From Saccharothrix longispora (lineage in GTDB: Bacteria; Actinomycetota; Actinomycetes; Mycobacteriales; Pseudonocardiaceae): 64,000 nt of DNA. The notes beneath the pieces are model-generated. The model was not told the origin of the DNA and made no database searches. It saw only the letters and a list, made by a program, of their open reading frames with translations. The translations under genes and the position numbers were made by a program. Location: contig NZ_NSDM01000003.1 of the NCBI RefSeq assembly GCF_030852425.1, forward strand, positions 496,001 to 560,000, written 5' to 3'. This document shows, piece by piece, positions 1-64,000 of this stretch (position 1 is the first letter of the stretch; the number at the start of each line of letters is the position of its first letter).

Positions 1-2
1 TC

Positions 3-677
3 GCCGACCTGGTGGCCCCCGAGGGCGACCCGATCCGGGCCGTGCACCTGGGCGGCGGGGCCCTCACCCTCCCCCGCTACATCGCCGCGACCCGCCCCCG
101 CTCCACCCAGCAGGTCGTGGAGATCGACGCGGCGCTGGTCGACCTGGTGCGCGGCGTCCTCCCGCTGGACCGGAACTGGCGCATCCGCATCCGCACCGGC
201 GACGCGCGGGCCGTGCTGGTCCGGGCGCCCGAGGACACCTTCGACCTGATCGTCACCGACGTCTTCGCCGGCGCGCGCACCCCGGCGCACCTCACGTCGG
301 TCGAGTTCGTGCGCCAGGCGTCGCGGGCGCTGCGCGCGGGCGGCGTCTACGCGGCCAACATCGGCGACGGCGGCCCGCTCGCCTTCGCCCGCGCCCAGGC
401 GGCCACCGTGCGCGCCGTGTTCCCGCACGTGTGCGTCCTGGCCGAACCGACCGTGTTCCGCGGCAGGCGCTTCGGCAACTTCGTCCTGGTGGCCTCGCAC
501 ACCGAGCTGCCGGTCGCCGCCCTGACCCGCCGCACGGCCGGCGACCCGTTCCCGGGTCGGGTCGAGCACGACGCCTCGCTGACCCGCTTCATCGGCGGCC
601 TGCCGCCGACGACGGACGCCACGGCCACCCAGTCCCCGTCCCCGCCCAAGGGCACGTGGGGCCTGCCGGACGACTGA
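3..677 (+). CDS. Spermidine synthase-like SAM-binding protein (5' end outside window)
   Basis: This is a polyamine aminopropyltransferase/methyltransferase-fold protein of the kind annotated spermidine synthase-like in actinobacteria. The SAM-binding strand-loop is visible as AVHLGGGALTLPRY, followed by the acidic strand end QQVVEID and the later IVTDVFAG, typical of the class I methyltransferase core. The reading frame is open to the window edge and the only internal start candidate (GTG at 12) lies just before the first beta strand, so the true start is upstream and the gene is 5'-truncated by the window. No polyamine-specific partner gene is nearby, and many members of this family have no demonstrated polyamine activity. 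The C-terminus is a short low-complexity Thr/Pro tail. Confidence 0.75.
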   Translation, partial: ADLVAPEGDPIRAVHLGGGALTLPRYIAATRPRSTQQVVEIDAALVDLVRGVLPLDRNWRIRIRTGDARAVLVRAPEDTFDLIVTDVFAGARTPAHLTSVEFVRQASRALRAGGVYAANIGDGGPLAFARAQAATVRAVFPHVCVLAEPTVFRGRRFGNFVLVASHTELPVAALTRRTAGDPFPGRVEHDASLTRFIGGLPPTTDATATQSPSPPKGTWGLPDD

Positions 678-708
678 GCCGGGCCGCACGACCGGTTACG
701 GTGCCCGG

Positions 709-1194
709 ATGACCCGACCACGCCTGCGCCACTCGGTCCGCGCGATCGTGCTCGACCCGGACGACCGCGTCCTGCTCGGCCGCCACAGGACCGGCGACGG
801 CGTCGTGTGGGCGGCTCCCGGCGGCGGGGTCGAGCCCGGTGAGACGCCCGCGCGGGCCCTCCGGCGCGAGCTGCGCGAGGAGGTCGGGTTGGCGATCACC
901 GGCGACCCGCCGCACGTGTGGCGCCAGGAGGCCCGGGGCGCCGGCCGCGCGCCCGGCCACGACGGGGTCGTCAACGACTACTTCCTCGTCCGCGCCTCCG
1001 CGTTCGTCCCGCGCGGCGCGATGAGCGACGCCGAACTGGCCGCCGAGCACCTCGACGGGTGGCGGTGGTGGGCGCTCGCCGACATCGCCGACCACCGCGG
1101 CCCCGACCTGTTCTCGCCCCGCGACCTCGTCACGCCGCTGGCCGCGCTGATCGCGGGCGGTCCGCCGGCGCGACCCGTTGCGCTGGGCGTGTGA
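709..1194 (+). CDS. NUDIX hydrolase
   Basis: A 161-residue MutT/NUDIX family pyrophosphohydrolase. The full NUDIX box is visible at about residues 44-66: a GGGVEPGE start, then RELREEVGL, which supplies the conserved glutamates that bind the catalytic magnesium. The N-terminal strand RHSVRAIVLDPDDRVLLGRH and the tryptophan-rich C-terminal part fit a single-domain NUDIX protein. Substrate cannot be read from sequence; the family cleaves nucleoside diphosphates linked to another moiety. It starts 31 nt after the preceding gene on the same strand, so the two may be cotranscribed. The start is ATG with only a weak ribosome binding site. Confidence 0.88.
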   Translation: MTRPRLRHSVRAIVLDPDDRVLLGRHRTGDGVVWAAPGGGVEPGETPARALRRELREEVGLAITGDPPHVWRQEARGAGRAPGHDGVVNDYFLVRASAFVPRGAMSDAELAAEHLDGWRWWALADIADHRGPDLFSPRDLVTPLAALIAGGPPARPVALGV

Positions 1195-1277
1195 GCCGCG
1201 GCGGACGTGCCGATGTGGTGCCGCACGGCCTTGAGCGCGGTCCGGGTGCTCGCGCCGAGGCGAGCGGGAGGGCCTTC

Positions 1278-1904
1278 CTAGTCGCTCAGCGTCGACACGA
1301 ACCGGGAGATGGCGTCCGGGTTGAGCTTCTGCGCCAGCCGGCCGCCCGGGGCGAGCGCGGCGAGCTTGTAGAGCGGCCGGTCCCCGTAGGCGAGGCCGCG
1401 GGCCTCGGCGCGCAGCTGGGCGACCAGCAGCTCGGAGAAGACGAGTCCCGGCGGGTCGCCCCGGCCCGCGAGGACGTTCGCCAGCGTGCGCAGCGGCAGG
1501 ATCTCCTGCTCCTTGCCGCCCGTCCCCGCGTAGATGGCGAGGGCCAGGTTGATGGCCTTGCCGCCGCCGCGCACGAAGAGGCCCACGGTGCGCGCCCCGC
1601 GCACGTCGGTGACCAGCAGGTCGAGCCGGTCCGCGGTGCGCAGGTCCACCGAGCGGGTGCCGAACGCCCGCACCGACAGCACCGTGCCGTCCAGCCGCAC
1701 GTGCCGCCGGGCCTCGGCCACGGCCAGCAGCGCGAGCGGCACGAAGAAGATCGCGGCCGTGACCAGGCCGGCGGTGCGGCCCGCGAGCAGCCCCATCAAC
1801 CCGCCGAACGCGGCGGCGACGACGAGCGCGCCGATCGTGACCGTCCAGGCGCGCTTGCGCACCGCCTTCGGGTCCAGCAGGTCGAGGGGGATGCTCTCGC
1901 TCAC
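1278..1904 (-). CDS. Conserved two-TM membrane protein coupled to hisS
   Basis: A 208-residue protein of unknown function. Two hydrophobic segments are visible near residues 22-41 and 44-64, followed by a soluble domain of about 140 residues with alternating strands ([29 protein letters not shown]) that looks PH-like. The GTG start shares four bases (GTGA) with the hisS stop codon, so translation is probably coupled to hisS. A longer upstream reading frame exists but runs through hisS and is a shadow. No catalytic motif is apparent. Confidence 0.7.
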
Positions 1905-3193
1905 CGGCCCAACGCCTCCACCACCGAGATCACCGCGTCCGCCAGCGGCACGGAGCGCTGGTCGCCCGTCGCCAACTCCTTGAGCTGCACGACACCGGCC
2001 TCGATGTCGCGCTCGCCGAGCACGAGGGCGAACCGGGCGCCCGAGCGGTCGGCGCCCTTCATCGCGCCCTTGAGCCCCTTGCCGCCGTACGCCAGGTCGA
2101 AGCGCACGCCCGCCTCGCGCAGCGGCGCGGACAGGGCGACCAGGCGGGACTTCGCCACCTCGCCCAGCGGCACGCCGTACACGTCGCAGCGCGCCGGGTC
2201 GCCCGGCACCACGCCCTCGACCTGGCACGCCAGCAGCGCGCGGTCCACGCCCAGGCCGAAGCCGACGCCGGACAGCGGCTGCCCGCCCAGCTGCTCCATC
2301 AGGCCGTCGTAGCGCCCGCCGCCGCCGATGCCGGACTGCGCGCCCAGCCCGTCGTGCACGAACTCGAACGTCGTCTTCGTGTAGTAGTCGAGGCCGCGCA
2401 CCATCCGCGGGTTCTCGGTGAACTCGACGCCCAGGGCGTTCAGGTAGCCCTTGACTGCCTCGTAGTGGGCCAGCGACCCGGCCGACAGGTTGTCCACCAT
2501 CAGCGGCGCGTCGGCGACCAGCTCGCGCACCTCGGGCCGCTTGTCGTCGAGCACGCGCAGCGGGTTGATCTCCGCGCGGCGGCGGGTGTCGTCGTCCAGG
2601 GGCAGCGCCGCCAGGAACGCCTGGAGCTTCTCCCGGTACTGCGGGCGGCACGTCGAGTCGCCCAGCGAGGTCAGCTCCAGCCGGAACCCGGTGAGCCCCA
2701 GGGCGCGGAACCCGGCGTCGGCGACCGCGATGACCTCGGCGTCCAGCGCCGGGTCGTCCACGCCGACCGCCTCGATCCCGACCTGGTGGAACTGCCGGTA
2801 GCGGCCCGCCTGCGGCTGCTCGGCGCGGAAGAACTGGCCCGCGTAGGCGAGCTTCACGGGCAGCTGCCCGCGGTCCAGGCCGTGCTCGATGACGGCGCGC
2901 ATCACGCCCGCCGTGCCCTCGGGCCGCAGCGTGATGGACCGGCCGCCGCGGTCGGTGAAGGTGTACATCTCCTTGCTGACCACGTCGGTCGACTCGCCGA
3001 CGCCGCGCGCGAACAGCGCGGTGTCCTCGAAGACGGGCAGCTCGACGTAGCCGTAGCCGGCGCGCCGGGCGGAGTCGACGAGCGTGTCGCGGACCGCCAG
3101 GAACGACGCGGAGGCCGGCGGGAAGTAGTCGGGCACGCCCTTGGGCGCGGAGAAGGGAGTAGCGGGGGAAGGAGTGGCGGGGGAGCTCGTCAC
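1901..3193 (-). CDS. hisS: Histidine--tRNA ligase
   Basis: Class II aminoacyl-tRNA synthetase that charges tRNA-His, 430 residues, the normal bacterial length. Motif 2 is seen as [16 protein letters not shown], the histidine-specific HisA loop as [13 protein letters not shown], and motif 3 near [11 protein letters not shown], followed by a C-terminal anticodon-binding domain ([19 protein letters not shown]). The N-terminal 17 residues are Ser/Thr/Pro-rich and may be a slightly overlong start, since the family core begins at [10 protein letters not shown]. It lies downstream of the metallo-beta-lactamase fold gene, separated by 7 nt, so they form one operon with the small membrane protein. Confidence 0.97.
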
Positions 3194-3200
3194 GGTGTCC

Positions 3201-3902
3201 CTACAGTCCTCGGTGCGGTGCGGCCGGCGCGTCGGGGGAACCCAGTCCCAGCAGGAACGGGTTGCTCGCGCGCTCGCGGCCGATGGTCGTCGTGGGCCCG
3301 TGGCCGGGCAGCACCACCGTGTCGTCCGCCAGCGTCAGCACCTTCGTGCGCAACGACGTCAGCATCTCGCGGTGGTCCCCGCCCGGCAGGTCGGTGCGTC
3401 CGATGGAGCCGGCGAAGAGGGTGTCGCCGGACAGCACGAGCCGTCCGCCCTCCCCGGTGCCGGCGCGGAACATCACCGACCCGCCGGTATGGCCCGGTGT
3501 GTGGTCGACGGTGAGCTTCAGGCCGGCCAGGTCCAGCTCCGCCCCGTCGGTCAGCTCGCGCACCTCGCGCGGCTCGCGCATCTCCAGGTTCCCGCCGAAG
3601 AACGCCCGCGACTCGGCGCTGACGCCCTTGAGCGGGTCCGACAGCATCTCGCGGTCGCGGGGGTGCACCCAGGCGGGCACGTCGTTGCCGTCGCAGACGG
3701 GCGCCACGGAGAACGAGTGGTCGAAGTGCCCGTGGGTGAGCAGCACGGCGACGGGCGACAGCCGGTGCTCGCGCAGCGCGTCGGCGATGGGCTCCTCGGC
3801 CTCCTGGCCGGGGTCGACGACCACGCACGGCCCGCCCGCACCCGTGGCCAGCAGGAAGCAGTTGGCCTGGAGGGCCCCGGTCGGGAACCCGATCACGAGC
3901 AC
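3201..3902 (-). CDS. Metallo-beta-lactamase fold hydrolase (glyoxalase II-like)
   Basis: A 233-residue MBL-fold metallohydrolase. The zinc motif is THGHFDH near residue 55; further metal ligands fit [17 protein letters not shown] and LPGHGP, the pattern of hydroxyacylglutathione hydrolase-like enzymes. Because actinomycetes use mycothiol, the substrate may be a mycothiol thioester, but this is inference. The GTG at 3902 is chosen over an upstream TTG at 3923 because an AGAGG ribosome binding site lies seven bases before it and the conserved fold begins there. It heads the hisS operon and is divergent from the peptidyl-prolyl isomerase. Confidence 0.88.
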
Positions 3903-4047
3903 GGGAGCACCTCTCGACGGCAACGGATCGACAACGGATCACTGCGGACCCCGCCACCAGCCTATCCGCCACACGCCGGCTATATGCGTGCCCCCTAGAC
4001 TGCTCACCGATCGTCGCCGTCGACGCAGAGACCAGGGAGGGTGCGAG

Positions 4048-4914
4048 GTGCCGACCAACGTGCAGCGCCGCGAGCAGGCCAAGCGGAAGCTGGAACGCCA
4101 GCTCGTCCGCCGGGCGGAGCGCGCGAAGCGGCGCCGGGTGTTCGCCGTCGTGGGTACCGTCGTGGCGGTCGTCGTGGTAGCGGGCGGTGTCTACTTCCTC
4201 GCCACGGCCGACTTCGGCGGCGGCGGCGACGACGCGGCCGCGGCCAGCTCCGACGCGCCCGCCCCCATCACCATCCCCACCGAGGTCAAGGCGCTCCCGA
4301 CCCGGCCCACCCCCCTCGCGGACCCCGCGAGCTGCGAGTACCGGCCGTCGACGGAGCCCGCCTCGAAGGAGGGCACGAAGGCCCCCGAGGGCACCGGCAT
4401 CGCCGCCTCCGGCACCGTGCAGGCCACCATCAAGTCGAACATCGGCGACCTGAACCTCACGCTGGACCGCGCGCTCGCGCCGTGCGCCGTGAACAGCTTC
4501 GTCAACCTGGCCAAGCAGGGCTACTACGACGGCAGCACGTGCCACCGCATCGGCACCCAGGGCCTCCAGATGCTCCAGTGCGGCGACCCGACGGGCACCG
4601 GCTCCGGCGGCCCCGGCTACGCGTTCGACAACGAGACGTGGCCCGAGCTGACCTACGGCCGCGGCTACCTGGCGATGGCGAACGCCGGCACGGACGAGGC
4701 GACCCAGAAGGGCACGAACGGCAGCCAGTTCTTCATCGTCTACGGCGACGCGCAGCTCTCGCCCGACTACTCGGTCTTCGGCAGCATCGACGAGGCGGGC
4801 CTGAAGCTGGTCGACGAGGTCGCCCGCGCGGGCCACGACGGTTCGTTCGACCCGTCGCCCGGTGGCGGCAAGCCGAACAAGGAAGTGAAGTTCGAGTCGG
4901 TCAGCGTCGCCTGA
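4048..4914 (+). CDS. Membrane-anchored cyclophilin-type peptidyl-prolyl isomerase
   Basis: A 288-residue cyclophilin that catalyses cis-trans isomerisation of prolyl bonds. The first 30 residues are strongly basic with coiled-coil character (RREQAKRKLERQLVRRAERA), then one transmembrane helix at about 31-52, a low-complexity Ala/Pro linker, and the cyclophilin domain from about 125 to the end, with NSFVNLAKQGYYDG, the GTNGSQFFI core and YSVFGSI. The domain should therefore sit outside the membrane. Start is GTG at 4048 with an AGGGAGG ribosome binding site; the upstream continuation of the frame is not coding. This gene and its position beside rel are conserved in actinobacteria. Confidence 0.9.
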   Translation: MPTNVQRREQAKRKLERQLVRRAERAKRRRVFAVVGTVVAVVVVAGGVYFLATADFGGGGDDAAAASSDAPAPITIPTEVKALPTRPTPLADPASCEYRPSTEPASKEGTKAPEGTGIAASGTVQATIKSNIGDLNLTLDRALAPCAVNSFVNLAKQGYYDGSTCHRIGTQGLQMLQCGDPTGTGSGGPGYAFDNETWPELTYGRGYLAMANAGTDEATQKGTNGSQFFIVYGDAQLSPDYSVFGSIDEAGLKLVDEVARAGHDGSFDPSPGGGKPNKEVKFESVSVA

Positions 4915-4947
4915 CGGACCGCGCAGGACCGGCGGACCGCTCCCGAC

Positions 4948-4992
4948 ACGCAGGGGCCCCGCACCCGGGAGAGGGGTGCGGGGCCCCTGCGT
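4948..4992. terminator. Hairpin terminator after the isomerase gene
   Basis: A perfect 19-bp inverted repeat (arms 4948-4966 and 4974-4992) with a 7-nt loop begins 34 nt after the isomerase stop. There is no clear U-tract, as is common in high-GC actinobacteria. Confidence 0.85.
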
Positions 4993-5172
4993 CTTCCCCG
5001 TCGGCTGTGGGGGCCGACAGGGCGGATGGTCCCACCGGCCGATGACGTTCCGCTGACGCGCCGGGCGGGCGCGCGTGCGTCCGCGCGGGCCGGCGGGGCG
5101 TGGAGGCCGAACGGATGCTCCGGGGCGGCCGACCGGCGGCCCGGGGTGACGGGGTGGGACGGCTTCCCGAAG

Positions 5173-5203
5173 CCGGTCCGGCGCGTCGTGCGCGCCGGAC
5201 CGG
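5173..5203 (-). terminator. Hairpin terminator after rel
   Basis: A perfect 13-bp stem (5173-5185 with 5191-5203) and 5-nt loop, 11 nt beyond the rel stop codon on the minus strand. Confidence 0.8.
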
Positions 5204-5214
5204 GTGCCGGGGGC

Positions 5215-7521
5215 TCAGGAAGCGGACGTCACGCGGTAGACGTCGTAGACGCCCTCCACCGAGCGGACCGCCTTGAGCACGTGGCCCAGGTGCTTCGGGT
5301 CGCCCATCTCGAACGAGAACCGCGACACCGCGACCCGGTCGCGCGACGTCGTCACGGACGCCGACAGGATGTTGACCTTCTCGTCGGCCAGCACCTTCGT
5401 CACGTCCGACAGCAGGCGGTGCCGGTCGAGGGCCTCCACCTGGATGGCGACCAGGAACACCGAGGAGGACGACGGCGCCCACTCGACGTCCAGCAGCCGC
5501 TCCGGGGTCTGGAGCAGCTCGTCGGCGTTCGTGCAGTCCGTGCGGTGCACCGACACGCCACCACCGCGGGTGACGAAGCCGAGGATGTCGTCACCGGGCA
5601 CGGGCGTGCAGCAGCGGGCCAGCTTGACCCACACGTCGGACGCGTCCTTGACGATGACGCCCGCGTCGCCGGTGACCCTGCGGCGGGCGACCGTGGACGG
5701 GGTGGAGCGGTCGGCCAGCTCCTCCTCGGCGTGGTCGACGCCGCCCAACTGGGCCACGAGCCGCTGCACGACGTGCCGGGCGGAGGTGTGGCCCTCGCCG
5801 ACCGCCGCGTACAGCGCGGACACGTCCGGGTAGTGCAGCTCCTTCGACAGGGCGCCCATGGAGTCGGCCGAGACGAGTCGCTGGAGCGGCAGCCCGACGC
5901 GGCGGACCTCCTTGGCGATGGCGTCCTTGCCGACCTCGATGGCCTCTTCCTTGCGCTCCTTCGCGAACCACTGCTTGATCTTGGCCTTGGCGCGCGGGGA
6001 GGCGGCGAACGACAGCCAGTCGCGGGACGGACCCGCTCCCTCGGCCTTCGAGGTGAAGATCTCGATGACCTCGCCGTTCTCCAGCTTGCGCTCGAGGGCG
6101 ACGAGGCGGCCGTTGACGCGGGCGCCGATGCAGCGGTGACCGACCTCGGTGTGCACGGCGTACGCGAAGTCGACCGGGGTGGAACCGGTCGGCAGTGTGA
6201 CGACGTCACCCTTGGGGGTGAACACGAAGATCTCGCGCGCGGCGAGGTCGAAGCGCAGCGACTCCAGGAACTCGCCGGGGTCGGCGGCCTCGCGCTGCCA
6301 GTCGAGCAGCTGGCGCATCCAGGCCATCTCGTCGACCTCGACGCCCTTGCCGCTGTGCGTGCCGCGCGTCTCCTTGTACCGCCAGTGCGCCGCGATGCCG
6401 TACTCGGCGGTGCGGTGCATGTCGTAGGTGCGGATCTGCACCTCCAGCGGCTTGCCGTCCGGGCCGATCACGGTCGTGTGCAGCGACTGGTAGACGCCGA
6501 ACCGCGGCTGGGCGATGTAGTCCTTGAACCGGCCGGGCATCGGCTGCCACAGCGCGTGCACCACGCCCATCGCGGCGTAGCAGTCGCGGACCTCGTCGAC
6601 CTGGATGCGCACGCCCACCAGGTCGTGGATGTCGTCGAAGTCGCGGCCCCGGACGATCATCTTCTGGTTGATCGAGTAGTAGTGCTTCGGCCTGCCCTCG
6701 ACCTTGGCCGTGATGCGGGCGCCCTCCAGCTGCGACGACAGCTCGTTGATCACGCCGCTGAGGTAGGTGTCGCGGGACGGCGCGCGGTTGGCGACCAGGC
6801 GCACGATCTCGTCGTACTTCTTCGGCTGGAGGATGGCGAACGCCAGGTCCTCCAGCTCCCACTTCACCGTCGCCATGCCCAGCCGGTGGGCCAGCGGGGC
6901 CAGCACCTCCAGGGTCTCGCGGGCCTTGCGGGCCTGCTTCTCCGGCGGCAGGAAGCGCATGGTGCGCATGTTGTGCAGCCGGTCGGCGAGCTTGATGACC
7001 AGGACGCGCGGGTCCTTGGCCATGGCGATGACCATCTTGCGGATGGTCTCCGCCTCGGCCGCCGCGCCCAGCTTGACCTTGTCGAGCTTGGTCACGCCGT
7101 CCACGAGCAGCGCGACCTCGTTGCCGAAGTCGACGCGCAGCTGGTCCAGCGAGTAGTCGGTGTCCTCGACCGTGTCGTGCAGCAGGGCGGCGACCAGCGT
7201 GGTCGTGTCCATGCCCAGCTCGGCGAGGATCGTCGCCACCGCCAGCGGGTGGGTGATGTAGGGGTCGCCGGACTTCCGCCGCTGCGGCCGGTGCTTCTCC
7301 TCGGCGACGTCGTAGGCGTGCTGGAGCAGCGCCAGGTCGGCCTTCGGGTGCAGGTCGCGGTGCACGGCCGCCAGCGGTTCGAGCACCTGCTTGACCGGCG
7401 CGGCGCGCTGGGCGGTGATGCGCCGTGCCAGTCGGGCTCGCACGCGCCTGGTGGCCGACGGCGGCCGTGCCGCCGCGGGCACGGGCTCCGCCGACTGCGC
7501 GGGTTCGGTGTCCTGGCTCAA
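5215..7521 (-). CDS. rel: Bifunctional (p)ppGpp synthetase/hydrolase Rel
   Basis: The stringent-response enzyme, 768 residues, full length for an actinobacterial Rel. The hydrolase HD domain is intact ([10 protein letters not shown], His115-Asp116), so hydrolysis should be retained. The synthetase domain shows [25 protein letters not shown] and YQSLHTTV, followed by a TGS domain ([26 protein letters not shown], seen in pieces), a Zn-finger region and a C-terminal ACT domain (VALSRF-type segment [11 protein letters not shown]). Start is TTG at 7521 with a GGAG site five bases ahead. Neighbouring apt, secF and secD are the usual context. Confidence 0.97.
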
Positions 7522-7892
7522 CCACGCTCCTCGGGTCTAGGAACCGAGGATAACTCCGCATGGCGAATCGGCCGCGTGACGAACCGACGAGCGGCGCGGT
7601 TCACACGGTGAGCAGCAGCTGTGATTCGGCCCGACAGGTCGGAGGCGCACCCCGCCCACCTGCGTGGACACGCTCCCAGTCACGATCCGGGCAAGCTTGC
7701 GCAACCGTCCCCCGCCAGGGGTCCCCTGTTGTCGTCTTGCCGGCGGGGACCGGCAGGAACGCGGTCACCGGCCGTCACCACGTCGAACCGGCCGCGCACG
7801 GCGAGCGGTTCCCGGTCCCGGACGGCGAACAGCCAGGCCCCGGGTGACGGTCGACCGTCACCCGGGGCCTGGCCGGGACCGTCGTGGAGGAG
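7522..7892. other. Intergenic region upstream of rel
   Basis: About 370 bp that must hold the rel promoter and the apt terminator. Small open frames here have no family resemblance and are not annotated. Apart from the palindrome at 7833-7872, no specific site was recognised. Confidence 0.6.
7833..7872 (-). terminator. Perfect 40-bp palindrome after apt
   Basis: A perfect palindrome with two 20-bp arms meeting at GTCGAC, 21 nt past the apt stop codon. Its position and GC-rich stem fit the terminator of the ruvC-to-apt gene run. Confidence 0.85.
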
Positions 7893-8411
7893 CTAGACGG
7901 TGAGCAGGGCCTCGACCCGGTGCCCGGCGAGCCGTTCCCGGCCGCCCAGCCCGGGGATCTCCAGCACCACGGACACCCCCGTCACCACCCCGCCGGCCTT
8001 CTCGACCAGCTCGCACGCCGCCACGGCCGTGCCGCCGGTCGCCAGCACGTCGTCGACCACCACGACGTGCTGACCCGGCGTGATGGACCCGGCGGGCAGT
8101 TCGAGGGTCGCCTCGCCGTACTCCAGCGCGTACGACACGCGGTGGGTGACGGCGGGCAGCTTGCCCGGCTTGCGCAGCGGCACGACGCCGTAGCGCCAGC
8201 CGTAGCCGAGGGCGGCGCCCAGCAGGAAGCCGCGCGACTCGACGGCGGCCACCAGCTGGGTGTCCGGGTGGATCCGGTCCTGGAGGGCGTCGACCACGGC
8301 GCGCAGGGCGTCCGGGTCCGCGAGGACCGGCGTGAGGTCCCGGAAGACGACCCCCGGCAGGGGGAAGTCCGGGACCTCACGCAGGAGCCCCAGGGCTCGG
8401 TCGAGCCTCAA
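7893..8411 (-). CDS. apt: Adenine phosphoribosyltransferase
   Basis: Purine salvage enzyme converting adenine and PRPP to AMP, 172 residues, the standard size. The PRPP-binding signature VVVVDDVLATGGTA is present near residues 114-127, and the N-terminal PGVVFRDLTPVL segment is typical of Apt. The TTG start overlaps the secF stop (TTGA), so it is translationally coupled to the Sec genes. The secD-secF-apt-rel order is conserved across actinobacteria. Confidence 0.96.
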   Translation of the reverse strand: MRLDRALGLLREVPDFPLPGVVFRDLTPVLADPDALRAVVDALQDRIHPDTQLVAAVESRGFLLGAALGYGWRYGVVPLRKPGKLPAVTHRVSYALEYGEATLELPAGSITPGQHVVVVDDVLATGGTAVAACELVEKAGGVVTGVSVVLEIPGLGGRERLAGHRVEALLTV

Positions 8412-9604
8412 CGGTGCTTCTTGCCGGTCGGGCGGCGACGGGCGTCGGAGGACTTGGCCGTGCGGGACGGCGCGCCCGCCGCGGCGGCCATCGCCTTCTC
8501 CTTGCGCAGCTCGGCGGCCAGCGACTCGTCGTCCGTGGACTCCACGACGCCGGTGTCGGCCACGCTGCCGCCGGTGACGGCCTCGCCGCTCGCCTTGCGG
8601 GCGAGGTTGTCGCGACGGGCCTTCACCCGGGCGGCCTGCGCCTTGTACTTCGGGTCGCGCATCTTGATGTCCACCGCGATCGGCGTGGCGATGTAGATGG
8701 ACGACAGCGCGCCGATCGCGATGCCGACGAGCTGCACCAGCGCCAGGTCCTTCAGCGTGCCGACGCCGAGCAGGCCGACGCCGATGGCGAGCAGGCCGAG
8801 CACCGGCAGCAGCGCGATCAGCGAGGTGTTGATCGACCGCATCAAGGTCTGGTTGACGGCCAGGTTGGCCGCCTCGCCGTAGGTGCGGCGGGTCAGGCCC
8901 AGGATGCCCCGGGTGTTCTCCTTGACCTTGTCGAACACCACCACCGTGTCGTACAGCGAGAAGCCGAGGATGGTGAGCAGGCCGACCACCGTGGCGGGCG
9001 AGACCTCGAAGCCGACCAGCGAGTAGATGCCCGCCGTGATCACCACGTCGTGCGCCACCGCGACCAGGGCGGCGACCGCCATGGCCAGCTCGAAGTACAG
9101 CGCCAGGAAGATCGCCACGGCCAGGAAGAACACGCCCAGCGCGATCAGCGCCTGGGTGGTGATCTCACCGCCCCAGGACGCGGAGACGGCGCTGTCGCTG
9201 ATCGTGCCGATCCCGCCCTCGGGCTTGAGGTCGTTGTTCAGCGCCTCCTTGACGGTGGCAATCTCGTCGGCGCTCAGCGTCTCGGAGCGGACCTGGACGG
9301 TCGCCGAGTCGCCGGTGCCGACCGTCTGGGCGGAGGTCGCCTCCTTGTCGATCGCCCGCTGGAAGCTCTCCTTGACGGCCTCCGTCGTGATGGTGCCGGA
9401 CGCGCTCTGCGCGGGCATCTGGATGCGCGTGCCACCGGTGAAGTCGATGCCCAGGTTGAAGCCCTTGAGCACGATCAGCAGGATGCAGGCCAGCAGGACC
9501 GCGCCGAAGATCGCGTACCAGCGCTTGCGCTTGCCGACGATGTCGAAGGCGCCGTTGCCGACGTAGAGCCGCTTGAAGATCCCGAGCTTCTTGCCCTCGG
9601 CCAC
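8408..9604 (-). CDS. secF: Protein translocase subunit SecF
   Basis: Integral membrane partner of SecD that uses the proton gradient to assist late steps of Sec export, 398 residues. Visible features are the first membrane helix (residues 29-47), the periplasmic start GIDFTGGTRIQMP, and the five-helix RND-like C-terminal block containing DTVVVFDKVKEN and INTSLIALLPVLGLL. The cytoplasmic tail is unusually long, basic and Ala-rich (about 80 residues after the last helix). GTG start one base after the secD stop. Confidence 0.96.
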   Translation of the reverse strand: MAEGKKLGIFKRLYVGNGAFDIVGKRKRWYAIFGAVLLACILLIVLKGFNLGIDFTGGTRIQMPAQSASGTITTEAVKESFQRAIDKEATSAQTVGTGDSATVQVRSETLSADEIATVKEALNNDLKPEGGIGTISDSAVSASWGGEITTQALIALGVFFLAVAIFLALYFELAMAVAALVAVAHDVVITAGIYSLVGFEVSPATVVGLLTILGFSLYDTVVVFDKVKENTRGILGLTRRTYGEAANLAVNQTLMRSINTSLIALLPVLGLLAIGVGLLGVGTLKDLALVQLVGIAIGALSSIYIATPIAVDIKMRDPKYKAQAARVKARRDNLARKASGEAVTGGSVADTGVVESTDDESLAAELRKEKAMAAAAGAPSRTAKSSDARRRPTGKKHR

Positions 9605-9605
9605 G

Positions 9606-11480
9606 TCAGGCCCCCTTCACGGCAGTGCCCTTGGCCGCGCGGTCCGCGACGGCCGCCTGGACGGCCTCGCCCAGACCGGACAGCTTCGGGTTGGACAGCT
9701 TCTTCGACTTGGAGACGATCGTCACGAGCGGGTGCGTGACCAGGAAGACCACGATCAGGTCGAGGACGGTCGACATGCCCAGCGTGAACGCGAAGCCCTT
9801 CACCTGGCCGACGGCGATCACGTAGAGGATCGCCGAGGCGAGGAAGCTCACCGCGTCCGCCGAGAGGATCGTGCGGCGGGAGCGGACCCACGCGCGGGGC
9901 ACGCCGGACCGGAACGTCCGCCCCTCCCGCACCTCGTCCTTGAGCCGTTCGAAGAACACCACGAACGAGTCCGCGGTGATACCGATGGCGACGATGAACC
10001 CGGCGATGCCGGCGAGGTCGAGGGTGAACCCGATCCAGCGGCCGAGGAGGACCAGCACCGCGTAGATGACCACGGCCGACAGGATCAGCGACAGGATCGT
10101 CAGCACGCCCAGCAGGCGGTAGTAGATCAGGCAGTACACGAACACCAGCGCGAGGCCGATGCCGCCCGCGATCAGACCGGCCTTCAGCGAGGCCAGGCCC
10201 AGCGTCGCGGACACCGTCTCGGCCTCGGAGGGCTCGAACGACAGCGGCAGCGAGCCGTACTTCAGCACGTTGGCGAGGCTGTTCGCCTCCGCCTGGTTGA
10301 ACTGGCCGCTGATCTGGGTGTTGCCGCCCAGGATCGGCTCGTTGATGTTCGGCGCGGACACGACCTGGCTGTCCAGGACGACCGCGACCTGCTGCGAGAC
10401 GTTCGCCGAGGTGAACTTGCCCCACTTCTCGCCGCCGGAGGACTTGAACGTCAGGTCGACGACGAAGCCCGCGCCCTGCGGGTTGACGCCGGAGACGGCG
10501 TTGGAGACGTCCTCACCGGTCAGCCGCGAGTAGAGGCTGTAGTCGTCGTCCTTGACGCTGCCGTCGTTCGGCGGGTTCACCGGGGCCAGCACGTACTTCT
10601 CGGTGCGGTCCTGGTCGCAGGTCAGCAGCGGCAGCGACGGGTCGTCGTTGCCGATCAGCGGGTCGATCGTGGGGCAGGTGAACGCGGTGAGCGCCTGCTG
10701 GACGGTCTGCGCGTCCAGCGTGGTCAGCTGCGGGTCCTGCCGGCAGGTCCGGGACTCCTCGATGGCCTTGGTCGGGTCCTCGGAGTACTGGCCCGCGAAC
10801 ACCGCGCGGCAGTCGACCTGCGGCTCGGTGGGCGCGTTGGGGTCCGTGGGCTGGGCGTTGGGGTCCGTCGGCTGCGCGTTGGGATCGGTCGGCTGCGCGC
10901 TGGGGTCCGCCGGCTGCGCGTTGGGGTCCGCCGGCTGGCCCTCCACCATCGGGGCCGGGCGGCCCTGGGCGGTGGTCGTCGCCGGCGCGGAACCCGCGGT
11001 CTCCGACGCCGGGGCGCTGCCCGTCGTGGACGGCGCGGCCGACCCGGAGGTGCTGGGCGGCGCGCTGCCGGTGGTGGACGGCTCCGGGGCCGGCGCGTTG
11101 GGCAGCGGCGAGCCGATCACCTTGCGGAAGTTCAGCTTCGCCGTCTGGCCGAGGCGCTTGGCGCCCTCGCTGTCCGACCCGGGGACCGTGATCACCAGGT
11201 TGGTTCCGTCGCGGACGACCTCGGCGCCGGAGACACCGAGGCCGTTGACGCGCGTCTCGATGAGCGTGCGCGCCTGGTTGAGCGCCTCGTCGGTCGGCGT
11301 TTGGCCATCAGGAGCCCGGGCGGTCAGCGTGACACGGGTGCCACCCTGCAGGTCGATGCCGAGCTTGGGGGTCGCCTTGCCGTTCCCGGTGAAGAACACC
11401 AGGGAGTACAGCGCGACCACGATGAGGACAAATGCGCCCAGGTACTTCGCGGGGCGGATTTGCCCGGCCGGAGGTGCCAC
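9606..11480 (-). CDS. secD: Protein translocase subunit SecD with heptapeptide insert
   Basis: Sec accessory subunit, 624 residues. It has one N-terminal membrane helix, the GIDLQGGTRVTL periplasmic motif, the head region ending in the SGG-EKWGKFTSANV segment, and a five-helix export block with GIGLALVFVYCLIYYRLLG and TADSFVVFFERLKDE. Between the P1 base and head there is an insert of about 110 residues rich in Ser/Thr/Ala/Pro that contains near-identical DPNAQPT heptads. Such linkers are common in actinobacterial SecD but the regular heptads are notable. GTG start; a hairpin separates it from yajC. Confidence 0.96.
   Translation of the reverse strand: MAPPAGQIRPAKYLGAFVLIVVALYSLVFFTGNGKATPKLGIDLQGGTRVTLTARAPDGQTPTDEALNQARTLIETRVNGLGVSGAEVVRDGTNLVITVPGSDSEGAKRLGQTAKLNFRKVIGSPLPNAPAPEPSTTGSAPPSTSGSAAPSTTGSAPASETAGSAPATTTAQGRPAPMVEGQPADPNAQPADPSAQPTDPNAQPTDPNAQPTDPNAPTEPQVDCRAVFAGQYSEDPTKAIEESRTCRQDPQLTTLDAQTVQQALTAFTCPTIDPLIGNDDPSLPLLTCDQDRTEKYVLAPVNPPNDGSVKDDDYSLYSRLTGEDVSNAVSGVNPQGAGFVVDLTFKSSGGEKWGKFTSANVSQQVAVVLDSQVVSAPNINEPILGGNTQISGQFNQAEANSLANVLKYGSLPLSFEPSEAETVSATLGLASLKAGLIAGGIGLALVFVYCLIYYRLLGVLTILSLILSAVVIYAVLVLLGRWIGFTLDLAGIAGFIVAIGITADSFVVFFERLKDEVREGRTFRSGVPRAWVRSRRTILSADAVSFLASAILYVIAVGQVKGFAFTLGMSTVLDLIVVFLVTHPLVTIVSKSKKLSNPKLSGLGEAVQAAVADRAAKGTAVKGA
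10829..10940. repeat. 21-bp tandem repeat inside secD
   Basis: Five imperfect copies of a 21-bp unit encode successive heptapeptides QPADPNA, QPADPSA and three QPTDPNA in the extracytoplasmic linker of SecD. The unit is in phase with the reading frame, so copy number can vary without frameshift. Confidence 0.85.
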
Positions 11481-11557
11481 GGTCCGTCCGTCTCCTGATA
11501 GTTGACAAGGTCAGCGATGGCGCAGCGTACCCCTGATTGTGTGAGCTGCGCGTCACT

Positions 11558-11595
11558 GCCTGGAGTCGGCACGTTCACAGTTGCCGGCTCCAGGC
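11558..11595 (-). terminator. Hairpin between yajC and secD
   Basis: A 14-bp stem with one G-T wobble (arms 11558-11571 and 11582-11595) and a 10-nt loop, 24 nt after the yajC stop. It may attenuate read-through into secD or end the ruv-yajC message. Confidence 0.55.
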
Positions 11596-11619
11596 GCGAA
11601 GGGGCTTGCGGGGTGCCGC

Positions 11620-12003
11620 CTACTTCTTGGTGTTGTGCTCCACCGGCTCGGCGACCGTGACGCGGTCCGCTGCGGGCTCGTCGGCGGTGGCGTCCACGTC
11701 GGTCACGTCGTCCACGACGGCGTCGCTCTCGGTGTCCGCGACGACCTTCTCGCGGATGGCCTGGCGCAGCCAGGTCGTGACCACGCCGTCGGCGATCTCC
11801 AGGTCGATGGTGGAGTCGTCACTGGCGTCGGCGACGGTCGCGAACAGCCCGGAGGTGGTCATGACCCGGTCGCCCGGCTCCAGGGAGGTCAGCAGCGCCT
11901 GCTGTTCCGCGACCGCCCTCTTCTGCTTGCGGGCGCTGAGGAACAGCGGCACCGCGAGCAGCACGAGCAGCAGCGGGAACATCAAGGAGGACAGGTCCAT
12001 CAT
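11620..12003 (-). CDS. yajC: Preprotein translocase subunit YajC
   Basis: Small Sec-associated membrane protein, 127 residues. One N-terminal hydrophobic helix (LMFPLLLVLLAVPLFLSA) is followed by the conserved cytoplasmic domain with LEPGDRVMTTSGLFATVADA and LRQAIREKVV, the YajC hallmark. The C-terminal 35 residues are acidic and poorly conserved in type. Two adjacent ATG codons begin the frame (12003 or 12000). It sits between ruvB and secD as in other actinobacteria. Confidence 0.94.
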   Translation of the reverse strand: MMDLSSLMFPLLLVLLAVPLFLSARKQKRAVAEQQALLTSLEPGDRVMTTSGLFATVADASDDSTIDLEIADGVVTTWLRQAIREKVVADTESDAVVDDVTDVDATADEPAADRVTVAEPVEHNTKK

Positions 12004-12100
12004 TCTCCGATCGACCGGACTGCTCCGGGCGCGAGTCAGCGCCCGGAACGTCCGGATTTCTGGGGTGCCGTTCCCGATTGTGCCAGGTCAGTAATCCTGA

Positions 12101-13219
12101 TCACCCGGAGGCGTCGTCGAACAGCGATCGGGTGGCCTCACCCGGCGCCTGGGGCGGCGGCGTGAGGCCCAGGTGCAGCCACGCCGTGGCGGTCGCGACC
12201 CGGCCGCGCGGGGTGCGCGCGAGCATCCCGGCGCGCACCAGGTACGGCTCGCAGACCTCCTCGACGGTGGTCGGCTCCTCCCCCACCGCGACGGCCAGCG
12301 TGGAGACGCCGACCGGGCCGCCGCCGAACGACCGGACCAGCGCGCCGAGCACCGCCCGGTCCAGCCGGTCCAGCCCCAGCTCGTCCACGTCGTACACGGC
12401 CAGCGCGTCCCGGGCGACCTCGCGGGTGACGGCGCCGTCCGCGCGCACCTCCGCGTAGTCCCGGACCCGCCGGAGCAGGCGGTTGGCGATGCGGGGCGTG
12501 CCGCGGGAGCGCCCGGCGATCTCCCGGCCGCCGTCCTCGCGCAGGTCGACGCCGAGGATGCCGGCCGAGCGGCGGACGATCAGCTCCAGCTCGTCGGGCG
12601 TGTAGAACTCCATGTGCCCGGTGAAGCCGAACCGGTCGCGCAGCGGCCCGGTGAGGGCGCCGGACCGGGTGGTGGCCCCGACCAGGGTGAACGGGGCGAT
12701 GTCGAGCGGGATGCTGGTCGCGCCCGGCCCCTTGCCGACGACGACGTCCACCCGGAAGTCCTCCATGGCGAGGTAGAGCATCTCCTCGGCGGGGCGGGCC
12801 ATCCGGTGGATCTCGTCGATGAACAGCACGTCGCCCTCGACCAGGTTCGACAGCATCGCCGCGAGGTCGCCCGCGCGCTCCAGGGCGGGGCCGGAGGTGA
12901 TGCGCAGGGACGCGCCCAGCTCGGCCGCGATGATCATGGCGAGGCTGGTCTTGCCCAGGCCGGGCGGGCCGGACAGCAGGACGTGGTCGGGGGGCGCGCC
13001 GCGCCGCATCGCGCCGTGCAGGACGAGTTCGAGCTGTTCGCGGACCTTCGGCTGGCCGACGAACTCGTGCAGGTCCCTGGGGCGCAGCGTCGACTCGACG
13101 TCCCGCTCGGTCGGGTCGGGCAGCGGGTCGAGGGTGTCGCGCTCGCCGGGGTCGGCGAGGTCGTCCGACCCGGTGAAGTCGGCGGGGTCCGCGAAGTCGT
13201 CCGGTCCGAAGGTCGTCAT
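12101..13219 (-). CDS. ruvB: Holliday junction branch migration ATPase RuvB
   Basis: Hexameric AAA+ motor that drives branch migration with RuvA, 372 residues. Seen: Walker [10 protein letters not shown], Walker B/DEIHR box (LFIDEIHR), sensor region [20 protein letters not shown], and the C-terminal winged-helix DNA-binding domain ([19 protein letters not shown]). The first 45 residues are an acidic extension ([18 protein letters not shown]) that most RuvB proteins lack; the usual start is near ESTLRPRDL. The ATG start overlaps the ruvA stop by four bases. Confidence 0.96.
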
Positions 13220-13806
13220 CGCTTGCGGCCCAGCGCGGTCAGGGCGCGGCGGAGCACGTCGGAGGTGCCCAGCGCGCCGTCGGCGGCCAGCACGGCGTCC
13301 ACCGCGGCCTCCGCCTGCTTGGCGGGGAAGCCGAGGCCCAGCAGGGCCTCGGTGACCTGGGTGCGGACCACGCCCGCGTCGCTCGCCGCGGTGGGCGTCG
13401 TCGCCAGTTGGCCGACCTTGTCGCGCAGTTCGATGATCAGCCGCTCGGCGCCCTTGCGGCCGATGCCGGGGACCTGCGTGAGCACGGTGATATTGCCCTC
13501 GGCCAGCGCGGCGCGCAGCTTGTCCGGCTCCAGCACGGCCAGCGTCGCCAGGGCGAGCCGGGGCCCGATCCCGGACACCGTCTGGAGCAGGCCGAACAGC
13601 TCGCGCGCCTCGGCGTCGGCGAACCCGAACAGGGTCAACGAGTCCTCGCGCACCACGAGCGAGGTGGCCAGCGAGGCCTCCTCGCCGCGCCGCAGGGTCG
13701 CGAGCGTGGCGGGTGTGGCCTGCACGGCGAAGCCGACCCCCCCGACCTCGACGACCACGTGGTCGAGCCCGATGGACTGCACCTGGCCGCGCAGCGACGA
13801 GATCAC
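13216..13806 (-). CDS. ruvA: Holliday junction branch migration protein RuvA
   Basis: Tetrameric junction-binding subunit, 196 residues. The OB-fold N-terminus ([26 protein letters not shown]), the helix-hairpin-helix segments ([20 protein letters not shown] and [16 protein letters not shown]) and the small C-terminal three-helix domain that contacts RuvB ([22 protein letters not shown]) are all present. GTG start overlapping the ruvC stop (GTGA) and ATGA overlap with ruvB, so ruvCAB is translationally coupled. Confidence 0.96.
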
Positions 13807-14381
13807 TCGGTCTTACCTCCGGTCTTGGCGACTGCCTGGGCCAGTTTCGCGCGGTGGGTCCGGGCGAGTTCCGCCGCCCTCGCCTGAGCCTCCTCCAGCC
13901 GCGACCGCATGGGCGCGCGCCACAGGTGGCAGATGGCCAGCGCCAGCGCGTCGGCGGCGTCCGCGGGCTTGGGCGCGACCTTGAGGCCGAGCAGCTTCGT
14001 CACCATCGCGGTCACCTGCGCCTTGTCGGCGCGGCCCGAGCCGGTGACGGCGGCCTTCACCTCGCTGGGCGTGTGGAACACCACGGGCAGGCCCCGGCGC
14101 GCGGCCGACAGCGCCACCACCCCGCCCGCCTGGGCGGTGCCCATCGCGGTGCGCACGTTGTGCTGGCTGAACACCCGCTCGACGGCCACCACCTGCGGCC
14201 GGTAGGTGTCGAGCCACTGCTCGACGGCGTCGGAGAGCTGGAGCAGGCGCACGGCGAGGTCGGCGTCCGCGGGCGTGCGCACGACGTCCACGGCCACCGG
14301 GCGCACCGTGCGGCCGGGGCCGCCGTCGACCACCCCGAACCCGCACCGGGTCAGGCCCGGGTCGACTCCGAACACGCGCAC
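13803..14381 (-). CDS. ruvC: Crossover junction endodeoxyribonuclease RuvC
   Basis: Holliday junction resolvase, 192 residues. It opens with [18 protein letters not shown], carrying the first catalytic aspartate; VVAVERVF supplies the catalytic glutamate and [14 protein letters not shown] the final acidic pair. GTG at 14381 is chosen because the family starts within two residues of this point; the much longer upstream frame is antisense to the diguanylate cyclase. In many actinobacteria yebC lies upstream, but here the next gene is unrelated and divergent. Confidence 0.95.
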
Positions 14382-14558
14382 CGCTGGTCCCCTCGAACGA
14401 CGAACACCAGTTCGAACCTTAGAGGGTCGGGTGCGGGGACGCGGCGGGACACGCGCAGCGTGACGAAACGCCACCCCAGATCGACACAGCGTCACCACCC
14501 TTACTAGAGTGGCTCGGTCCACCAGGTCGAGTCCGGTCCCGGCATCGAGGCGAGGTCC

Positions 14559-16115
14559 ATGACCCTGAGGCGGTTCGGCGTCGTCGCGACGGCCGTGTGC
14601 GCCCTGGTGTTCGCGATCGTCTGCCTGGTCGTCTCGGGCGCGCTGGACCGGCCCGCCTCCGTCGCCATCGACAAGTTCACCCAGCTCGTCTTCTCGGTCG
14701 CCGCGATGGTGTCGTACTGGCGCGCGGCGCGGCGGCGGCGCGGGGTGGCGCGGCGCTGGCGGCTGTGGATGGCCGCCTCGATGGCGAGCCTGGCGGTCGG
14801 CCTGTGCGTGTGGATCTGGGGCCAGGTGGTGCTCGGCGTGGCGCTGCCCTCGACGACGCTGGCGCCGATCGGGTTCGTGCTGGTGCCCGTGCTGGGGCTG
14901 TGCGCGGTCCTGGTGCTGGCGCACGGCGGTTCCGGCACGCTGCCCGGCCACCGCAGCCGGTTCGTGGTCGTGCTGGACGGGCTGATCGTGGTCGGCTCGC
15001 TGTTCGTGCTCACGTGGGTGTCGCTGCTGGAGTCGATGGTCCGCGCGTGGGCCACGTCCGGTCCCGGCTTCGCGACCGTGGTGGCGCACCCGGCGCTGTA
15101 CCTGGTGATGCTGGTGGTGCTGCTGGTGTCGTCGTGGACGCACCGGTCGGTGCGGCAACTGCCGGTGCTGTTCATCGCGCTGGCGGGCCTGGCGCAGTCG
15201 GGGTCCGGGTGGGTGTTCGCCTACCTGGTCAGCAAGGGCGCCACGGCCATCCCCACGGCCGCGGACATGGGGTTCATGGTGTGCCCGGCGCTGTTCTTCC
15301 TCAGCTCGATCGCGCCCGGCGGGACGGCCCGGGAGCGGACCGGCGCGACGCGGCTGCGGGCGGGCGAGCTGCTGCACCTGCTCGTGCCGTACCTGCCGAT
15401 GCTCGTCACCGGCCTGTTCATCGTGGTCGGCACGGCGACGGGCGTGCGGCTGAACCCGTTCGAGATCTACGTGGGCCTGGGCGTGGTGCTGCTGGTGATC
15501 GCCCGGCAGCTGCTGACCCTGATCGACAACGTGAAGCTGCTCGACCAGCTGCGGGAGAGCCGGGAGCGGCTGCGGCACCAGGCGTACCACGACCCGTTGA
15601 CCGGGGTGGCGAACCGGGCGCTGTTCCGGGAGCGGCTGGACGCGGCGCTGGCCGGGACGTCGCCGGTGGTGGTGCTGTTCATCGATGTGGACGGCTTCAA
15701 GGACGTCAACGACAACTTCGGGCACGCCGAGGGCGACGCCGTGCTGCGGGTCGTGGCGGCGCGGTTGCAGGCGTGCGTGCGGTCGCAGGACGTGGTGGCG
15801 CGGTTGGGCGGCGACGAGTTCGGCGTGCTGGTCGACGGCTACCCGCAGGCGCCGGAGGAGATCGGGCAGCGGGTGCTGGACGCGCTGGGGGCGCCGCACG
15901 CCACGGCGTCCGGCACGCACGTGGTGCGCGCGTCGGTGGGGGTGTCGCACCGCGAGGCGTTCGACCCGTCGTTGACCGCCGACGACCTGCTGGGCAGCGC
16001 GGACGCGGCGATGTACACGGCGAAGCGGCTGGGCAAGGGAGTGGTCGTGGTGCACGGGTCCGTCGAGGCCGACCTGGAGACCGATCTGGGGGCGGAGCGC
16101 GCCGGTGACCGCTGA
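14559..16115 (+). CDS. Membrane diguanylate cyclase (GGDEF)
   Basis: A 518-residue protein predicted to make cyclic di-GMP. About ten hydrophobic segments fill residues 5-325, with no recognised sensor domain, followed by a short coiled linker ([21 protein letters not shown] seen in part) and a GGDEF domain. The active-site motif GGDEF is intact at residues 417-421 and an inhibitory I-site RxxD (RSQD, 408-411) lies five residues before it, so product feedback is expected. No EAL domain is fused. It is divergent from ruvC and overlaps the following cupin gene by 11 nt. Confidence 0.92.
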
Positions 16116-16551
16116 CGAGGTGATCGAGCTGCTGGGCCTGGCCGAGCTGCCGGTGGAGGGCGGCTGGTTCGGCCAGTCGTGGCGCTCGGTGGAGGCGTCG
16201 GCGATCCACTACCTGCTGCGGGAGGGCGAGTTCTCCGGCGTGCACCGGCTGGACCGCCTGGAGGTCTACGCCCACCACGCCGGTTCGGCACTGCGCATGC
16301 TCCTGCTGCACCCGGACGGCGAGGTGACCACGCCCGTGCTGGGGTCGGACCTGGCCGCCGGTGAACGCCCGCAGGTCGTGGTGCCCGCGGGCGTGTGGCA
16401 GGCGTCCGAACCGGCCGGCCCCTGGTCCCTGGTGGGCACGGTGGTGGTGCCGCCCTACACCGACGACGTCGTCACGTTCGGCGCGGCCGACGTCCTCGCC
16501 CCGGCGTACCCCTCGCACGCCGACGCGATCCGCCGCCTCTGCCGCCTCTGA
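16105..16551 (+). CDS. Cupin superfamily (DUF985-type) protein
   Basis: A 148-residue single-domain protein matching the DUF985/cupin_5 pattern: [13 protein letters not shown] at the N-terminus, [29 protein letters not shown] across the cupin core, and [12 protein letters not shown] with a final [11 protein letters not shown]. Function is unknown; some relatives act on sugars. GTG start inside the end of the diguanylate cyclase gene with an 11-nt overlap, so the two are coupled. The stop codon TGA is also the first three bases of an intergenic repeat element. Confidence 0.85.
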
Positions 16552-16700
16552 CCCGCGAGTCGTGCGTTCGAGCCGGGCGAGTCGTACGTTCGAGCACTCC
16601 GTGTTCTTTACCCGCGAGTGAAGAACACACGGGCCCTGAACCTACGACTCGCGGGTCCTGAACGTACGACTCGCCCGGGTTGAACGCACGACTCGCGGGG
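16552..16700. repeat. Dispersed intergenic repeat element, copy A
   Basis: Two forward and three inverted ~22-bp units (core GAGTCGTRCGTTC) flank a centre with GAGTGAAGAAC that can fold as an imperfect hairpin. The element exactly fills the space between the stop codons of two convergent genes; TGACCC at the left and GGGTCA at the right are shared with those stops. The same element recurs at 28441, 46861 and 56241. Confidence 0.85.
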
Positions 16701-17204
16701 TCAGCCCATCGTCTTCTGGCCGTCGATGGTCTCTCGGATGATGTCGGCGTGACCCGAGTGCTGGGAGGTCTCGGCGATCACGTGCAGCACGACGGTGCGG
16801 ACCGACCACGACGCGCCGGCCTCGAACCACGGGGCCACGGGCAGCGGGTGGGCGGTGTCCAGGTCCAGCCCGGCCAGGGTGCGCTCCGTCGCGGCCGCGG
16901 TCTCCGCGTAGTCCGCCAGCAGGCCGTCCAGGGTCTCGTGCGGCAGCATGCGGAAGCCGTTCTCCCAGTCGGCCTCGACGCTCTCCATCAGCTCGGCTCC
17001 GCCCACGGCGAACCGCAGCCAGCCCTCCTCGACGGTGCGGACGTGCTTGACCAGCCCTCCCAGGGACAGCTGACTGGCGGTGGGCGTGAGGCGCGCCTGC
17101 TCGTCGGTCAGGCCCCGGACGGTGTGACGGAGGAAGCCCCGGGCCCTGGCCAGGACCGCCAGCAGGTCGGTCAGCTCGCTCGACGCGATCGCGGTGGTGC
17201 TCAT
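16701..17204 (-). CDS. DinB/DUF664 family protein
   Basis: A 167-residue four-helix-bundle protein of the DinB/DUF664 type, a superfamily that includes mycothiol- and bacillithiol-dependent transferases. Metal-ligand histidines fit GGLVKHVRTVEEGW and the C-terminal ETSQHSGHADIIRETIDG, the most diagnostic stretch of DUF664. Its reaction is unknown. Start ATG preceded by GGAAGG. It is convergent with the cupin gene across repeat copy A. Confidence 0.85.
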   Translation of the reverse strand: MSTTAIASSELTDLLAVLARARGFLRHTVRGLTDEQARLTPTASQLSLGGLVKHVRTVEEGWLRFAVGGAELMESVEADWENGFRMLPHETLDGLLADYAETAAATERTLAGLDLDTAHPLPVAPWFEAGASWSVRTVVLHVIAETSQHSGHADIIRETIDGQKTMG

Positions 17205-17329
17205 GGTGGTCCGCCTTCCGGTTCGGTGTCGAGGTCGACGTTAGAGAGCAATGCGGACAACTTCGGTCCTTGATCGGCGACGGGTGGGATTCGGGGCGAA
17301 GTCCTGCGCTCGGCGGCCTGGACCTCCCG

Positions 17330-18091
17330 GTGATGCCGCCCGTGCGGCCGATGCTCGCCAAGGCCGTGCACGACGTGCCGCGCGGGCCGGGGTTCGTGTA
17401 CGAGCCGAAGTGGGACGGGTTCCGGTGCGTCGTGTTCCGGGACGGGGCCGAGCTGGAGCTGGGCTCGCGCAACGACCGGCCGCTGACCAGGTACTTCCCC
17501 GAGGTGGTCGAGCTGCCGGCGGCGGGCCTGCCACCCCGGTGCGTGGTGGACGGCGAGGTCGTCGTGGTCACACGCCGGACGGGCTGAGCTTCGACCTGCT
17601 CCAGCTCCGCCTGCACCCCGCCGCGTCGCGGGTGCGCAAGCCGGGCGCCGAGACGCCCCCCGCGGTCCGACCTGCCGGCGCTGGGCGACCGCGACCTGAC
17701 CGGGGTGCCGTTCGGCGAACGCCGACGGCTGCTGGAAGGTCAAGCACGAGCGGACGGCGGACTGCGTGGTCGCCGCGAGCTGCTGGACGAGCCGGCGCCG
17801 TACCGGGTGGACGCGCTCGACGGGCACCCGTGGGTGGAGTGGGCGGGTGTCGAGGGGGGCGCGCCCGACGCGCAGAGCCGCTGGAACCCGGCCAAGACGC
17901 TGTCCTGGGAGCCGGTGCGGCCGGACCTGGTCGCCGAGGTGCGCCACGACCACCTCCGGGCGGGTCGGTTCCGGCACACGGGCCGGCTGGTCCGGTTCCG
18001 ACCGGACCGCGACCAGGCGTCGTGCACCTACGCCCAGTTGGAGGAGGTGCCGCCCACCGAGCCGGCGGCGATCTCCGGCGGGGTCAGTTGA
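17330..18091 (+). pseudogene. Decayed ATP-dependent DNA ligase (LigC-like)
   Basis: The N-terminal piece (17330-17587) encodes PVRPMLAKAV, the nucleotidyl-lysine motif EPKWDGFRC and motif VVDGEVVV, diagnostic of ATP-dependent DNA ligase. The frame then breaks; DGLSFDLLQLRLHP continues in another frame near 17580-17630, a motif V remnant WKVKHERTADCVVA appears at 17733-17774 in a third, and the C-terminal OB-fold end (RWNPAKTLSWEPVRPDLVAEV ... FRPDRD-ASCTYAQLEE) is at 17880-18055. The whole is about 300 nt shorter than a typical 350-residue LigC gene. At least two frameshifts and one internal deletion make it non-functional. Its last bases overlap tspO. Confidence 0.85.
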
Positions 18092-18560
18092 GGCTCACGA
18101 TGGCCGCGTTCAGGGCGGTCGCGAAGCCGACCCACGCCAGGTAGGGCACGAGCAGCAGCGCGGCGGGGCGGTGGCGGCGTCCGAACGCGACGACCAGGGC
18201 GACGACCACGAACAGCAGGGCGATGATGTCGACGAGCGCCAGGGCGTACCGCTGGGCGGCGAAGAACAGGGGCGTCCACGCGGCGTTGAGCACGAGCTGG
18301 GCGGCGAACAGGCCCAGTTCCCAGCGCACGCCGTGCCGTTTCCAGAACAGCCAGCCGGACACTGCGATCATGATGTACAACACCGTCCACACGGGACCGA
18401 AGAGCCAGGGTGGCGGCGCCCAGGACGGGGTGTCCAGCTGCTGGTAGCGCTCCGCGGACGACGTCGCGGCGAGTGAGCCGACCACGGCCGCCGCCGCGAC
18501 CGCGGCGGCGAACACGGCCAGGCCGGCGAGCGGGTGGCGGACCGCGGGCTGCGTCGTCAT
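18084..18560 (-). CDS. TspO/MBR family protein
   Basis: A 158-residue tryptophan-rich sensory/translocator protein with five predicted membrane helices. Conserved family segments are visible: PSWAPPPWLFGPVWTVLYIMIAVSGWLFWK and QLVLNAAWTPLFFA, followed by PYLAWVGFATALNAAIVSLN. Members bind porphyrins and other hydrophobic ligands. It is convergent with the ligase remnant and overlaps it by a few bases, indicating the remnant's end is no longer under selection. Confidence 0.93.
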   Translation of the reverse strand: MTTQPAVRHPLAGLAVFAAAVAAAAVVGSLAATSSAERYQQLDTPSWAPPPWLFGPVWTVLYIMIAVSGWLFWKRHGVRWELGLFAAQLVLNAAWTPLFFAAQRYALALVDIIALLFVVVALVVAFGRRHRPAALLLVPYLAWVGFATALNAAIVSLN

Positions 18561-18700
18561 GGGTCCAGGCTAGGAAGGTGCGTCGGGTCCCGCACGACAG
18601 GACGTCGCGCGGCACGCCCGGTCCGGTGGTGGGGGGTGGAGGTGGGCCCGACGGGTCCTCCGCCGTCCGGTGACCCGGTCGGGCGACCCGGCGGGGTGGC

Positions 18701-19303
18701 TCAGCCGCTCGCCGCCGCCGCCTGCCGGAAGGCGTCCACCAGTTGGGGCCACTTGCCCGCGCGGTCGCGGTTGATGGTCAGCGGTGACGGGTGGGGCGCG
18801 TTGAACACCTTCAGCTTGTGGCCGCGACCGGACAGCGTCCACCCGGTGCCCGCCGGGCGGCCCAGCACGACGACCGCCTTGAGGTCCGGCAGCAGCCGCA
18901 GCAGGTCCACCAGGTACGGCACGGCGCCGCGCAGCTCGGCGGGGGTGGGCGAGCGGCCGTCGAGGTGCCAGGGCACCACGTTCCAGGCGAGGCAGACCTT
19001 GCGGGAAAGACCGGACTCGGCCACCGCGGTGAAGCCGTTGGCAGCGGTCGGGTCGTCGTTGTCCAGCGAGTTGATGCCCGACCGGACCGCCCCCGGGTCG
19101 GGTGACTCCAGGAGCAGCAGCACCTTCGACCCGGTCCCGCCGCTGGCGGGGTCGAACAGCGGGACGTCGACCTTGCGCTCGGTGGCGATGCGCTGGGCGA
19201 ACTCCGTGAGCTTCGCCATGTGGGGCGCCTTGACCAGGGCCATCTTGCGCGCGACGAGCACCGGGTTGCGGTGCGCCCGCGGAGCGGAGGGGAAGACGTC
19301 CAT
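18701..19303 (-). CDS. Uracil-DNA glycosylase superfamily-like protein
   Basis: About 200 residues. A glycosylase-like layout is visible: LLLLESPDPGA replaces the usual GEAPG active-site strand, CLAWNVVPWHLDG follows, then AVVVLGRPAG and a terminal HPSPLTINR motif resembling the HPSP/HPS motif of family 4/5-like uracil-DNA glycosylases. The catalytic acid position cannot be assigned with confidence. ATG at 19303 is preferred because the conserved part starts soon after; an in-frame GTG at 19324 is possible. Substrate is uncertain. Confidence 0.7.
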   Translation of the reverse strand: MDVFPSAPRAHRNPVLVARKMALVKAPHMAKLTEFAQRIATERKVDVPLFDPASGGTGSKVLLLLESPDPGAVRSGINSLDNDDPTAANGFTAVAESGLSRKVCLAWNVVPWHLDGRSPTPAELRGAVPYLVDLLRLLPDLKAVVVLGRPAGTGWTLSGRGHKLKVFNAPHPSPLTINRDRAGKWPQLVDAFRQAAAASG

Positions 19304-19574
19304 GGTCGACAAGCGTTCCGGCACGGTCGGGTGGAGGCCATCCGCCGTCCGGGCGTCGTGCGTGGTCAGGCCGTAGCGCTCCGCCGCACCGGCCCGTCGC
19401 CGGGGTCCGAACGGCTCAACGGGTCACGCCCCCGTGCCCGGCAGGTCCGACGTGACCAACGCGCGGCAGCGGGAACGCGCCGACCCCGACCAGCCGCCGG
19501 ACAGGCCCGCCACGACAGCCGGCACGACGGTTCCCGGGACACCCGTGTCCTCCCGCCGACGTGGGCACACGGTC

Positions 19575-19590
19575 GGGAGAGCGTTCTCCC
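19575..19590. promoter_or_regulatory. LacI-type palindrome downstream of bgl
   Basis: GGGAGA-GCGT-TCTCCC, one base from a perfect palindrome, resembles the operator-like sites at 28643 and 29760. It lies 190 nt beyond the beta-glucosidase stop with no obvious target promoter, so its role is unclear. Confidence 0.4.
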
Positions 19591-19692
19591 GCTCGTCGAC
19601 CCCTTGGCACACCGGCGGGAGACGCCCTGCACCGCCTCCGATCGGCCGGCACGGCGGCGGCGCCGCTCCTGGGACCCGCCCTCGTCCCGGCA

Positions 19693-19756
19693 CCGTCCCC
19701 GCCGCGCCCGCGGCGGGGACGGCCGGTGGCCGGGGACGGGTTCCCGGCCACCGGCC
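19693..19756 (-). terminator. Double hairpin after the beta-glucosidase operon
   Basis: Two adjacent stem-loops: a perfect 13-bp stem at 19693-19705/19710-19722, and a 14-bp stem at 19721-19734/19743-19756. Both lie 26-90 nt past the bgl stop on the minus strand. Confidence 0.8.
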
Positions 19757-19781
19757 GCGTGCGCGTCCGGAGTGGTCCCGG

Positions 19782-21182
<1,401 letters not shown>

Positions 21183-21224
21183 GGATCTCCTCAGGAGGTC
21201 GGAACCAGGTGTCGTGGACCTGGT

Positions 21225-22228
<1,004 letters not shown>

Positions 22229-22232
<4 letters not shown>

Positions 22233-23251
22233 GACTCCGCCTTCCCGTTGGCCCCGGCCCCGACCTTCGGCGGGGTCTTCCCGACCGGCGTGGACGCCAG
22301 CACCGGCGTGAAGCCGACGCGCATCCGCACGGTGTGGCCGTCCGCGGTCTTGACGCTGGTCTTGCCGCCGCCGCGCAGGCGCGGGCTGACGAACTCGTCG
22401 ATGCCGAAGTTGACCAGCGACAGCGCGGTGCCCAGCAGCGCGATGGCGAGGCCCGCGGGGACGAACCACCACCACGCGCCCTGGCCGAGCGCCTGCTGGC
22501 TCTGCGCCCAGTACAGGACGGTGCCCCAGTTCCAGCCGCTGCCCGCGCCGACGCCGATGAACGCCAGCGTGATCTCCAGCGTCACGGCGAAGATGACCGT
22601 GCCGACGAAGCCGGAGGCGATGACCGCGGTGAGGTTGGGCAGGATCTCGAACAGGATGATCCGCCACGTCTTCTCGCCGGTGGCGCGCGCGGCCTCCACG
22701 TAGTCGCGGCCGCGCAGCGACAGCGTCTGGGCCCGCAGCACCCGCGCGCCCCACGCCCAGGACGTGAAGCCGATGAGCAGCGCGATGGTGAGCGTGCCGG
22801 TCTCCGGCAGCGTGGACGTGATGATGATCATCAGCGGCAGCGCCGGGAGCACCAGGAACACGTTGGACAGCGCGGACAGCGCCTCGCTGCCCGCCCCGCC
22901 GAGGTAGCCGGAGGTGACCCCGACCAGCACCGACAGCACGGTGGCCACGATGCCCGCCACGAAGCCGACGACGATGACGCTCTGGGTGCCCACGACGACC
23001 TGGCTGAAGATGTCCTGGCCGAGGTGGGTGGTGCCGAACCAGTGGGCCGCCGACGGCGGCTGGAGCAGGTCGCTGCTGCGCGCCGACGGGTCGTACGGGG
23101 CGATCCACGGCCCGATCAGCGCGATCAGGGCGAAGAAGCCCAGCAGGACCAGGCCGACGGTGGCCTTGGGGTTGGCCACGAACCGCAGCCTGCGGCGCTT
23201 CACCGGCGCCGCGGCCGGGGTCGACGCCGCGGTGGAGGGGACGACGGTCAC
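22229..23251 (-). CDS. ABC importer permease (DppC-like)
   Basis: A 340-residue membrane permease. The N-terminal FVANPKATVGLVLLGFFALIALIGPWIAPYDP is the typical DppC opening, followed by HWFGTTHLGQDIFSQVVVG and the EAA loop YVEAARATGEKTWRIILFEILPN (seen in parts). Six membrane helices are expected. The C-terminal 45 residues are an unusual hydrophilic extension (TPVLASTPVGKTPPKVGAGANG). It lies 3 nt after the DppB-like gene and overlaps the next ATPase. Confidence 0.93.
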
Positions 23252-23254
23252 TGC

Positions 23255-24231
23255 TCAGCCCTCCCGTCGGGTGCGCGGGTCGAGCGCGAGGTAGGCCACG
23301 TCGGCGAGGAAGTTCGCCAGCAGCACGGACAGCGTGATGACGAGGAAGATGCCCTGCATGAGCGGGTAGTCCTTGGCGCCGACGGCCTGGAACAGCTGGA
23401 GGCCGAGGCCCGGGTAGGAGAACACGATCTCCACCAGCAGCGTGCCGCCGACGATGAAGCCCAGCGACAGCGCGAACCCGGAGACGTTGGGCAGCAGCGC
23501 GTTGCGGGCCGCGTAGGACAGCATCACGCGGCGGTCGGTGAGGCCCTTGGCGTGCGCGACGGTCACGTAGTCCTCGGAGGCCACCGTGACCATCATGTTG
23601 CGCATGCTCAGGACCCAGCCCGCCATCGACGAGATCAGGATGGTGAACGCGGGCAGGATGCCGTGCCGGACGACGCTGCCGATGAACTCCGGGTCCGGGT
23701 TGGGCACCAGGCCGTTGTCGTACGCGCCGGAGGCCGGGAAGAAGCTGTCCGGCCCGGTGAGCAGCGCGATCGCGATGAGGCCCAGCCAGAAGTACGGGAT
23801 GGACGACACGAACGTGGTGATCGGGATCAGCGCGTCGGCCCACGAGCCTCGCCGCCAGCCGATGCCCGTGCCCAGCGCCGTGCCGATGACGAACCCGAGC
23901 ACGGTGGTGATGCCGACCAGGCCGAGCGTCCACGGCAGGCCGTCGCCGATGACCTGCGACACCGGCGACGGGAAGTAGGTGAACGACAGGCCCAGGTCGC
24001 CGGACAGCAGTTGGCCGAGGTAGGTGAAGTACTGCTCCAGCAGGCTCTCGTCCTTGTCCAGCCCGAAGAGCACGTAGAGCGACTGCACGGCCTCGCTGGT
24101 CATCTGGCCGCGCGAGCGGGTGATCAGCGCCTGCACCGGGTCGCCGGGGATGACGCGCGGGATGAAGAAGTTGATGGTGATCGCGGCCCACGCGGTGAAC
24201 AGGTAGAACGCGATCCGCTTGAGGAGGTAGC

Positions 24232-24235
<4 letters not shown>
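23255..24235 (-). CDS. ABC importer permease (DppB-like)
   Basis: A 326-residue permease. It opens with [33 protein letters not shown], the hallmark first helix of DppB-type subunits, and carries the EAA loop ([27 protein letters not shown], in parts). Six helices predicted. GTG at 24235 is chosen because it overlaps the upstream ATPase stop (GTGA) and matches the family start; the longer frame upstream is antisense noise. Confidence 0.93.
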
Positions 24236-25343
<1,108 letters not shown>

Positions 25344-25347
<4 letters not shown>

Positions 25348-27005
25348 GCGGCCGGCTTCAGGTGCATGACCACGTCGAGCGCGTTCTCCAGCGTGGGCTG
25401 GGCGGGCGCGTACGGGTTGGCCTCGTCCGGCCAGCCGATCCAGTTCTTGGTGCTGTACTGGCCGCCCGCGTTGGCCGCGGAGGTGATGGCGACCGGCATG
25501 TCGCGGACGTGGATCTGCTGGAGCTTGTGCATCGCCGCGGTGCGGGTGGCCTCGTCCGGGGCGTTGGCGAAGTCGTTCAGCGCCGCGGTGGCCTCGGGGT
25601 TCTCGTAACGGCCGTAGTTGCCGTTGATGCCGCCCTCGCCGATCGGCTTGTAGAGCGCGCCGTTCATGATGTTCTCGTAGATGTCGTACGGCGTCGGGCC
25701 GTTGTTGGTCCAGTGCAGCGCGGCCTGGAAGTCACCGGTGTCGAGCGCCTTGGTCCACGCGTCCGCGTTCGGCAGGTCGACGGTCGCCTCGATGCCGATC
25801 TGCGAGACGTTGTCCTTGATGATCTCCAGGTTCGTCACGTAGTCCGACCAACCCGAGGGCACGGTCATCTTCAGCGTGACGGGCTGCCCCGACAGGTCCT
25901 TGAGCTTGTCGCCGTCGAAGGTGAAGCCCGCGGCGGTCAGCTCCTTCTTCGCGCCCTCGACGTCGACCTTGACGGTCTTGTCCTTGAACTCGGGCGCGAT
26001 GTACGAGGCGCCGGCGGGCAGCGGGATGCCCGTGATGTGGTCGACCTTCGGGTAGAAGTACCCGGCCTCGCCCTGGGTGAAGATGTCGTCGCGGTTGATC
26101 ACCATGTTGACCGCGCGGCGCAGGGCCGGGTTGTCCCACGGCGTGACCTTCGTGTTGAACCACAGGCCGTGGATGCCCAGCACCGGCGGGAACCAGAGCT
26201 TGTAGTGCTCGGGGTCCTTGGAGGTGTAGACGGCCTCGTAGTTCGGGATGAACACGAAGCTCCACTCGGTCGCGCCGGTCGCGAGGGCGGTGGTCTGCGC
26301 GTTGTTGTCGCTGTAGGAGGTGTAGCGGACCTCCTTGACCTTCGGCAGCTCCTGCCAGTACGAGTCGCGCACGGCCAGCGTGACGGTCTGCGGCGTGAAC
26401 GACTTCAGCGTGTACGGGCCGCTGCCGACGGGGGTCTTGACCGTCTCGGTGGTGGGGCTCGCGATCGCCGACCAGATGTGCTTGGGCACGATCAGCTGTT
26501 CGAGGATCTTCTTCTGGTTCACGAACTGCGACCGGGGGAAGACCACGTCGACCTTGGTGCCGGAGGACGACACCTGGTCGTAGGGCACCGAGTCGATGTT
26601 CAGGCCGGGGTTGGCCTTGAGCAGCTGGAAGGTGAACGCCACGTCCTCGGCGGTCAGCGGCTTGCCGTCGGACCAGGTCACGCCGTCGCGGATGGTCAGG
26701 CTGAGCTTGGTGTAGTTGTCGGCCCACGTCCACTCGGTGGCCAGCCACGGCTTGGGCTTCTCCGTGGGGTTCACCTCGTTGACCATCGCCAGCGGCTCGA
26801 ACAGGAGCCTGCGGTAGCCGAGCGAACTGGCCGCCGACGAGTTGAGGAACGGGTTGTTGTTCTCGGTCTGCGGGCCGTTCGGCATGCCGACGTTCAGCAC
26901 GCCTTCGGTGTTGCTGCTGTTCGTGCCGGGGTTCGTGGCCGAACAGGCGGCCGAGAACAGCAGGGCTGCCGCGACGGCGAGGGCGGACGTTCGCCTGAGT
27001 CGCAT
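25344..27005 (-). CDS. Family-5 solute-binding lipoprotein
   Basis: A 553-residue extracellular binding protein of the OppA/DppA (SBP family 5) class. It has a lipoprotein signal peptide with lipobox LFSAAC (Cys near residue 21), then the family-typical [27 protein letters not shown] and [11 protein letters not shown]. Family 5 binding proteins take peptides, but in several bacteria they bind beta-gluco-oligosaccharides and sit beside beta-glucosidases, as here. Excellent AAGGAG ribosome binding site. It heads the importer operon and is divergent from the ROK regulator. Confidence 0.93.
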
Positions 27006-27033
27006 GGGTTCTCCTTGTCGGGGCGGGGAAGGG

Positions 27034-27043
27034 CGAGCGCTCG
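27034..27043. promoter_or_regulatory. Candidate LacI-type half of operator upstream of the importer operon
   Basis: A 10-bp perfect palindrome CGAGCGCTCG, 29 nt before the binding-protein ATG. It shares the GAGCGCTC core of the two longer palindromes near lacI. Short and GC-rich, so chance is possible. Confidence 0.4.
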
Positions 27044-27145
27044 GGTTGGTGCGGACCGCGGTGCCATCGCGGTGTGGGGCGCTGCGTGCGTCCCGGTGTC
27101 GTTGGAGAACTCAACCCCGGTGAGCCAAGTCACGTCAATAACGAA

Positions 27146-27187
27146 CAGGTTACAAACTTAGTCTAATTTTAAGTCGCAAACTAAGGT
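27146..27187. promoter_or_regulatory. AT-rich XylR/ROK-type operator candidate
   Basis: An AT-rich patch in otherwise GC-rich DNA carries CAAACTTAG (27153-27161) and CAAACTAAG (27177-27185) 24 bp apart. The half-site CAAACTAA matches that known for XylR of the ROK family. It lies just before the ROK gene and within the divergent promoter region, so autoregulation and control of the importer operon are plausible. Confidence 0.6.
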
Positions 27188-27194
27188 CGGACGA

Positions 27195-28433
27195 GTGGCC
27201 CCGAAGCGCACCACCGTCCGCGACCTGCGTCGGCAGAACCGTTCGACGCTGTTGTCGACGCTGTTCTTCGACGGGCCTTTGAGCAGGTACGAGCTGTCCG
27301 GCCTGTCCGGGTTGTCCGCCGCGACGGTGTCCAACGTGACCGCCGAACTGGTCGAGGACGGGCTGGTGGTCGAGGCCGGATCGGTCGACTCCGACGGCGG
27401 CCGGCCGCGCGTGCTGCTGCGCGTCAACCCCGCTTTCGGGCACGTGGTGGGCGTCGACGTCGGGGAGACCGGGATCAAGGTCGAGCTGTTCGACCTGGGC
27501 CTGCGGCAGCTCGGCGCGGCCGACCACGCCCTGTCGGTGGGCTCCCCCGGCGCGGTGGCCTCGCTCATCGCGTCGTCGGTCCGGGACGTGGTCGCGGCGG
27601 CCGGCGTGCCCGCGTCGACCGTGCTCGGCGTGGGGATCGGCGTTCCCGGGACGGTCGAGCAGGGCGCCACCGCCGTGGTGCACGCGCCGACGATCGGCTG
27701 GGACGCCGTGCGACTGGAGGAGCTGATCCGGTCGGCCGGCGGCGCCTGGCCGCTGTACGTGGAGAACGGGGCCAAGACGCAGGGCCAGGCCGAGATGTGG
27801 TTCGGCGCGGGACGGGGTGCCCGGCACGTCGTGATAGCCCTCATCGGTTCCGGCGTCGGCGCGGCCGTGGTGGCGGACGGCGACGTGTACCGGGGTGCGA
27901 CCAGTTCCGCGGGCGAGTGGGGGCACACCACGATCGTGTACGGCGGTCGGCCGTGCCGGTGCGGCGCCCTCGGGTGCCTGGAGGCGTACGTCGGCGCGGA
28001 GGGCATCCTCGACCGGTACCGCAAGGCGCGCGGCCGTTCCGCGCCCGACCTCCTCACCGGCGACGACGAGCAGGCGGCCGTGGCGGCGTTGGTCGCGGCG
28101 GCGGCGCACTCGAAGACGGCGGCGCGCGTGCTGGAGGAGACGGCGGGTTACCTGGGGGCCGGGATCGCGAACCTGGTGAACCTGTTCAACCCGGAGCGCA
28201 TCGTGCTCGGCGGGTGGGCCGGCCTGGCCCTGGGCGCGCACCAGCTGGACGCGATCGTGGCGGCGACCCGTGCCCACGCCCTCCGCCACCCGTACGACCA
28301 GACCACCCTCACCGTGGGCCACTTCGGGCCGGACGCGGTGGCCGTGGGCGCCGCCACCCTCCCCGTGGCGGCCCTCCTGGAGGGCGCGGCCGACCCCCGC
28401 AAACCCGCCACCCGAACCGCCGACATCGCCTGA
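27195..28433 (+). CDS. ROK family transcriptional regulator
   Basis: A 412-residue regulator with an N-terminal winged helix (DLRRQNRSTLLSTLFFDGPLSRYELS, in parts, and LSAATVSNVTAELVEDGLV) and a C-terminal sugar-kinase-like ROK domain (VVGVDVGETGIKVELFD; EWGHTTIVYGG). The ROK zinc motif CRCGALGCLEAY is intact. Likely binds a sugar or sugar phosphate and represses the divergent importer operon. GTG start, weak ribosome binding site. A repeat element copy B follows its stop. Confidence 0.92.
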   Translation: MAPKRTTVRDLRRQNRSTLLSTLFFDGPLSRYELSGLSGLSAATVSNVTAELVEDGLVVEAGSVDSDGGRPRVLLRVNPAFGHVVGVDVGETGIKVELFDLGLRQLGAADHALSVGSPGAVASLIASSVRDVVAAAGVPASTVLGVGIGVPGTVEQGATAVVHAPTIGWDAVRLEELIRSAGGAWPLYVENGAKTQGQAEMWFGAGRGARHVVIALIGSGVGAAVVADGDVYRGATSSAGEWGHTTIVYGGRPCRCGALGCLEAYVGAEGILDRYRKARGRSAPDLLTGDDEQAAVAALVAAAAHSKTAARVLEETAGYLGAGIANLVNLFNPERIVLGGWAGLALGAHQLDAIVAATRAHALRHPYDQTTLTVGHFGPDAVAVGAATLPVAALLEGAADPRKPATRTADIA

Positions 28434-28440
28434 CACCTCC

Positions 28441-28640
28441 GAACCGCGAGAGTCCAACCCCCAGGCCCCGCGAGTCGTACGTTCAGGACCCGCGAGTCGT
28501 ACGTTCAGGTCGCGTAAGTCGAACGTTCGAGACTCACGGGTCCTCTACTCGGGAGTAAAGAACTCTCGAATCCTGAACTCACGACTCGCGCGACTTGAAG
28601 GTTCGACTCGCCGGGCCTGGGCGTACGACTCGCGCGGCGG
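28441..28640. repeat. Dispersed intergenic repeat element, copy B
   Basis: Four forward units (the first degenerate; two are identical CGAGTCGTACGTTCAGG) and three inverted units flank a centre with GAGTAAAGAAC. It lies between the tandem ROK and LacI genes and ends immediately before the lacI operator. Confidence 0.85.
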
Positions 28641-28642
28641 CG

Positions 28643-28656
28643 GGAGAGCGCTCTCC
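28643..28656. promoter_or_regulatory. LacI operator before lacI
   Basis: A perfect 14-bp palindrome GGAGAGCGCTCTCC, 20 nt upstream of the LacI-family start codon. It matches the 16-bp palindrome before the glucanase gene, fitting autoregulation. Confidence 0.75.
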
Positions 28657-28676
28657 GAGCGTGGCAGAATGGGGGT

Positions 28677-29720
28677 ATGAGCAGACCGCGGACGGCCCCG
28701 CCGACGTTGGAGGACGTGGCGCGGGTCGCCGGCGTGTCCCGGGCGACGGTGTCGCGCGTCATCAACGGCACGCGCAACGTCGATCGCAAGATCCAGGAGG
28801 TCGTGCGCGCCGCCGTCGACCAGACCGGGTACGCGCCCAACCGCGCGGCCAGGTCCCTCGTGACGAAGCGGACCGGCACGATCGCGCTCGTCGTGTCCGG
28901 CGCGGGCGAACAGGGCGAGGAGGACGCGTTCGCCTCACGCGTGTTCGCCGATCCCTTCTTCGGCCGGGTGGCCAGCGGCGTGGTCGGGTTCCTGCGCACG
29001 CGCGGCGTGCACCCCGTGCTGATGGTCGCCGACACCGACCGCGCGCGCGAGGACGTGCTCGCGTTCCTGCGGCAGGGCAGCGCCGACGGCGCGCTGCTCG
29101 TGTCCACGCACGCCGAGGACCCGCTGCCCGCGCGCCTGGCGGAGGCGAAGGTCCCCGCCGTGCTGTTCGCGCGGCCCGCGCGCCCGGTGCCGATCAGCTA
29201 CGTCGACCTCGACCACCAGGCGGGCGCGAAGCTCGCCGCCGACCTGCTGGTGGAACTGGGCTGCGCGCAGGTCGCCACCGTCACGGGACCGCTCGACGTC
29301 CCGGCATCGCAGAACAGGTTGACCGGGTTCCGGGACGCGATGGCGCGTCACGGTTTTCCGTACGTCCCGATCGCCGAGGGCGGTTTCACGGCCGCGAGCG
29401 GCGAGGTCGCGATGGAGCGGCTGCTCGCCGAGCACCCGGGGGTCGACGGGGTGTTCGCGGCCAACGACCTGATGGCGCAGGGAGCGCTGAACATCCTTCA
29501 GCAGCACGGGAAACGCGTGCCGCAGGACGTGGCGCTCATCGGTTTCGACGACAGCGGCCCGGCGCTCGCGTGCCGACCGCAGCTCACGACGGTGCGCCAA
29601 CCGGTGGAGGACATGGCCGCCGAGATGGCCCGCATGCTGCTGGGCCAGGTGGACGACCCGGACCAGCGCCCGAAATCGGTCATCTTCGAGCCGTCGCTGG
29701 TGGTGCGGGGCTCCGCCTGA
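28677..29720 (+). CDS. LacI family transcriptional regulator
   Basis: A 347-residue regulator. The N-terminal helix-turn-helix and hinge read PTLEDVARVAGVSRATVSRV and INGTRNV, classic LacI. The periplasmic-binding-like effector domain follows (TGTIALVVSGAGEQ; DGVFAANDLMAQGALN; ALIGFDDSGPA). Effector is probably a beta-glucan-derived sugar given the adjacent glucanase gene and shared operator. ATG start; promoter region abuts repeat copy B. Confidence 0.95.
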   Translation: MSRPRTAPPTLEDVARVAGVSRATVSRVINGTRNVDRKIQEVVRAAVDQTGYAPNRAARSLVTKRTGTIALVVSGAGEQGEEDAFASRVFADPFFGRVASGVVGFLRTRGVHPVLMVADTDRAREDVLAFLRQGSADGALLVSTHAEDPLPARLAEAKVPAVLFARPARPVPISYVDLDHQAGAKLAADLLVELGCAQVATVTGPLDVPASQNRLTGFRDAMARHGFPYVPIAEGGFTAASGEVAMERLLAEHPGVDGVFAANDLMAQGALNILQQHGKRVPQDVALIGFDDSGPALACRPQLTTVRQPVEDMAAEMARMLLGQVDDPDQRPKSVIFEPSLVVRGSA

Positions 29721-29759
29721 GACGTCGTTGACGTCTTCGCAACACGGGCGTTACCCTCC

Positions 29760-29775
29760 GAGAGAGCGCTCTCTC
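29760..29775. promoter_or_regulatory. LacI operator before the glucanase gene
   Basis: A perfect 16-bp palindrome GAGAGAGCGCTCTCTC, 69 nt ahead of the glucanase start. The core equals the site before lacI, so the LacI protein likely controls both genes. Confidence 0.75.
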
Positions 29776-29843
29776 AGCGCCTCCGGTGCCACGGAGGCCA
29801 CAGCTCCGGGCCATCTGCCCCCTTGCCTCAGTCAGGTAGGACC

Positions 29844-32057
29844 ATGAGCTATCCACGTCCCCGCACCCGTTCACGGGTCCTGACCGCCGTGCTCGCCCTC
29901 GGGCTCGCCGCGGTGCTCAGCCCCGTCATCGCCAGCACCTCCGCGAGCGCCGCCGAGTGCGGCACGACCAACGCCGCGCTGAACCGCCCGGCCACGGCGT
30001 CGTCCACCGAGAACGGCGGTACCCCTGCCACCGCCGCTGTCGACGGGAACACCGGCACGCGCTGGTCCAGCGCGTTCGCCGACCCGCAGTGGCTCCAGGT
30101 GGACCTCGGCTCCACGCAGCAGGTCTGCCGCGTGTCGCTGACCTGGGAAGCGGCCTACGGCCGGTCGTTCCAGGTGCAGTTGTCGGACAACGCGTCCACC
30201 TGGAACACCGTCTACTCCACCACGACCGGCACCGGCGGCGTGCAGAACCTGACCGTGGCGGGCTCCGGCCGCTACGTCCGGGTGCACGGCACGGCGCGCG
30301 CGACCGGTTACGGCTACTCGCTGTGGGAGCTGTCGGTGAACACCGAGACCACCGGCGGGATCGTCATCCCGCCGACCGACCCGCGCAACCCGGACTTCGG
30401 CCCGAACGTGCTGGTCTACGGTCCCGGTTACGACCGTGCCGCGATGCAGTCCCGGTTGGACCAGATCGCCGCCCAGATGAAGACCAACCAGTTCGGTTCC
30501 GAGCGGTACGCCGTGCTCTACAAGCCCGGCGTGTACGACGCCGACGTGAACCTGCGCTTCTACACCCAGGTGGCGGGCCTCGGCCTGCGCCCGGACGACG
30601 TGCGGCTCAACGGCCACGTGCGCGTCGAGGCGGACTGGTTGCAGCAGGGCGACAACCCGAACAACCTCGGCAACGCGACGCAGAACTTCTGGCGCCAGGC
30701 CGAGAACATGTTCGTCAACCTGCCGGCCGGCCAGATCGAGCGGTGGGCCGTGTCGCAGGCGGCGTCGTACCGGCGCATGCACCTCAGCGGCCAGGTCCAG
30801 CTGTGGAACGGCGGTGACGGCTGGGCGTCCGGCGGTCTCATCGTGGACAGCAAGATCGACGGCGTCACGGTGTCCGGTTCGCAGCAGCAGTTCCTGACCC
30901 GCAACAGCAACCTCGCGGGCGGCTGGAACGGCTCCGTGTGGAACATGGTGTTCGTCGGCTCGCAGGGCGCGCCCGCGCAGCACTTCCCGAACCCCTCGCA
31001 CACCACGGTCGACACCACGCCGGTCGTGCGCGAGAAGCCGTTCCTGCACTTCGAGAACGGCGAGTACAAGGTGTTCGTCCCGGCGCTGCGGCACAACTCG
31101 CGCGGCACCAGTTGGGAGAACGGCGCGCCCGCCGGCCAGTCCATCTCGCTGGCCGACTTCTTCGTCGTCAAGCCGGGCACGCCCGTCGCGACGACGAACG
31201 CGGCGCTGGCGCAGGGCAAGCACCTGCTGCTGACGCCCGGCGTGCACCGCCTGAACGACACCATCAACGTCACCCGCCCGAACACCGTGGTGCTGGGCCT
31301 GGGTCTCGCGACCCTGTCCCCCGACACCGGCAGGGCGGCCATGGCGGTGTCCGATGTGGACGGGGTGAAGCTCGCCGGCTTCCTCGTCGACGCCGGCGTG
31401 CAGAACTCCCCCGTGCTGCTCCAGCTCGGCCCGGCGAACTCGTCGGCCTCGCACGCCGCCAACCCGACCTCGATGCACGACGTGTACCTGCGCGTCGGCG
31501 GGCCCCAGGCGGGCAAGGCGACGGTGTCGCTGGAGGTCAACAGCGACGACGTGATCATCGACCACACGTGGGTGTGGCGTGCCGACCACGGCACGGGTCC
31601 CACCGGCTGGACCGCCAACACCGGCCGCAACGGCGTCGTCGTCAACGGCGACAACGTGACGGCGTACGGGTTGTTCGTCGAGCACTACCAGCAGTACAAC
31701 ACGGTGTGGAACGGGAACGGCGGCCGCACGTACTTCTACCAGAACGAGCTGCCGTACGACCCGCCGAACCAGGCCGCGTGGATGAACGGCTCGCAGCTGG
31801 GTTGGGCCGGGTACAAGGTGGCCGACCACGTCACGACCCACGAGGGCTGGGGCATGGGGGTGTACTCGTTCAACCAGGCCGACCCGAGCATCCGGACGGC
31901 GAACGGCTTCGAGGTGCCCGACCGGCCGGGTGTGCGGTTGCACGACCTGGTGACGGTGTCGCTCGGCGGTGTCGGCACGATCGACAACGTCGTGAACGGC
32001 GTCGGCGGGCCGGCGAACACGGCGACGCAGCAGCGGTACGTGGTCAACTACCCGTGA
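29844..32057 (+). CDS. Secreted F5/8C + GH55-like beta-1,3-glucanase
   Basis: A 737-residue secreted protein: signal peptide to about residue 36 (ending SASA), an F5/8 type C (CBM32-like) discoidin domain at about 40-165 (ATASSTENGGTPATAAVDGN, TRWSSAFADPQWLQVDLGS), then a long right-handed beta-helix region to the end. The latter matches Streptomyces proteins assigned to GH55, which are exo-beta-1,3-glucanases. Candidate catalytic acids are Glu613 (FVEHYQ) and Glu635 (YQNELPYDPP), 22 residues apart, as are the acids I recall for the structurally studied Streptomyces enzyme. Homologues are sometimes misnamed adenylyl cyclase. AGGTAGG ribosome binding site. Expected to feed the importer and beta-glucosidase. 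Confidence 0.82.
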   Translation: MSYPRPRTRSRVLTAVLALGLAAVLSPVIASTSASAAECGTTNAALNRPATASSTENGGTPATAAVDGNTGTRWSSAFADPQWLQVDLGSTQQVCRVSLTWEAAYGRSFQVQLSDNASTWNTVYSTTTGTGGVQNLTVAGSGRYVRVHGTARATGYGYSLWELSVNTETTGGIVIPPTDPRNPDFGPNVLVYGPGYDRAAMQSRLDQIAAQMKTNQFGSERYAVLYKPGVYDADVNLRFYTQVAGLGLRPDDVRLNGHVRVEADWLQQGDNPNNLGNATQNFWRQAENMFVNLPAGQIERWAVSQAASYRRMHLSGQVQLWNGGDGWASGGLIVDSKIDGVTVSGSQQQFLTRNSNLAGGWNGSVWNMVFVGSQGAPAQHFPNPSHTTVDTTPVVREKPFLHFENGEYKVFVPALRHNSRGTSWENGAPAGQSISLADFFVVKPGTPVATTNAALAQGKHLLLTPGVHRLNDTINVTRPNTVVLGLGLATLSPDTGRAAMAVSDVDGVKLAGFLVDAGVQNSPVLLQLGPANSSASHAANPTSMHDVYLRVGGPQAGKATVSLEVNSDDVIIDHTWVWRADHGTGPTGWTANTGRNGVVVNGDNVTAYGLFVEHYQQYNTVWNGNGGRTYFYQNELPYDPPNQAAWMNGSQLGWAGYKVADHVTTHEGWGMGVYSFNQADPSIRTANGFEVPDRPGVRLHDLVTVSLGGVGTIDNVVNGVGGPANTATQQRYVVNYP

Positions 32058-32104
32058 TCGCCCCGGCGTGACGGTTCGCCCGACCGCCGTTCGACCCCGC
32101 TCGA

Positions 32105-32141
32105 CGACAGCCCCCGCCGGGTCTCCCGGCGGGGGCTGTCG
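32105..32141. terminator. Bidirectional hairpin terminator
   Basis: A perfect 17-bp stem (32105-32121 with 32125-32141) and 3-nt loop between the convergent glucanase and VOC genes. Confidence 0.85.
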
Positions 32142-32164
32142 CGTCGTACCTCGTCGCAGGGGGC

Positions 32165-32512
32165 TCAGTCCGGCATCACGCAGAACGGGTGCCCCTCGGG
32201 GTCGAGCAGCACCGTCCAGTCGTCCCCGCCGGGCTGGTGGTCGGGCTTGGTGGCGCCGAGCGAGACGAACGTGGCGACCGCCTCGGCCACGTCGGGCACC
32301 TCGAAGTCGACGTGGGCGTGCACGCGCTCCTCCGGCCAGGACGGTCCCCGGTACCCCTCGACCTTCTGGAAGCCGAGCCGGGCGGCGTCCTTGGTGCCCA
32401 GGAAGACGTACGTGTCGTCGGAGTAGCTCGGCTCCCAGCCGAGTGCCGACCGGTAGAACTCGGCCAGCTTCGCCGGGTCGGCGCTGTCCAGGATGACGGT
32501 GGTGATGCGCAT
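32165..32512 (-). CDS. VOC (glyoxalase/bleomycin resistance) family protein
   Basis: A 115-residue two-module betaalphabetabetabeta protein. MRITTVILDSADPAKLAEFYRSALGW and DWTVLLDPEGHPFCVMPD are the typical first strand-helix and final strand of the vicinal oxygen chelate fold. Substrate unknown. The start at 32512 has a strong GAGAAGGGA ribosome binding site; the longer frame upstream is not coding. Confidence 0.88.
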   Translation of the reverse strand: MRITTVILDSADPAKLAEFYRSALGWEPSYSDDTYVFLGTKDAARLGFQKVEGYRGPSWPEERVHAHVDFEVPDVAEAVATFVSLGATKPDHQPGGDDWTVLLDPEGHPFCVMPD

Positions 32513-32646
32513 GGGACGTCCCTTCTCCTCTGGTGGGCACCAGCCTGCCCGTACCCAGGGGTTCGGGTCGTGAACTTCCTCGCCGGGGGATGTCGCGCCC
32601 CGGACCGCGCGCCCGGGCGGCCGACGCCGGCGGACGGTCCGGGCCA

Positions 32647-33510
32647 TCAGTCCTCGGACAGCGGCGCGGCGTTGGTCGGCATCCGGACGGCGCGCAGGAA
32701 CTCGAACAGCAGCCACGGCCGCCGTCCGGTGACGCGCAGCTTGCCGGTCAGCGCGGCGCGGGTGCGGCCGACCCGGCCGAACAGCACGAGGTGCAGCGCG
32801 GCCGGGTCGAAGCCCAGGCGCACGTCGACGGGCCCGCCCGGCTCCTCGACCGAGACCCGGCCCCGGTGCAGGACGAGCGTCACCGGCTTCGTGTGGCGGG
32901 AGCGGAAGGCGACGGCGATGCGGCGGTCGTTCGACGGTGCGCCGTCGAACAGGCTGCCGACGTCGTTGCGGATCATGCCGACGATGAACAGGTCGAAGAA
33001 CGGCGCGGCTTCCCGGGCCGGGATGGGCCACGGCGCGCCGACCGCGCGGGCGATGTCCCACCCGTGGATCAGCATCTCGTTGACCAGGTGGGCGAGCACG
33101 CCGCCCACCGGGACCCGGGACGCGCCGAGCCAGGGCACGGTCCGCTCCGGGTCCGTCCCGGTGGTCAGGTCGAGGACGGTGGCGACCGACGACCGGAGGG
33201 TGGCGGCCAGGGCTGCCGGGTTCCGCTCGTGGAAGCGCCCCAGCACCAGGGTGTTGATGTCGGCGACCGTGTCCACGGTGACGGTGGGGATGCGGGCGGC
33301 GATGACCGGGTCGGCCACCTCGGGCTCCGGCGCGAGCAGCGTGGTGTAGAGCGAGGCGATGGTGACGACGTGCGCGGCCGTGTCGGCGACCGTCCACTCC
33401 GCCGTGGCGGGCGCGGCCGGGTCGTTCGCCTCGACCAGGTCCGCGAACCTGGCCGTGACGACGGGCAGGACCTCGCGCACCGCCGCCCACTGATCGGACA
33501 CGTCCCCCAC
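32647..33510 (-). CDS. MDMPI/DinB-type maleylpyruvate isomerase family protein
   Basis: A 287-residue protein. The N-terminal part fits the mycothiol-dependent maleylpyruvate isomerase metal-binding fold: WTVADTAAHVVTIASLY and LAHLVNEMLIHGWDIARAVG supply the histidines expected to hold zinc. The C-terminal 90 residues (PVDVRLGFDPAALHLVLFGRVGRTRAALTGKL in parts) resemble an SCP2-like domain. No gentisate pathway genes are nearby, so a role in detoxification is only inference. Confidence 0.82.
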   Translation of the reverse strand: MGDVSDQWAAVREVLPVVTARFADLVEANDPAAPATAEWTVADTAAHVVTIASLYTTLLAPEPEVADPVIAARIPTVTVDTVADINTLVLGRFHERNPAALAATLRSSVATVLDLTTGTDPERTVPWLGASRVPVGGVLAHLVNEMLIHGWDIARAVGAPWPIPAREAAPFFDLFIVGMIRNDVGSLFDGAPSNDRRIAVAFRSRHTKPVTLVLHRGRVSVEEPGGPVDVRLGFDPAALHLVLFGRVGRTRAALTGKLRVTGRRPWLLFEFLRAVRMPTNAAPLSED

Positions 33511-33627
33511 GGCAACCTCCCCAGGTCGACGGCCGACCCTAACAGCGCGGCGGTTCTCCCGGGTTGCGCTTTCCGAACCGACTGCGGGTCCCCGCGCACG
33601 CGCGACCCGCCGTCGGCGGCGGGCCGC

Positions 33628-34776
33628 TCACCGGCCGACCCGCCCGGCGCCCCGTTGCGGTGCGCGGTAGGCCAGGTCCCACAGCGCCTCCACGGGGCCG
33701 CGCGGGAAGCGGCGCATCCACCAGGACGCCCCCACCACCAACAGGGCCGAGACCAGCACCCACACACCGACGGTGAACGGCGCGCCCAGGTGGCCCCAGC
33801 GCCGCGCCAGGCCGAGCCCCCACTGGTAGCAGAGCGCGGAGGCGATCACGTTCTGGCCGATGTAGCAGGTCAGGGCCGACCTGCCCACCGCCGTCAGGCC
33901 ACCGCGCAACGCACCCGGTTCGGCGCGCATCCGGTTGACCAGCGCGGTGATGCCGCCGAGCAGGCCGAACGCCACCAGCGGCGCGCACACGTAGCGGTCC
34001 ACGGCGAACCAGCCCGGCCCCGCGAGGGTGGTGGCGACGTTCAGCGGCACGCCGACACCCAGGCCCCACACCACCAGGCGGTGCTGGAGGCGCGCGCCGC
34101 GGGCCGAGTCCTCCAGCGCTCCCGCCGTGAACAGCCGCGCCCCCGCCAGGAACAGCACGGCGCTCAGCGGCAGCACCAGGACCCCCTCCGCGCGGAAGAC
34201 CGCGAAGTACGTCACGCGGTCCTGGACCCCGCCCCACCAGCTGTCCGTCGTCACCACGAAGCCGGGGTCGCCGGTCGTCGTTCCGGCGGACAGCAGCGCG
34301 ACCGTGATCAGGCCGACGACCGCGAGGTTCAGCGCCCCCATCGCGACCATCCACCCCGTCTGCGCGCGGGAGCTCCGTCCCACCAGGTACGCCACCAGCA
34401 CCGACACGATCGCGTAGAACATGAGCACGTCGAACTCGAAGACCAGCACGTAGTGCAGCAGCCCCTCGAACAGCAGCAGGGCCGACCGCCACAGGTACCA
34501 GCCGGGCCACCGCTGCCCGCGTCGGACGGCGGACGCGTGCTGGATCGCCAGGCCGATGCCGAACATGATCGACAGCAGCCCGAGGAACTTGCCGTTGGTG
34601 AGCATGCGGAGCAGCGGGTCGACGATGCCGCCCCAGTCGTCGCCGAGCCCCGAGCCGACGTCCGACAGGAAGCCCGAAGCCCCCTGCGGGTGGGTGAAGA
34701 CCCACACGTTCGTGCCGAAGGTGCCCAGGATCGCCACCCCGCGCAGCACGTCGAGTGCGGTGATGCGTCCGCCCAT
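33628..34776 (-). CDS. DUF418 family membrane protein
   Basis: A 382-residue multispanning membrane protein of the DUF418/YeiB family. The opening RITALDVLRGVAILGTFGTNVW and the C-terminal FTVGVWVLVSALLVVGASWWMRRFPRGPVEALWDLAYR (in parts) are diagnostic; nine or more membrane helices are visible. Transported substrate or function is unknown. ATG start, no close operon partner. Confidence 0.9.
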   Translation of the reverse strand: MGGRITALDVLRGVAILGTFGTNVWVFTHPQGASGFLSDVGSGLGDDWGGIVDPLLRMLTNGKFLGLLSIMFGIGLAIQHASAVRRGQRWPGWYLWRSALLLFEGLLHYVLVFEFDVLMFYAIVSVLVAYLVGRSSRAQTGWMVAMGALNLAVVGLITVALLSAGTTTGDPGFVVTTDSWWGGVQDRVTYFAVFRAEGVLVLPLSAVLFLAGARLFTAGALEDSARGARLQHRLVVWGLGVGVPLNVATTLAGPGWFAVDRYVCAPLVAFGLLGGITALVNRMRAEPGALRGGLTAVGRSALTCYIGQNVIASALCYQWGLGLARRWGHLGAPFTVGVWVLVSALLVVGASWWMRRFPRGPVEALWDLAYRAPQRGAGRVGR

Positions 34777-34964
34777 GTCCCCCTCCGCGGATCGGTTGCG
34801 CGATCGACGGTAGGGCGGCGGGCGGTGGCTGATCGTCGGCCGGTGGTCTGCGGTCGTGTCACACCTTCGGACGATGCCCGCGGCCGGACGAACGAGACGG
34901 CGGGCGCGTTCGGCGGGCGGGCCCGGTGGGCGACGAGGTGTGGCGGGTGCCGGCGGGGGGCCGC

Positions 34965-36113
34965 CTAGTGCCTGCGGGCCGCGTGGCCGGCGACCGCGCC
35001 CATGCCCACGATGAGCAGCAGCGCGACCATGCCCCAGCGGCGCTGGTCACGGACCGTGTTGTCCTCCAGCGCCGACGCGCCGCCCTGCCGGTCCGGCATG
35101 CGGACGCTGGTGGTGGCCGACGGGGGCGTGGGTCCGGGCGCGGTCGTCGAGCGCTGCGGGGCGGTGGTGGTCGGCGCGGGCGTCGGCGGCGTCGTGGCGG
35201 TGGTGGGGCGTGGCGGCACGACGGGCTCGGGCACGACGGGCGGCACCACCGGCGGCACCTGCGGCACGGTCGTGGTCGGCTCCGGGATCGGTTCGGGGAT
35301 CGGTTCGGGGGTCGGCCCCGGAGTCGGTTCGGGGGTCGGCTCGGGCGTGGGCCCGGGGGTCGGTTCGGGTTCGGGCGGGTCCACCACGGGCGGCGGCACG
35401 AACAGGCAGCCGGACGAGTCGATGGTCCGCAACGTCCGCCGCGAGGAGATCTCGGTGACCACGCCCGAGCCGTCCAGTGCCACCCGGTAGAGGACGCTGT
35501 GGCCGTCGTGCCGGTTGTTCGTGGCGTAGAGGGAGCCGTCGGGGCTCAGCGTCACGGCGCCGTAGCCGTGGCCGCCGGGCAGCGCACCGACGCCCGGGAC
35601 CTTGCGCACGCGACCGCTGTCCGGGTCGATCGTGACCACCACGCCGCGGCCGTACCAGTTGGTCGCCACCCCGTAGAGGAGGCCGTCGGCGGCGTTGAGG
35701 TCGAAGTCGTCGACCGTGGCGGCGGTGGGGGGCCACATCACGGCCTCGTGCACGACCCTGCCGAAGGACGGGCCGGGCGTGATGCCCACGGAGAACAGCG
35801 CGTGCCCGATGCGCACCACCAGCCGCTCGCCGACCACGGCGCCCGCCACCGCGTGCCGCAGTAGGGGCGAGGCGTGCGAGGGGGTGCCGACGAGGCGTCC
35901 GGAGCGGTCGAGCGCGATCAGCCGGCCGTCGTCGTCCACGCCGTACACGAGGTTCTGCGCGTGGGAGTAGCCGATCGCGTTGACCCGCCGGTCGAGCGTG
36001 CCCAGGCCCGTCGCGGCGCCCTCGGGGAAGCGGACCTCGAACACCGAGGACGGGCCGCGGTTCGCCTCCACCTGGAGGGTGGTGCAGGCGACCTGGGCGA
36101 GGAACTCGATCAT
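34965..36113 (-). CDS. Beta-propeller-like protein with Pro-rich stalk and C-terminal membrane anchor
   Basis: A 382-residue protein. Residues 1-240 are strand-rich with repeated WD/NHL-like segments (VNAIGYSHAQNLVYGVDDDGRLIAL; DFDLNAADGLLYGVATNW; AVTLSPDGSLYATNN), as in DUF6923-type proteins. Then comes a PEPTPGPTPEP stalk, a Thr/Pro region, and a C-terminal helix (WGMVALLLIVGMGAVAGHAA) with basic tail RRH, suggesting surface display. No clear signal peptide is seen at the N-terminus, which is odd. ATG overlaps the DUF4239 stop (ATGA). Confidence 0.72.
   Translation of the reverse strand: MIEFLAQVACTTLQVEANRGPSSVFEVRFPEGAATGLGTLDRRVNAIGYSHAQNLVYGVDDDGRLIALDRSGRLVGTPSHASPLLRHAVAGAVVGERLVVRIGHALFSVGITPGPSFGRVVHEAVMWPPTAATVDDFDLNAADGLLYGVATNWYGRGVVVTIDPDSGRVRKVPGVGALPGGHGYGAVTLSPDGSLYATNNRHDGHSVLYRVALDGSGVVTEISSRRTLRTIDSSGCLFVPPPVVDPPEPEPTPGPTPEPTPEPTPGPTPEPIPEPIPEPTTTVPQVPPVVPPVVPEPVVPPRPTTATTPPTPAPTTTAPQRSTTAPGPTPPSATTSVRMPDRQGGASALEDNTVRDQRRWGMVALLLIVGMGAVAGHAARRH
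35272..35380. repeat. Low-complexity repeat encoding Pro-Glu-Pro stalk
   Basis: Imperfect tandem units of about 12-18 bp (GGTTCGGGGGTCGGC type) encode the alternating PEP/PTPGPTPEP stalk of the preceding surface protein. Confidence 0.8.
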
Positions 36114-36877
36114 CCGAATCGCGCCACAGCGGCCTGGAACGCCTCCGGGGTCACGTCCGCGCCGCCGGCGAACGGGTTCTGGAGCTGGTAGGTGGCGTAC
36201 AGCAGCAGCGTGAGGGTGGCCGCCAGGGTGCAGGTGATGATGATGTGCGTGCGCATCGTCCGGGCGCTGCCGAACAGCAGGGGCAGGAAGATGGCGAGCA
36301 CCGTGCCGATGCCGAGCACGAACCACATGACCGCGCTGACCCCGCCGCTCGCCGCGTCGAGGCGCTCCTGCCTGGCCTGGTAGACGTGCCACAGCTGGTT
36401 GGCGGCCTCGGTCTTGCGGTCGGCGCGCCACGAGTCCTCGGCGGGGGCTTCGGCCACCACCTTGCGCAGCCGGTCGAGCTGGTCCCAGCCGGTGTCGGAC
36501 GACTCCTCGCCCTCGCGCATCGCGGGCCACTCGTCGTTGATGACGGTGATCGAGTAGGCGCGCGAGAGGGACCGGACCTCGTCGCCGACCTCCGGTGAGA
36601 TGGCCTCGCCCGCCCAGGTGGCGGCGACCAGGCCGTCCGCCTCGGTGTAGGAGGCGGTCTCGGCGTCCGCCACGGTGTCGAACAGGGCGATGAGGATGAA
36701 GGCGATCAGCACGGCGTGCAGGCCGGCGACGATCGTGAAGACCCCGCCGGACGCCTCGTTGTTGGCGTCGCGGATGTCGTCGTCGCCCTTGCCGTACCTG
36801 CGGATGAGGAACGCGAGCAACGCCGTGACGATGACCGCGCCACCCACCCACAGCAGACCTGTGAGGTAGATGTTCAT
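36110..36877 (-). CDS. DUF4239 family membrane protein
   Basis: A 255-residue membrane protein. Two N-terminal helices (TGLLWVGGAVIVTALLAFLI; VFTIVAGLHAVLIAFILIALFD), a soluble domain of 100 residues with VRSLSRAYSITVINDEWPAM, and two C-terminal helices match the DUF4239 pattern. Function unknown. ATG at 36877 is preferred over a start 11 codons upstream because GAGAGGG precedes it. Coupled with the propeller-like gene by ATGA. Confidence 0.85.
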   Translation of the reverse strand: MNIYLTGLLWVGGAVIVTALLAFLIRRYGKGDDDIRDANNEASGGVFTIVAGLHAVLIAFILIALFDTVADAETASYTEADGLVAATWAGEAISPEVGDEVRSLSRAYSITVINDEWPAMREGEESSDTGWDQLDRLRKVVAEAPAEDSWRADRKTEAANQLWHVYQARQERLDAASGGVSAVMWFVLGIGTVLAIFLPLLFGSARTMRTHIIITCTLAATLTLLLYATYQLQNPFAGGADVTPEAFQAAVARFG

Positions 36878-37145
36878 GCGCGCCCTCTCACGTTTCGAAC
36901 CGCATTCCACAAGTCGGCGAATTCCACGCTACGAAACGTAGTGATCCAATTACAGTCCCGACAAGGTGATTCATCCTTGTGCTCCCGAATACCAAACCTC
37001 CAGGTGACGGGATCGGCTCGGACCACTCGGACGAGGGACACTGGCCCGCACGAATGCGGCTCAGAACCGCGTGCCGCACCAGTGAATTAACCCGAAAGGG
37101 GGACACCGGCGCGACACAGAGTGGCGACCGGTGTCCGTCGGGTGC
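36878..37145. other. Lower-GC intergenic region
   Basis: Region with lower GC around 36920-37000, probably holding the DUF4239 promoter, including a small CTACG-AAA-CGTAG palindrome. A 9-bp stem (37101-37109/37128-37136) near its right end can terminate the operon to the right. No gene recognised. Confidence 0.55.
37101..37136 (-). terminator. Hairpin after the cupredoxin operon
   Basis: Nine-bp perfect stem GGACACCGG/CCGGTGTCC with an 18-nt loop, ten nt past the last stop codon of the operon. Confidence 0.5.
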
Positions 37146-38237
37146 TCAGCCCGCGAACAGCAGCGCGAGCCCGCCCGCCGTGTAGCCGACCATCAGCACG
37201 AGCAGCGGCACCTGCCCGGTGAGGTGCCGCCGCTCCGGCAGCAGCCGCAGCGCCCGGTCGTGCGCGGACACGACGGCCAGCAGGTGCCCGGCCAGCACCG
37301 CGCCCACCTGCACCGACGCCACCGGGGCCGGTGCGGCGAGGGCGGTGGACGGGGTGAAGCCGTCCGCGCCGACGAGCAGGGCGACCGCCCGCTGGCCCTC
37401 CACGACGAGCAGCGAGGCGTAGTGCGCCACCACGTACCCGGCGACGATCGGCACGAGCGAGTGCGCCAGCTCCCCGCCGAACGCCCGGCAGGCGAGCAGG
37501 TAGCTGCCCGCGACGAGGGCGGTGGTCGCCACGAGCCCCGCCGCGTCGGGCACGCCGAGCCGCTCCCACGCCGGGGTCGAGCCGACGCTGTCGAACGCGG
37601 TCGAGCCGAGCAGCACCGCGACCACGGCCACCAGCCCCGGCCGCACGGGGGTGGCGGCGAGCGCCCGGAAGGGGTTGCCGCGCAAGGGCGACAGCCTGCC
37701 GACCAGCGTGGAGAACACCTCGAACCCGTCGGCGCGCTCGAACCACGTGCGGCCGAACGCGAACCCGCCCGCGAGGTTCACCGCCGCGTACGCGACCAGG
37801 AACCACGGCAGGGCGCCCGGTTCGACCAGCTCGACCCAGGTGAAGGCGAGCAGCCCGAGCGCGGCGGGCCAGTGCCCGAGCCGTTCCGGGTAGGGCCGGT
37901 CGCGGGACACGGGGATGACCAGCCGCAGCGGGTTGAGCACCCGCCACACCGGCCCCAGCAGCACCGACAGCACCGGCACGCCGACCCAGAGCAGCACGAA
38001 CACCAGGTGGGGCCACGCCGGTCCCGGCACCAGCACCAGCCCGACCGCCACCGAAGCCCTGACCGGCCACCGGTCGCGCCCCGGTGCCGGTTCGGCCGGG
38101 GTGAACCTCGGTTCCGTCCACAGCAGACCGAGCGCGAGGAACGAGGCGAGCAGCGCGACCGCCGCGCCCTGGAGCACCAGGTCCAGGGGCAGCGGCAGGT
38201 CGTGCCGCGCGCCGACGCCGTGGGCGAGGGCGGTCAC
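37146..38237 (-). CDS. Multispanning membrane protein, last gene of cupredoxin operon
   Basis: A 363-residue integral membrane protein with about ten hydrophobic segments. No family was recognised with certainty. Residues such as WPHLVFVLLWVGVPVLSVLLGPVWRVLNPLR are characteristic of a conserved actinobacterial membrane family often linked with cupredoxin genes. GTG at 38237 overlaps the stop of the preceding lipoprotein (GTGA), so it belongs to the four-gene operon. The long frame further upstream is antisense. Confidence 0.75.
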   Translation of the reverse strand: MTALAHGVGARHDLPLPLDLVLQGAAVALLASFLALGLLWTEPRFTPAEPAPGRDRWPVRASVAVGLVLVPGPAWPHLVFVLLWVGVPVLSVLLGPVWRVLNPLRLVIPVSRDRPYPERLGHWPAALGLLAFTWVELVEPGALPWFLVAYAAVNLAGGFAFGRTWFERADGFEVFSTLVGRLSPLRGNPFRALAATPVRPGLVAVVAVLLGSTAFDSVGSTPAWERLGVPDAAGLVATTALVAGSYLLACRAFGGELAHSLVPIVAGYVVAHYASLLVVEGQRAVALLVGADGFTPSTALAAPAPVASVQVGAVLAGHLLAVVSAHDRALRLLPERRHLTGQVPLLVLMVGYTAGGLALLFAG

Positions 38238-38554
38238 CGCACCACCAGCCGCACCAGCAGCGTGTCGGGGTGGGCCTCCACGTCGTACGTGCCGGGTTCG
38301 TCCACGGTGAACTCCAGCTCGGCCGCCTTCTCCCGGTCGGCCTTCGCGAGCACGTCGACGCCGTGCACGTGCACGTCCACCGGCTCGTCGCTGGTGACGG
38401 TCAGCCGCACGACCTGCCCGCGCGCCGCCTCCACGCGCTGCGGCGACGCCCGGTCGACGGACAGCCGCAGCACCAGTGGTCCGGCGGGCGCCGCCACCGG
38501 CCCGGGGGCGCACCCGGCGAGGAGGAGCAGGGAGAGCAGCAGGGCGCGGATCAC
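38234..38554 (-). CDS. Cupredoxin-like lipoprotein
   Basis: A 106-residue lipoprotein: signal VIRALLLSLLLLAGC with lipobox LAGC, then a beta-sandwich domain with DEPVDVHVHGVDVLAKADREK and the end EAHPDTLLVRLVV. This is the layout of single-domain cupredoxin/EfeO-type proteins, but the classical copper-binding Cys is absent; His residues in HVHG and EAH could bind metal (inference). Start and stop overlap both neighbours by four bases. Confidence 0.72.
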   Translation of the reverse strand: MIRALLLSLLLLAGCAPGPVAAPAGPLVLRLSVDRASPQRVEAARGQVVRLTVTSDEPVDVHVHGVDVLAKADREKAAELEFTVDEPGTYDVEAHPDTLLVRLVVR

Positions 38555-39348
38555 CGGGGTGTTTCCCTTCTCATGTGGTCGAACCCGCCCGCGGCGAGCC
38601 CGAGGCCGCCGCCGAGCACCAGCGCCACCAGCAGCCGGTCGAGGTCGGCCGGACCGGCGAACGGCAGCTGGGAGAAGCGGAAGCTGTCGACGTCGGGGAT
38701 GCCCGCCACCACGAGCATCGCGCCGACCACGGCGGACGCGAACGCGGCGGCCGGTCTGCGCCGCGCCGCCGCCACGACGGCGAGGACCGCCAGCGGCCAC
38801 GCCACCAGTCCCACGCCGCTCGCGCCGAGCAGCAGCGGCGCGAACGACCCGCCGGTGACCGCGAGGGTCGAGCCGACGGCGTGCCACGCGTGCGCGCCGG
38901 TCACCACGACCACGCCCACCGCGAGCAGGTGCCGCCGCCGACCCAGCGCCCAGCCGGCGACGGCCAGGGCGAGGCAGCCCAGCAGCCACCACACCGGGTT
39001 CGGGCCGGGAACGGTGTCGACCCGGCCGCGGATGACGGACGCGCCGATCGGGACCTCCCACGTCGGCGCGGTGGTGCGCTCGTCGCGGAAGCGGTGGACC
39101 TCCCCCGGCCGCACCTCGTGGCCGGCGACGACGACCGGTGCGCCGCCGTCGTTGCGGACCTCCAGCTGCGTGCCGTGGTTGACGGTGCGGGCCGAGACGC
39201 CGGGCAGCGGCGGGTCGATCGCGGTCACCCGGCTCAGGTGGTCCTGCGGGGTGAGGCCGCCGGCGTGGGCGTGCGCCGGGGTGGCGTTGGCGAGCGAGAG
39301 CGCGAGCGCGACGACCAGGGCGGCCGGCCCCGTCCCCCGGCCGGTCAA
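38551..39348 (-). CDS. Secreted/membrane protein of the cupredoxin operon
   Basis: A 265-residue protein with a signal peptide ending in NATPAHAHA, an extracellular domain of about 75 residues with RVTAIDPPLPGVSARTVNHG (in part) and VVVAGHEVRPGEVHRF, then four or five membrane helices. The extracellular part resembles a conserved actinobacterial domain usually found beside copper or cytochrome genes. TTG start inferred from the exact TTGA overlap with the upstream gene. Function unknown. Confidence 0.72.
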   Translation of the reverse strand: MTGRGTGPAALVVALALSLANATPAHAHAGGLTPQDHLSRVTAIDPPLPGVSARTVNHGTQLEVRNDGGAPVVVAGHEVRPGEVHRFRDERTTAPTWEVPIGASVIRGRVDTVPGPNPVWWLLGCLALAVAGWALGRRRHLLAVGVVVVTGAHAWHAVGSTLAVTGGSFAPLLLGASGVGLVAWPLAVLAVVAAARRRPAAAFASAVVGAMLVVAGIPDVDSFRFSQLPFAGPADLDRLLVALVLGGGLGLAAGGFDHMRRETPR

Positions 39349-40376
39349 CGCCGCGTGGGGACGAGCACGACGGCCATCAGCAGGCCGTGCAGCGCGGCCA
39401 CGACCGGCGCCCCGGTCCACATCTCGGTGACGGTCGGCACCGCGCCCTGGTCGATCGAGGCGACCGCGAAGTACAGCGCCCACGTGGTGAAGGAGGCCAG
39501 CGCGCCGAAGGCCCGGTAGTGCGCGAGCCGGTCCTCGGCGGGCCGCAGCCGCACCGCCAGCACGTCGATCACGAGGCCCGCCAGCACGAAGCCGGTGGCG
39601 GTGCTCAGGTTCTCGTAGTTCGCGACCGCGGTGGCGAGCAGCACGACCACGACGGACAGCAGCGTGGCCGTGCCGAACGGGAGCCGGAACCGGCGTGCCG
39701 CGAGCAGCAGCGGCAGTACCAGGACCAGGTTCGTGACCACGATCGACGCGGCGAGCCGGTTGGCCGGTCCGGAACCGCCGTCGGCCTGGTCGAACGAGAA
39801 CGCTTCCACGATGCGCTCGGCGGAGTAGACCGTGGCATCGGCGTACTGGGCGAACAGCAGCACGAGCGACGCGGTGAACGCCAGCGAGAGCGCGGCGGGC
39901 AGGAACCGGGCGAACGTCGGCGCGACCACGTCCCGGTCGGCCCACGCGGTGCGCAGCGGCGTCGTCAGGATCATGATCATGGAGGTGATGAGGCCCAGGT
40001 GCGTCGGGCTGAACAGGATGTCGATGCCCTGCTCGATGCCCAGGAACGTGTGCCACAGGTAGTCGCCCGCGCCGCAGACCGCGAAGATCGGCAGCGCCAC
40101 CACCGCGGGGCCGTACCCCTCCGGGACGGCCCGGAGGCCCCGGGCGCCGGCCTGGTGGTTGCGCCAGACCACCCAGCAGATCCACGCGCCGGTCGCCGCG
40201 AACCCCGAGTAGAACACCGCGTGCCACGGCGTGAAGAACGTCTCCAGCTCGGGCACGTTCGAGTGCGCCCACGCGTCGAGGAACAGCCCGCCGGAGAACC
40301 ACGTCCCCAGCAACACCGTGATCAGGTCCGTGCGGTAGCCCGCGCGGGGTCGCGACGGCGCTTCTTCTGTCAGCAT
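39345..40376 (-). CDS. Multispanning membrane protein, first gene of cupredoxin operon
   Basis: A 343-residue membrane protein with about nine hydrophobic segments. Conserved-looking polar/aromatic residues include FLDAWAHSNVPELETFFTPWHAVFYSG and GAGDYLWHTFLGIEQ, with several histidines at helix ends that might bind metal or haem. Family not named with confidence. ATG at 40376 follows a GAGAGG site. It starts 76 nt after the response regulator, so the two-component system probably lies in or controls the same transcript. Confidence 0.75.
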   Translation of the reverse strand: MLTEEAPSRPRAGYRTDLITVLLGTWFSGGLFLDAWAHSNVPELETFFTPWHAVFYSGFAATGAWICWVVWRNHQAGARGLRAVPEGYGPAVVALPIFAVCGAGDYLWHTFLGIEQGIDILFSPTHLGLITSMIMILTTPLRTAWADRDVVAPTFARFLPAALSLAFTASLVLLFAQYADATVYSAERIVEAFSFDQADGGSGPANRLAASIVVTNLVLVLPLLLAARRFRLPFGTATLLSVVVVLLATAVANYENLSTATGFVLAGLVIDVLAVRLRPAEDRLAHYRAFGALASFTTWALYFAVASIDQGAVPTVTEMWTGAPVVAALHGLLMAVVLVPTRR

Positions 40377-40452
40377 GACCGGAGCCTCTCGGGTGGCGGG
40401 ACGGCGCGGAATCGTGCCACCCCCACCCCGTGGTGCGGTTTCCCGCACCACG

Positions 40453-41094
40453 TCACGCGTTGAGGTACCTCAGCACGGCGAGCACGCGCCGGTGGTCGTG
40501 CGGGCTCGCGGTCAGGTCCAGCTTGGCGAAGATGCCGGTGCAGTGCTTCTCCACGGTCCGCTCGGCGATGAACAGCCGCCGCGCGATGGCCTGGTTCGTG
40601 CGGCCCTCCGCCATCAGCGCCAGCACCGCGCGCTCCCGGTCGGTCAACCGGTCGTCGTTGTCGTCGCGCCTGCGCGCCAGCAGCCTGCTGACCACCTCCG
40701 GGTCGAACGCCGAGCCGCCCGAGCCGACGCGGCGGACCGCGCCGGTGAACTCGGCGAGGTGCGACACCCGGTCCTTGAGCAGGTAGCCGACGCCGTCCGC
40801 GCCCGCGTCCAGCAGGTCGGCGGCGTAGCTGACCCGGACGTACTGGGACAGCACGAGCACGCCGGTCGCCGGGTACTGGCGGCGCAGGGCCAGGGCGGCG
40901 CGCAGGCCCTCGTCGGTGTGGGTCGGCGGCATCCGGATGTCCACCACGGCCACGTCCGGCCGGTGCCGGTCCACCTCGGCCAGCAGCGCCGACGCGTCCT
41001 CCACGGCCGCCACCACGTCCAGGCCCGCCTCGGCGAGCAGCCGGGTCAGGCCCTCGCGCAGCAGCGTCGAGTCCTCCGCGATCACGACCCGCAC
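40453..41094 (-). CDS. LuxR/NarL family response regulator
   Basis: A 213-residue response regulator. Receiver domain with acidic pocket (AED) and phospho-acceptor Asp52 in VVDIRMPP, and the C-terminal LuxR helix-turn-helix (LTDRERAVLALMAEGRTNQAIA; ERTVEKHC). GTG start lies inside the histidine kinase gene with a 13-nt overlap, so it is coupled to the kinase. Likely target is the membrane operon just downstream. Confidence 0.93.
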   Translation of the reverse strand: MRVVIAEDSTLLREGLTRLLAEAGLDVVAAVEDASALLAEVDRHRPDVAVVDIRMPPTHTDEGLRAALALRRQYPATGVLVLSQYVRVSYAADLLDAGADGVGYLLKDRVSHLAEFTGAVRRVGSGGSAFDPEVVSRLLARRRDDNDDRLTDRERAVLALMAEGRTNQAIARRLFIAERTVEKHCTGIFAKLDLTASPHDHRRVLAVLRYLNA

Positions 41095-42617
41095 GGCAGC
41101 TCCACCCGCACGCTCGTGCCGCCGCCCACGTCGCTGACCACCCGCATCGTCCCCCCGTTCGCCTCGACCCGGTCGCCGAGGCCGCGCAGTCCCGTGCCCC
41201 CGCCCGGGTCCGCCCCGCCCCGCCCGTCGTCCTCCACCAGCACCACCAGCCGGCCACCGGCCGCGGTGATCGCCACCGTCGTGCGGGACGCCTCGGCGTG
41301 CTTGGCGACGTTCGCGAGCGCCTCGGCCACCACGTAGTAGGCCGTCGTCTCCACCTGCGGCGGCACGTCGTCCGGCAGGTCCAGCACCAGTTCCGCCCGC
41401 GGCTCGGCCGACGCGGCCAGCTCGCGCACCGCGCCGCGCAGGCCCCGCTCGGTCAGCACCGGCGGGTGGATGCCGTGGCACACCGCGCGCACGTCGTCGA
41501 TGGTGGCGAGCACCGCCTGCTTGGCCTCGGCGGCCAGCGCCCGGCCCCGGTCCGGCGGCACGGTCTCGGCCAGGCCGAGCGCCATGGCCGCGCTGAGCAG
41601 CCGCTGCTGCACGCCGTCGTGCAGGTCGCGCTCCAGCCGGCGCCGTTCGTCCTCGCCCGCCTTGACGAGCCGCGCGCGCGAGTCGGCCAGCTGCCGCACC
41701 TTCGCGCGCAGCTCGGCGGTGAGCCGTTCGTTCTCCAGCGCCAGGCCGACCGCGGCGCACGCGGCGTCGACCAGCTCGACGTCCAGGCCGACGTCGTGCA
41801 GCACGACGGCGACCGGTGTGCCGCCGCGGTCGACCCTGGTGTGCGCGGTGTCCGGCGCGACCGGCCGGCCGTCGGCGTCGACGTACCGCTCCTGCGCGGC
41901 CACCCAGTAGGCGACCCGCAGGCCCGGGTCGTTCAGGGCGGACGCCAACGCCTCCTGCACGCCGGCCGGCCTGCTGTCGCCGCTGAGCCGCACCACCAGG
42001 TCGGCCACGCCGCCGCGGTCCACGTGCCGCCGCAGCAGGCCCGCCAGGTAGGCGACGGGGATGCCGCTGAGCGCGAGCGTCAACGCCGCGACCGGCGGGT
42101 TCAGGCCCGCGCGTTCGACCGGTTCCCACATCGCGAAGACGACGACCGCCACGACGCTCGCGCCGAGCACGGCGGTGAGGGTGCGGCGCTGCGCCAGGCT
42201 GCTCACCGTCCAGCGGTGGACCTGGAGGGCGAGCATGGTGAACCCGATGACGGCGGTGGTCGGCACCTCCAGGGCCGGCAGCGCCTGCGCCCACGCGAAG
42301 TCCGCCCAGTGGTGGAGGCCGGTGGTCAGCGCCGCCGCCTCGGCGTACCCGGCGGCGACCACGAGCCGTCGGGGAACGGTGCGCAGCCTGCCGGTGGGGA
42401 ACGCGACCACCGCGTGCCCGAGGACGGCGGGCCAGACCTTCGCCACCAGGACGAGCGGGAGCGGATCGGTGACGACCGTCGTGTAGTCCAGCCACCAGGA
42501 CGCGCCGACCAGGACGAGGAGGACCCCGATCCGGTTGCGGGGCTGCACCCGCCGGCTGATCACGCCCGCGATCACGTAGACCGCCCCCACCGCGATGATC
42601 GCGGACTGCAGCAGCAT
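41082..42617 (-). CDS. NarL-type sensor histidine kinase
   Basis: A 511-residue sensor kinase. The N-terminal half has about eight hydrophobic segments, then a GAF-like linker with little conservation, the HisKA_3 dimerisation motif RDLHDGVQQRLL (His333) and the ATPase domain with HAEASRTTVAITA and GGTGLRGLGDRVEANGG (DG and G-box). It should phosphorylate the overlapping response regulator. ATG start; upstream lies a TetR remnant. Confidence 0.92.
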   Translation of the reverse strand: MLLQSAIIAVGAVYVIAGVISRRVQPRNRIGVLLVLVGASWWLDYTTVVTDPLPLVLVAKVWPAVLGHAVVAFPTGRLRTVPRRLVVAAGYAEAAALTTGLHHWADFAWAQALPALEVPTTAVIGFTMLALQVHRWTVSSLAQRRTLTAVLGASVVAVVVFAMWEPVERAGLNPPVAALTLALSGIPVAYLAGLLRRHVDRGGVADLVVRLSGDSRPAGVQEALASALNDPGLRVAYWVAAQERYVDADGRPVAPDTAHTRVDRGGTPVAVVLHDVGLDVELVDAACAAVGLALENERLTAELRAKVRQLADSRARLVKAGEDERRRLERDLHDGVQQRLLSAAMALGLAETVPPDRGRALAAEAKQAVLATIDDVRAVCHGIHPPVLTERGLRGAVRELAASAEPRAELVLDLPDDVPPQVETTAYYVVAEALANVAKHAEASRTTVAITAAGGRLVVLVEDDGRGGADPGGGTGLRGLGDRVEANGGTMRVVSDVGGGTSVRVELPCGS

Positions 42618-42690
42618 CGGGCCACGGTAGCGGTGCGCGCGGGTGGCGCGTCGCCGTTTCGGGGTGTCCGCCTCGGAGTCCCCGGAGGCC

Positions 42691-42825
42691 GGCCAGGCGG
42701 TCCGGTCGGTGCTCGAAGTGGGCGGCGGGAGCGGTGATGCCGCCGGTGAACCGGCCGAGCAGCTCGAAGCCGATCAACCCGAACAGGGACGACCACGCGA
42801 GGAAGGCCCGGGCGAGTAGGTCGTC
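42691..42825 (-). pseudogene. TetR regulator C-terminal remnant
   Basis: A short stretch encodes DDLLARAFLAWSSLFGLIGFELLGRFTGG and ending HFEHRPDRLA (given in parts), which matches the end of the ligand domain of actinobacterial TetR proteins (AWxxLFGxxxFELFG). No DNA-binding domain precedes it, so this is a remnant in the 374-nt gap between the histidine kinase and the next gene; the rest of that gap shows no coding signal. Confidence 0.55.
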
Positions 42826-42990
42826 GCTCGCGGTCGGGTCCGGGTCGTGGCGCAGGTGCGCGACATCCGCGCCGGGCGGTCCGGGGGTGGTCCTCGAGCG
42901 GCCCGCGTGCCCGCTCGTCCGCACGCCGGAAACGGGGTGCGGAGCGGGAACGGTCGCAGATCACTTTCGGCATGCAGCTGACAGAACCGG

Positions 42991-44091
42991 TCAGGCGTCG
43001 ATGACCCGCACGCTCACGGTGTACCCGGTGTCCGCGCCCTCGACCTCGCGGTAGGACACCTGCTTGAGCTGGTGGCCGTGGCGGAACAGCCACACCGAGG
43101 AGAGGTCGGCCAGGTGCGGCGGCCCGCCGCGACCCGCCCTGTCCTGGAGCACCGCGCCGACGCCGCCGAGCACGTCGGGCGCGTCCGCGGGGTGCGCGCC
43201 CGGACCGACCCGGACCACCAGGTCGAGCGAGACGGCCTTGCCCGGCTCGGGCGTGAAGCCCTGCCCGGCGATCGCGCCGCGCGCGGCCTCCAGCAGCACG
43301 CGCACCCGTTCGGCGTGCGGGTGCCCGGGTCCCGGCGGCGACAACGCCTCACCGCGGGTGGGCGGCGGCCCGTCGACCGAGAACGACACCGCGCGCACCG
43401 GCGCGTCGGGGGGCACCGGGTCGCGCCCGTCCCGCCGGCAGAACGCGATCATCGCGTTGTCGAGCACCTTCGTGCGGCTGGTCCGCCACCCGCGCCCCGT
43501 CACGTGCTGCTGCGGGTTCACCCGGCGGGCGAGCGCGGCGAACCGGTCGTGCACCCAGCGGTAGGTGCGCTGCTGGTTGTACTGCCAGTCGGGGGCGTGC
43601 AGCCGGAAGAACGAGCCGGTCCAGTCGCGGTCCAGCGGCACGACGAGGTCCGGCAGCACGTGGTGCAGCGTCTTGGTGCCCGCCACCAGCTTCGACTTGT
43701 TGACCACCACGCCGAGCCCCTCGATCACCTGCCAGACGCGGTCGGCGACGTCCTCGGGGGCGTCGTGGTCGTCGATGGCGTACCGCTCCAGGGCGACGAT
43801 GCCGGACTTGGCCACCTGGAGGGCCTCGAAGAACTCCGGCGGGGACACCAGGCGCGAACCCCGCGTGCCGATCTTCCAGGCGACCAGGGTGCGGTGCAGC
43901 GCGGTGACGAACCCGAGGTCGTCGAGCGCCGCCTCGACGCCGCCGGCGGCCCGGCGCAGCGCGATCGCCTCGCGGTGCGCCCCGGCCTGGGCGCTGGTGG
44001 CCGGCGTCGACCGGTCGTAGGCGTCCGCGTACCCGGCGAACCCCGCGGCCAGTCGCCGTAACCGGTCCTCGACCTCGGCCTTGCGCTCCAT
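42991..44091 (-). CDS. Conserved hypothetical protein
   Basis: A 366-residue cytoplasmic protein of unrecognised family. No signal peptide or membrane helix. The best-conserved-looking stretches are KSKLVAGTKTLHHVLPDLV with PLDRDWTGSFFRLH, and WRTSRTKVLDNAMIAFCRR, suggesting a nucleic-acid- or nucleotide-related helical fold, but this is only impression. ATG at 44091 is preferred over an upstream GTG because a GGTGGGAG site precedes it. Isolated, with no operon partner. Confidence 0.65.
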   Translation of the reverse strand: MERKAEVEDRLRRLAAGFAGYADAYDRSTPATSAQAGAHREAIALRRAAGGVEAALDDLGFVTALHRTLVAWKIGTRGSRLVSPPEFFEALQVAKSGIVALERYAIDDHDAPEDVADRVWQVIEGLGVVVNKSKLVAGTKTLHHVLPDLVVPLDRDWTGSFFRLHAPDWQYNQQRTYRWVHDRFAALARRVNPQQHVTGRGWRTSRTKVLDNAMIAFCRRDGRDPVPPDAPVRAVSFSVDGPPPTRGEALSPPGPGHPHAERVRVLLEAARGAIAGQGFTPEPGKAVSLDLVVRVGPGAHPADAPDVLGGVGAVLQDRAGRGGPPHLADLSSVWLFRHGHQLKQVSYREVEGADTGYTVSVRVIDA

Positions 44092-44191
44092 CCGGCTCCC
44101 ACCCCTCACCGTGCGATCGGTGGGTACATCGCGGGCGGATGGGCAACCGTTGCGGGCCGGTGGCCGTTCGTCGGAATCGGTGACCGAGCGT

Positions 44192-44226
44192 GTCGGTGGC
44201 GGGCGGACCTCCCGACCGCCACCGAC
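44192..44226 (-). terminator. Hairpin after the serine protease gene
   Basis: An 11-bp stem (44192-44202 with 44216-44226) with a 13-nt loop, 18 nt past the protease stop codon. Confidence 0.65.
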
Positions 44227-44244
44227 CCGGTCCTCACCGACCGG

Positions 44245-47000
<2,756 letters not shown>

Positions 47001-47103
47001 CTCGTGGGACGAGGGCACCGGTTCCGCCGCCCCCACCTGCCGGTCCGCCACCACTCGGGCGCGGTGCACGCCAAGCAGCACGTGCCGGTCGGCGACGGAG
47101 CCG

Positions 47104-47129
47104 GCCGGCCCGGGCCCGCCCGGGCCGGC
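47104..47129 (-). terminator. Hairpin after the nitroreductase-hemerythrin gene
   Basis: A perfect 11-bp GC stem (47104-47114 with 47119-47129) and 4-nt loop, 11 nt past the stop codon. Confidence 0.75.
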
Positions 47130-47139
47130 GAGGGGTGGC

Positions 47140-47952
47140 TCAGACGTCGAGGAGTGGCACCAACTGCTCCTCCTCGTAGTCCAGGTGCGCCTCCAGGTCG
47201 GTCACCAGCCGGTCGACGTCCCGCCGCAGGGTCGCCACGTCGCCGCGCTCCAGCGTCGCCTGGAGCTCGGCGAGCAGGGCCGCCAGGTGGACGTGCTCCT
47301 CGCGCAGCCGGGCGAGGACCGGGTCCAGCTCCGGGAAGCGCTGCTCCAGCGCCGGGAACACGCCGTTGTCCTCGGACGTGTGGTGGAACCTCAGGCCCTG
47401 GCACGCGGTCAGGCAGTTGACCTTCAGCTGCGCGCCCAACGTGCCGCCGCTCTCCGCCACCTCGCGGCGGATCGTCCGCAACTCGCGGCGGAAGGCGTCG
47501 TGCAGCAGCTTCAGCGCCTCCCCCATGCTCGACGCGTTCGGCGGGCCGCCGGCCACCTGCTCCAGCGCCACCACCGGGATGACCCGGCTCGTCTGCTCCT
47601 GGTAGCGCGCCCACCCCGGGTCCGCCTCGACCGCGCGGGCCCAGACGGCGTCGCGCTCCGCGCCCTCCAGCACGGTGGCCTTCGCGTCGTAGGTGAACAC
47701 CCCGTCCTCGACCTGCACGACGGGGTTCGCGCGCAGGTTGCGGAACCAGTCGGGGTGGCGCGGCGACCCGCCCGCCGAGGCGATGACGAGGATGCGGTCA
47801 CCGTCGGGCAGGTAGCCGACGGGCGTCGTGTGGCGGGCGCCGGTGCGCGCCCCCGTCGTGGTGAGCAGGACGAGCCTGCCCCCTTCGAAAGGACCGCCGA
47901 CGCGGCCCCCGTTCGCGCGGAACTCGTCGATGACCTGTTGGTTGAAATCCAT
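47140..47952 (-). CDS. F420-dependent nitroreductase-like / hemerythrin fusion protein
   Basis: A 270-residue two-domain protein. Residues 1-130 match the deazaflavin (F420)-dependent nitroreductase family (LLTTTGARTGARHTTPVGYL; HPDWFRNLRANPVVQV). Residues 145-270 are a hemerythrin HHE domain: LHDAFRRELRTI, FHHTSEDNGVFP, LREEHVHL and HLDYEEEQLVP supply the iron-binding His and Glu residues. A fusion of flavin chemistry with a di-iron oxygen- or NO-sensing domain suggests a redox or nitrosative-stress role (inference). ATG start with GGGGAG site. Confidence 0.88.
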   Translation of the reverse strand: MDFNQQVIDEFRANGGRVGGPFEGGRLVLLTTTGARTGARHTTPVGYLPDGDRILVIASAGGSPRHPDWFRNLRANPVVQVEDGVFTYDAKATVLEGAERDAVWARAVEADPGWARYQEQTSRVIPVVALEQVAGGPPNASSMGEALKLLHDAFRRELRTIRREVAESGGTLGAQLKVNCLTACQGLRFHHTSEDNGVFPALEQRFPELDPVLARLREEHVHLAALLAELQATLERGDVATLRRDVDRLVTDLEAHLDYEEEQLVPLLDV

Positions 47953-48301
47953 TCGTGCGCTCCCCTGAGGACGTTTTTCGGGCATGACGGCAGAACCGCG
48001 GGTGAATGTTCCCGCGATTTTCCGTGGAGGTTGTGCGGAGATCCGCGGGCAGCACTGCGCCCGTGGTGGCGCGTCGGGGACGCGGACGTGCGTCGGGGAC
48101 GCGATGAAGAGGCGGGTGCGTCACGTGCGAAGACGTGGAAACCCAAGGGGGAACGGGGCGGGCCGCGGGCCCACCCGGCGGTCACTCCGCGGCCGGGTGA
48201 CTCTCTCGCTCGTGGCTCAAGGCCGACCCGGCAGTCACGGGACGACCTTAGCCGGGGAATGCGCGGCCCGGCAACTCCCATTCCTGTGCCACTATCGGGA
48301 C
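47953..48301. other. Divergent intergenic region
   Basis: About 350 bp between divergent genes, so it should hold both promoters. A tandem pair of the 14-mer GCGTCGGGGACGCG (around 48078-48110) is visible. Small frames have no family match. Confidence 0.55.
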
Positions 48302-48946
48302 GTGCCCCGCATCATTGTCGCCGCGCTGCTGTTGTTGCTCACGTCGTGCACCACTCCGCCGCCGGAGATCCCCGCCCCGAGGACACCGACGACGCCCTCG
48401 GTGGACCGGCCGGCCCCACCACCGGCCAGCCCCTCACCGGTCGACCCCTCGTCGGGCACCCCGTCATCGCGCACCTCGTCGTCGGGCGCCCCGTGCACCG
48501 CGGGCCTGCTGCGCTACTCGCTGGGCGAGCGGGACGCCGCGATGGGCCTGCGCACCCTGGGCATCCGGGCCACCAACTGCGGCACCCAGCCGCTGACCCT
48601 GGACGGCTACCCGGCGATCGAGGTGCTCGACGACACCGGCGCCGTGCTCCCGGTGGTGGTCGGCCGGGGCTCGTTCGGCATCTCCAGCGTCGAGTCCTTC
48701 GACGCGATGCCGCAGCCCGTCACGATCCACCCGGGCGAGTACGCGACCACCGCCGTGCTGTGGCGCAACACCTACGACGACACCACCGCACCGCCGGCGG
48801 TCGGCACGCACCTGCGCATCACGGCGGCCTCGGACATCGCCGCCGAGGTGTTCGCCCTCGCCGACGAGGAGGGGCCGAACAGCATCGACCTCGGCAGCAC
48901 GGGCCGACTGGGCGTCGCCCCGTGGCGGGCCGTGACGCCCGGCTGA
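48302..48946 (+). CDS. DUF4232 lipoprotein
   Basis: A 214-residue lipoprotein: signal VPRIIVAALLLLLTSC with lipobox LTSC, a Pro/Ser/Thr-rich stalk to about residue 62, then a DUF4232 beta-sandwich (CTAGLLRYSLGERDAAMGLRTLGIRATNC and VTIHPGEYATTAVLWRN in parts). GTG start. Function unknown; the family is common in actinomycetes. Confidence 0.85.
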   Translation: MPRIIVAALLLLLTSCTTPPPEIPAPRTPTTPSVDRPAPPPASPSPVDPSSGTPSSRTSSSGAPCTAGLLRYSLGERDAAMGLRTLGIRATNCGTQPLTLDGYPAIEVLDDTGAVLPVVVGRGSFGISSVESFDAMPQPVTIHPGEYATTAVLWRNTYDDTTAPPAVGTHLRITAASDIAAEVFALADEEGPNSIDLGSTGRLGVAPWRAVTPG

Positions 48947-49000
48947 CCCTGCCGTCGGGATCGGGCACGCCGGGATCGGGCACGCCGGAACCTGGTGCCG

Positions 49001-50308
49001 TCAGGCCCGCATCACCGTCGCGATCGGGATGCGGGCCGCCCGCAGCGCGGGGATCAGCCCGCCCAGCACACCGGCCACCAGCCCGGCCACCACGCCCGCC
49101 ACGCCCGCCTGCCACGGGAAGTCGACGCCCTCCAGCGACGGGAAGCGGGACCCGAACAGGGGCAGCGCCACCTTCAGGCCGAGCACGCCCGCGCCGATGG
49201 CCAGGGCCGCCGTCAGCAGGCCCGTCAGCAGGGTCTCCGCCAGCACGATTCCGGCCAGCAGCAACCGGGGCGTGCCCACGGCCCGGCGCAGGGCGAACTC
49301 CTCGACCCGCTCGCCCACGGTCGCCAGCCCGACGTTGAGGATGCCCGCCACGCCGATCAGCAGCACGAGCGCCGCCATGCCCAGGAAGATCCAGCGCATC
49401 AGCGCCAGCTCCGTGGACATCCGCTCCAGCACCTCGATCGTGTTGACGTGCAGGTCGTCCTCCGGCGTGCCCGCCGCGACGAGCCTGGCCCGCAGCACGT
49501 GCTCCGCCTCGGTGGACGTCGGCGACATCAGCACCTGGAGCCCCGGCCCGAAGCGGGACCCGGTGACGCTGTCCACGGGCAGCCAGTTCAGCAGCTCGTC
49601 GGACCGCACGTACGCCACGGGCCGGTCGTCGCCGTTCGCGACCACACCGGTGAACACGGGGGTCGGGTTGTGGGCGGCGCCCCGGACGTGCAGCTCGGCC
49701 GGCACGCGGTACCGGGTGAACGCCTCCGCCGCCGCCTCGTTCAGCACGAGCCGGGGCGCCATCGACGGGGCGCCGCCGAACTCCAGCCACTCCCCCTGCA
49801 CGGTGCGGAACGGCCGGAACTGCCGGACGTCGCCGGTCAGGCCCACCAGTTCCAGCTCGATGGCCTGGCCGGGCGGCGCGCCCGCGGAGCCGTCGTCGAC
49901 CACGTAGCAGCCGGACGCGTCGCACGTCCTCTCGCCACCGCCCCAGGACGGTCCGTCGACCGGCCCGCCGCCCTCGTTGATCGGCTTGACGCCGGGTTCG
50001 CCGATGAACGCCTGCACGCTGGTCATCGCGACCGCGTCGGTGCGCCCCGCCAGCACCTCCAGCGCCACGGGCACGGCGCGCCCCTCGGGCGACAGGTACA
50101 TCTGCCGGGTGCCGTCCTTGCCCGTGGACAGCTCGACGTCCGCGAGCAGCGCCCGGTTGGCGATCTCCGCGCCCGCCTGCACCACCACGACCGCGAGCAC
50201 GCCGAGGAACAGGCTGACCATGGACAGGAACGTGCGCATCTTGCGGGCCCTGATCCCCTGCCCGCCGATGACGAGCGAGGACCGCAGCCGGCCGGACAGC
50301 CCGATCAC
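49001..50308 (-). CDS. MacB/FtsX-type ABC transporter permease
   Basis: A 435-residue permease. The N-terminal helix (RARKMRTFLSMVSLFLGVLAVVVVQAG in parts) is followed by a 250-residue extracellular MacB-type domain containing CDASGCYVVDDGS, then three C-terminal helices with the FtsX signature GERVEEFALRRAVGTPRLLL. Such permeases act as mechanotransmitters rather than pores. GTG overlaps the ATPase stop. Forms an export system with the next two genes. Confidence 0.9.
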   Translation of the reverse strand: MIGLSGRLRSSLVIGGQGIRARKMRTFLSMVSLFLGVLAVVVVQAGAEIANRALLADVELSTGKDGTRQMYLSPEGRAVPVALEVLAGRTDAVAMTSVQAFIGEPGVKPINEGGGPVDGPSWGGGERTCDASGCYVVDDGSAGAPPGQAIELELVGLTGDVRQFRPFRTVQGEWLEFGGAPSMAPRLVLNEAAAEAFTRYRVPAELHVRGAAHNPTPVFTGVVANGDDRPVAYVRSDELLNWLPVDSVTGSRFGPGLQVLMSPTSTEAEHVLRARLVAAGTPEDDLHVNTIEVLERMSTELALMRWIFLGMAALVLLIGVAGILNVGLATVGERVEEFALRRAVGTPRLLLAGIVLAETLLTGLLTAALAIGAGVLGLKVALPLFGSRFPSLEGVDFPWQAGVAGVVAGLVAGVLGGLIPALRAARIPIATVMRA

Positions 50309-51027
50309 ACGACCACCCGCGCCGAGGCCGAGCCCTGGTGCAGCAGGCCGTCGGACAGGTGGAACACGCGGCCCATCTTGGCGGCGTGGTCGTGGTCGTG
50401 CGTCACGAGCACCAGCCCGCACCCCTGCTCGGTGGTGGAGCGCAGCACCTCCACGACGAGGTTGCCGGTGTCGGTGTCCAGGGCGCCGGTCGGCTCGTCG
50501 GCGAGCAGCACGCGCGGTTCGCGCACCAGCGCCCGCGCGATGGCGACGCGCTGCTGCTCGCCGCCGGACAGCCGGGGCGGCTTGTGCTTGGCCAGGTGCG
50601 CGACGCCGACGCGCTCCAGGGCCGCCATGACCTTGGCCCTGCGCTTGCGGCGCGGCAGCCAGCCCTGCCCGTTGACCAGGGCCATGGCGACGTTCTGCGC
50701 CGCCGTCAGGTGCTTGAGCAGGAAGAAGCGCTGGAACACGAACCCGAACTCGGCGCTGCGCAGCGCGGCGGCCTTGCGCTCGGGCAGGCGCGTGATGTCC
50801 CGCTCCCCCAGCAGGTACTGGCCGCCGTCGGCGCGGTCGAACAGCCCGATCAGGCTGAGCAGGGTGCTCTTGCCGGAGCCGGAGCGGCCGAGGATGGCGA
50901 CGCTGTCGCCCGCGTGCACGGTCAGGTCGACGCCCGCCAGGATGGCGCGCGGCTCCTCCTGGCCCTTCAACGTCTTCGTGAGGCCGGTGAGCCGGATCAG
51001 CGGCTGCGGCGGCGGCGCCGGGATCAC
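50305..51027 (-). CDS. MacB/LolD-type ABC transporter ATPase
   Basis: A 240-residue ATPase. Walker A GRSGSGKSTLL, Q-loop VFQRFFLLKHLT, signature LSGGEQQRV, Walker B VLLADEPTGALD and THDHDHAAKMG are present, all typical of the MacB/LolD class. GTG start overlaps the adaptor stop and its stop overlaps the permease start, so the three genes are coupled. Confidence 0.93.
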   Translation of the reverse strand: MIPAPPPQPLIRLTGLTKTLKGQEEPRAILAGVDLTVHAGDSVAILGRSGSGKSTLLSLIGLFDRADGGQYLLGERDITRLPERKAAALRSAEFGFVFQRFFLLKHLTAAQNVAMALVNGQGWLPRRKRRAKVMAALERVGVAHLAKHKPPRLSGGEQQRVAIARALVREPRVLLADEPTGALDTDTGNLVVEVLRSTTEQGCGLVLVTHDHDHAAKMGRVFHLSDGLLHQGSASARVVV

Positions 51028-52055
51028 CTGTCGCCCGCTTCGGGGTTGCCCTGGGCCGGCTCGGCCGGCGGCAGGTTCGGACCGGGCACGGCCAGCGTCT
51101 CGTCGCCGGTGAGCCCGGACCGGACCTCGACGACCTTGCCGTCGGTCAGGCCGAGTTCGACGTCCCTGGTCTCCCGGCGGCCGTCCGCGCCGACCACGTC
51201 GACCTTGCCCTTGCCCTGGCCGCCCGCGACCGCCTCGACCGGCACGACGAGCGCGTTCGCCGCGGTGGCGGTGACGAGTTCGAGGGTGGCGGCGGCGCCG
51301 TTGATGAGCGTGACGTCGGCGGGCGCGGTGCACACCAGCCGCAGGCCGGTGGGCTCGGACGACGGGGTGTCGGGCGGCTGCTCCTGCCGCTGCGGCGGGC
51401 CGGGCACGGCGGTCTCGCCGGGCTTCGTCCCCTGCTCCTGCCGCGGCGGGGGCGGTTCGGCGGGCACGGTGCCGCCGGGCAGCGCGGCGATCGTGCCGAG
51501 CAGCGCGCACGGGAACGGACCCGGGCCGTTCTTGATCTGCGCCTGCACGACGCCCTGCGCGGCGTCGGCGATCCGGTACGCCTGCTCGCCGCTGATGTCG
51601 GCGACGATGCCGTAGCCGCCGTGCTTGGCCGACGCGATCGGCATGCCCGCCGTCACCGTGGCGCGGTCGTCCACGAGCCGCCCGCCGAACACCGCGCCGG
51701 CGGGCACGTCCACGTTGGTGGGCTTGCCGTCGAGCCACACGGTGGCGAACCGGGTGGGCTTGGTCGGCGTGCCGGTCACCTCGGGCAGGGTCAGGTAGCG
51801 CACCTGCCCCGCGACCGGGGCCACGATGCCGAAGACCGGGTTCATGGTGACCTTGCCGGTCAGGCTGACCTCGTTCGACAGGTCCTGCCTGGTCGGCTTG
51901 GCCGTGGTCTGCACGGTGTCGCGCGGCGCGAGACCGGGGTCGAGCGGCGCGCCGCCCGTCGACGTGCAGGCGGTGGCCAGCGCGGCGGTGAGCACGGCCG
52001 CCGCCGGCCCTCCCGCGCGGGCGAATGCGTTCGTGCGAGACACCGGTCCCCCCAC
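51024..52055 (-). CDS. Efflux periplasmic adaptor-like lipoprotein
   Basis: A 343-residue HlyD/MacA-like adaptor. The signal sequence ends in a lipobox-like TAAC/ATAC, followed by a biotinyl-lipoyl-like hairpin (VSLTGKVTMNPVFGIVAPVAGQV), a long Pro/Gln linker in the middle, and the beta-barrel/MPD end (ALVVPVEAVAGGQGKGKVDVVG; LTGDETLAVPG). Gram-positive MacA-like adaptors pair with MacB permeases. GTG at 52055 with GGGGA site; an internal GTG at 52043 is possible. Confidence 0.82.
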   Translation of the reverse strand: MGGPVSRTNAFARAGGPAAAVLTAALATACTSTGGAPLDPGLAPRDTVQTTAKPTRQDLSNEVSLTGKVTMNPVFGIVAPVAGQVRYLTLPEVTGTPTKPTRFATVWLDGKPTNVDVPAGAVFGGRLVDDRATVTAGMPIASAKHGGYGIVADISGEQAYRIADAAQGVVQAQIKNGPGPFPCALLGTIAALPGGTVPAEPPPPRQEQGTKPGETAVPGPPQRQEQPPDTPSSEPTGLRLVCTAPADVTLINGAAATLELVTATAANALVVPVEAVAGGQGKGKVDVVGADGRRETRDVELGLTDGKVVEVRSGLTGDETLAVPGPNLPPAEPAQGNPEAGDR

Positions 52056-52127
52056 AGCAGATCCCCACTATCCGGTCGGGCCAACTTACCCACAGGACGC
52101 CCGCACCCCGGACGGGGTTGCACGGAA

Positions 52128-52173
52128 AGCGGAAACCGCCCTCCGGCCCGGGGGCGGGAAGGCGGTTTCCGCT
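52128..52173 (-). terminator. Hairpin after the SGNH lipase gene
   Basis: A perfect 13-bp stem (52128-52140 with 52161-52173), 20-nt GC-rich loop, 23 nt past the lipase stop codon. Confidence 0.7.
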
Positions 52174-52195
52174 GGTGGGTGCCGGCGCCTACCGG

Positions 52196-53227
52196 TCAGG
52201 CGACGGCGTGCAGGTTGCCGTCCGCCCCTTCCAGGCAGCGCGCCGAACCGGCGCCGCCGTTGACGAACTCGGTGATGCAGCGACCGAGCTGGGCGTGCGC
52301 GGCGGCGTTCGGGTGGAACGACTGCTGCGCGAGGTGGAGGCCGATGGCGTCGAGGCCGCCGGTCACGAGCGCGTGCGGGTCGACGGTGAGCCGCCGCTGC
52401 CACTCGCCGCTCGTCGTGCCGCCCTTGCTGCACGCCTCGCGGTTCTCGGTGGCACGGGAGAAGTCCAGGAACTTCACGCCGGACCGGGCGGCCACGCCGC
52501 GCAGCGCCTCGTTGAACTGCGGCACGGCGACCGTGCGGCCGTACTGGGCGTCGGCGAGCCGCAGCGGGCAGCCCTGCGGGCCGTGCAGGATCTTGTCCAT
52601 CTTCTCCGTCACCGGCGAGGCGTACGAGGTGAGGATCAGGTCGTAGGAGGAGTGGGCGTAGCCGGCGGTGGTCATGGCGGTGCGCACGTCGGCCAGCGCC
52701 CGCTCCACCTTCGGCGCCATCGCGGCGAGCCGGCCGGGCCACTCGCGCTCCAGCTTCGAGCGGCAGCTCGCGCCGAACGGGTTCACCCACGCGGCGACGC
52801 AGTCGACCATGGTGTCGGCGAACCGCACGTCGTCGTTGGCGCCGACCTGCACGACCACGGTGGTGACGCGGAACTGGCGGGCGATGTCGATCAGCCGACG
52901 CGCCTGGGAGCCCTCGGTGTAGTGCACGGTGTCGGCCAGCGACACGTTCGCCGAGTCCGCCCCGGAGCAGGCGAGGTTGAACGTCCGCGAGGCGAGCTGC
53001 GTCTTGTGGACCATGGCCTGGGTGGAGCGGTGGCACCAGTTGCCGTTCTGGCCCTCGGTGCCGGACTCGTAGGACCCGGCCCCCTCGCCGGACATGGCGC
53101 TGTCGCCGAGCGACACGACGGCGGTGGGCCGGTCGTCCGCGGCGCCGGCGGTGACGGGCGTGGTGGCCAGCGCGGCGCCGGCCAGCAGCAGGGCGCCGAC
53201 CGCGGCGCAGACTCGTTTCCTCGACAC
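52196..53227 (-). CDS. Secreted SGNH-fold lipase/esterase
   Basis: A 343-residue secreted SGNH/GDSL hydrolase. Signal peptide to about residue 29 (ATTPVTAGA). Block I is VVSLGDSAMSGEGAGSY with catalytic Ser, block III VQVGANDDVRF, and block V SFHPNAAAHAQLG carries the catalytic Asp/His region. This matches the Streptomyces secreted lipase family. GTG at 53227 has a strong GGAGG site six bases away; upstream frame is noise. Confidence 0.92.
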   Translation of the reverse strand: MSRKRVCAAVGALLLAGAALATTPVTAGAADDRPTAVVSLGDSAMSGEGAGSYESGTEGQNGNWCHRSTQAMVHKTQLASRTFNLACSGADSANVSLADTVHYTEGSQARRLIDIARQFRVTTVVVQVGANDDVRFADTMVDCVAAWVNPFGASCRSKLEREWPGRLAAMAPKVERALADVRTAMTTAGYAHSSYDLILTSYASPVTEKMDKILHGPQGCPLRLADAQYGRTVAVPQFNEALRGVAARSGVKFLDFSRATENREACSKGGTTSGEWQRRLTVDPHALVTGGLDAIGLHLAQQSFHPNAAAHAQLGRCITEFVNGGAGSARCLEGADGNLHAVA

Positions 53228-53349
53228 CGAGGACCTCCACAGGGCTTCGTCGACCAGGGCGTCAACCGACCGTAAGCGCCTGGTCACACGACGACAACAA
53301 GCCGATCGGCTACACCTGTCGGCCCTTCGGGGCCCCGCAGCGCGGCGCG

Positions 53350-53379
53350 CGGGCCGACCGCCCTTGGGCGGTCGGCCCG
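53350..53379. terminator. Hairpin upstream of the lipase gene
   Basis: A perfect 14-bp stem with a 2-nt loop, 123 nt upstream of the lipase start. It may have terminated a gene now lost from the adjoining region. Confidence 0.5.
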
Positions 53380-53477
53380 ACAGGGCGGTCCACGACGCGG
53401 ACCATTCCGCCACCAGGGGGCCGTCGTGCGAACGCTCGCCGCCGGCCACGTCGCCCGGCGTGCCGGCACCGGGCAGC

Positions 53478-53758
53478 CGGGAGATCGCCGTGCCGGCCGG
53501 TTCGTACCGCGTCACGGTCGCCGTCGGCGACGCGGGCACCGCCACCGCGAGCCGCGTGGTCACGGTGACCGACGGGCGGCTGACGCTGTCGTCGTCCCCG
53601 GTGTGGCCGACCCGGTTGTCGGACGGCGCGGCCGTGCCCGCCAACGTGATCGCCGCCGGCGGCGGGGACGTGGTCGACCTGTCGCCGCCGGCCGCGCTCG
53701 CCGCGTCCGCGGCGTACCGGTTCTCGGCGACCTCCGGGGTGCGGGACGCGGGCCGGCC
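53478..53758 (+). pseudogene. Possible remnant of a secreted beta-sandwich domain
   Basis: One frame encodes SREIAVPAGSYRVTVAVGD and SRVVTVTDGRLTL, resembling the middle of malectin-like or carbohydrate-binding modules in secreted enzymes. No start, signal peptide or rest of a protein is present. Weak evidence; could be chance. Confidence 0.3.
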
Positions 53759-54087
53759 ACGCCGTCACCGCTGCGCCGTCCAGAGCCCGACCACCGGCTA
53801 CCTCCACGTGACCCGACCGGGCGCGGACCGCACCACCCTCCTCCGGCCCCTCCCTGCCCCCTCCGCGCGGAACCGTCCTGTGTGGACAACCGGACCCGGT
53901 GCGGTGGCCGGGGTCCGGGACGCGCCGCCGGGCGCGGCCACCACCGCGACCGACGGCTCCGGTGTGCGCCCGCGGAGCGGGAACTTCGTGACGATTCACT
54001 CTGTTGCAGCAGCGTTTCGGGCATATTCGAACTGACGCTCGGGTATTCCGTGGCTCCCCACCCGGTTCGTTCGACGAGGAGCGAGAC

Positions 54088-54123
54088 ATGGGTACCTTCA
54101 CTTCACCGGTCGGGAGGTCGTGA
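54088..54123 (+). CDS. Eleven-codon leader ORF
   Basis: Encodes MGTFTSPVGRS. A GAGGAG ribosome binding site lies six bases before the ATG, and the stop TGA overlaps the next ATG (TGATG), so translation of the following small gene would be coupled to it. Too short to identify by family. Confidence 0.45.
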   Translation: MGTFTSPVGRS

Positions 54124-54302
54124 TGGCGCACGTGCGTGATCTGGTGGATGTCGTCAGCGGCGACGAGTTCGACCAGCCAACCCCCTACGGTCTGGTCTAC
54201 CCGGTGTGCACGGCGGACGGTTCGGCCCCGTCCAGCCAGCGCGGCCGCACCTGGGAACACCTCACGGCGTCCGGCCGAGTCCTCCAGCCGGTCAGCGGGT
54301 GA
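54123..54302 (+). CDS. Small protein with its own terminator
   Basis: A 59-residue acidic-start protein (MAHVRDLVDVVSGDEFDQPT then PYGLVYPVCTADGS) of no recognised family. High third-position GC, a GGGAGG site five bases before ATG, the overlapping leader ORF and the canonical terminator just after the stop support a real small gene. One cysteine only. Signal peptide and membrane helix absent. A GTG three bases earlier is an alternative start. Confidence 0.55.
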   Translation: MAHVRDLVDVVSGDEFDQPTPYGLVYPVCTADGSAPSSQRGRTWEHLTASGRVLQPVSG

Positions 54303-54324
54303 CGCCCGGAGGTCTCCCACCCAC

Positions 54325-54360
54325 GGGGTCGTAGGCGAGGAGCCTGCGACCCCACTTTTT
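54325..54360 (+). terminator. Canonical intrinsic terminator with U-tract
   Basis: A 12-bp stem with one G-T wobble (54325-54336 with 54342-54353), 5-nt loop, followed by ACTTTTT. It is the only classical U-tract terminator noticed in this window and lies 22 nt past the small ORF. Confidence 0.85.
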
Positions 54361-54502
54361 CGCCGTGGGAACGGCGGGGAGCGGGCGGGACACCTCGGTG
54401 ACGGACCGGCGGACCTCACGGTGGCGGGGTGCCCCCGGCGTTTCCCCGGCCGGCGTCGGTGGTGATCGGTAGGCTGCCGGTGGGCGACGCGGGGGAGGCC
54501 GA

Positions 54503-55666
54503 GTGACGGCGAGCGAGGGGCGACTGGTCGGCGACCTCGCCAAGGCCATCGACGAATCGGACTTCGCGTGGTCGCTGGTGCTGGTCGGCGAGGACCAGCG
54601 GGACAAGCTGGCGGCGTTGACCAGCGACCTGCTCGGCAAGCCGTCCACGACCGGCGACGGCAAGCAGATCACGTCGGGTTACGCCTACTGGGGCATCGGG
54701 CCCACGATCGCCTGGGCGCACGCCTGCGCCGACCCGTTCTACCTGGTGATGAAGCAGAGCCTGGACTCGTTCACGCGCCGGTGGAGCCGGGTGCGCGGCA
54801 AGGTCGGCTCGGGCTTCCACCACGTGAGCTTCGGCGTCGGCACCGGCCACAAGGACCGGCTCGTGCTGGACCACCTGCTCGACCACAACCCCGACCTGCT
54901 GTACGTGCCGGTCGACATGAGCTCGGAGATGCTGCGGCTGGGCACCCAGCAGGCCACGCACGGGCTGCGCGTGCGCGGGCACCGGGTGGTGCCGGTGCAG
55001 CTGGACTTCTCGATCCCGGAGAACCTGGCCGAGTTCCGCGACCTCGTGCACCGGATGGTCGGCGACGAGCCCGTGCTGTACTCCCTGCTGGGCAACACGA
55101 TGGCGAACTTCGACCACGACGCCGAACTGCTCGCGGGCCTCACCGGGTTGGTCCGGCCGCAGGACCTGTTCCTGCTGGAGGTCGCCACCACCGACGCGCT
55201 GTCCGACGAACTCGCCCAGGACGCGGTCGAGGAGTACGCGCGCAGCCGTGCCTACCGCGAGTTCGCGACCAGCGCGTTGATGCACAACACGGACCTGACG
55301 ATCACGCTGGACGCGGTGCAGTTCCGGGGCGCGGTCGAGGGCGACCGGGCGTTGAAGGTGAAGGTCGTGTACCAGAACGGGACGGGCGGCGACATCATGA
55401 TGATGCTGCCCGACCGCACGCGCGTGCCGTTCCCGGACCGGGACACCATCCGCCTGTACCTGACCCGCAAGTACGCGCGGAAGGCGTTGGACGGGGTGGT
55501 GGGCGCGGCCGGGATGCGCAAGGTCGTCGGCACGCACTCCGACTTCCCGGTGCCGCGCTCGGCGCAGGGGTTCGGCATGGACCTGCTGCTGCTCGCACCG
55601 GGTGGGCCGGACGAACCGGCGACGTCCGGGTCGGGCAGTCGTGCCCGCGACATCTGGGAGCACTGA
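54503..55666 (+). CDS. EgtD-like SAM-dependent methyltransferase (Methyltransf_33)
   Basis: A 387-residue member of the histidine-specific methyltransferase family that includes EgtD, the ergothioneine enzyme. SAM-binding strands are VSFGVGTGHKDRLVL and YVPVDMSSEMLRLG, then VLYSLLGNTMANFDHDAELLAGL (in parts). It is longer than EgtD (about 320) and none of egtA, egtB, egtC or egtE lies nearby, so the acceptor may not be histidine. GTG start with GGGGGAGG site. Confidence 0.82.
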   Translation: MTASEGRLVGDLAKAIDESDFAWSLVLVGEDQRDKLAALTSDLLGKPSTTGDGKQITSGYAYWGIGPTIAWAHACADPFYLVMKQSLDSFTRRWSRVRGKVGSGFHHVSFGVGTGHKDRLVLDHLLDHNPDLLYVPVDMSSEMLRLGTQQATHGLRVRGHRVVPVQLDFSIPENLAEFRDLVHRMVGDEPVLYSLLGNTMANFDHDAELLAGLTGLVRPQDLFLLEVATTDALSDELAQDAVEEYARSRAYREFATSALMHNTDLTITLDAVQFRGAVEGDRALKVKVVYQNGTGGDIMMMLPDRTRVPFPDRDTIRLYLTRKYARKALDGVVGAAGMRKVVGTHSDFPVPRSAQGFGMDLLLLAPGGPDEPATSGSGSRARDIWEH

Positions 55667-55673
55667 GCCGCCG

Positions 55674-56240
55674 ATGACCAGGGTCGTCATCACCGCGCTC
55701 ACGTTCGGCGCGCTCGCGGTGGCGATGGCGCTGGGCGTGTCGTGGCTGGTCGTGTCGCCGCCCGGGGAGCGGTGGGAGCCCGCCGTGAACTCGCTGGCGC
55801 TGCTCGCGGGCATCACCGGCATCTTCGCCGAGCGCTGGGCGGCGCAGCGCGAGCAGCGCGAGCAGGCCATCGGGTCCATCAGGCTGGAGATGGCCCGCAA
55901 CCGGGAGACGCTCGACGGCGGGGAGTTCGGCGCCGCGACCACGCCCGGCAGGCGGCTCTACCCGCGGTTGATCCAGTCGGCGGTCGACTCGGCGTTCTCG
56001 TCGGGGGCGTTGAGCCCGCGTCGGGACGCCGAGCTGATCGACCTCCTGCACCGGTGGCGCAGTGCCGTCGGTTCGGTGAACCGGAGGCTGGAGATGACGG
56101 AGACGCTGATGTTCACCAGCGCGTCGGCCGAGGAGGTCGAGCAGCTGCACCGGGCGCTGCACAGCAAGGGCAGCTTCATCCAGGGCGTGCGCGCCCTGCT
56201 CGACGAGACCCAGGCCTACCTGGGCGAACTGCCCCGCTGA
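55674..56240 (+). CDS. Small membrane protein of unknown function
   Basis: A 188-residue protein with two N-terminal membrane helices (VITALTFGALAVAMALGVSWLVV; WEPAVNSLALLAGITGIFA) and a soluble helical domain rich in charged residues (AQREQREQAIGSIRLEMARNR in part). Family not recognised. ATG 7 nt after the methyltransferase stop, so cotranscribed. Its TGA stop forms the first bases of repeat copy D. Confidence 0.7.
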   Translation: MTRVVITALTFGALAVAMALGVSWLVVSPPGERWEPAVNSLALLAGITGIFAERWAAQREQREQAIGSIRLEMARNRETLDGGEFGAATTPGRRLYPRLIQSAVDSAFSSGALSPRRDAELIDLLHRWRSAVGSVNRRLEMTETLMFTSASAEEVEQLHRALHSKGSFIQGVRALLDETQAYLGELPR

Positions 56241-56390
56241 CCCGAGAGTCCCACACCCGGGTCGCGAGAGTCCGACGCTCAGGCCGGCCGAGTTCTACGT
56301 CCAGGACCTTCGAGTTGTCGACTCGTGAGTGAAGAACTCCCGGCACCTGGCGTTGGACTCTCGCGGCCTGGGCGTTGGACTCTCGCGGGG
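56241..56390. repeat. Dispersed intergenic repeat element, copy D
   Basis: Three forward units (more divergent, GAGAGTCC type) and two inverted units (GTTGGACTCTCGCG) flank a centre with GAGTGAAGAAC. The element fills the gap between the stops of two convergent genes precisely, with TGACCC and GGGTCA edges as in copy A. Confidence 0.8.
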
Positions 56391-56729
56391 TCAGCTGGCG
56401 GCGAGGAGGTCCTCGTCGGTGGTCAGGGCCAGGCCGTCCACCCAGCGGGCCACGGCGGACGGGTCCGGGCGCACCGGGCCGCGCAGGCGGGACAGGACGA
56501 ACGGCGGCTCGGCGCTGTCGCTCTCGACCGCCACGGCCCAGCCGCGCGCCTCGTCCCAGAGGAGGGCGACGTCGCGGTCCGGGAAGCCCGGCAGCCGGCC
56601 GTCGAGCGCCAGGTAGGCGCTGCCTGCCTGCACGAAGAAGGAATCACCCCGAAGCCCCAGTGCGCGCGTCACCTGGGTGACGTACGCGTGCAGGGCGCGG
56701 ATCTCGTTCTCGTCGAACTCCCAGTCCAC
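56391..56729 (-). CDS. DUF6292 family protein
   Basis: A 112-residue cytoplasmic protein: ALHAYVTQVTRALGL, AYLALDGRLPGFPDRDVALLWDEARGWAVAVES (in parts) match DUF6292, a small actinobacterial family of unknown role often near transcription factors. GTG at 56729 is chosen because a GGGGG site precedes it and because the upstream extension contains a rare TTA codon and no family similarity. Confidence 0.75.
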   Translation of the reverse strand: MDWEFDENEIRALHAYVTQVTRALGLRGDSFFVQAGSAYLALDGRLPGFPDRDVALLWDEARGWAVAVESDSAEPPFVLSRLRGPVRPDPSAVARWVDGLALTTDEDLLAAS

Positions 56730-57034
56730 GTGAGCACCCCCGAAGGCCGACAACCGCGCCGTGGTGACCGACGCGATCCGGGGTAACCCGTACGGACGTC
56801 CTTCAAACAAGTGAGTTCGGTTTCACACACTCGGAGCCACCCGTCCGGGTGCCGGGTCCGGTGGGCGGGTCGGCCGGCGACGGGCGCGGCCCGCCGACCG
56901 GGTGGGCCGAGTGCCGCAGGGTCCCGCCGTCGGGTACCGCCACCCGGCGGCACGTGCCTCCGCCGCAGGTCGCAGCGGGTTTCCCGGAACGCGGCCACGG
57001 GTAGGGGCCGGGCACGACGACTGGAGGACGGGCG

Positions 57035-57721
57035 ATGCTCAGGCGGACCACGGCGGCCTTGGCCGCGCTGCTCCTGCTGCTGACCGGGTGCGACGTCGTG
57101 GGCTCGCTGCCCGCGGCCGGTGGCGGCACCACGGTGGACCGGGTGCCCGAGGGCACCGTCGACGGCCCGACCGCGCGGACCCTGCTGACGCGGCTGGCGG
57201 TGGCCGAGCCCGGCCGGATGAGCGGCTACGCGCGGGACTGCGACAACGGCGCGGGGTGCGTGTTCGGGCGGCCGTGGGAGGACGTGGACGGCGACGGCTG
57301 CGACCAGCGCAGCCAGGTCCTGGCCCGCGACCTGACCGACGTGCGGCGCAAGGAGGGCCGGTGCGCGGTCGAGTCCGGCTCGCTGCTCGACCCCTACACC
57401 GGTGACACCGTGACGACCGTGTCGAAGATCCAGATCGACCACGTGGTGCCGCTGGCCGAGATGTGGCGCAGCGGCGCGGCGGCGTGGCCCCGGGAGCGGC
57501 GGGTGGCGGCGGCGAACGACCTGCGCAACCTGCTCGCCGTGCAGGGCGGGGTCAACCAGTCGAAGGGCGACCAGACGCCGGACGAGTGGATGCCGCCGAA
57601 CGGCGCGTTCGCCTGCCAGTACGGGCGGGTCTACGTCACGGTGAAGGCGGAGTACGGGCTGAGCGTGACGGCCGCCGAGCGGGGCGCGCTGGAGCGGGCC
57701 CTCGCCACCTGCGCGGCCTAG
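57035..57721 (+). CDS. HNH-family (DUF1524) nuclease lipoprotein
   Basis: A 228-residue secreted lipoprotein: signal with lipobox LLTGC, then a DUF1524 domain with IQIDHVVPLAEMWRSGA (the HNH His) and NDLRNLLAVQGGVNQSKGDQTPDEW. Extracellular nucleases of this group are common in actinomycetes. GGAGG ribosome binding site. Its TAG stop interlocks with the stop of the opposite gene in the tetranucleotide CTAG. Confidence 0.9.
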   Translation: MLRRTTAALAALLLLLTGCDVVGSLPAAGGGTTVDRVPEGTVDGPTARTLLTRLAVAEPGRMSGYARDCDNGAGCVFGRPWEDVDGDGCDQRSQVLARDLTDVRRKEGRCAVESGSLLDPYTGDTVTTVSKIQIDHVVPLAEMWRSGAAAWPRERRVAAANDLRNLLAVQGGVNQSKGDQTPDEWMPPNGAFACQYGRVYVTVKAEYGLSVTAAERGALERALATCAA

Positions 57722-58254
57722 GAGGGGCGCGGGGTGTCCACGGCGAGGGCGGCGATCCCGTCGAGGTAGTCGACGGTGAAGCCGCCCGTCAGCAGCTCGG
57801 TCTCGGCGACCACGACGGTGGTGCCGTCGAGCGTGTCGGAGTCGTAGTTCAGCGCGGTGAACGGCACGTCGTCCACGCGCAGCAGCGCGCCGGGCAGCGG
57901 GCGGATGTCACCGGTGCCGTGGACGTCCTCGACGCGCTTGAACTCGCGCGCCTTCGCCCGGTCGTCGAACTCGACCCACGCGACGGACACCAGGATCGTG
58001 CCGCCCTCGTCGTCGGTCAGGGTGAACAGCATCCGGTCGAGCACGACGCACGGCGTCGCCGTCAGCAGCTCCTGGACCTGCCCGAACGAGTGCGCCGCGC
58101 AGTCGGCGTCCTCCCGGGTCGCCCGGTCCACGACGCGCAGCCCGTTGTCGCGCCACACCTGGTCCGGGTCGTCGGGGGCCGCGAGCCCGCCCGCGCCCGC
58201 CGCCACCGCACCGGCCACCGCCACGGCCGCGACCACCCCACCGGTTCCCACCAA
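57718..58254 (-). CDS. Hypothetical secreted or anchored protein
   Basis: A 178-residue protein with an N-terminal hydrophobic helix (VVAAVAVAGAVAAGAGGLAA) serving as signal or anchor, then an alpha/beta extracellular domain with two cysteines (ADCAAHSFG; ATPCVVLDRML) that could form a disulfide. Family not recognised. Convergent with the HNH gene; their stop codons overlap. Confidence 0.7.
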   Translation of the reverse strand: MVGTGGVVAAVAVAGAVAAGAGGLAAPDDPDQVWRDNGLRVVDRATREDADCAAHSFGQVQELLTATPCVVLDRMLFTLTDDEGGTILVSVAWVEFDDRAKAREFKRVEDVHGTGDIRPLPGALLRVDDVPFTALNYDSDTLDGTTVVVAETELLTGGFTVDYLDGIAALAVDTPRPS

Positions 58255-58321
58255 CAGCCTCCTCGGACCCGCGCTCCTCCCTGCTGGTACCCGGTACGAC
58301 GGTGGTCCCGAACATCGGGGA

Positions 58322-59182
58322 TCAGGGCGTTCGGGCGTCGAACGCCCGGACGACCGCGGCCATGTCCTCGTCCTCGTCGCCGGCGGCGGCGGCGTAGTAC
58401 TCCCGGAGCAGCCGCATGAGCCGGTCGTCGACGCCGGCCGACGCCAGCGCGTCGGCGATGAGCCCCGCGTCCTTCAGCGCGCCGTCGAGGCCGAACGACG
58501 GCGGCTCGAACACGCCGTCGATCATCGCCTCGCCCTTGACGTGCGCGTAGGCGCTGTCCACGGCGCCGCCCCGGATGGCGTCGAGGAACGCCGCGGGGTC
58601 CAGGCCCAGGCCGCGCGCGAGGGCGACCGCCTGCGCCGCGGCGGCGGTGATCGACAGGACCCAGGAGTTGGCCACGAGCTTGAGCCGCTGGCCGTCGCCC
58701 GGGTGGTCGCCGACCCACACCGTGCGCGAGCCGATGGCCTCGAACACGGGCGCCACCGCGTCCCGCGCGTCGGGCGCCCCGGCCGCCAGGACGGTCAGCG
58801 TCCCCCGCTCGGCGGGTTGGCGGGTGCCGAGCACGGGCGCGTCCACGAAGCCGACGCCCTTGGTGGCGGCGAGTTCGGCCAGCCGCTCGGCTCCCTCGAC
58901 GCCGACCGTGCCGCACTGCACCCACACCGCGTCGTCGCGCAGGCGGGGCAGCGCGTCCACCATCACCTCGGCGGTCGCCGACAGGTCGAACAGCACGGTG
59001 ATCACGACGTCCGCGTCGGTCACCGCCTCACCGGCGTCCTCGACGACCGTGGCGCCGTCGGCGGCCAGCGCCCGCGCCCTCTCGGGGCTGCGGTTCCACA
59101 CGACCACGTCCAGCCCGGCACGCAGCAGGCTCCGCGCCATGCCGGCGCCCAACAACCCGGTTCCCAGCACCACGACGACCAT
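58322..59182 (-). CDS. 3-hydroxyisobutyrate dehydrogenase-like NAD(P)-binding protein
   Basis: A 286-residue beta-hydroxyacid dehydrogenase family enzyme. Rossmann GTGLLGAGMARSL with nucleotide-specificity arginine VVWNRSPE, substrate loop FVDAPVLGTRQPAERGTLTVLAAG and catalytic lysine in QRLKLVANSWV (Lys in LK-x3-N). Includes reductases of imines, glyoxylate or HIBA; substrate open. Divergent from the alpha/beta hydrolase across a double operator. Confidence 0.9.
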   Translation of the reverse strand: MVVVVLGTGLLGAGMARSLLRAGLDVVVWNRSPERARALAADGATVVEDAGEAVTDADVVITVLFDLSATAEVMVDALPRLRDDAVWVQCGTVGVEGAERLAELAATKGVGFVDAPVLGTRQPAERGTLTVLAAGAPDARDAVAPVFEAIGSRTVWVGDHPGDGQRLKLVANSWVLSITAAAAQAVALARGLGLDPAAFLDAIRGGAVDSAYAHVKGEAMIDGVFEPPSFGLDGALKDAGLIADALASAGVDDRLMRLLREYYAAAAGDEDEDMAAVVRAFDARTP

Positions 59183-59242
59183 GCCCCCAACCTCCCACCG
59201 GAGGCAGGGCTGCGCATCCCCGGCGGGACGAGGAGGTAGCGA

Positions 59243-59272
59243 TTGACAAAGCGGAACAGCGCTCCGTATGTT
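59243..59272 (+). promoter_or_regulatory. Sigma-70-type promoter for the hydrolase gene
   Basis: TTGACA at 59243-59248 and TATGTT at 59267-59272 with an 18-bp spacer, 48 nt ahead of the ATG. One repeat of a palindromic operator fills the spacer. Confidence 0.75.
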
Positions 59273-59289
59273 TTCGGAACAACGCTCCG
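59252..59289. promoter_or_regulatory. Tandem TetR-type operators
   Basis: Two copies of CGGAACRRCGCTCCG, at 59252-59266 and 59275-59289, 23 bp apart; each is an imperfect palindrome with CGGA/TCCG arms. One lies between -35 and -10, the other just after -10, a repressor arrangement. No TetR gene is in view, so the regulator is elsewhere. Confidence 0.7.
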
Positions 59290-59319
59290 CTTAAGGCGGG
59301 CGCTCGCGGAAGGAACACC

Positions 59320-60249
59320 ATGAGCCGAAACCCCACCCCCGTGCTCTCGGTCGCCCCGGTGACGCTGCCGACCCCCGACCGGGCCGTGGACCTGCAACTG
59401 CGCGTCTCCGCACCGGTGACCGGGGACGGGCTGCCGGTCGTCCTGCTGTCGCACGGCCACGGACCCTCGAACCACCTGTCCTCGCTGAACGGCTACGCAC
59501 CGCTCGCCCACCACTGGGCGGCGAGCGGGTTCGCCGTCATCCAGCCGACCCACCTGAGTTCGCGGACGCTGGACCTGGGGGACCACCCGGAGGCCCCGCT
59601 GTTCTGGCGGTCGCGCGCCGAGGACATGACGCGCGTCCTCGACCGGCTCGACGAGGTGGAGGCCGCCGTCCCGCAGCTCCTCGGGCGCCTGGACCGGAGC
59701 AGGGTCGCGGTGGCCGGGCACTCGATGGGCGGGCACACCGCGAGCCTGCTGCTGGGCGCGCGGCTCACCGACCCGGTCGACGGCGCCGAGGTGGACCTGG
59801 CCGACCCCCGCATCACGGCGGGCGTGCTGCTCGCCGCACCAGGCCGGGGCGGTGACGCCCTGACGGAGTCCACGGCGGAGCGCTACCCGTTCTTCGCCAC
59901 CACCGACTTCACCACGATGGGCACGCCCGCGCTCGTGGTCGCCGGCGACGAGGACGCCTCCGCCCACCTGACGGTCCGGGGCCCGGAGTGGCACACCGAC
60001 CCGTACCACCTCTCCCCCGGCCGCAAGGCGCTGCTCACCCTGTTCGGCGCGGGGCACGGGCTCGGCGGCGTCTCCGGGTACGACGTCGCCGAGACCACGG
60101 ACGAGGACCCCGCGCGGGTGGCCGCGGTCCAGCGGCTCACCGCCGCCTACCTGCGCAGCGAGCTGCACCCCGGCGACCCCGCGTGGCAGCAGGCGTGCGA
60201 CGCGCTGACGACCGGGCCCGGCGCGCTCGGCCGGGTCGAGTCCAGGTAG
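59320..60249 (+). CDS. Alpha/beta hydrolase
   Basis: A 309-residue cytoplasmic hydrolase. The oxyanion region is LPVVLLSHGHGPS, the nucleophile elbow GHSMGGHTA gives the catalytic serine, and the final histidine fits FGAGHGLGG. Resembles chlorophyllase-like or platelet-activating-factor acetylhydrolase-like enzymes. It is under an exceptionally clear promoter with two operators. ATG start with GGAAGGA site. Confidence 0.92.
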   Translation: MSRNPTPVLSVAPVTLPTPDRAVDLQLRVSAPVTGDGLPVVLLSHGHGPSNHLSSLNGYAPLAHHWAASGFAVIQPTHLSSRTLDLGDHPEAPLFWRSRAEDMTRVLDRLDEVEAAVPQLLGRLDRSRVAVAGHSMGGHTASLLLGARLTDPVDGAEVDLADPRITAGVLLAAPGRGGDALTESTAERYPFFATTDFTTMGTPALVVAGDEDASAHLTVRGPEWHTDPYHLSPGRKALLTLFGAGHGLGGVSGYDVAETTDEDPARVAAVQRLTAAYLRSELHPGDPAWQQACDALTTGPGALGRVESR

Positions 60250-60255
60250 CCGCGC

Positions 60256-61746
60256 CTACGGCGTGGTCGGCAGGTAGGTCGGGGCGCCGCGGGCGCGCGT
60301 CGACCGCTCGAACGCGGCGGCGAAGCCCAGGACCGCGGCGTCGGCGCGGTGACCGGCCATGAACGAGACGCCGATCGGCAGCGGACCCGCGAAACCCGCC
60401 GGGACGGTGGCGTTCGGGTAGCCCGCCACCGCCGCCGGGGTGGACGAGCCGATCTCGAAGGCGTCACCCGCGCCGTACCCCGTCTTCCACGCGGGACCGT
60501 TGGCCGGGGCCATGATCACGTCGAGCCGGTGCGCCGCCAGGGTCTCGTCGATCGAGCGGCGGGCCAGGGCGGTGGCGGTGCGGCGCTGCTCCCGGTACAC
60601 CGGGTCGGTCGGCGGCGGGGCGTCGACGGCTTCGAGGAACAGCTCCTGGCCGAACCTGCTCAGCTCGACCGGGTCGGCCTCGTTGAACGCGATCAGCTCG
60701 CGCAACGTCCTCGGCACGCCCGGCCGGGTCGCGAGGTACCGCTCCAGGTCGTGCTTGAACTCGGTGAGCAGCGCCGGGAACTCGGTGGCCTCGATCTCGT
60801 CCTGGTGGGGCAGGTCGACCTCGACGACGGTGGCGCCGGCGGCGCGCAGCGCGTCCACGGCCGACCTCACCACGCGGTCGACCTCGGCGTTGCGGCCCGC
60901 CTTGCGCCACACGCCCACCCGCGCGCCGCGCAGCCCCGCGGACGACAGCGCGGCCACGTGGTCGACGCCGGACAGCGCGGACATCAGGACCGCGGCGTCC
61001 ACGACGTGCCGCGCCAGCGGTCCGGCGGTGTCCTGCCACGACGAGACCGGCACGATGCCGTCCGCGCTGACCAGCCCCAGCGTGGGCTTCAGGCCGACCA
61101 CGCCGTTCTGCCCGGCCGGGCACACGATCGACCCGTCGGTCTCGGTGCCGACGGCGACCTGCGCCAGCGACGCGGCCACCGCCGCGGCCGCCCCCGACGA
61201 CGACCCGCACGGGTTGCGGTCCAGCACGTACGGGTTGTTCGTCTGACCGCCGACACCGGACCAGCCCGACGTCGACCGGGTGGACCGGAAGTTCGCCCAC
61301 TCCGACAGGTTGGTCTTGCCCAGCACCACCGCGCCGGCCTCGCGCAGCCGGGTCACGAGCGCGGCGTCGTCGCGGGGCGGCACGTGCAGCGCCCGCGAAC
61401 CGGCGGTGCTCCCCATCGCGCGGGTGTCGATGTTGTCCTTGAGCAGCACGGGGATGCCGTCCATCAGGCCCTTCGCGCGCCCGGCGGCCCGACGGCGGTC
61501 GCTCTCCGCCGCCTGGCGCAGCGCGTCGGGGTTCACCACCAGCACGGACCGGACCCGGCGGTCCACCGTCCCGATGCGCCGCAGGTAGGCGCGGGTCAGG
61601 TCGACCGAGGTCAGGGTGCCCTCGTCCATGCGGCTCACCAGCTGCGGGATGGTCGCCCCGTCCAGGTCGGGGACCGGGTGGGCGTGGGCGTGCGCCGGCG
61701 GTGCGACGAGGAGCGCGCACAGCGGGGCGGCGAGCAGGGATCGCAT
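60256..61746 (-). CDS. Secreted amidase (amidase signature family)
   Basis: A 496-residue amidase signature enzyme. Signal peptide to about residue 22 (APPAHAHA). The Ser-cisSer-Lys triad is visible: the lysine in VLLKDNIDT, the GSSSGAAAAV motif and the following TETDGSIVCP. Exported amidases hydrolyse peptide or carboxamide bonds; substrate unknown. ATG at 61746 starts the signal peptide; an upstream extension is not needed. Convergent and nearly touching the alpha/beta hydrolase. Confidence 0.92.
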   Translation of the reverse strand: MRSLLAAPLCALLVAPPAHAHAHPVPDLDGATIPQLVSRMDEGTLTSVDLTRAYLRRIGTVDRRVRSVLVVNPDALRQAAESDRRRAAGRAKGLMDGIPVLLKDNIDTRAMGSTAGSRALHVPPRDDAALVTRLREAGAVVLGKTNLSEWANFRSTRSTSGWSGVGGQTNNPYVLDRNPCGSSSGAAAAVAASLAQVAVGTETDGSIVCPAGQNGVVGLKPTLGLVSADGIVPVSSWQDTAGPLARHVVDAAVLMSALSGVDHVAALSSAGLRGARVGVWRKAGRNAEVDRVVRSAVDALRAAGATVVEVDLPHQDEIEATEFPALLTEFKHDLERYLATRPGVPRTLRELIAFNEADPVELSRFGQELFLEAVDAPPPTDPVYREQRRTATALARRSIDETLAAHRLDVIMAPANGPAWKTGYGAGDAFEIGSSTPAAVAGYPNATVPAGFAGPLPIGVSFMAGHRADAAVLGFAAAFERSTRARGAPTYLPTTP

Positions 61747-61816
61747 GCGGTCCAGCCCAGACCCGTTCGCACGCCCGGGCAACTCCCGGGTTGCCGTCGC
61801 CGCGGCGCCGCGCGCC

Positions 61817-61975
61817 TCAGGGGTTGGGAGGCGCTTCGGCGATCCGCGCGTGCAGGCGTTCCCTGATCTCCTCGGGTGTGTAGGCGCGGCGCTTGCGCTC
61901 CGCGCGGGCGATCACCGCACCCGTCGCGGCGACACCCGCGACACCGGCCAGTCCGAGCAGCTTCCACCAGCGCAT
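61817..61975 (-). CDS. Small membrane-anchored protein (52 residues)
   Basis: Encodes a 52-residue protein starting MRWWKLLGLAGVAGVAATGA and ending with TPEEIRERLHARIAEAPPNP (given as two parts). One N-terminal helix plus a basic/amphipathic tail, a pattern found in many actinobacterial genomes as a small hypothetical protein. High third-position GC and a complete frame with ATG and TGA support it. Divergent from the papain-like protein by 17 bp. Confidence 0.8.
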   Translation of the reverse strand: MRWWKLLGLAGVAGVAATGAVIARAERKRRAYTPEEIRERLHARIAEAPPNP

Positions 61976-61992
61976 CTGCCTAGGCTACCGGG

Positions 61993-62628
61993 ATGGCTGG
62001 GACGAAGATCGGTCTGGACGAGGCGGTCGAGCTGACCCGCACGGGCGACGTGTGGCTGTTCCGCGGCAGTTCGGCCGCCGACCGCGCGATCCGGGTGACG
62101 ACGAACAGCCCCGTGAACCACGTGGGCATGACCGTGGCGGTGGAGGACCTGCCGCCGCTGATGTGGCACGCCGAGCTGGGCCGCTCGCTGCCGGACGTGT
62201 GGACCGGCACGCACCACCGCGGCGTGCAGCTGCACGACCTGCGCGAGGCCGTGCTCGTGTGGGCGCGCCGGTACGGGCAGCGGGCGTGGCTGCGGCAGCT
62301 CGACCTGCCGACGACCGTCGGGCAGGACGACGCCGTGCTCAGGACCGTGGCCCGGCTGAACGGCACGCCGTTCCCGTCCACGGCGCGCCTGGCGACGCGG
62401 TGGCTGCGGGGCCGGCTGCCGAACCTGCGCCGCTCGTCGGAGGCCACCCTGGAGACGGCCTACTGCGCCGAGGTGGTCGCGGTGACCTACGAGGCGATGG
62501 GCCTGCTGCCCGCCGGCCGCCGCGCCAACTGGTACGACCCGGGCCGGTTCTGGAGCGGCGACGAGCTGGAACTGGAGGCCGGTTACCGGTTGGGCGAGGA
62601 GATCGCGGTGGAGATCCCCGCCGGATGA
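61993..62628 (+). CDS. NlpC/P60-like (permuted papain-type) hydrolase
   Basis: A 211-residue protein. Order of motifs fits the permuted YiiX/YaeF-like group: a His in VNHVGMTVAVED comes first and the Cys in ETAYCAEVVAVTYEAMGLL later. TRTGDVWLFRGSSAADRAI at the start matches the GDxxL..r motif of this group. Peptidoglycan or lipid amide bond cleavage is plausible. No signal peptide. ATG start. Confidence 0.8.
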   Translation: MAGTKIGLDEAVELTRTGDVWLFRGSSAADRAIRVTTNSPVNHVGMTVAVEDLPPLMWHAELGRSLPDVWTGTHHRGVQLHDLREAVLVWARRYGQRAWLRQLDLPTTVGQDDAVLRTVARLNGTPFPSTARLATRWLRGRLPNLRRSSEATLETAYCAEVVAVTYEAMGLLPAGRRANWYDPGRFWSGDELELEAGYRLGEEIAVEIPAG

Positions 62629-62701
62629 CCCGGCCCCGACGACCCGGTCCGGATAACCCTTGCCCGCCGCCGGCCGGCACCCGCCGGCTCGCGCCGCGTG
62701 C

Positions 62702-63246
62702 CTGGTGTTGGCCTCGGCCCGCAACCCCGGCGGCGTTTCCTCAACGGCGCGCAGGCGCAGGAGGAGAGCCTGGCGCGCGGTTCGGCGCTGTACCCGTGCC
62801 TGCGCGCGGCGGGCGACCTCCACGCGCACCACCGCGCGCACGCCGAGCTGACCTGCAGCGACCGCGTGATCCACTCCCCCGGCGTGCCGGTGTTCCGGGA
62901 CGACCGCGGCGACCTGCTGCCCGAGCCGTACGCGGTTTCGTTCCTCACCGCCGCCGCGCCGAACCGCGCCGCGCTCGCCCGCGGCCAACCGCGGCACCTC
63001 GACTCCGTGCCGGACGTCCTGCGCCGCCGGGCCTCGCGGGTGCTGCGGGTCGCCGCCGCGCACGGTCACCGCGTGCTGGTGCTCGGCGCGTGGGGCTGCG
63101 GGGTGTTCGGCAACGACCCGGACGTGGTGGCGCGGGCGTTCCGCGACGCGTTGGGCGACAACCCCTTCTTCGACCGCGTGGTGTTCGCGGTGCTCGACCG
63201 GCGGCGAGGTGCGCCGGTGCTGACCGCCTTCGCCCGGGTTGTCCGG
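62702..63246 (+). pseudogene. Decayed PARG-like (TIGR02452) gene
   Basis: A remnant of a poly(ADP-ribose) glycohydrolase-like macrodomain protein. LVLASARNPGG lies in one frame to about 62736; after a 1-nt loss the frame continues as NGAQAQEESLARGSALYPCL, DRVIHSPGVPVFRDD and VLGAWGCGVFGND, all characteristic. The N-terminal third (about 80 codons) is missing, and the stop is gone: the frame runs straight into the next gene. Confidence 0.85.
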
Positions 63247-63288
63247 AAACGACCGTGCGGAACGGTTCGCGGCCCTACCATCCCAGCG

Positions 63289-64000
63289 GTGAACAGGCGT
63301 TCGGGCGTGGTGGTGGCGGCGGTGCTGGCCGGGTGCGCGCTGGCCGGGTGCACGGCGGAGGCGGACGTGCCCGAGCAGCCACCCGTCACCGGTCTGCTCG
63401 GCGCGCTGGCGGGCGTGCGGGCCGCCGACGGGTCGACCGCGTACGTCGAGTACGGCGACGTGGCCGCGGTGCGCGCGCTGGTCGCCGCGGACGGTCAGCG
63501 GTTCGGCGGGCTGGCCGGCTACGGCTACTCGGACCTCGCCGCGCGGGCGGGGGAGGTCGCGGAGGTCGTCGGCTTCGACGCCTCGGCGGCCACGTCGGCG
63601 CTGCGCGTGGGCGAACCCCCGACGTGGGCGGCGGTGCTGCGGCTCGACGTGGACGTGGCCGCCGTGGAGGGGAAGCTGACCGCGCTCGGCGGCGAGCGCG
63701 ACCGGTCCGGCACGTGGACCACCGCCGGTGACGGCGAGGTGGTGCCGGGCGGCCCGCTGGCGAAGACCGGTGTGGTGAGCGGGTTCCAGCGGGTCCGCGT
63801 CGAGCCGGGGGTGGTCCGGCACGGCACCGGCGGCGAGGCGCTGCGGTGGGTCGCCGACCCGGGCGACCGCACCCTGGCCGACGACCCGATGACCGGTGAG
63901 CTGGCCCGGTGCCTGGGCGACGTGGTGGCGGCGGTGATCACCGGCCCGAAGGCGGGGTTGCCGCTCGCCGCCGGGGTCCGCGCGACGCCGGCGGGCGAGG
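63289..64000 (+). CDS. Lipoprotein of unknown function (3' end outside window)
   Basis: Begins VNRRSGVVVAAVLAGCALAGC with a lipobox-type LAGC, then an extracellular domain of at least 210 residues (ADGSTAYVEYGDVAAVRALV; AEVVGFDASAATSALRVG). No family recognised. GTG at 63289 is chosen because the signal peptide starts there; the same frame continues upstream into the PARG-like remnant without a stop. The window ends before its stop codon. Confidence 0.72.
   Translation, partial: MNRRSGVVVAAVLAGCALAGCTAEADVPEQPPVTGLLGALAGVRAADGSTAYVEYGDVAAVRALVAADGQRFGGLAGYGYSDLAARAGEVAEVVGFDASAATSALRVGEPPTWAAVLRLDVDVAAVEGKLTALGGERDRSGTWTTAGDGEVVPGGPLAKTGVVSGFQRVRVEPGVVRHGTGGEALRWVADPGDRTLADDPMTGELARCLGDVVAAVITGPKAGLPLAAGVRATPAGE

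What the first reader, a model, noticed from the sequence alone, without database searches (positions are those of the whole stretch)
16552..16700. Novel-looking dispersed intergenic repeat family built of ~22-bp units around a conserved centre
Seen directly: four loci (16552, 28441, 46861, 56241) carry 5-7 copies of a ~22-bp unit with core GAGTCGTACGTTC. In copies A, B and D the units point inward and flank a conserved centre with GAGTRAAGAAC. I do not recognise this element from known REP, BIME, CRISPR or MITE families. Four copies in 64 kb suggests hundreds per chromosome. Possible roles: bidirectional terminator, nucleoid-protein site or non-autonomous mobile element.
Basis: seen in the sequence. 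Interest (0 to 1): 0.82.

Follow-up and report, generated by a model that had tools for sequence, protein, structure and literature searches.

The report
Nuclease-linked repeat arrays in actinomycetes
Arrays of a 22-letter repeat sit at the ends of genes in this actinomycete's genome and also bracket its one gene for a predicted homing-type DNA-cutting enzyme, and several related bacteria carry their own matched pair of repeat and enzyme gene, so the enzyme likely spreads or maintains the repeats, a pairing we found no description of in an open-paper search.

Summary
The repeat is real. In the window, 12 unit pairs lie exactly 22 bp apart and none at ten other spacings. It is genome-wide: 191 units against 1 reversed-control match. 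Arrays sit at gene 3' ends: of 62 clusters 34 lie between convergent genes, 1 between divergent genes. The 'conserved centre' is the innermost unit pair.

The advance is a partner. One array in the same genome, outside the window, is split by a gene for a 304-aa protein: an AbiEi-like DNA-binding region joined to a Vsr/I-Bth0305I-type nuclease domain, by prediction. Of nine Saccharothrix genomes with an intact copy six hold many units; of eight with a dead, remnant or missing copy none does. The unit read beside the gene in three other genomes predicted their dispersed repeat: 173, 57 and 174 copies.

Many homologs in other orders are bracketed by different inverted repeats. Between two same-species strains nine of nine arrays are shared and nine of nine differ in unit number.

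Best reading: a REP-RAYT-like system built on an unrelated nuclease. Cutting and spread are inferred.

The parts
16552..16700 (.). Array A: plus units at 16557, 16579, 16601; minus units at 16616, 16638, 16660, 16682; fills the gap between the stop codons of two convergent genes
   Evidence: RNA fold z -12.6
28441..28640 (.). Array B: plus units at 28450, 28472, 28494, 28516, 28538; minus units at 28553, 28575, 28597, 28619; between a ROK-family gene (stop at 28433) and a LacI-family gene on the same strand (start at 28677)
46861..46995 (.). Array C, outward: minus units at 46872, 46894, 46916; plus units at 46933, 46955, 46977; between two minus-strand genes
   Evidence: RNA fold z -8.9
56241..56393. 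Array D, degenerate: plus units at 56246, 56268, 56290, 56312; minus units at 56327, 56348, 56370; between convergent genes. The cluster rule missed it
   Evidence: RNA fold z -9.9
16601..16628 (.). The 'conserved centre' of array A = innermost plus unit (16601-16613) and innermost minus unit (16616-16628), in the 22-bp register
16105..16551 (+). Gene ending directly before array A, Cupin_5 (DUF985)
16701..17204 (-). Gene ending directly after array A, mycothiol-S-transferase / DinB type

Best explanation
These arrays are the dispersed repeats of what is likely a two-part system, whose other part is a single-copy gene, bracketed by the same repeats elsewhere in the genome, for a predicted AbiEi-Vsr nuclease that would bind and nick the repeat units and so drive their copying, homogenising and spread. 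Shown: the gene lies inside an array; in three genomes tested the dispersed unit matches the unit beside that genome's own gene; units turn over in 22-bp steps within a species; arrays gather at gene 3' ends. Inferred: the AbiEi-like N-terminal region recognises the unit, the Vsr/I-Bth0305I-like C-terminal domain cuts or nicks it, and repair by copying from other units or arrays changes unit number and sequence and sometimes seeds new sites. The window's arrays are then non-autonomous members, tolerated mainly behind stop codons, where inverted arrays can fold into long hairpins that may also protect or end transcripts. It works like a REP-RAYT system but with an unrelated enzyme.
Against: No cleavage, binding or mobility was shown. 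No empty site among nine arrays compared between two strains, so new insertion was not seen. No target duplication was identified. The gene itself stays at one locus in the genus. Three intact genomes (G088, G195, G206) have only 1-4 exact cores, and two (G159, G195) have no array at the RsgA-like site. Family-wide, homologs are so common (186 of 249) that co-occurrence there is weak. 9 of 33 family loci, 12 of 26 class loci and 6 of 12 Nocardioides / A. suaedae loci did not pass the inverted-flank test. Tandem 22-bp repeats can also change by slippage alone.
Confidence: 0.68

Rival explanations
1. Host-serving 3'-end elements: inverted arrays act as bidirectional terminators or transcript stabilisers and are kept by selection on the hairpin; the AbiEi-Vsr protein is a bystander or processes the hairpins.
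For: 34 convergent, 25 tandem, 1 divergent of 62 clusters. Folded alone, A, C, D and the first 149 nt of B beat 200 of 200 shuffles each (z -12.6, -8.9, -9.9, -4.0). Arms of one array match better than arms of different arrays (0.816 against 0.759, 39 arrays).
Against: No T run: 0 terminator-like sites at the four arrays. Arm order matters little (0.816 against 0.801 shuffled, p 0.007). Single-direction arrays are common (22 of 62 clusters). It does not explain why the repeat follows the nuclease and its variant from genome to genome.
Confidence: 0.15
2. Regulatory sites: the AbiEi-like protein binds arrays beside its gene to control itself, as AbiEi antitoxins do (recalled), and the dispersed arrays are its regulon or decoys; the nuclease domain serves another purpose.
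For: AbiEi-like region; arrays on both sides of the gene; unit and protein co-vary between genomes.
Against: Arrays lie at 3' ends, not promoters: 1 of 62 in a divergent gap, and in tandem gaps a median 8 bp from the upstream stop against 86 bp from the downstream start. Rapid unit turnover is unlike conserved operators. The catalytic-like motif is kept in nearly all of the 32 aligned homologs.
Confidence: 0.1
3. No causal link: ordinary tandem repeats, or repeats moved by an unseen RAYT or transposase, that happen to lie next to the nuclease gene.
For: The family is rich in homologs (186 of 249 genomes); a RAYT was not searched for.
Against: Three of three gene-flank units used as queries predicted genome-specific dispersed families. 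Inverted flanks exceed the maximum of 150 other G000 genes in 24 of 33 family loci and 14 of 26 class loci. Paralogs within one genome have different units.
Confidence: 0.07

Closest known systems
REP / REPIN repeats with RAYT (TnpA-REP)
   Same: Single-copy enzyme gene bracketed by inverted copies of the repeat; many dispersed extragenic copies; repeat and enzyme vary together; several enzyme-repeat pairs can share a genome (as described in PMC2817692 and PMC3116915, passages)
   Different: Enzyme is a predicted Vsr/EDxHD-type nuclease with an AbiEi-like region, not a Y1 HUH transposase; unit is a 22-bp tandem array member without a GTAG head
EDxHD / Vsr-type homing endonucleases (I-Bth0305I)
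   Same: Catalytic-domain fold
   Different: Free-standing gene at a conserved intergenic locus, bracketed by repeats and linked to dispersed copies; no intron or intein; cutting untested
AbiE toxin-antitoxin (AbiEi antitoxin)
   Same: N-terminal region matches AbiEi
   Different: Fused to a nuclease domain; neighbours in G000 are EspG and GGACT-like genes, not an AbiEii toxin
MIRU of Mycobacterium (recalled)
   Same: Small intergenic repeats abutting stop codons
   Different: Different unit and length; no bracketing nuclease gene known to me

Membership tests
REP / RAYT | Enzyme is a Y1 tyrosine (HUH, IS200/IS605-like) transposase | tested here: not met
   Pfam DUF559/MTES_1575 in 30 of 32 homologs; fold Vsr/I-Bth0305I
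REP / RAYT | Enzyme gene flanked by inverted copies of the repeat | tested here: met
   24 of 33 family loci above all 150 control genes
REP / RAYT | Repeat carries a GTAG-type head next to a short imperfect palindrome | tested here: not met
   Unit GAGTCGTACGTTC and its 22-bp register read directly
REP / RAYT | Many dispersed extragenic copies; enzyme gene single-copy | tested here: met
   191 units; 2 of 62 clusters called coding; one gene per genome in 11 of 11 Saccharothrix genomes with a match
Homing endonuclease (EDxHD/Vsr type) | Catalytic-domain fold | tested here: met
Homing endonuclease (EDxHD/Vsr type) | Cuts a specific site and so copies its own gene into it | not testable with these tools
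   Needs biochemistry
AbiE toxin-antitoxin | AbiEi antitoxin next to an AbiEii nucleotidyltransferase toxin | tested here: not met
   In G000 the neighbours are EspG and GGACT-like
Intrinsic terminator | GC hairpin followed by a T run | tested here: not met
   0 terminator-like sites at the four arrays

The most novel reading that the evidence does not exclude
Actinomycetes independently evolved their own version of REP-RAYT: each AbiEi-Vsr nuclease gene is master of its own population of short repeats, which it cuts, copies and keeps alike. The enzyme family (159 of 394 sampled genomes of the class) then accounts for much of the unexplained repetitive intergenic DNA of the class, and a captured homing-type nuclease has become a resident manager of non-coding repeats.
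Probability: 0.5. Interest if true: 0.92.

Novelty: categorically new. Interest (0 to 1): 0.87.

Why it matters
It links a common but unexplained actinobacterial protein family (sources call it 'DUF559 domain-containing' or 'endonuclease domain-containing protein') to a common but unexplained class of intergenic repeats, and it does so by prediction: read the unit beside the gene, find the repeats. If causal, it is a second, unrelated enzymatic solution to the REP-RAYT arrangement, which makes testable what such an enzyme gains from its repeats. It also offers fast-changing 22-bp markers within a species and a set of natural nuclease and recognition-unit pairs.

Tried and rejected
Literature: text of the motif, 0 papers; convergent-gene repeat terms, nothing relevant in the 15 listed; REP/RAYT and Actinobacteria, 15 of 220 listed; DUF559, 12 papers, none whose title or abstract start concerns repeats of this kind; MTES_1575, 4 papers, passages of one seen; AbiEi and repeat terms, 12 of 623 listed; Vsr, REP and homing terms, 1 paper; text of a second repeat, 0; REPIN terms, 10 of 579 listed; I-Bth0305I, 5 papers, passages of one seen. 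Passages of PMC3733652 were seen for actinobacterial REPs, none. 'No description found' rests on these ten searches of open-licence PubMed Central only.

Stop codon TGA as part of the element: rejected, 45 of 54 array-adjacent stops are TGA against 917 of 1167 overall. TAA is raised instead, 8 of 54 against 34 of 1113 others (p 4e-4), because the unit variant GAGTCG-TAA supplies a stop.

Strong arm covariation: my first impression from single loci held only weakly. The cross-pair null was spoiled by orthologous loci read in opposite strands; I used 150 other G000 genes instead, a control that does not match the base composition of other genomes. My notebook miscounts (it says 25 of 33 and 7 of 12; correct are 24 and 6). 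Dropped as too short for that test: 3 of 29 class loci and 2 of 14 Nocardioides / A. suaedae loci; one of the 26 class loci tested (L282) is from the window's own family. Context counts come from regions chosen because they hold strong units, and the two arms at the nuclease gene count as two of the 62 clusters. A family-wide co-occurrence test is weak because homologs are common. B was folded only in part (first 149 nt).

Full report
What is there. The four loci hold arrays of a 13-bp core (consensus GAGTCGTACGTTC) repeated every 22 bp. The register is strict: 12 same-strand pairs at 22 bp and none at ten other spacings. A, B and D point inward, C outward. The genome (G000, 8.28 Mb in 54 contigs) has 191 units with up to one mismatch against 1 match of the reversed control, and 227 22-spaced pairs against 0. 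The 11-base centre pattern has 21 matches, control 1.

Where it sits. With a simple codon-based gene caller on 1.22 Mb of G000 (1217 genes, 88.6% coding), 62 clusters divide into 34 convergent, 25 tandem, 1 divergent and 2 called coding; gaps of 100 bp or more number 67 convergent, 204 tandem and 154 divergent. In convergent gaps the nearer stop is a median 5 bp from the first core; in tandem gaps the upstream stop is a median 8 bp away and the downstream start 86 bp. The same trend holds for other unit variants in G215 (11, 7, 2 of 20) and G032 (11, 8, 2, and 2 coding, of 23); G030 had only 5 clusters (1, 4, 0) and shows no convergent excess. Regions were chosen for strong units, so these are not genome-wide rates.

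Association. The genus is Saccharothrix, because G143 has the coordinates of S. carnea. Of its 17 genomes, nine have an intact gene, G110 a copy without E242, D244 and H249, G224 a remnant, six none. Counting 9 or more copies of the exact core, or of the genome's own flank unit, 6 of 9 intact and 0 of 8 others qualify; by hand this is 84/12376, about 0.007. The other three intact genomes have 1, 2 and 4 exact cores, near the level chance gives; their own variants were not counted, and own units of genomes without a gene cannot be known this way. At family level all 8 genomes with 9 or more cores have a homolog, but so do 186 of 249.

Prediction test. The gene's flanks carry genome-specific units. 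Three were used as exact patterns over 39 genomes. GTGTCATGCRYTC: 173 in G215, at most 4 elsewhere. GTGTCCCCTCYTC: 57 in G030, at most 2 elsewhere. GAGTTGAGCRYTC: 174 in G032, 42 in G242 (whose gene flanks carry it too), 12 in G127, 7 in G159, at most 2 elsewhere. Reversed controls were 0 or 1 per strand.

Beyond the family. The tandem pattern also hit three Nocardioides species; 8 of their 9 loci read inward by eye, one has a single direction, and gene context there was not called. All nine named genomes searched have a homolog. N. jensenii and N. carbamazepini homologs are bracketed by own units, and A. suaedae and N. carbamazepini each hold two paralogs with different units. In a class sample 159 of 394 genomes have homologs at E 1e-20 or better. 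Of 26 loci tested there, 14 exceed the maximum inverted-flank score of 150 other G000 genes, as do 24 of 33 in the family and 6 of 12 in Nocardioides / A. suaedae. Where read, the repeats have periods of 21 to 38 bp or form long hairpins. The loci that fail are real misses of this test.

Dynamics. A same-species genome (G652) aligns at 96-99% around seven fetched windows. Nine arrays were compared, two of them the arms at the nuclease gene: nine of nine are occupied in both strains and nine of nine differ in unit number, mostly by 22-bp steps; one G652 array also holds an IS-like insertion. So content turns over in place, and no new insertion was seen. Downstream of the RsgA-like gene of L111, arrays are present in 7 of 20 genus genomes: 3 of 5 with an intact gene known (G159 and G195 empty), 0 of 7 with a dead, remnant or absent gene, G652, and 3 of 7 of unknown status (Fisher 0.045 for 3/5 against 0/7). 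The downstream neighbour differs in some of these genomes, so 'empty' can also mean rearranged.

Hairpins. Folded alone, A, C, D and the first 149 nt of B beat all 200 shuffles each, but no T tail follows and arm matching is only modestly better within arrays than between them. Folding may follow from inverted units rather than from selection on pairing.

Mechanism and standing. The layout matches what is described for RAYTs, which are bracketed by inverted REPs, single-copy and coevolving with their repeats (PMC2817692 and PMC3116915, passages), while the enzyme is unrelated and the unit lacks the REP head. I commit to unit recognition by the AbiEi-like part, nicking by the Vsr-like part, and copying during repair. 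All three steps are inferred. I call it categorically new because it fails the defining enzyme test of REP-RAYT and no paper in my ten searches was seen to pair this nuclease with repeats; a reader who counts any enzyme-plus-repeats pair as one kind would call it a new variant.

Noticed in passing
L167, L169, L170, L173-L191 (flanks of the nuclease gene outside Saccharothrix): DnaA-box-like TT(A/G)TCCACA lies within 350 bp of the gene in 19 of 22 loci (13 with two or more), 7 of 26 class loci, 3 of 12 Nocardioides / A. suaedae loci and 0 of 11 Saccharothrix loci; none in the farther flanks. Possible link to replication.
   Followed up: partly
L171 (G110): Homolog with the catalytic-like motif lost and a deletion after it, no arrays beside it and no exact unit in the genome: a natural dead-enzyme case.
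   Followed up: partly
L114:9282, L115, L132 (gene ends at GAGTCG-TAA): Some genes end inside the first unit, whose variant GAGTCGTAA supplies the stop codon.
   Followed up: partly
G652, ortholog of the L112 array: An IS-like insertion of about 0.9 kb sits inside an array in one strain and not the other.
   Followed up: no
L293, L285, L296, L295, L298: In the unnamed genus g47 of the same order, homologs lie beside long hairpin repeats of quite different sequence; whether these are dispersed genome-wide was not tested.
   Followed up: no
L110:18101-18480: A stretch of about 280 bp present in G000 and absent in the same-species genome beside a degenerate array.
   Followed up: no
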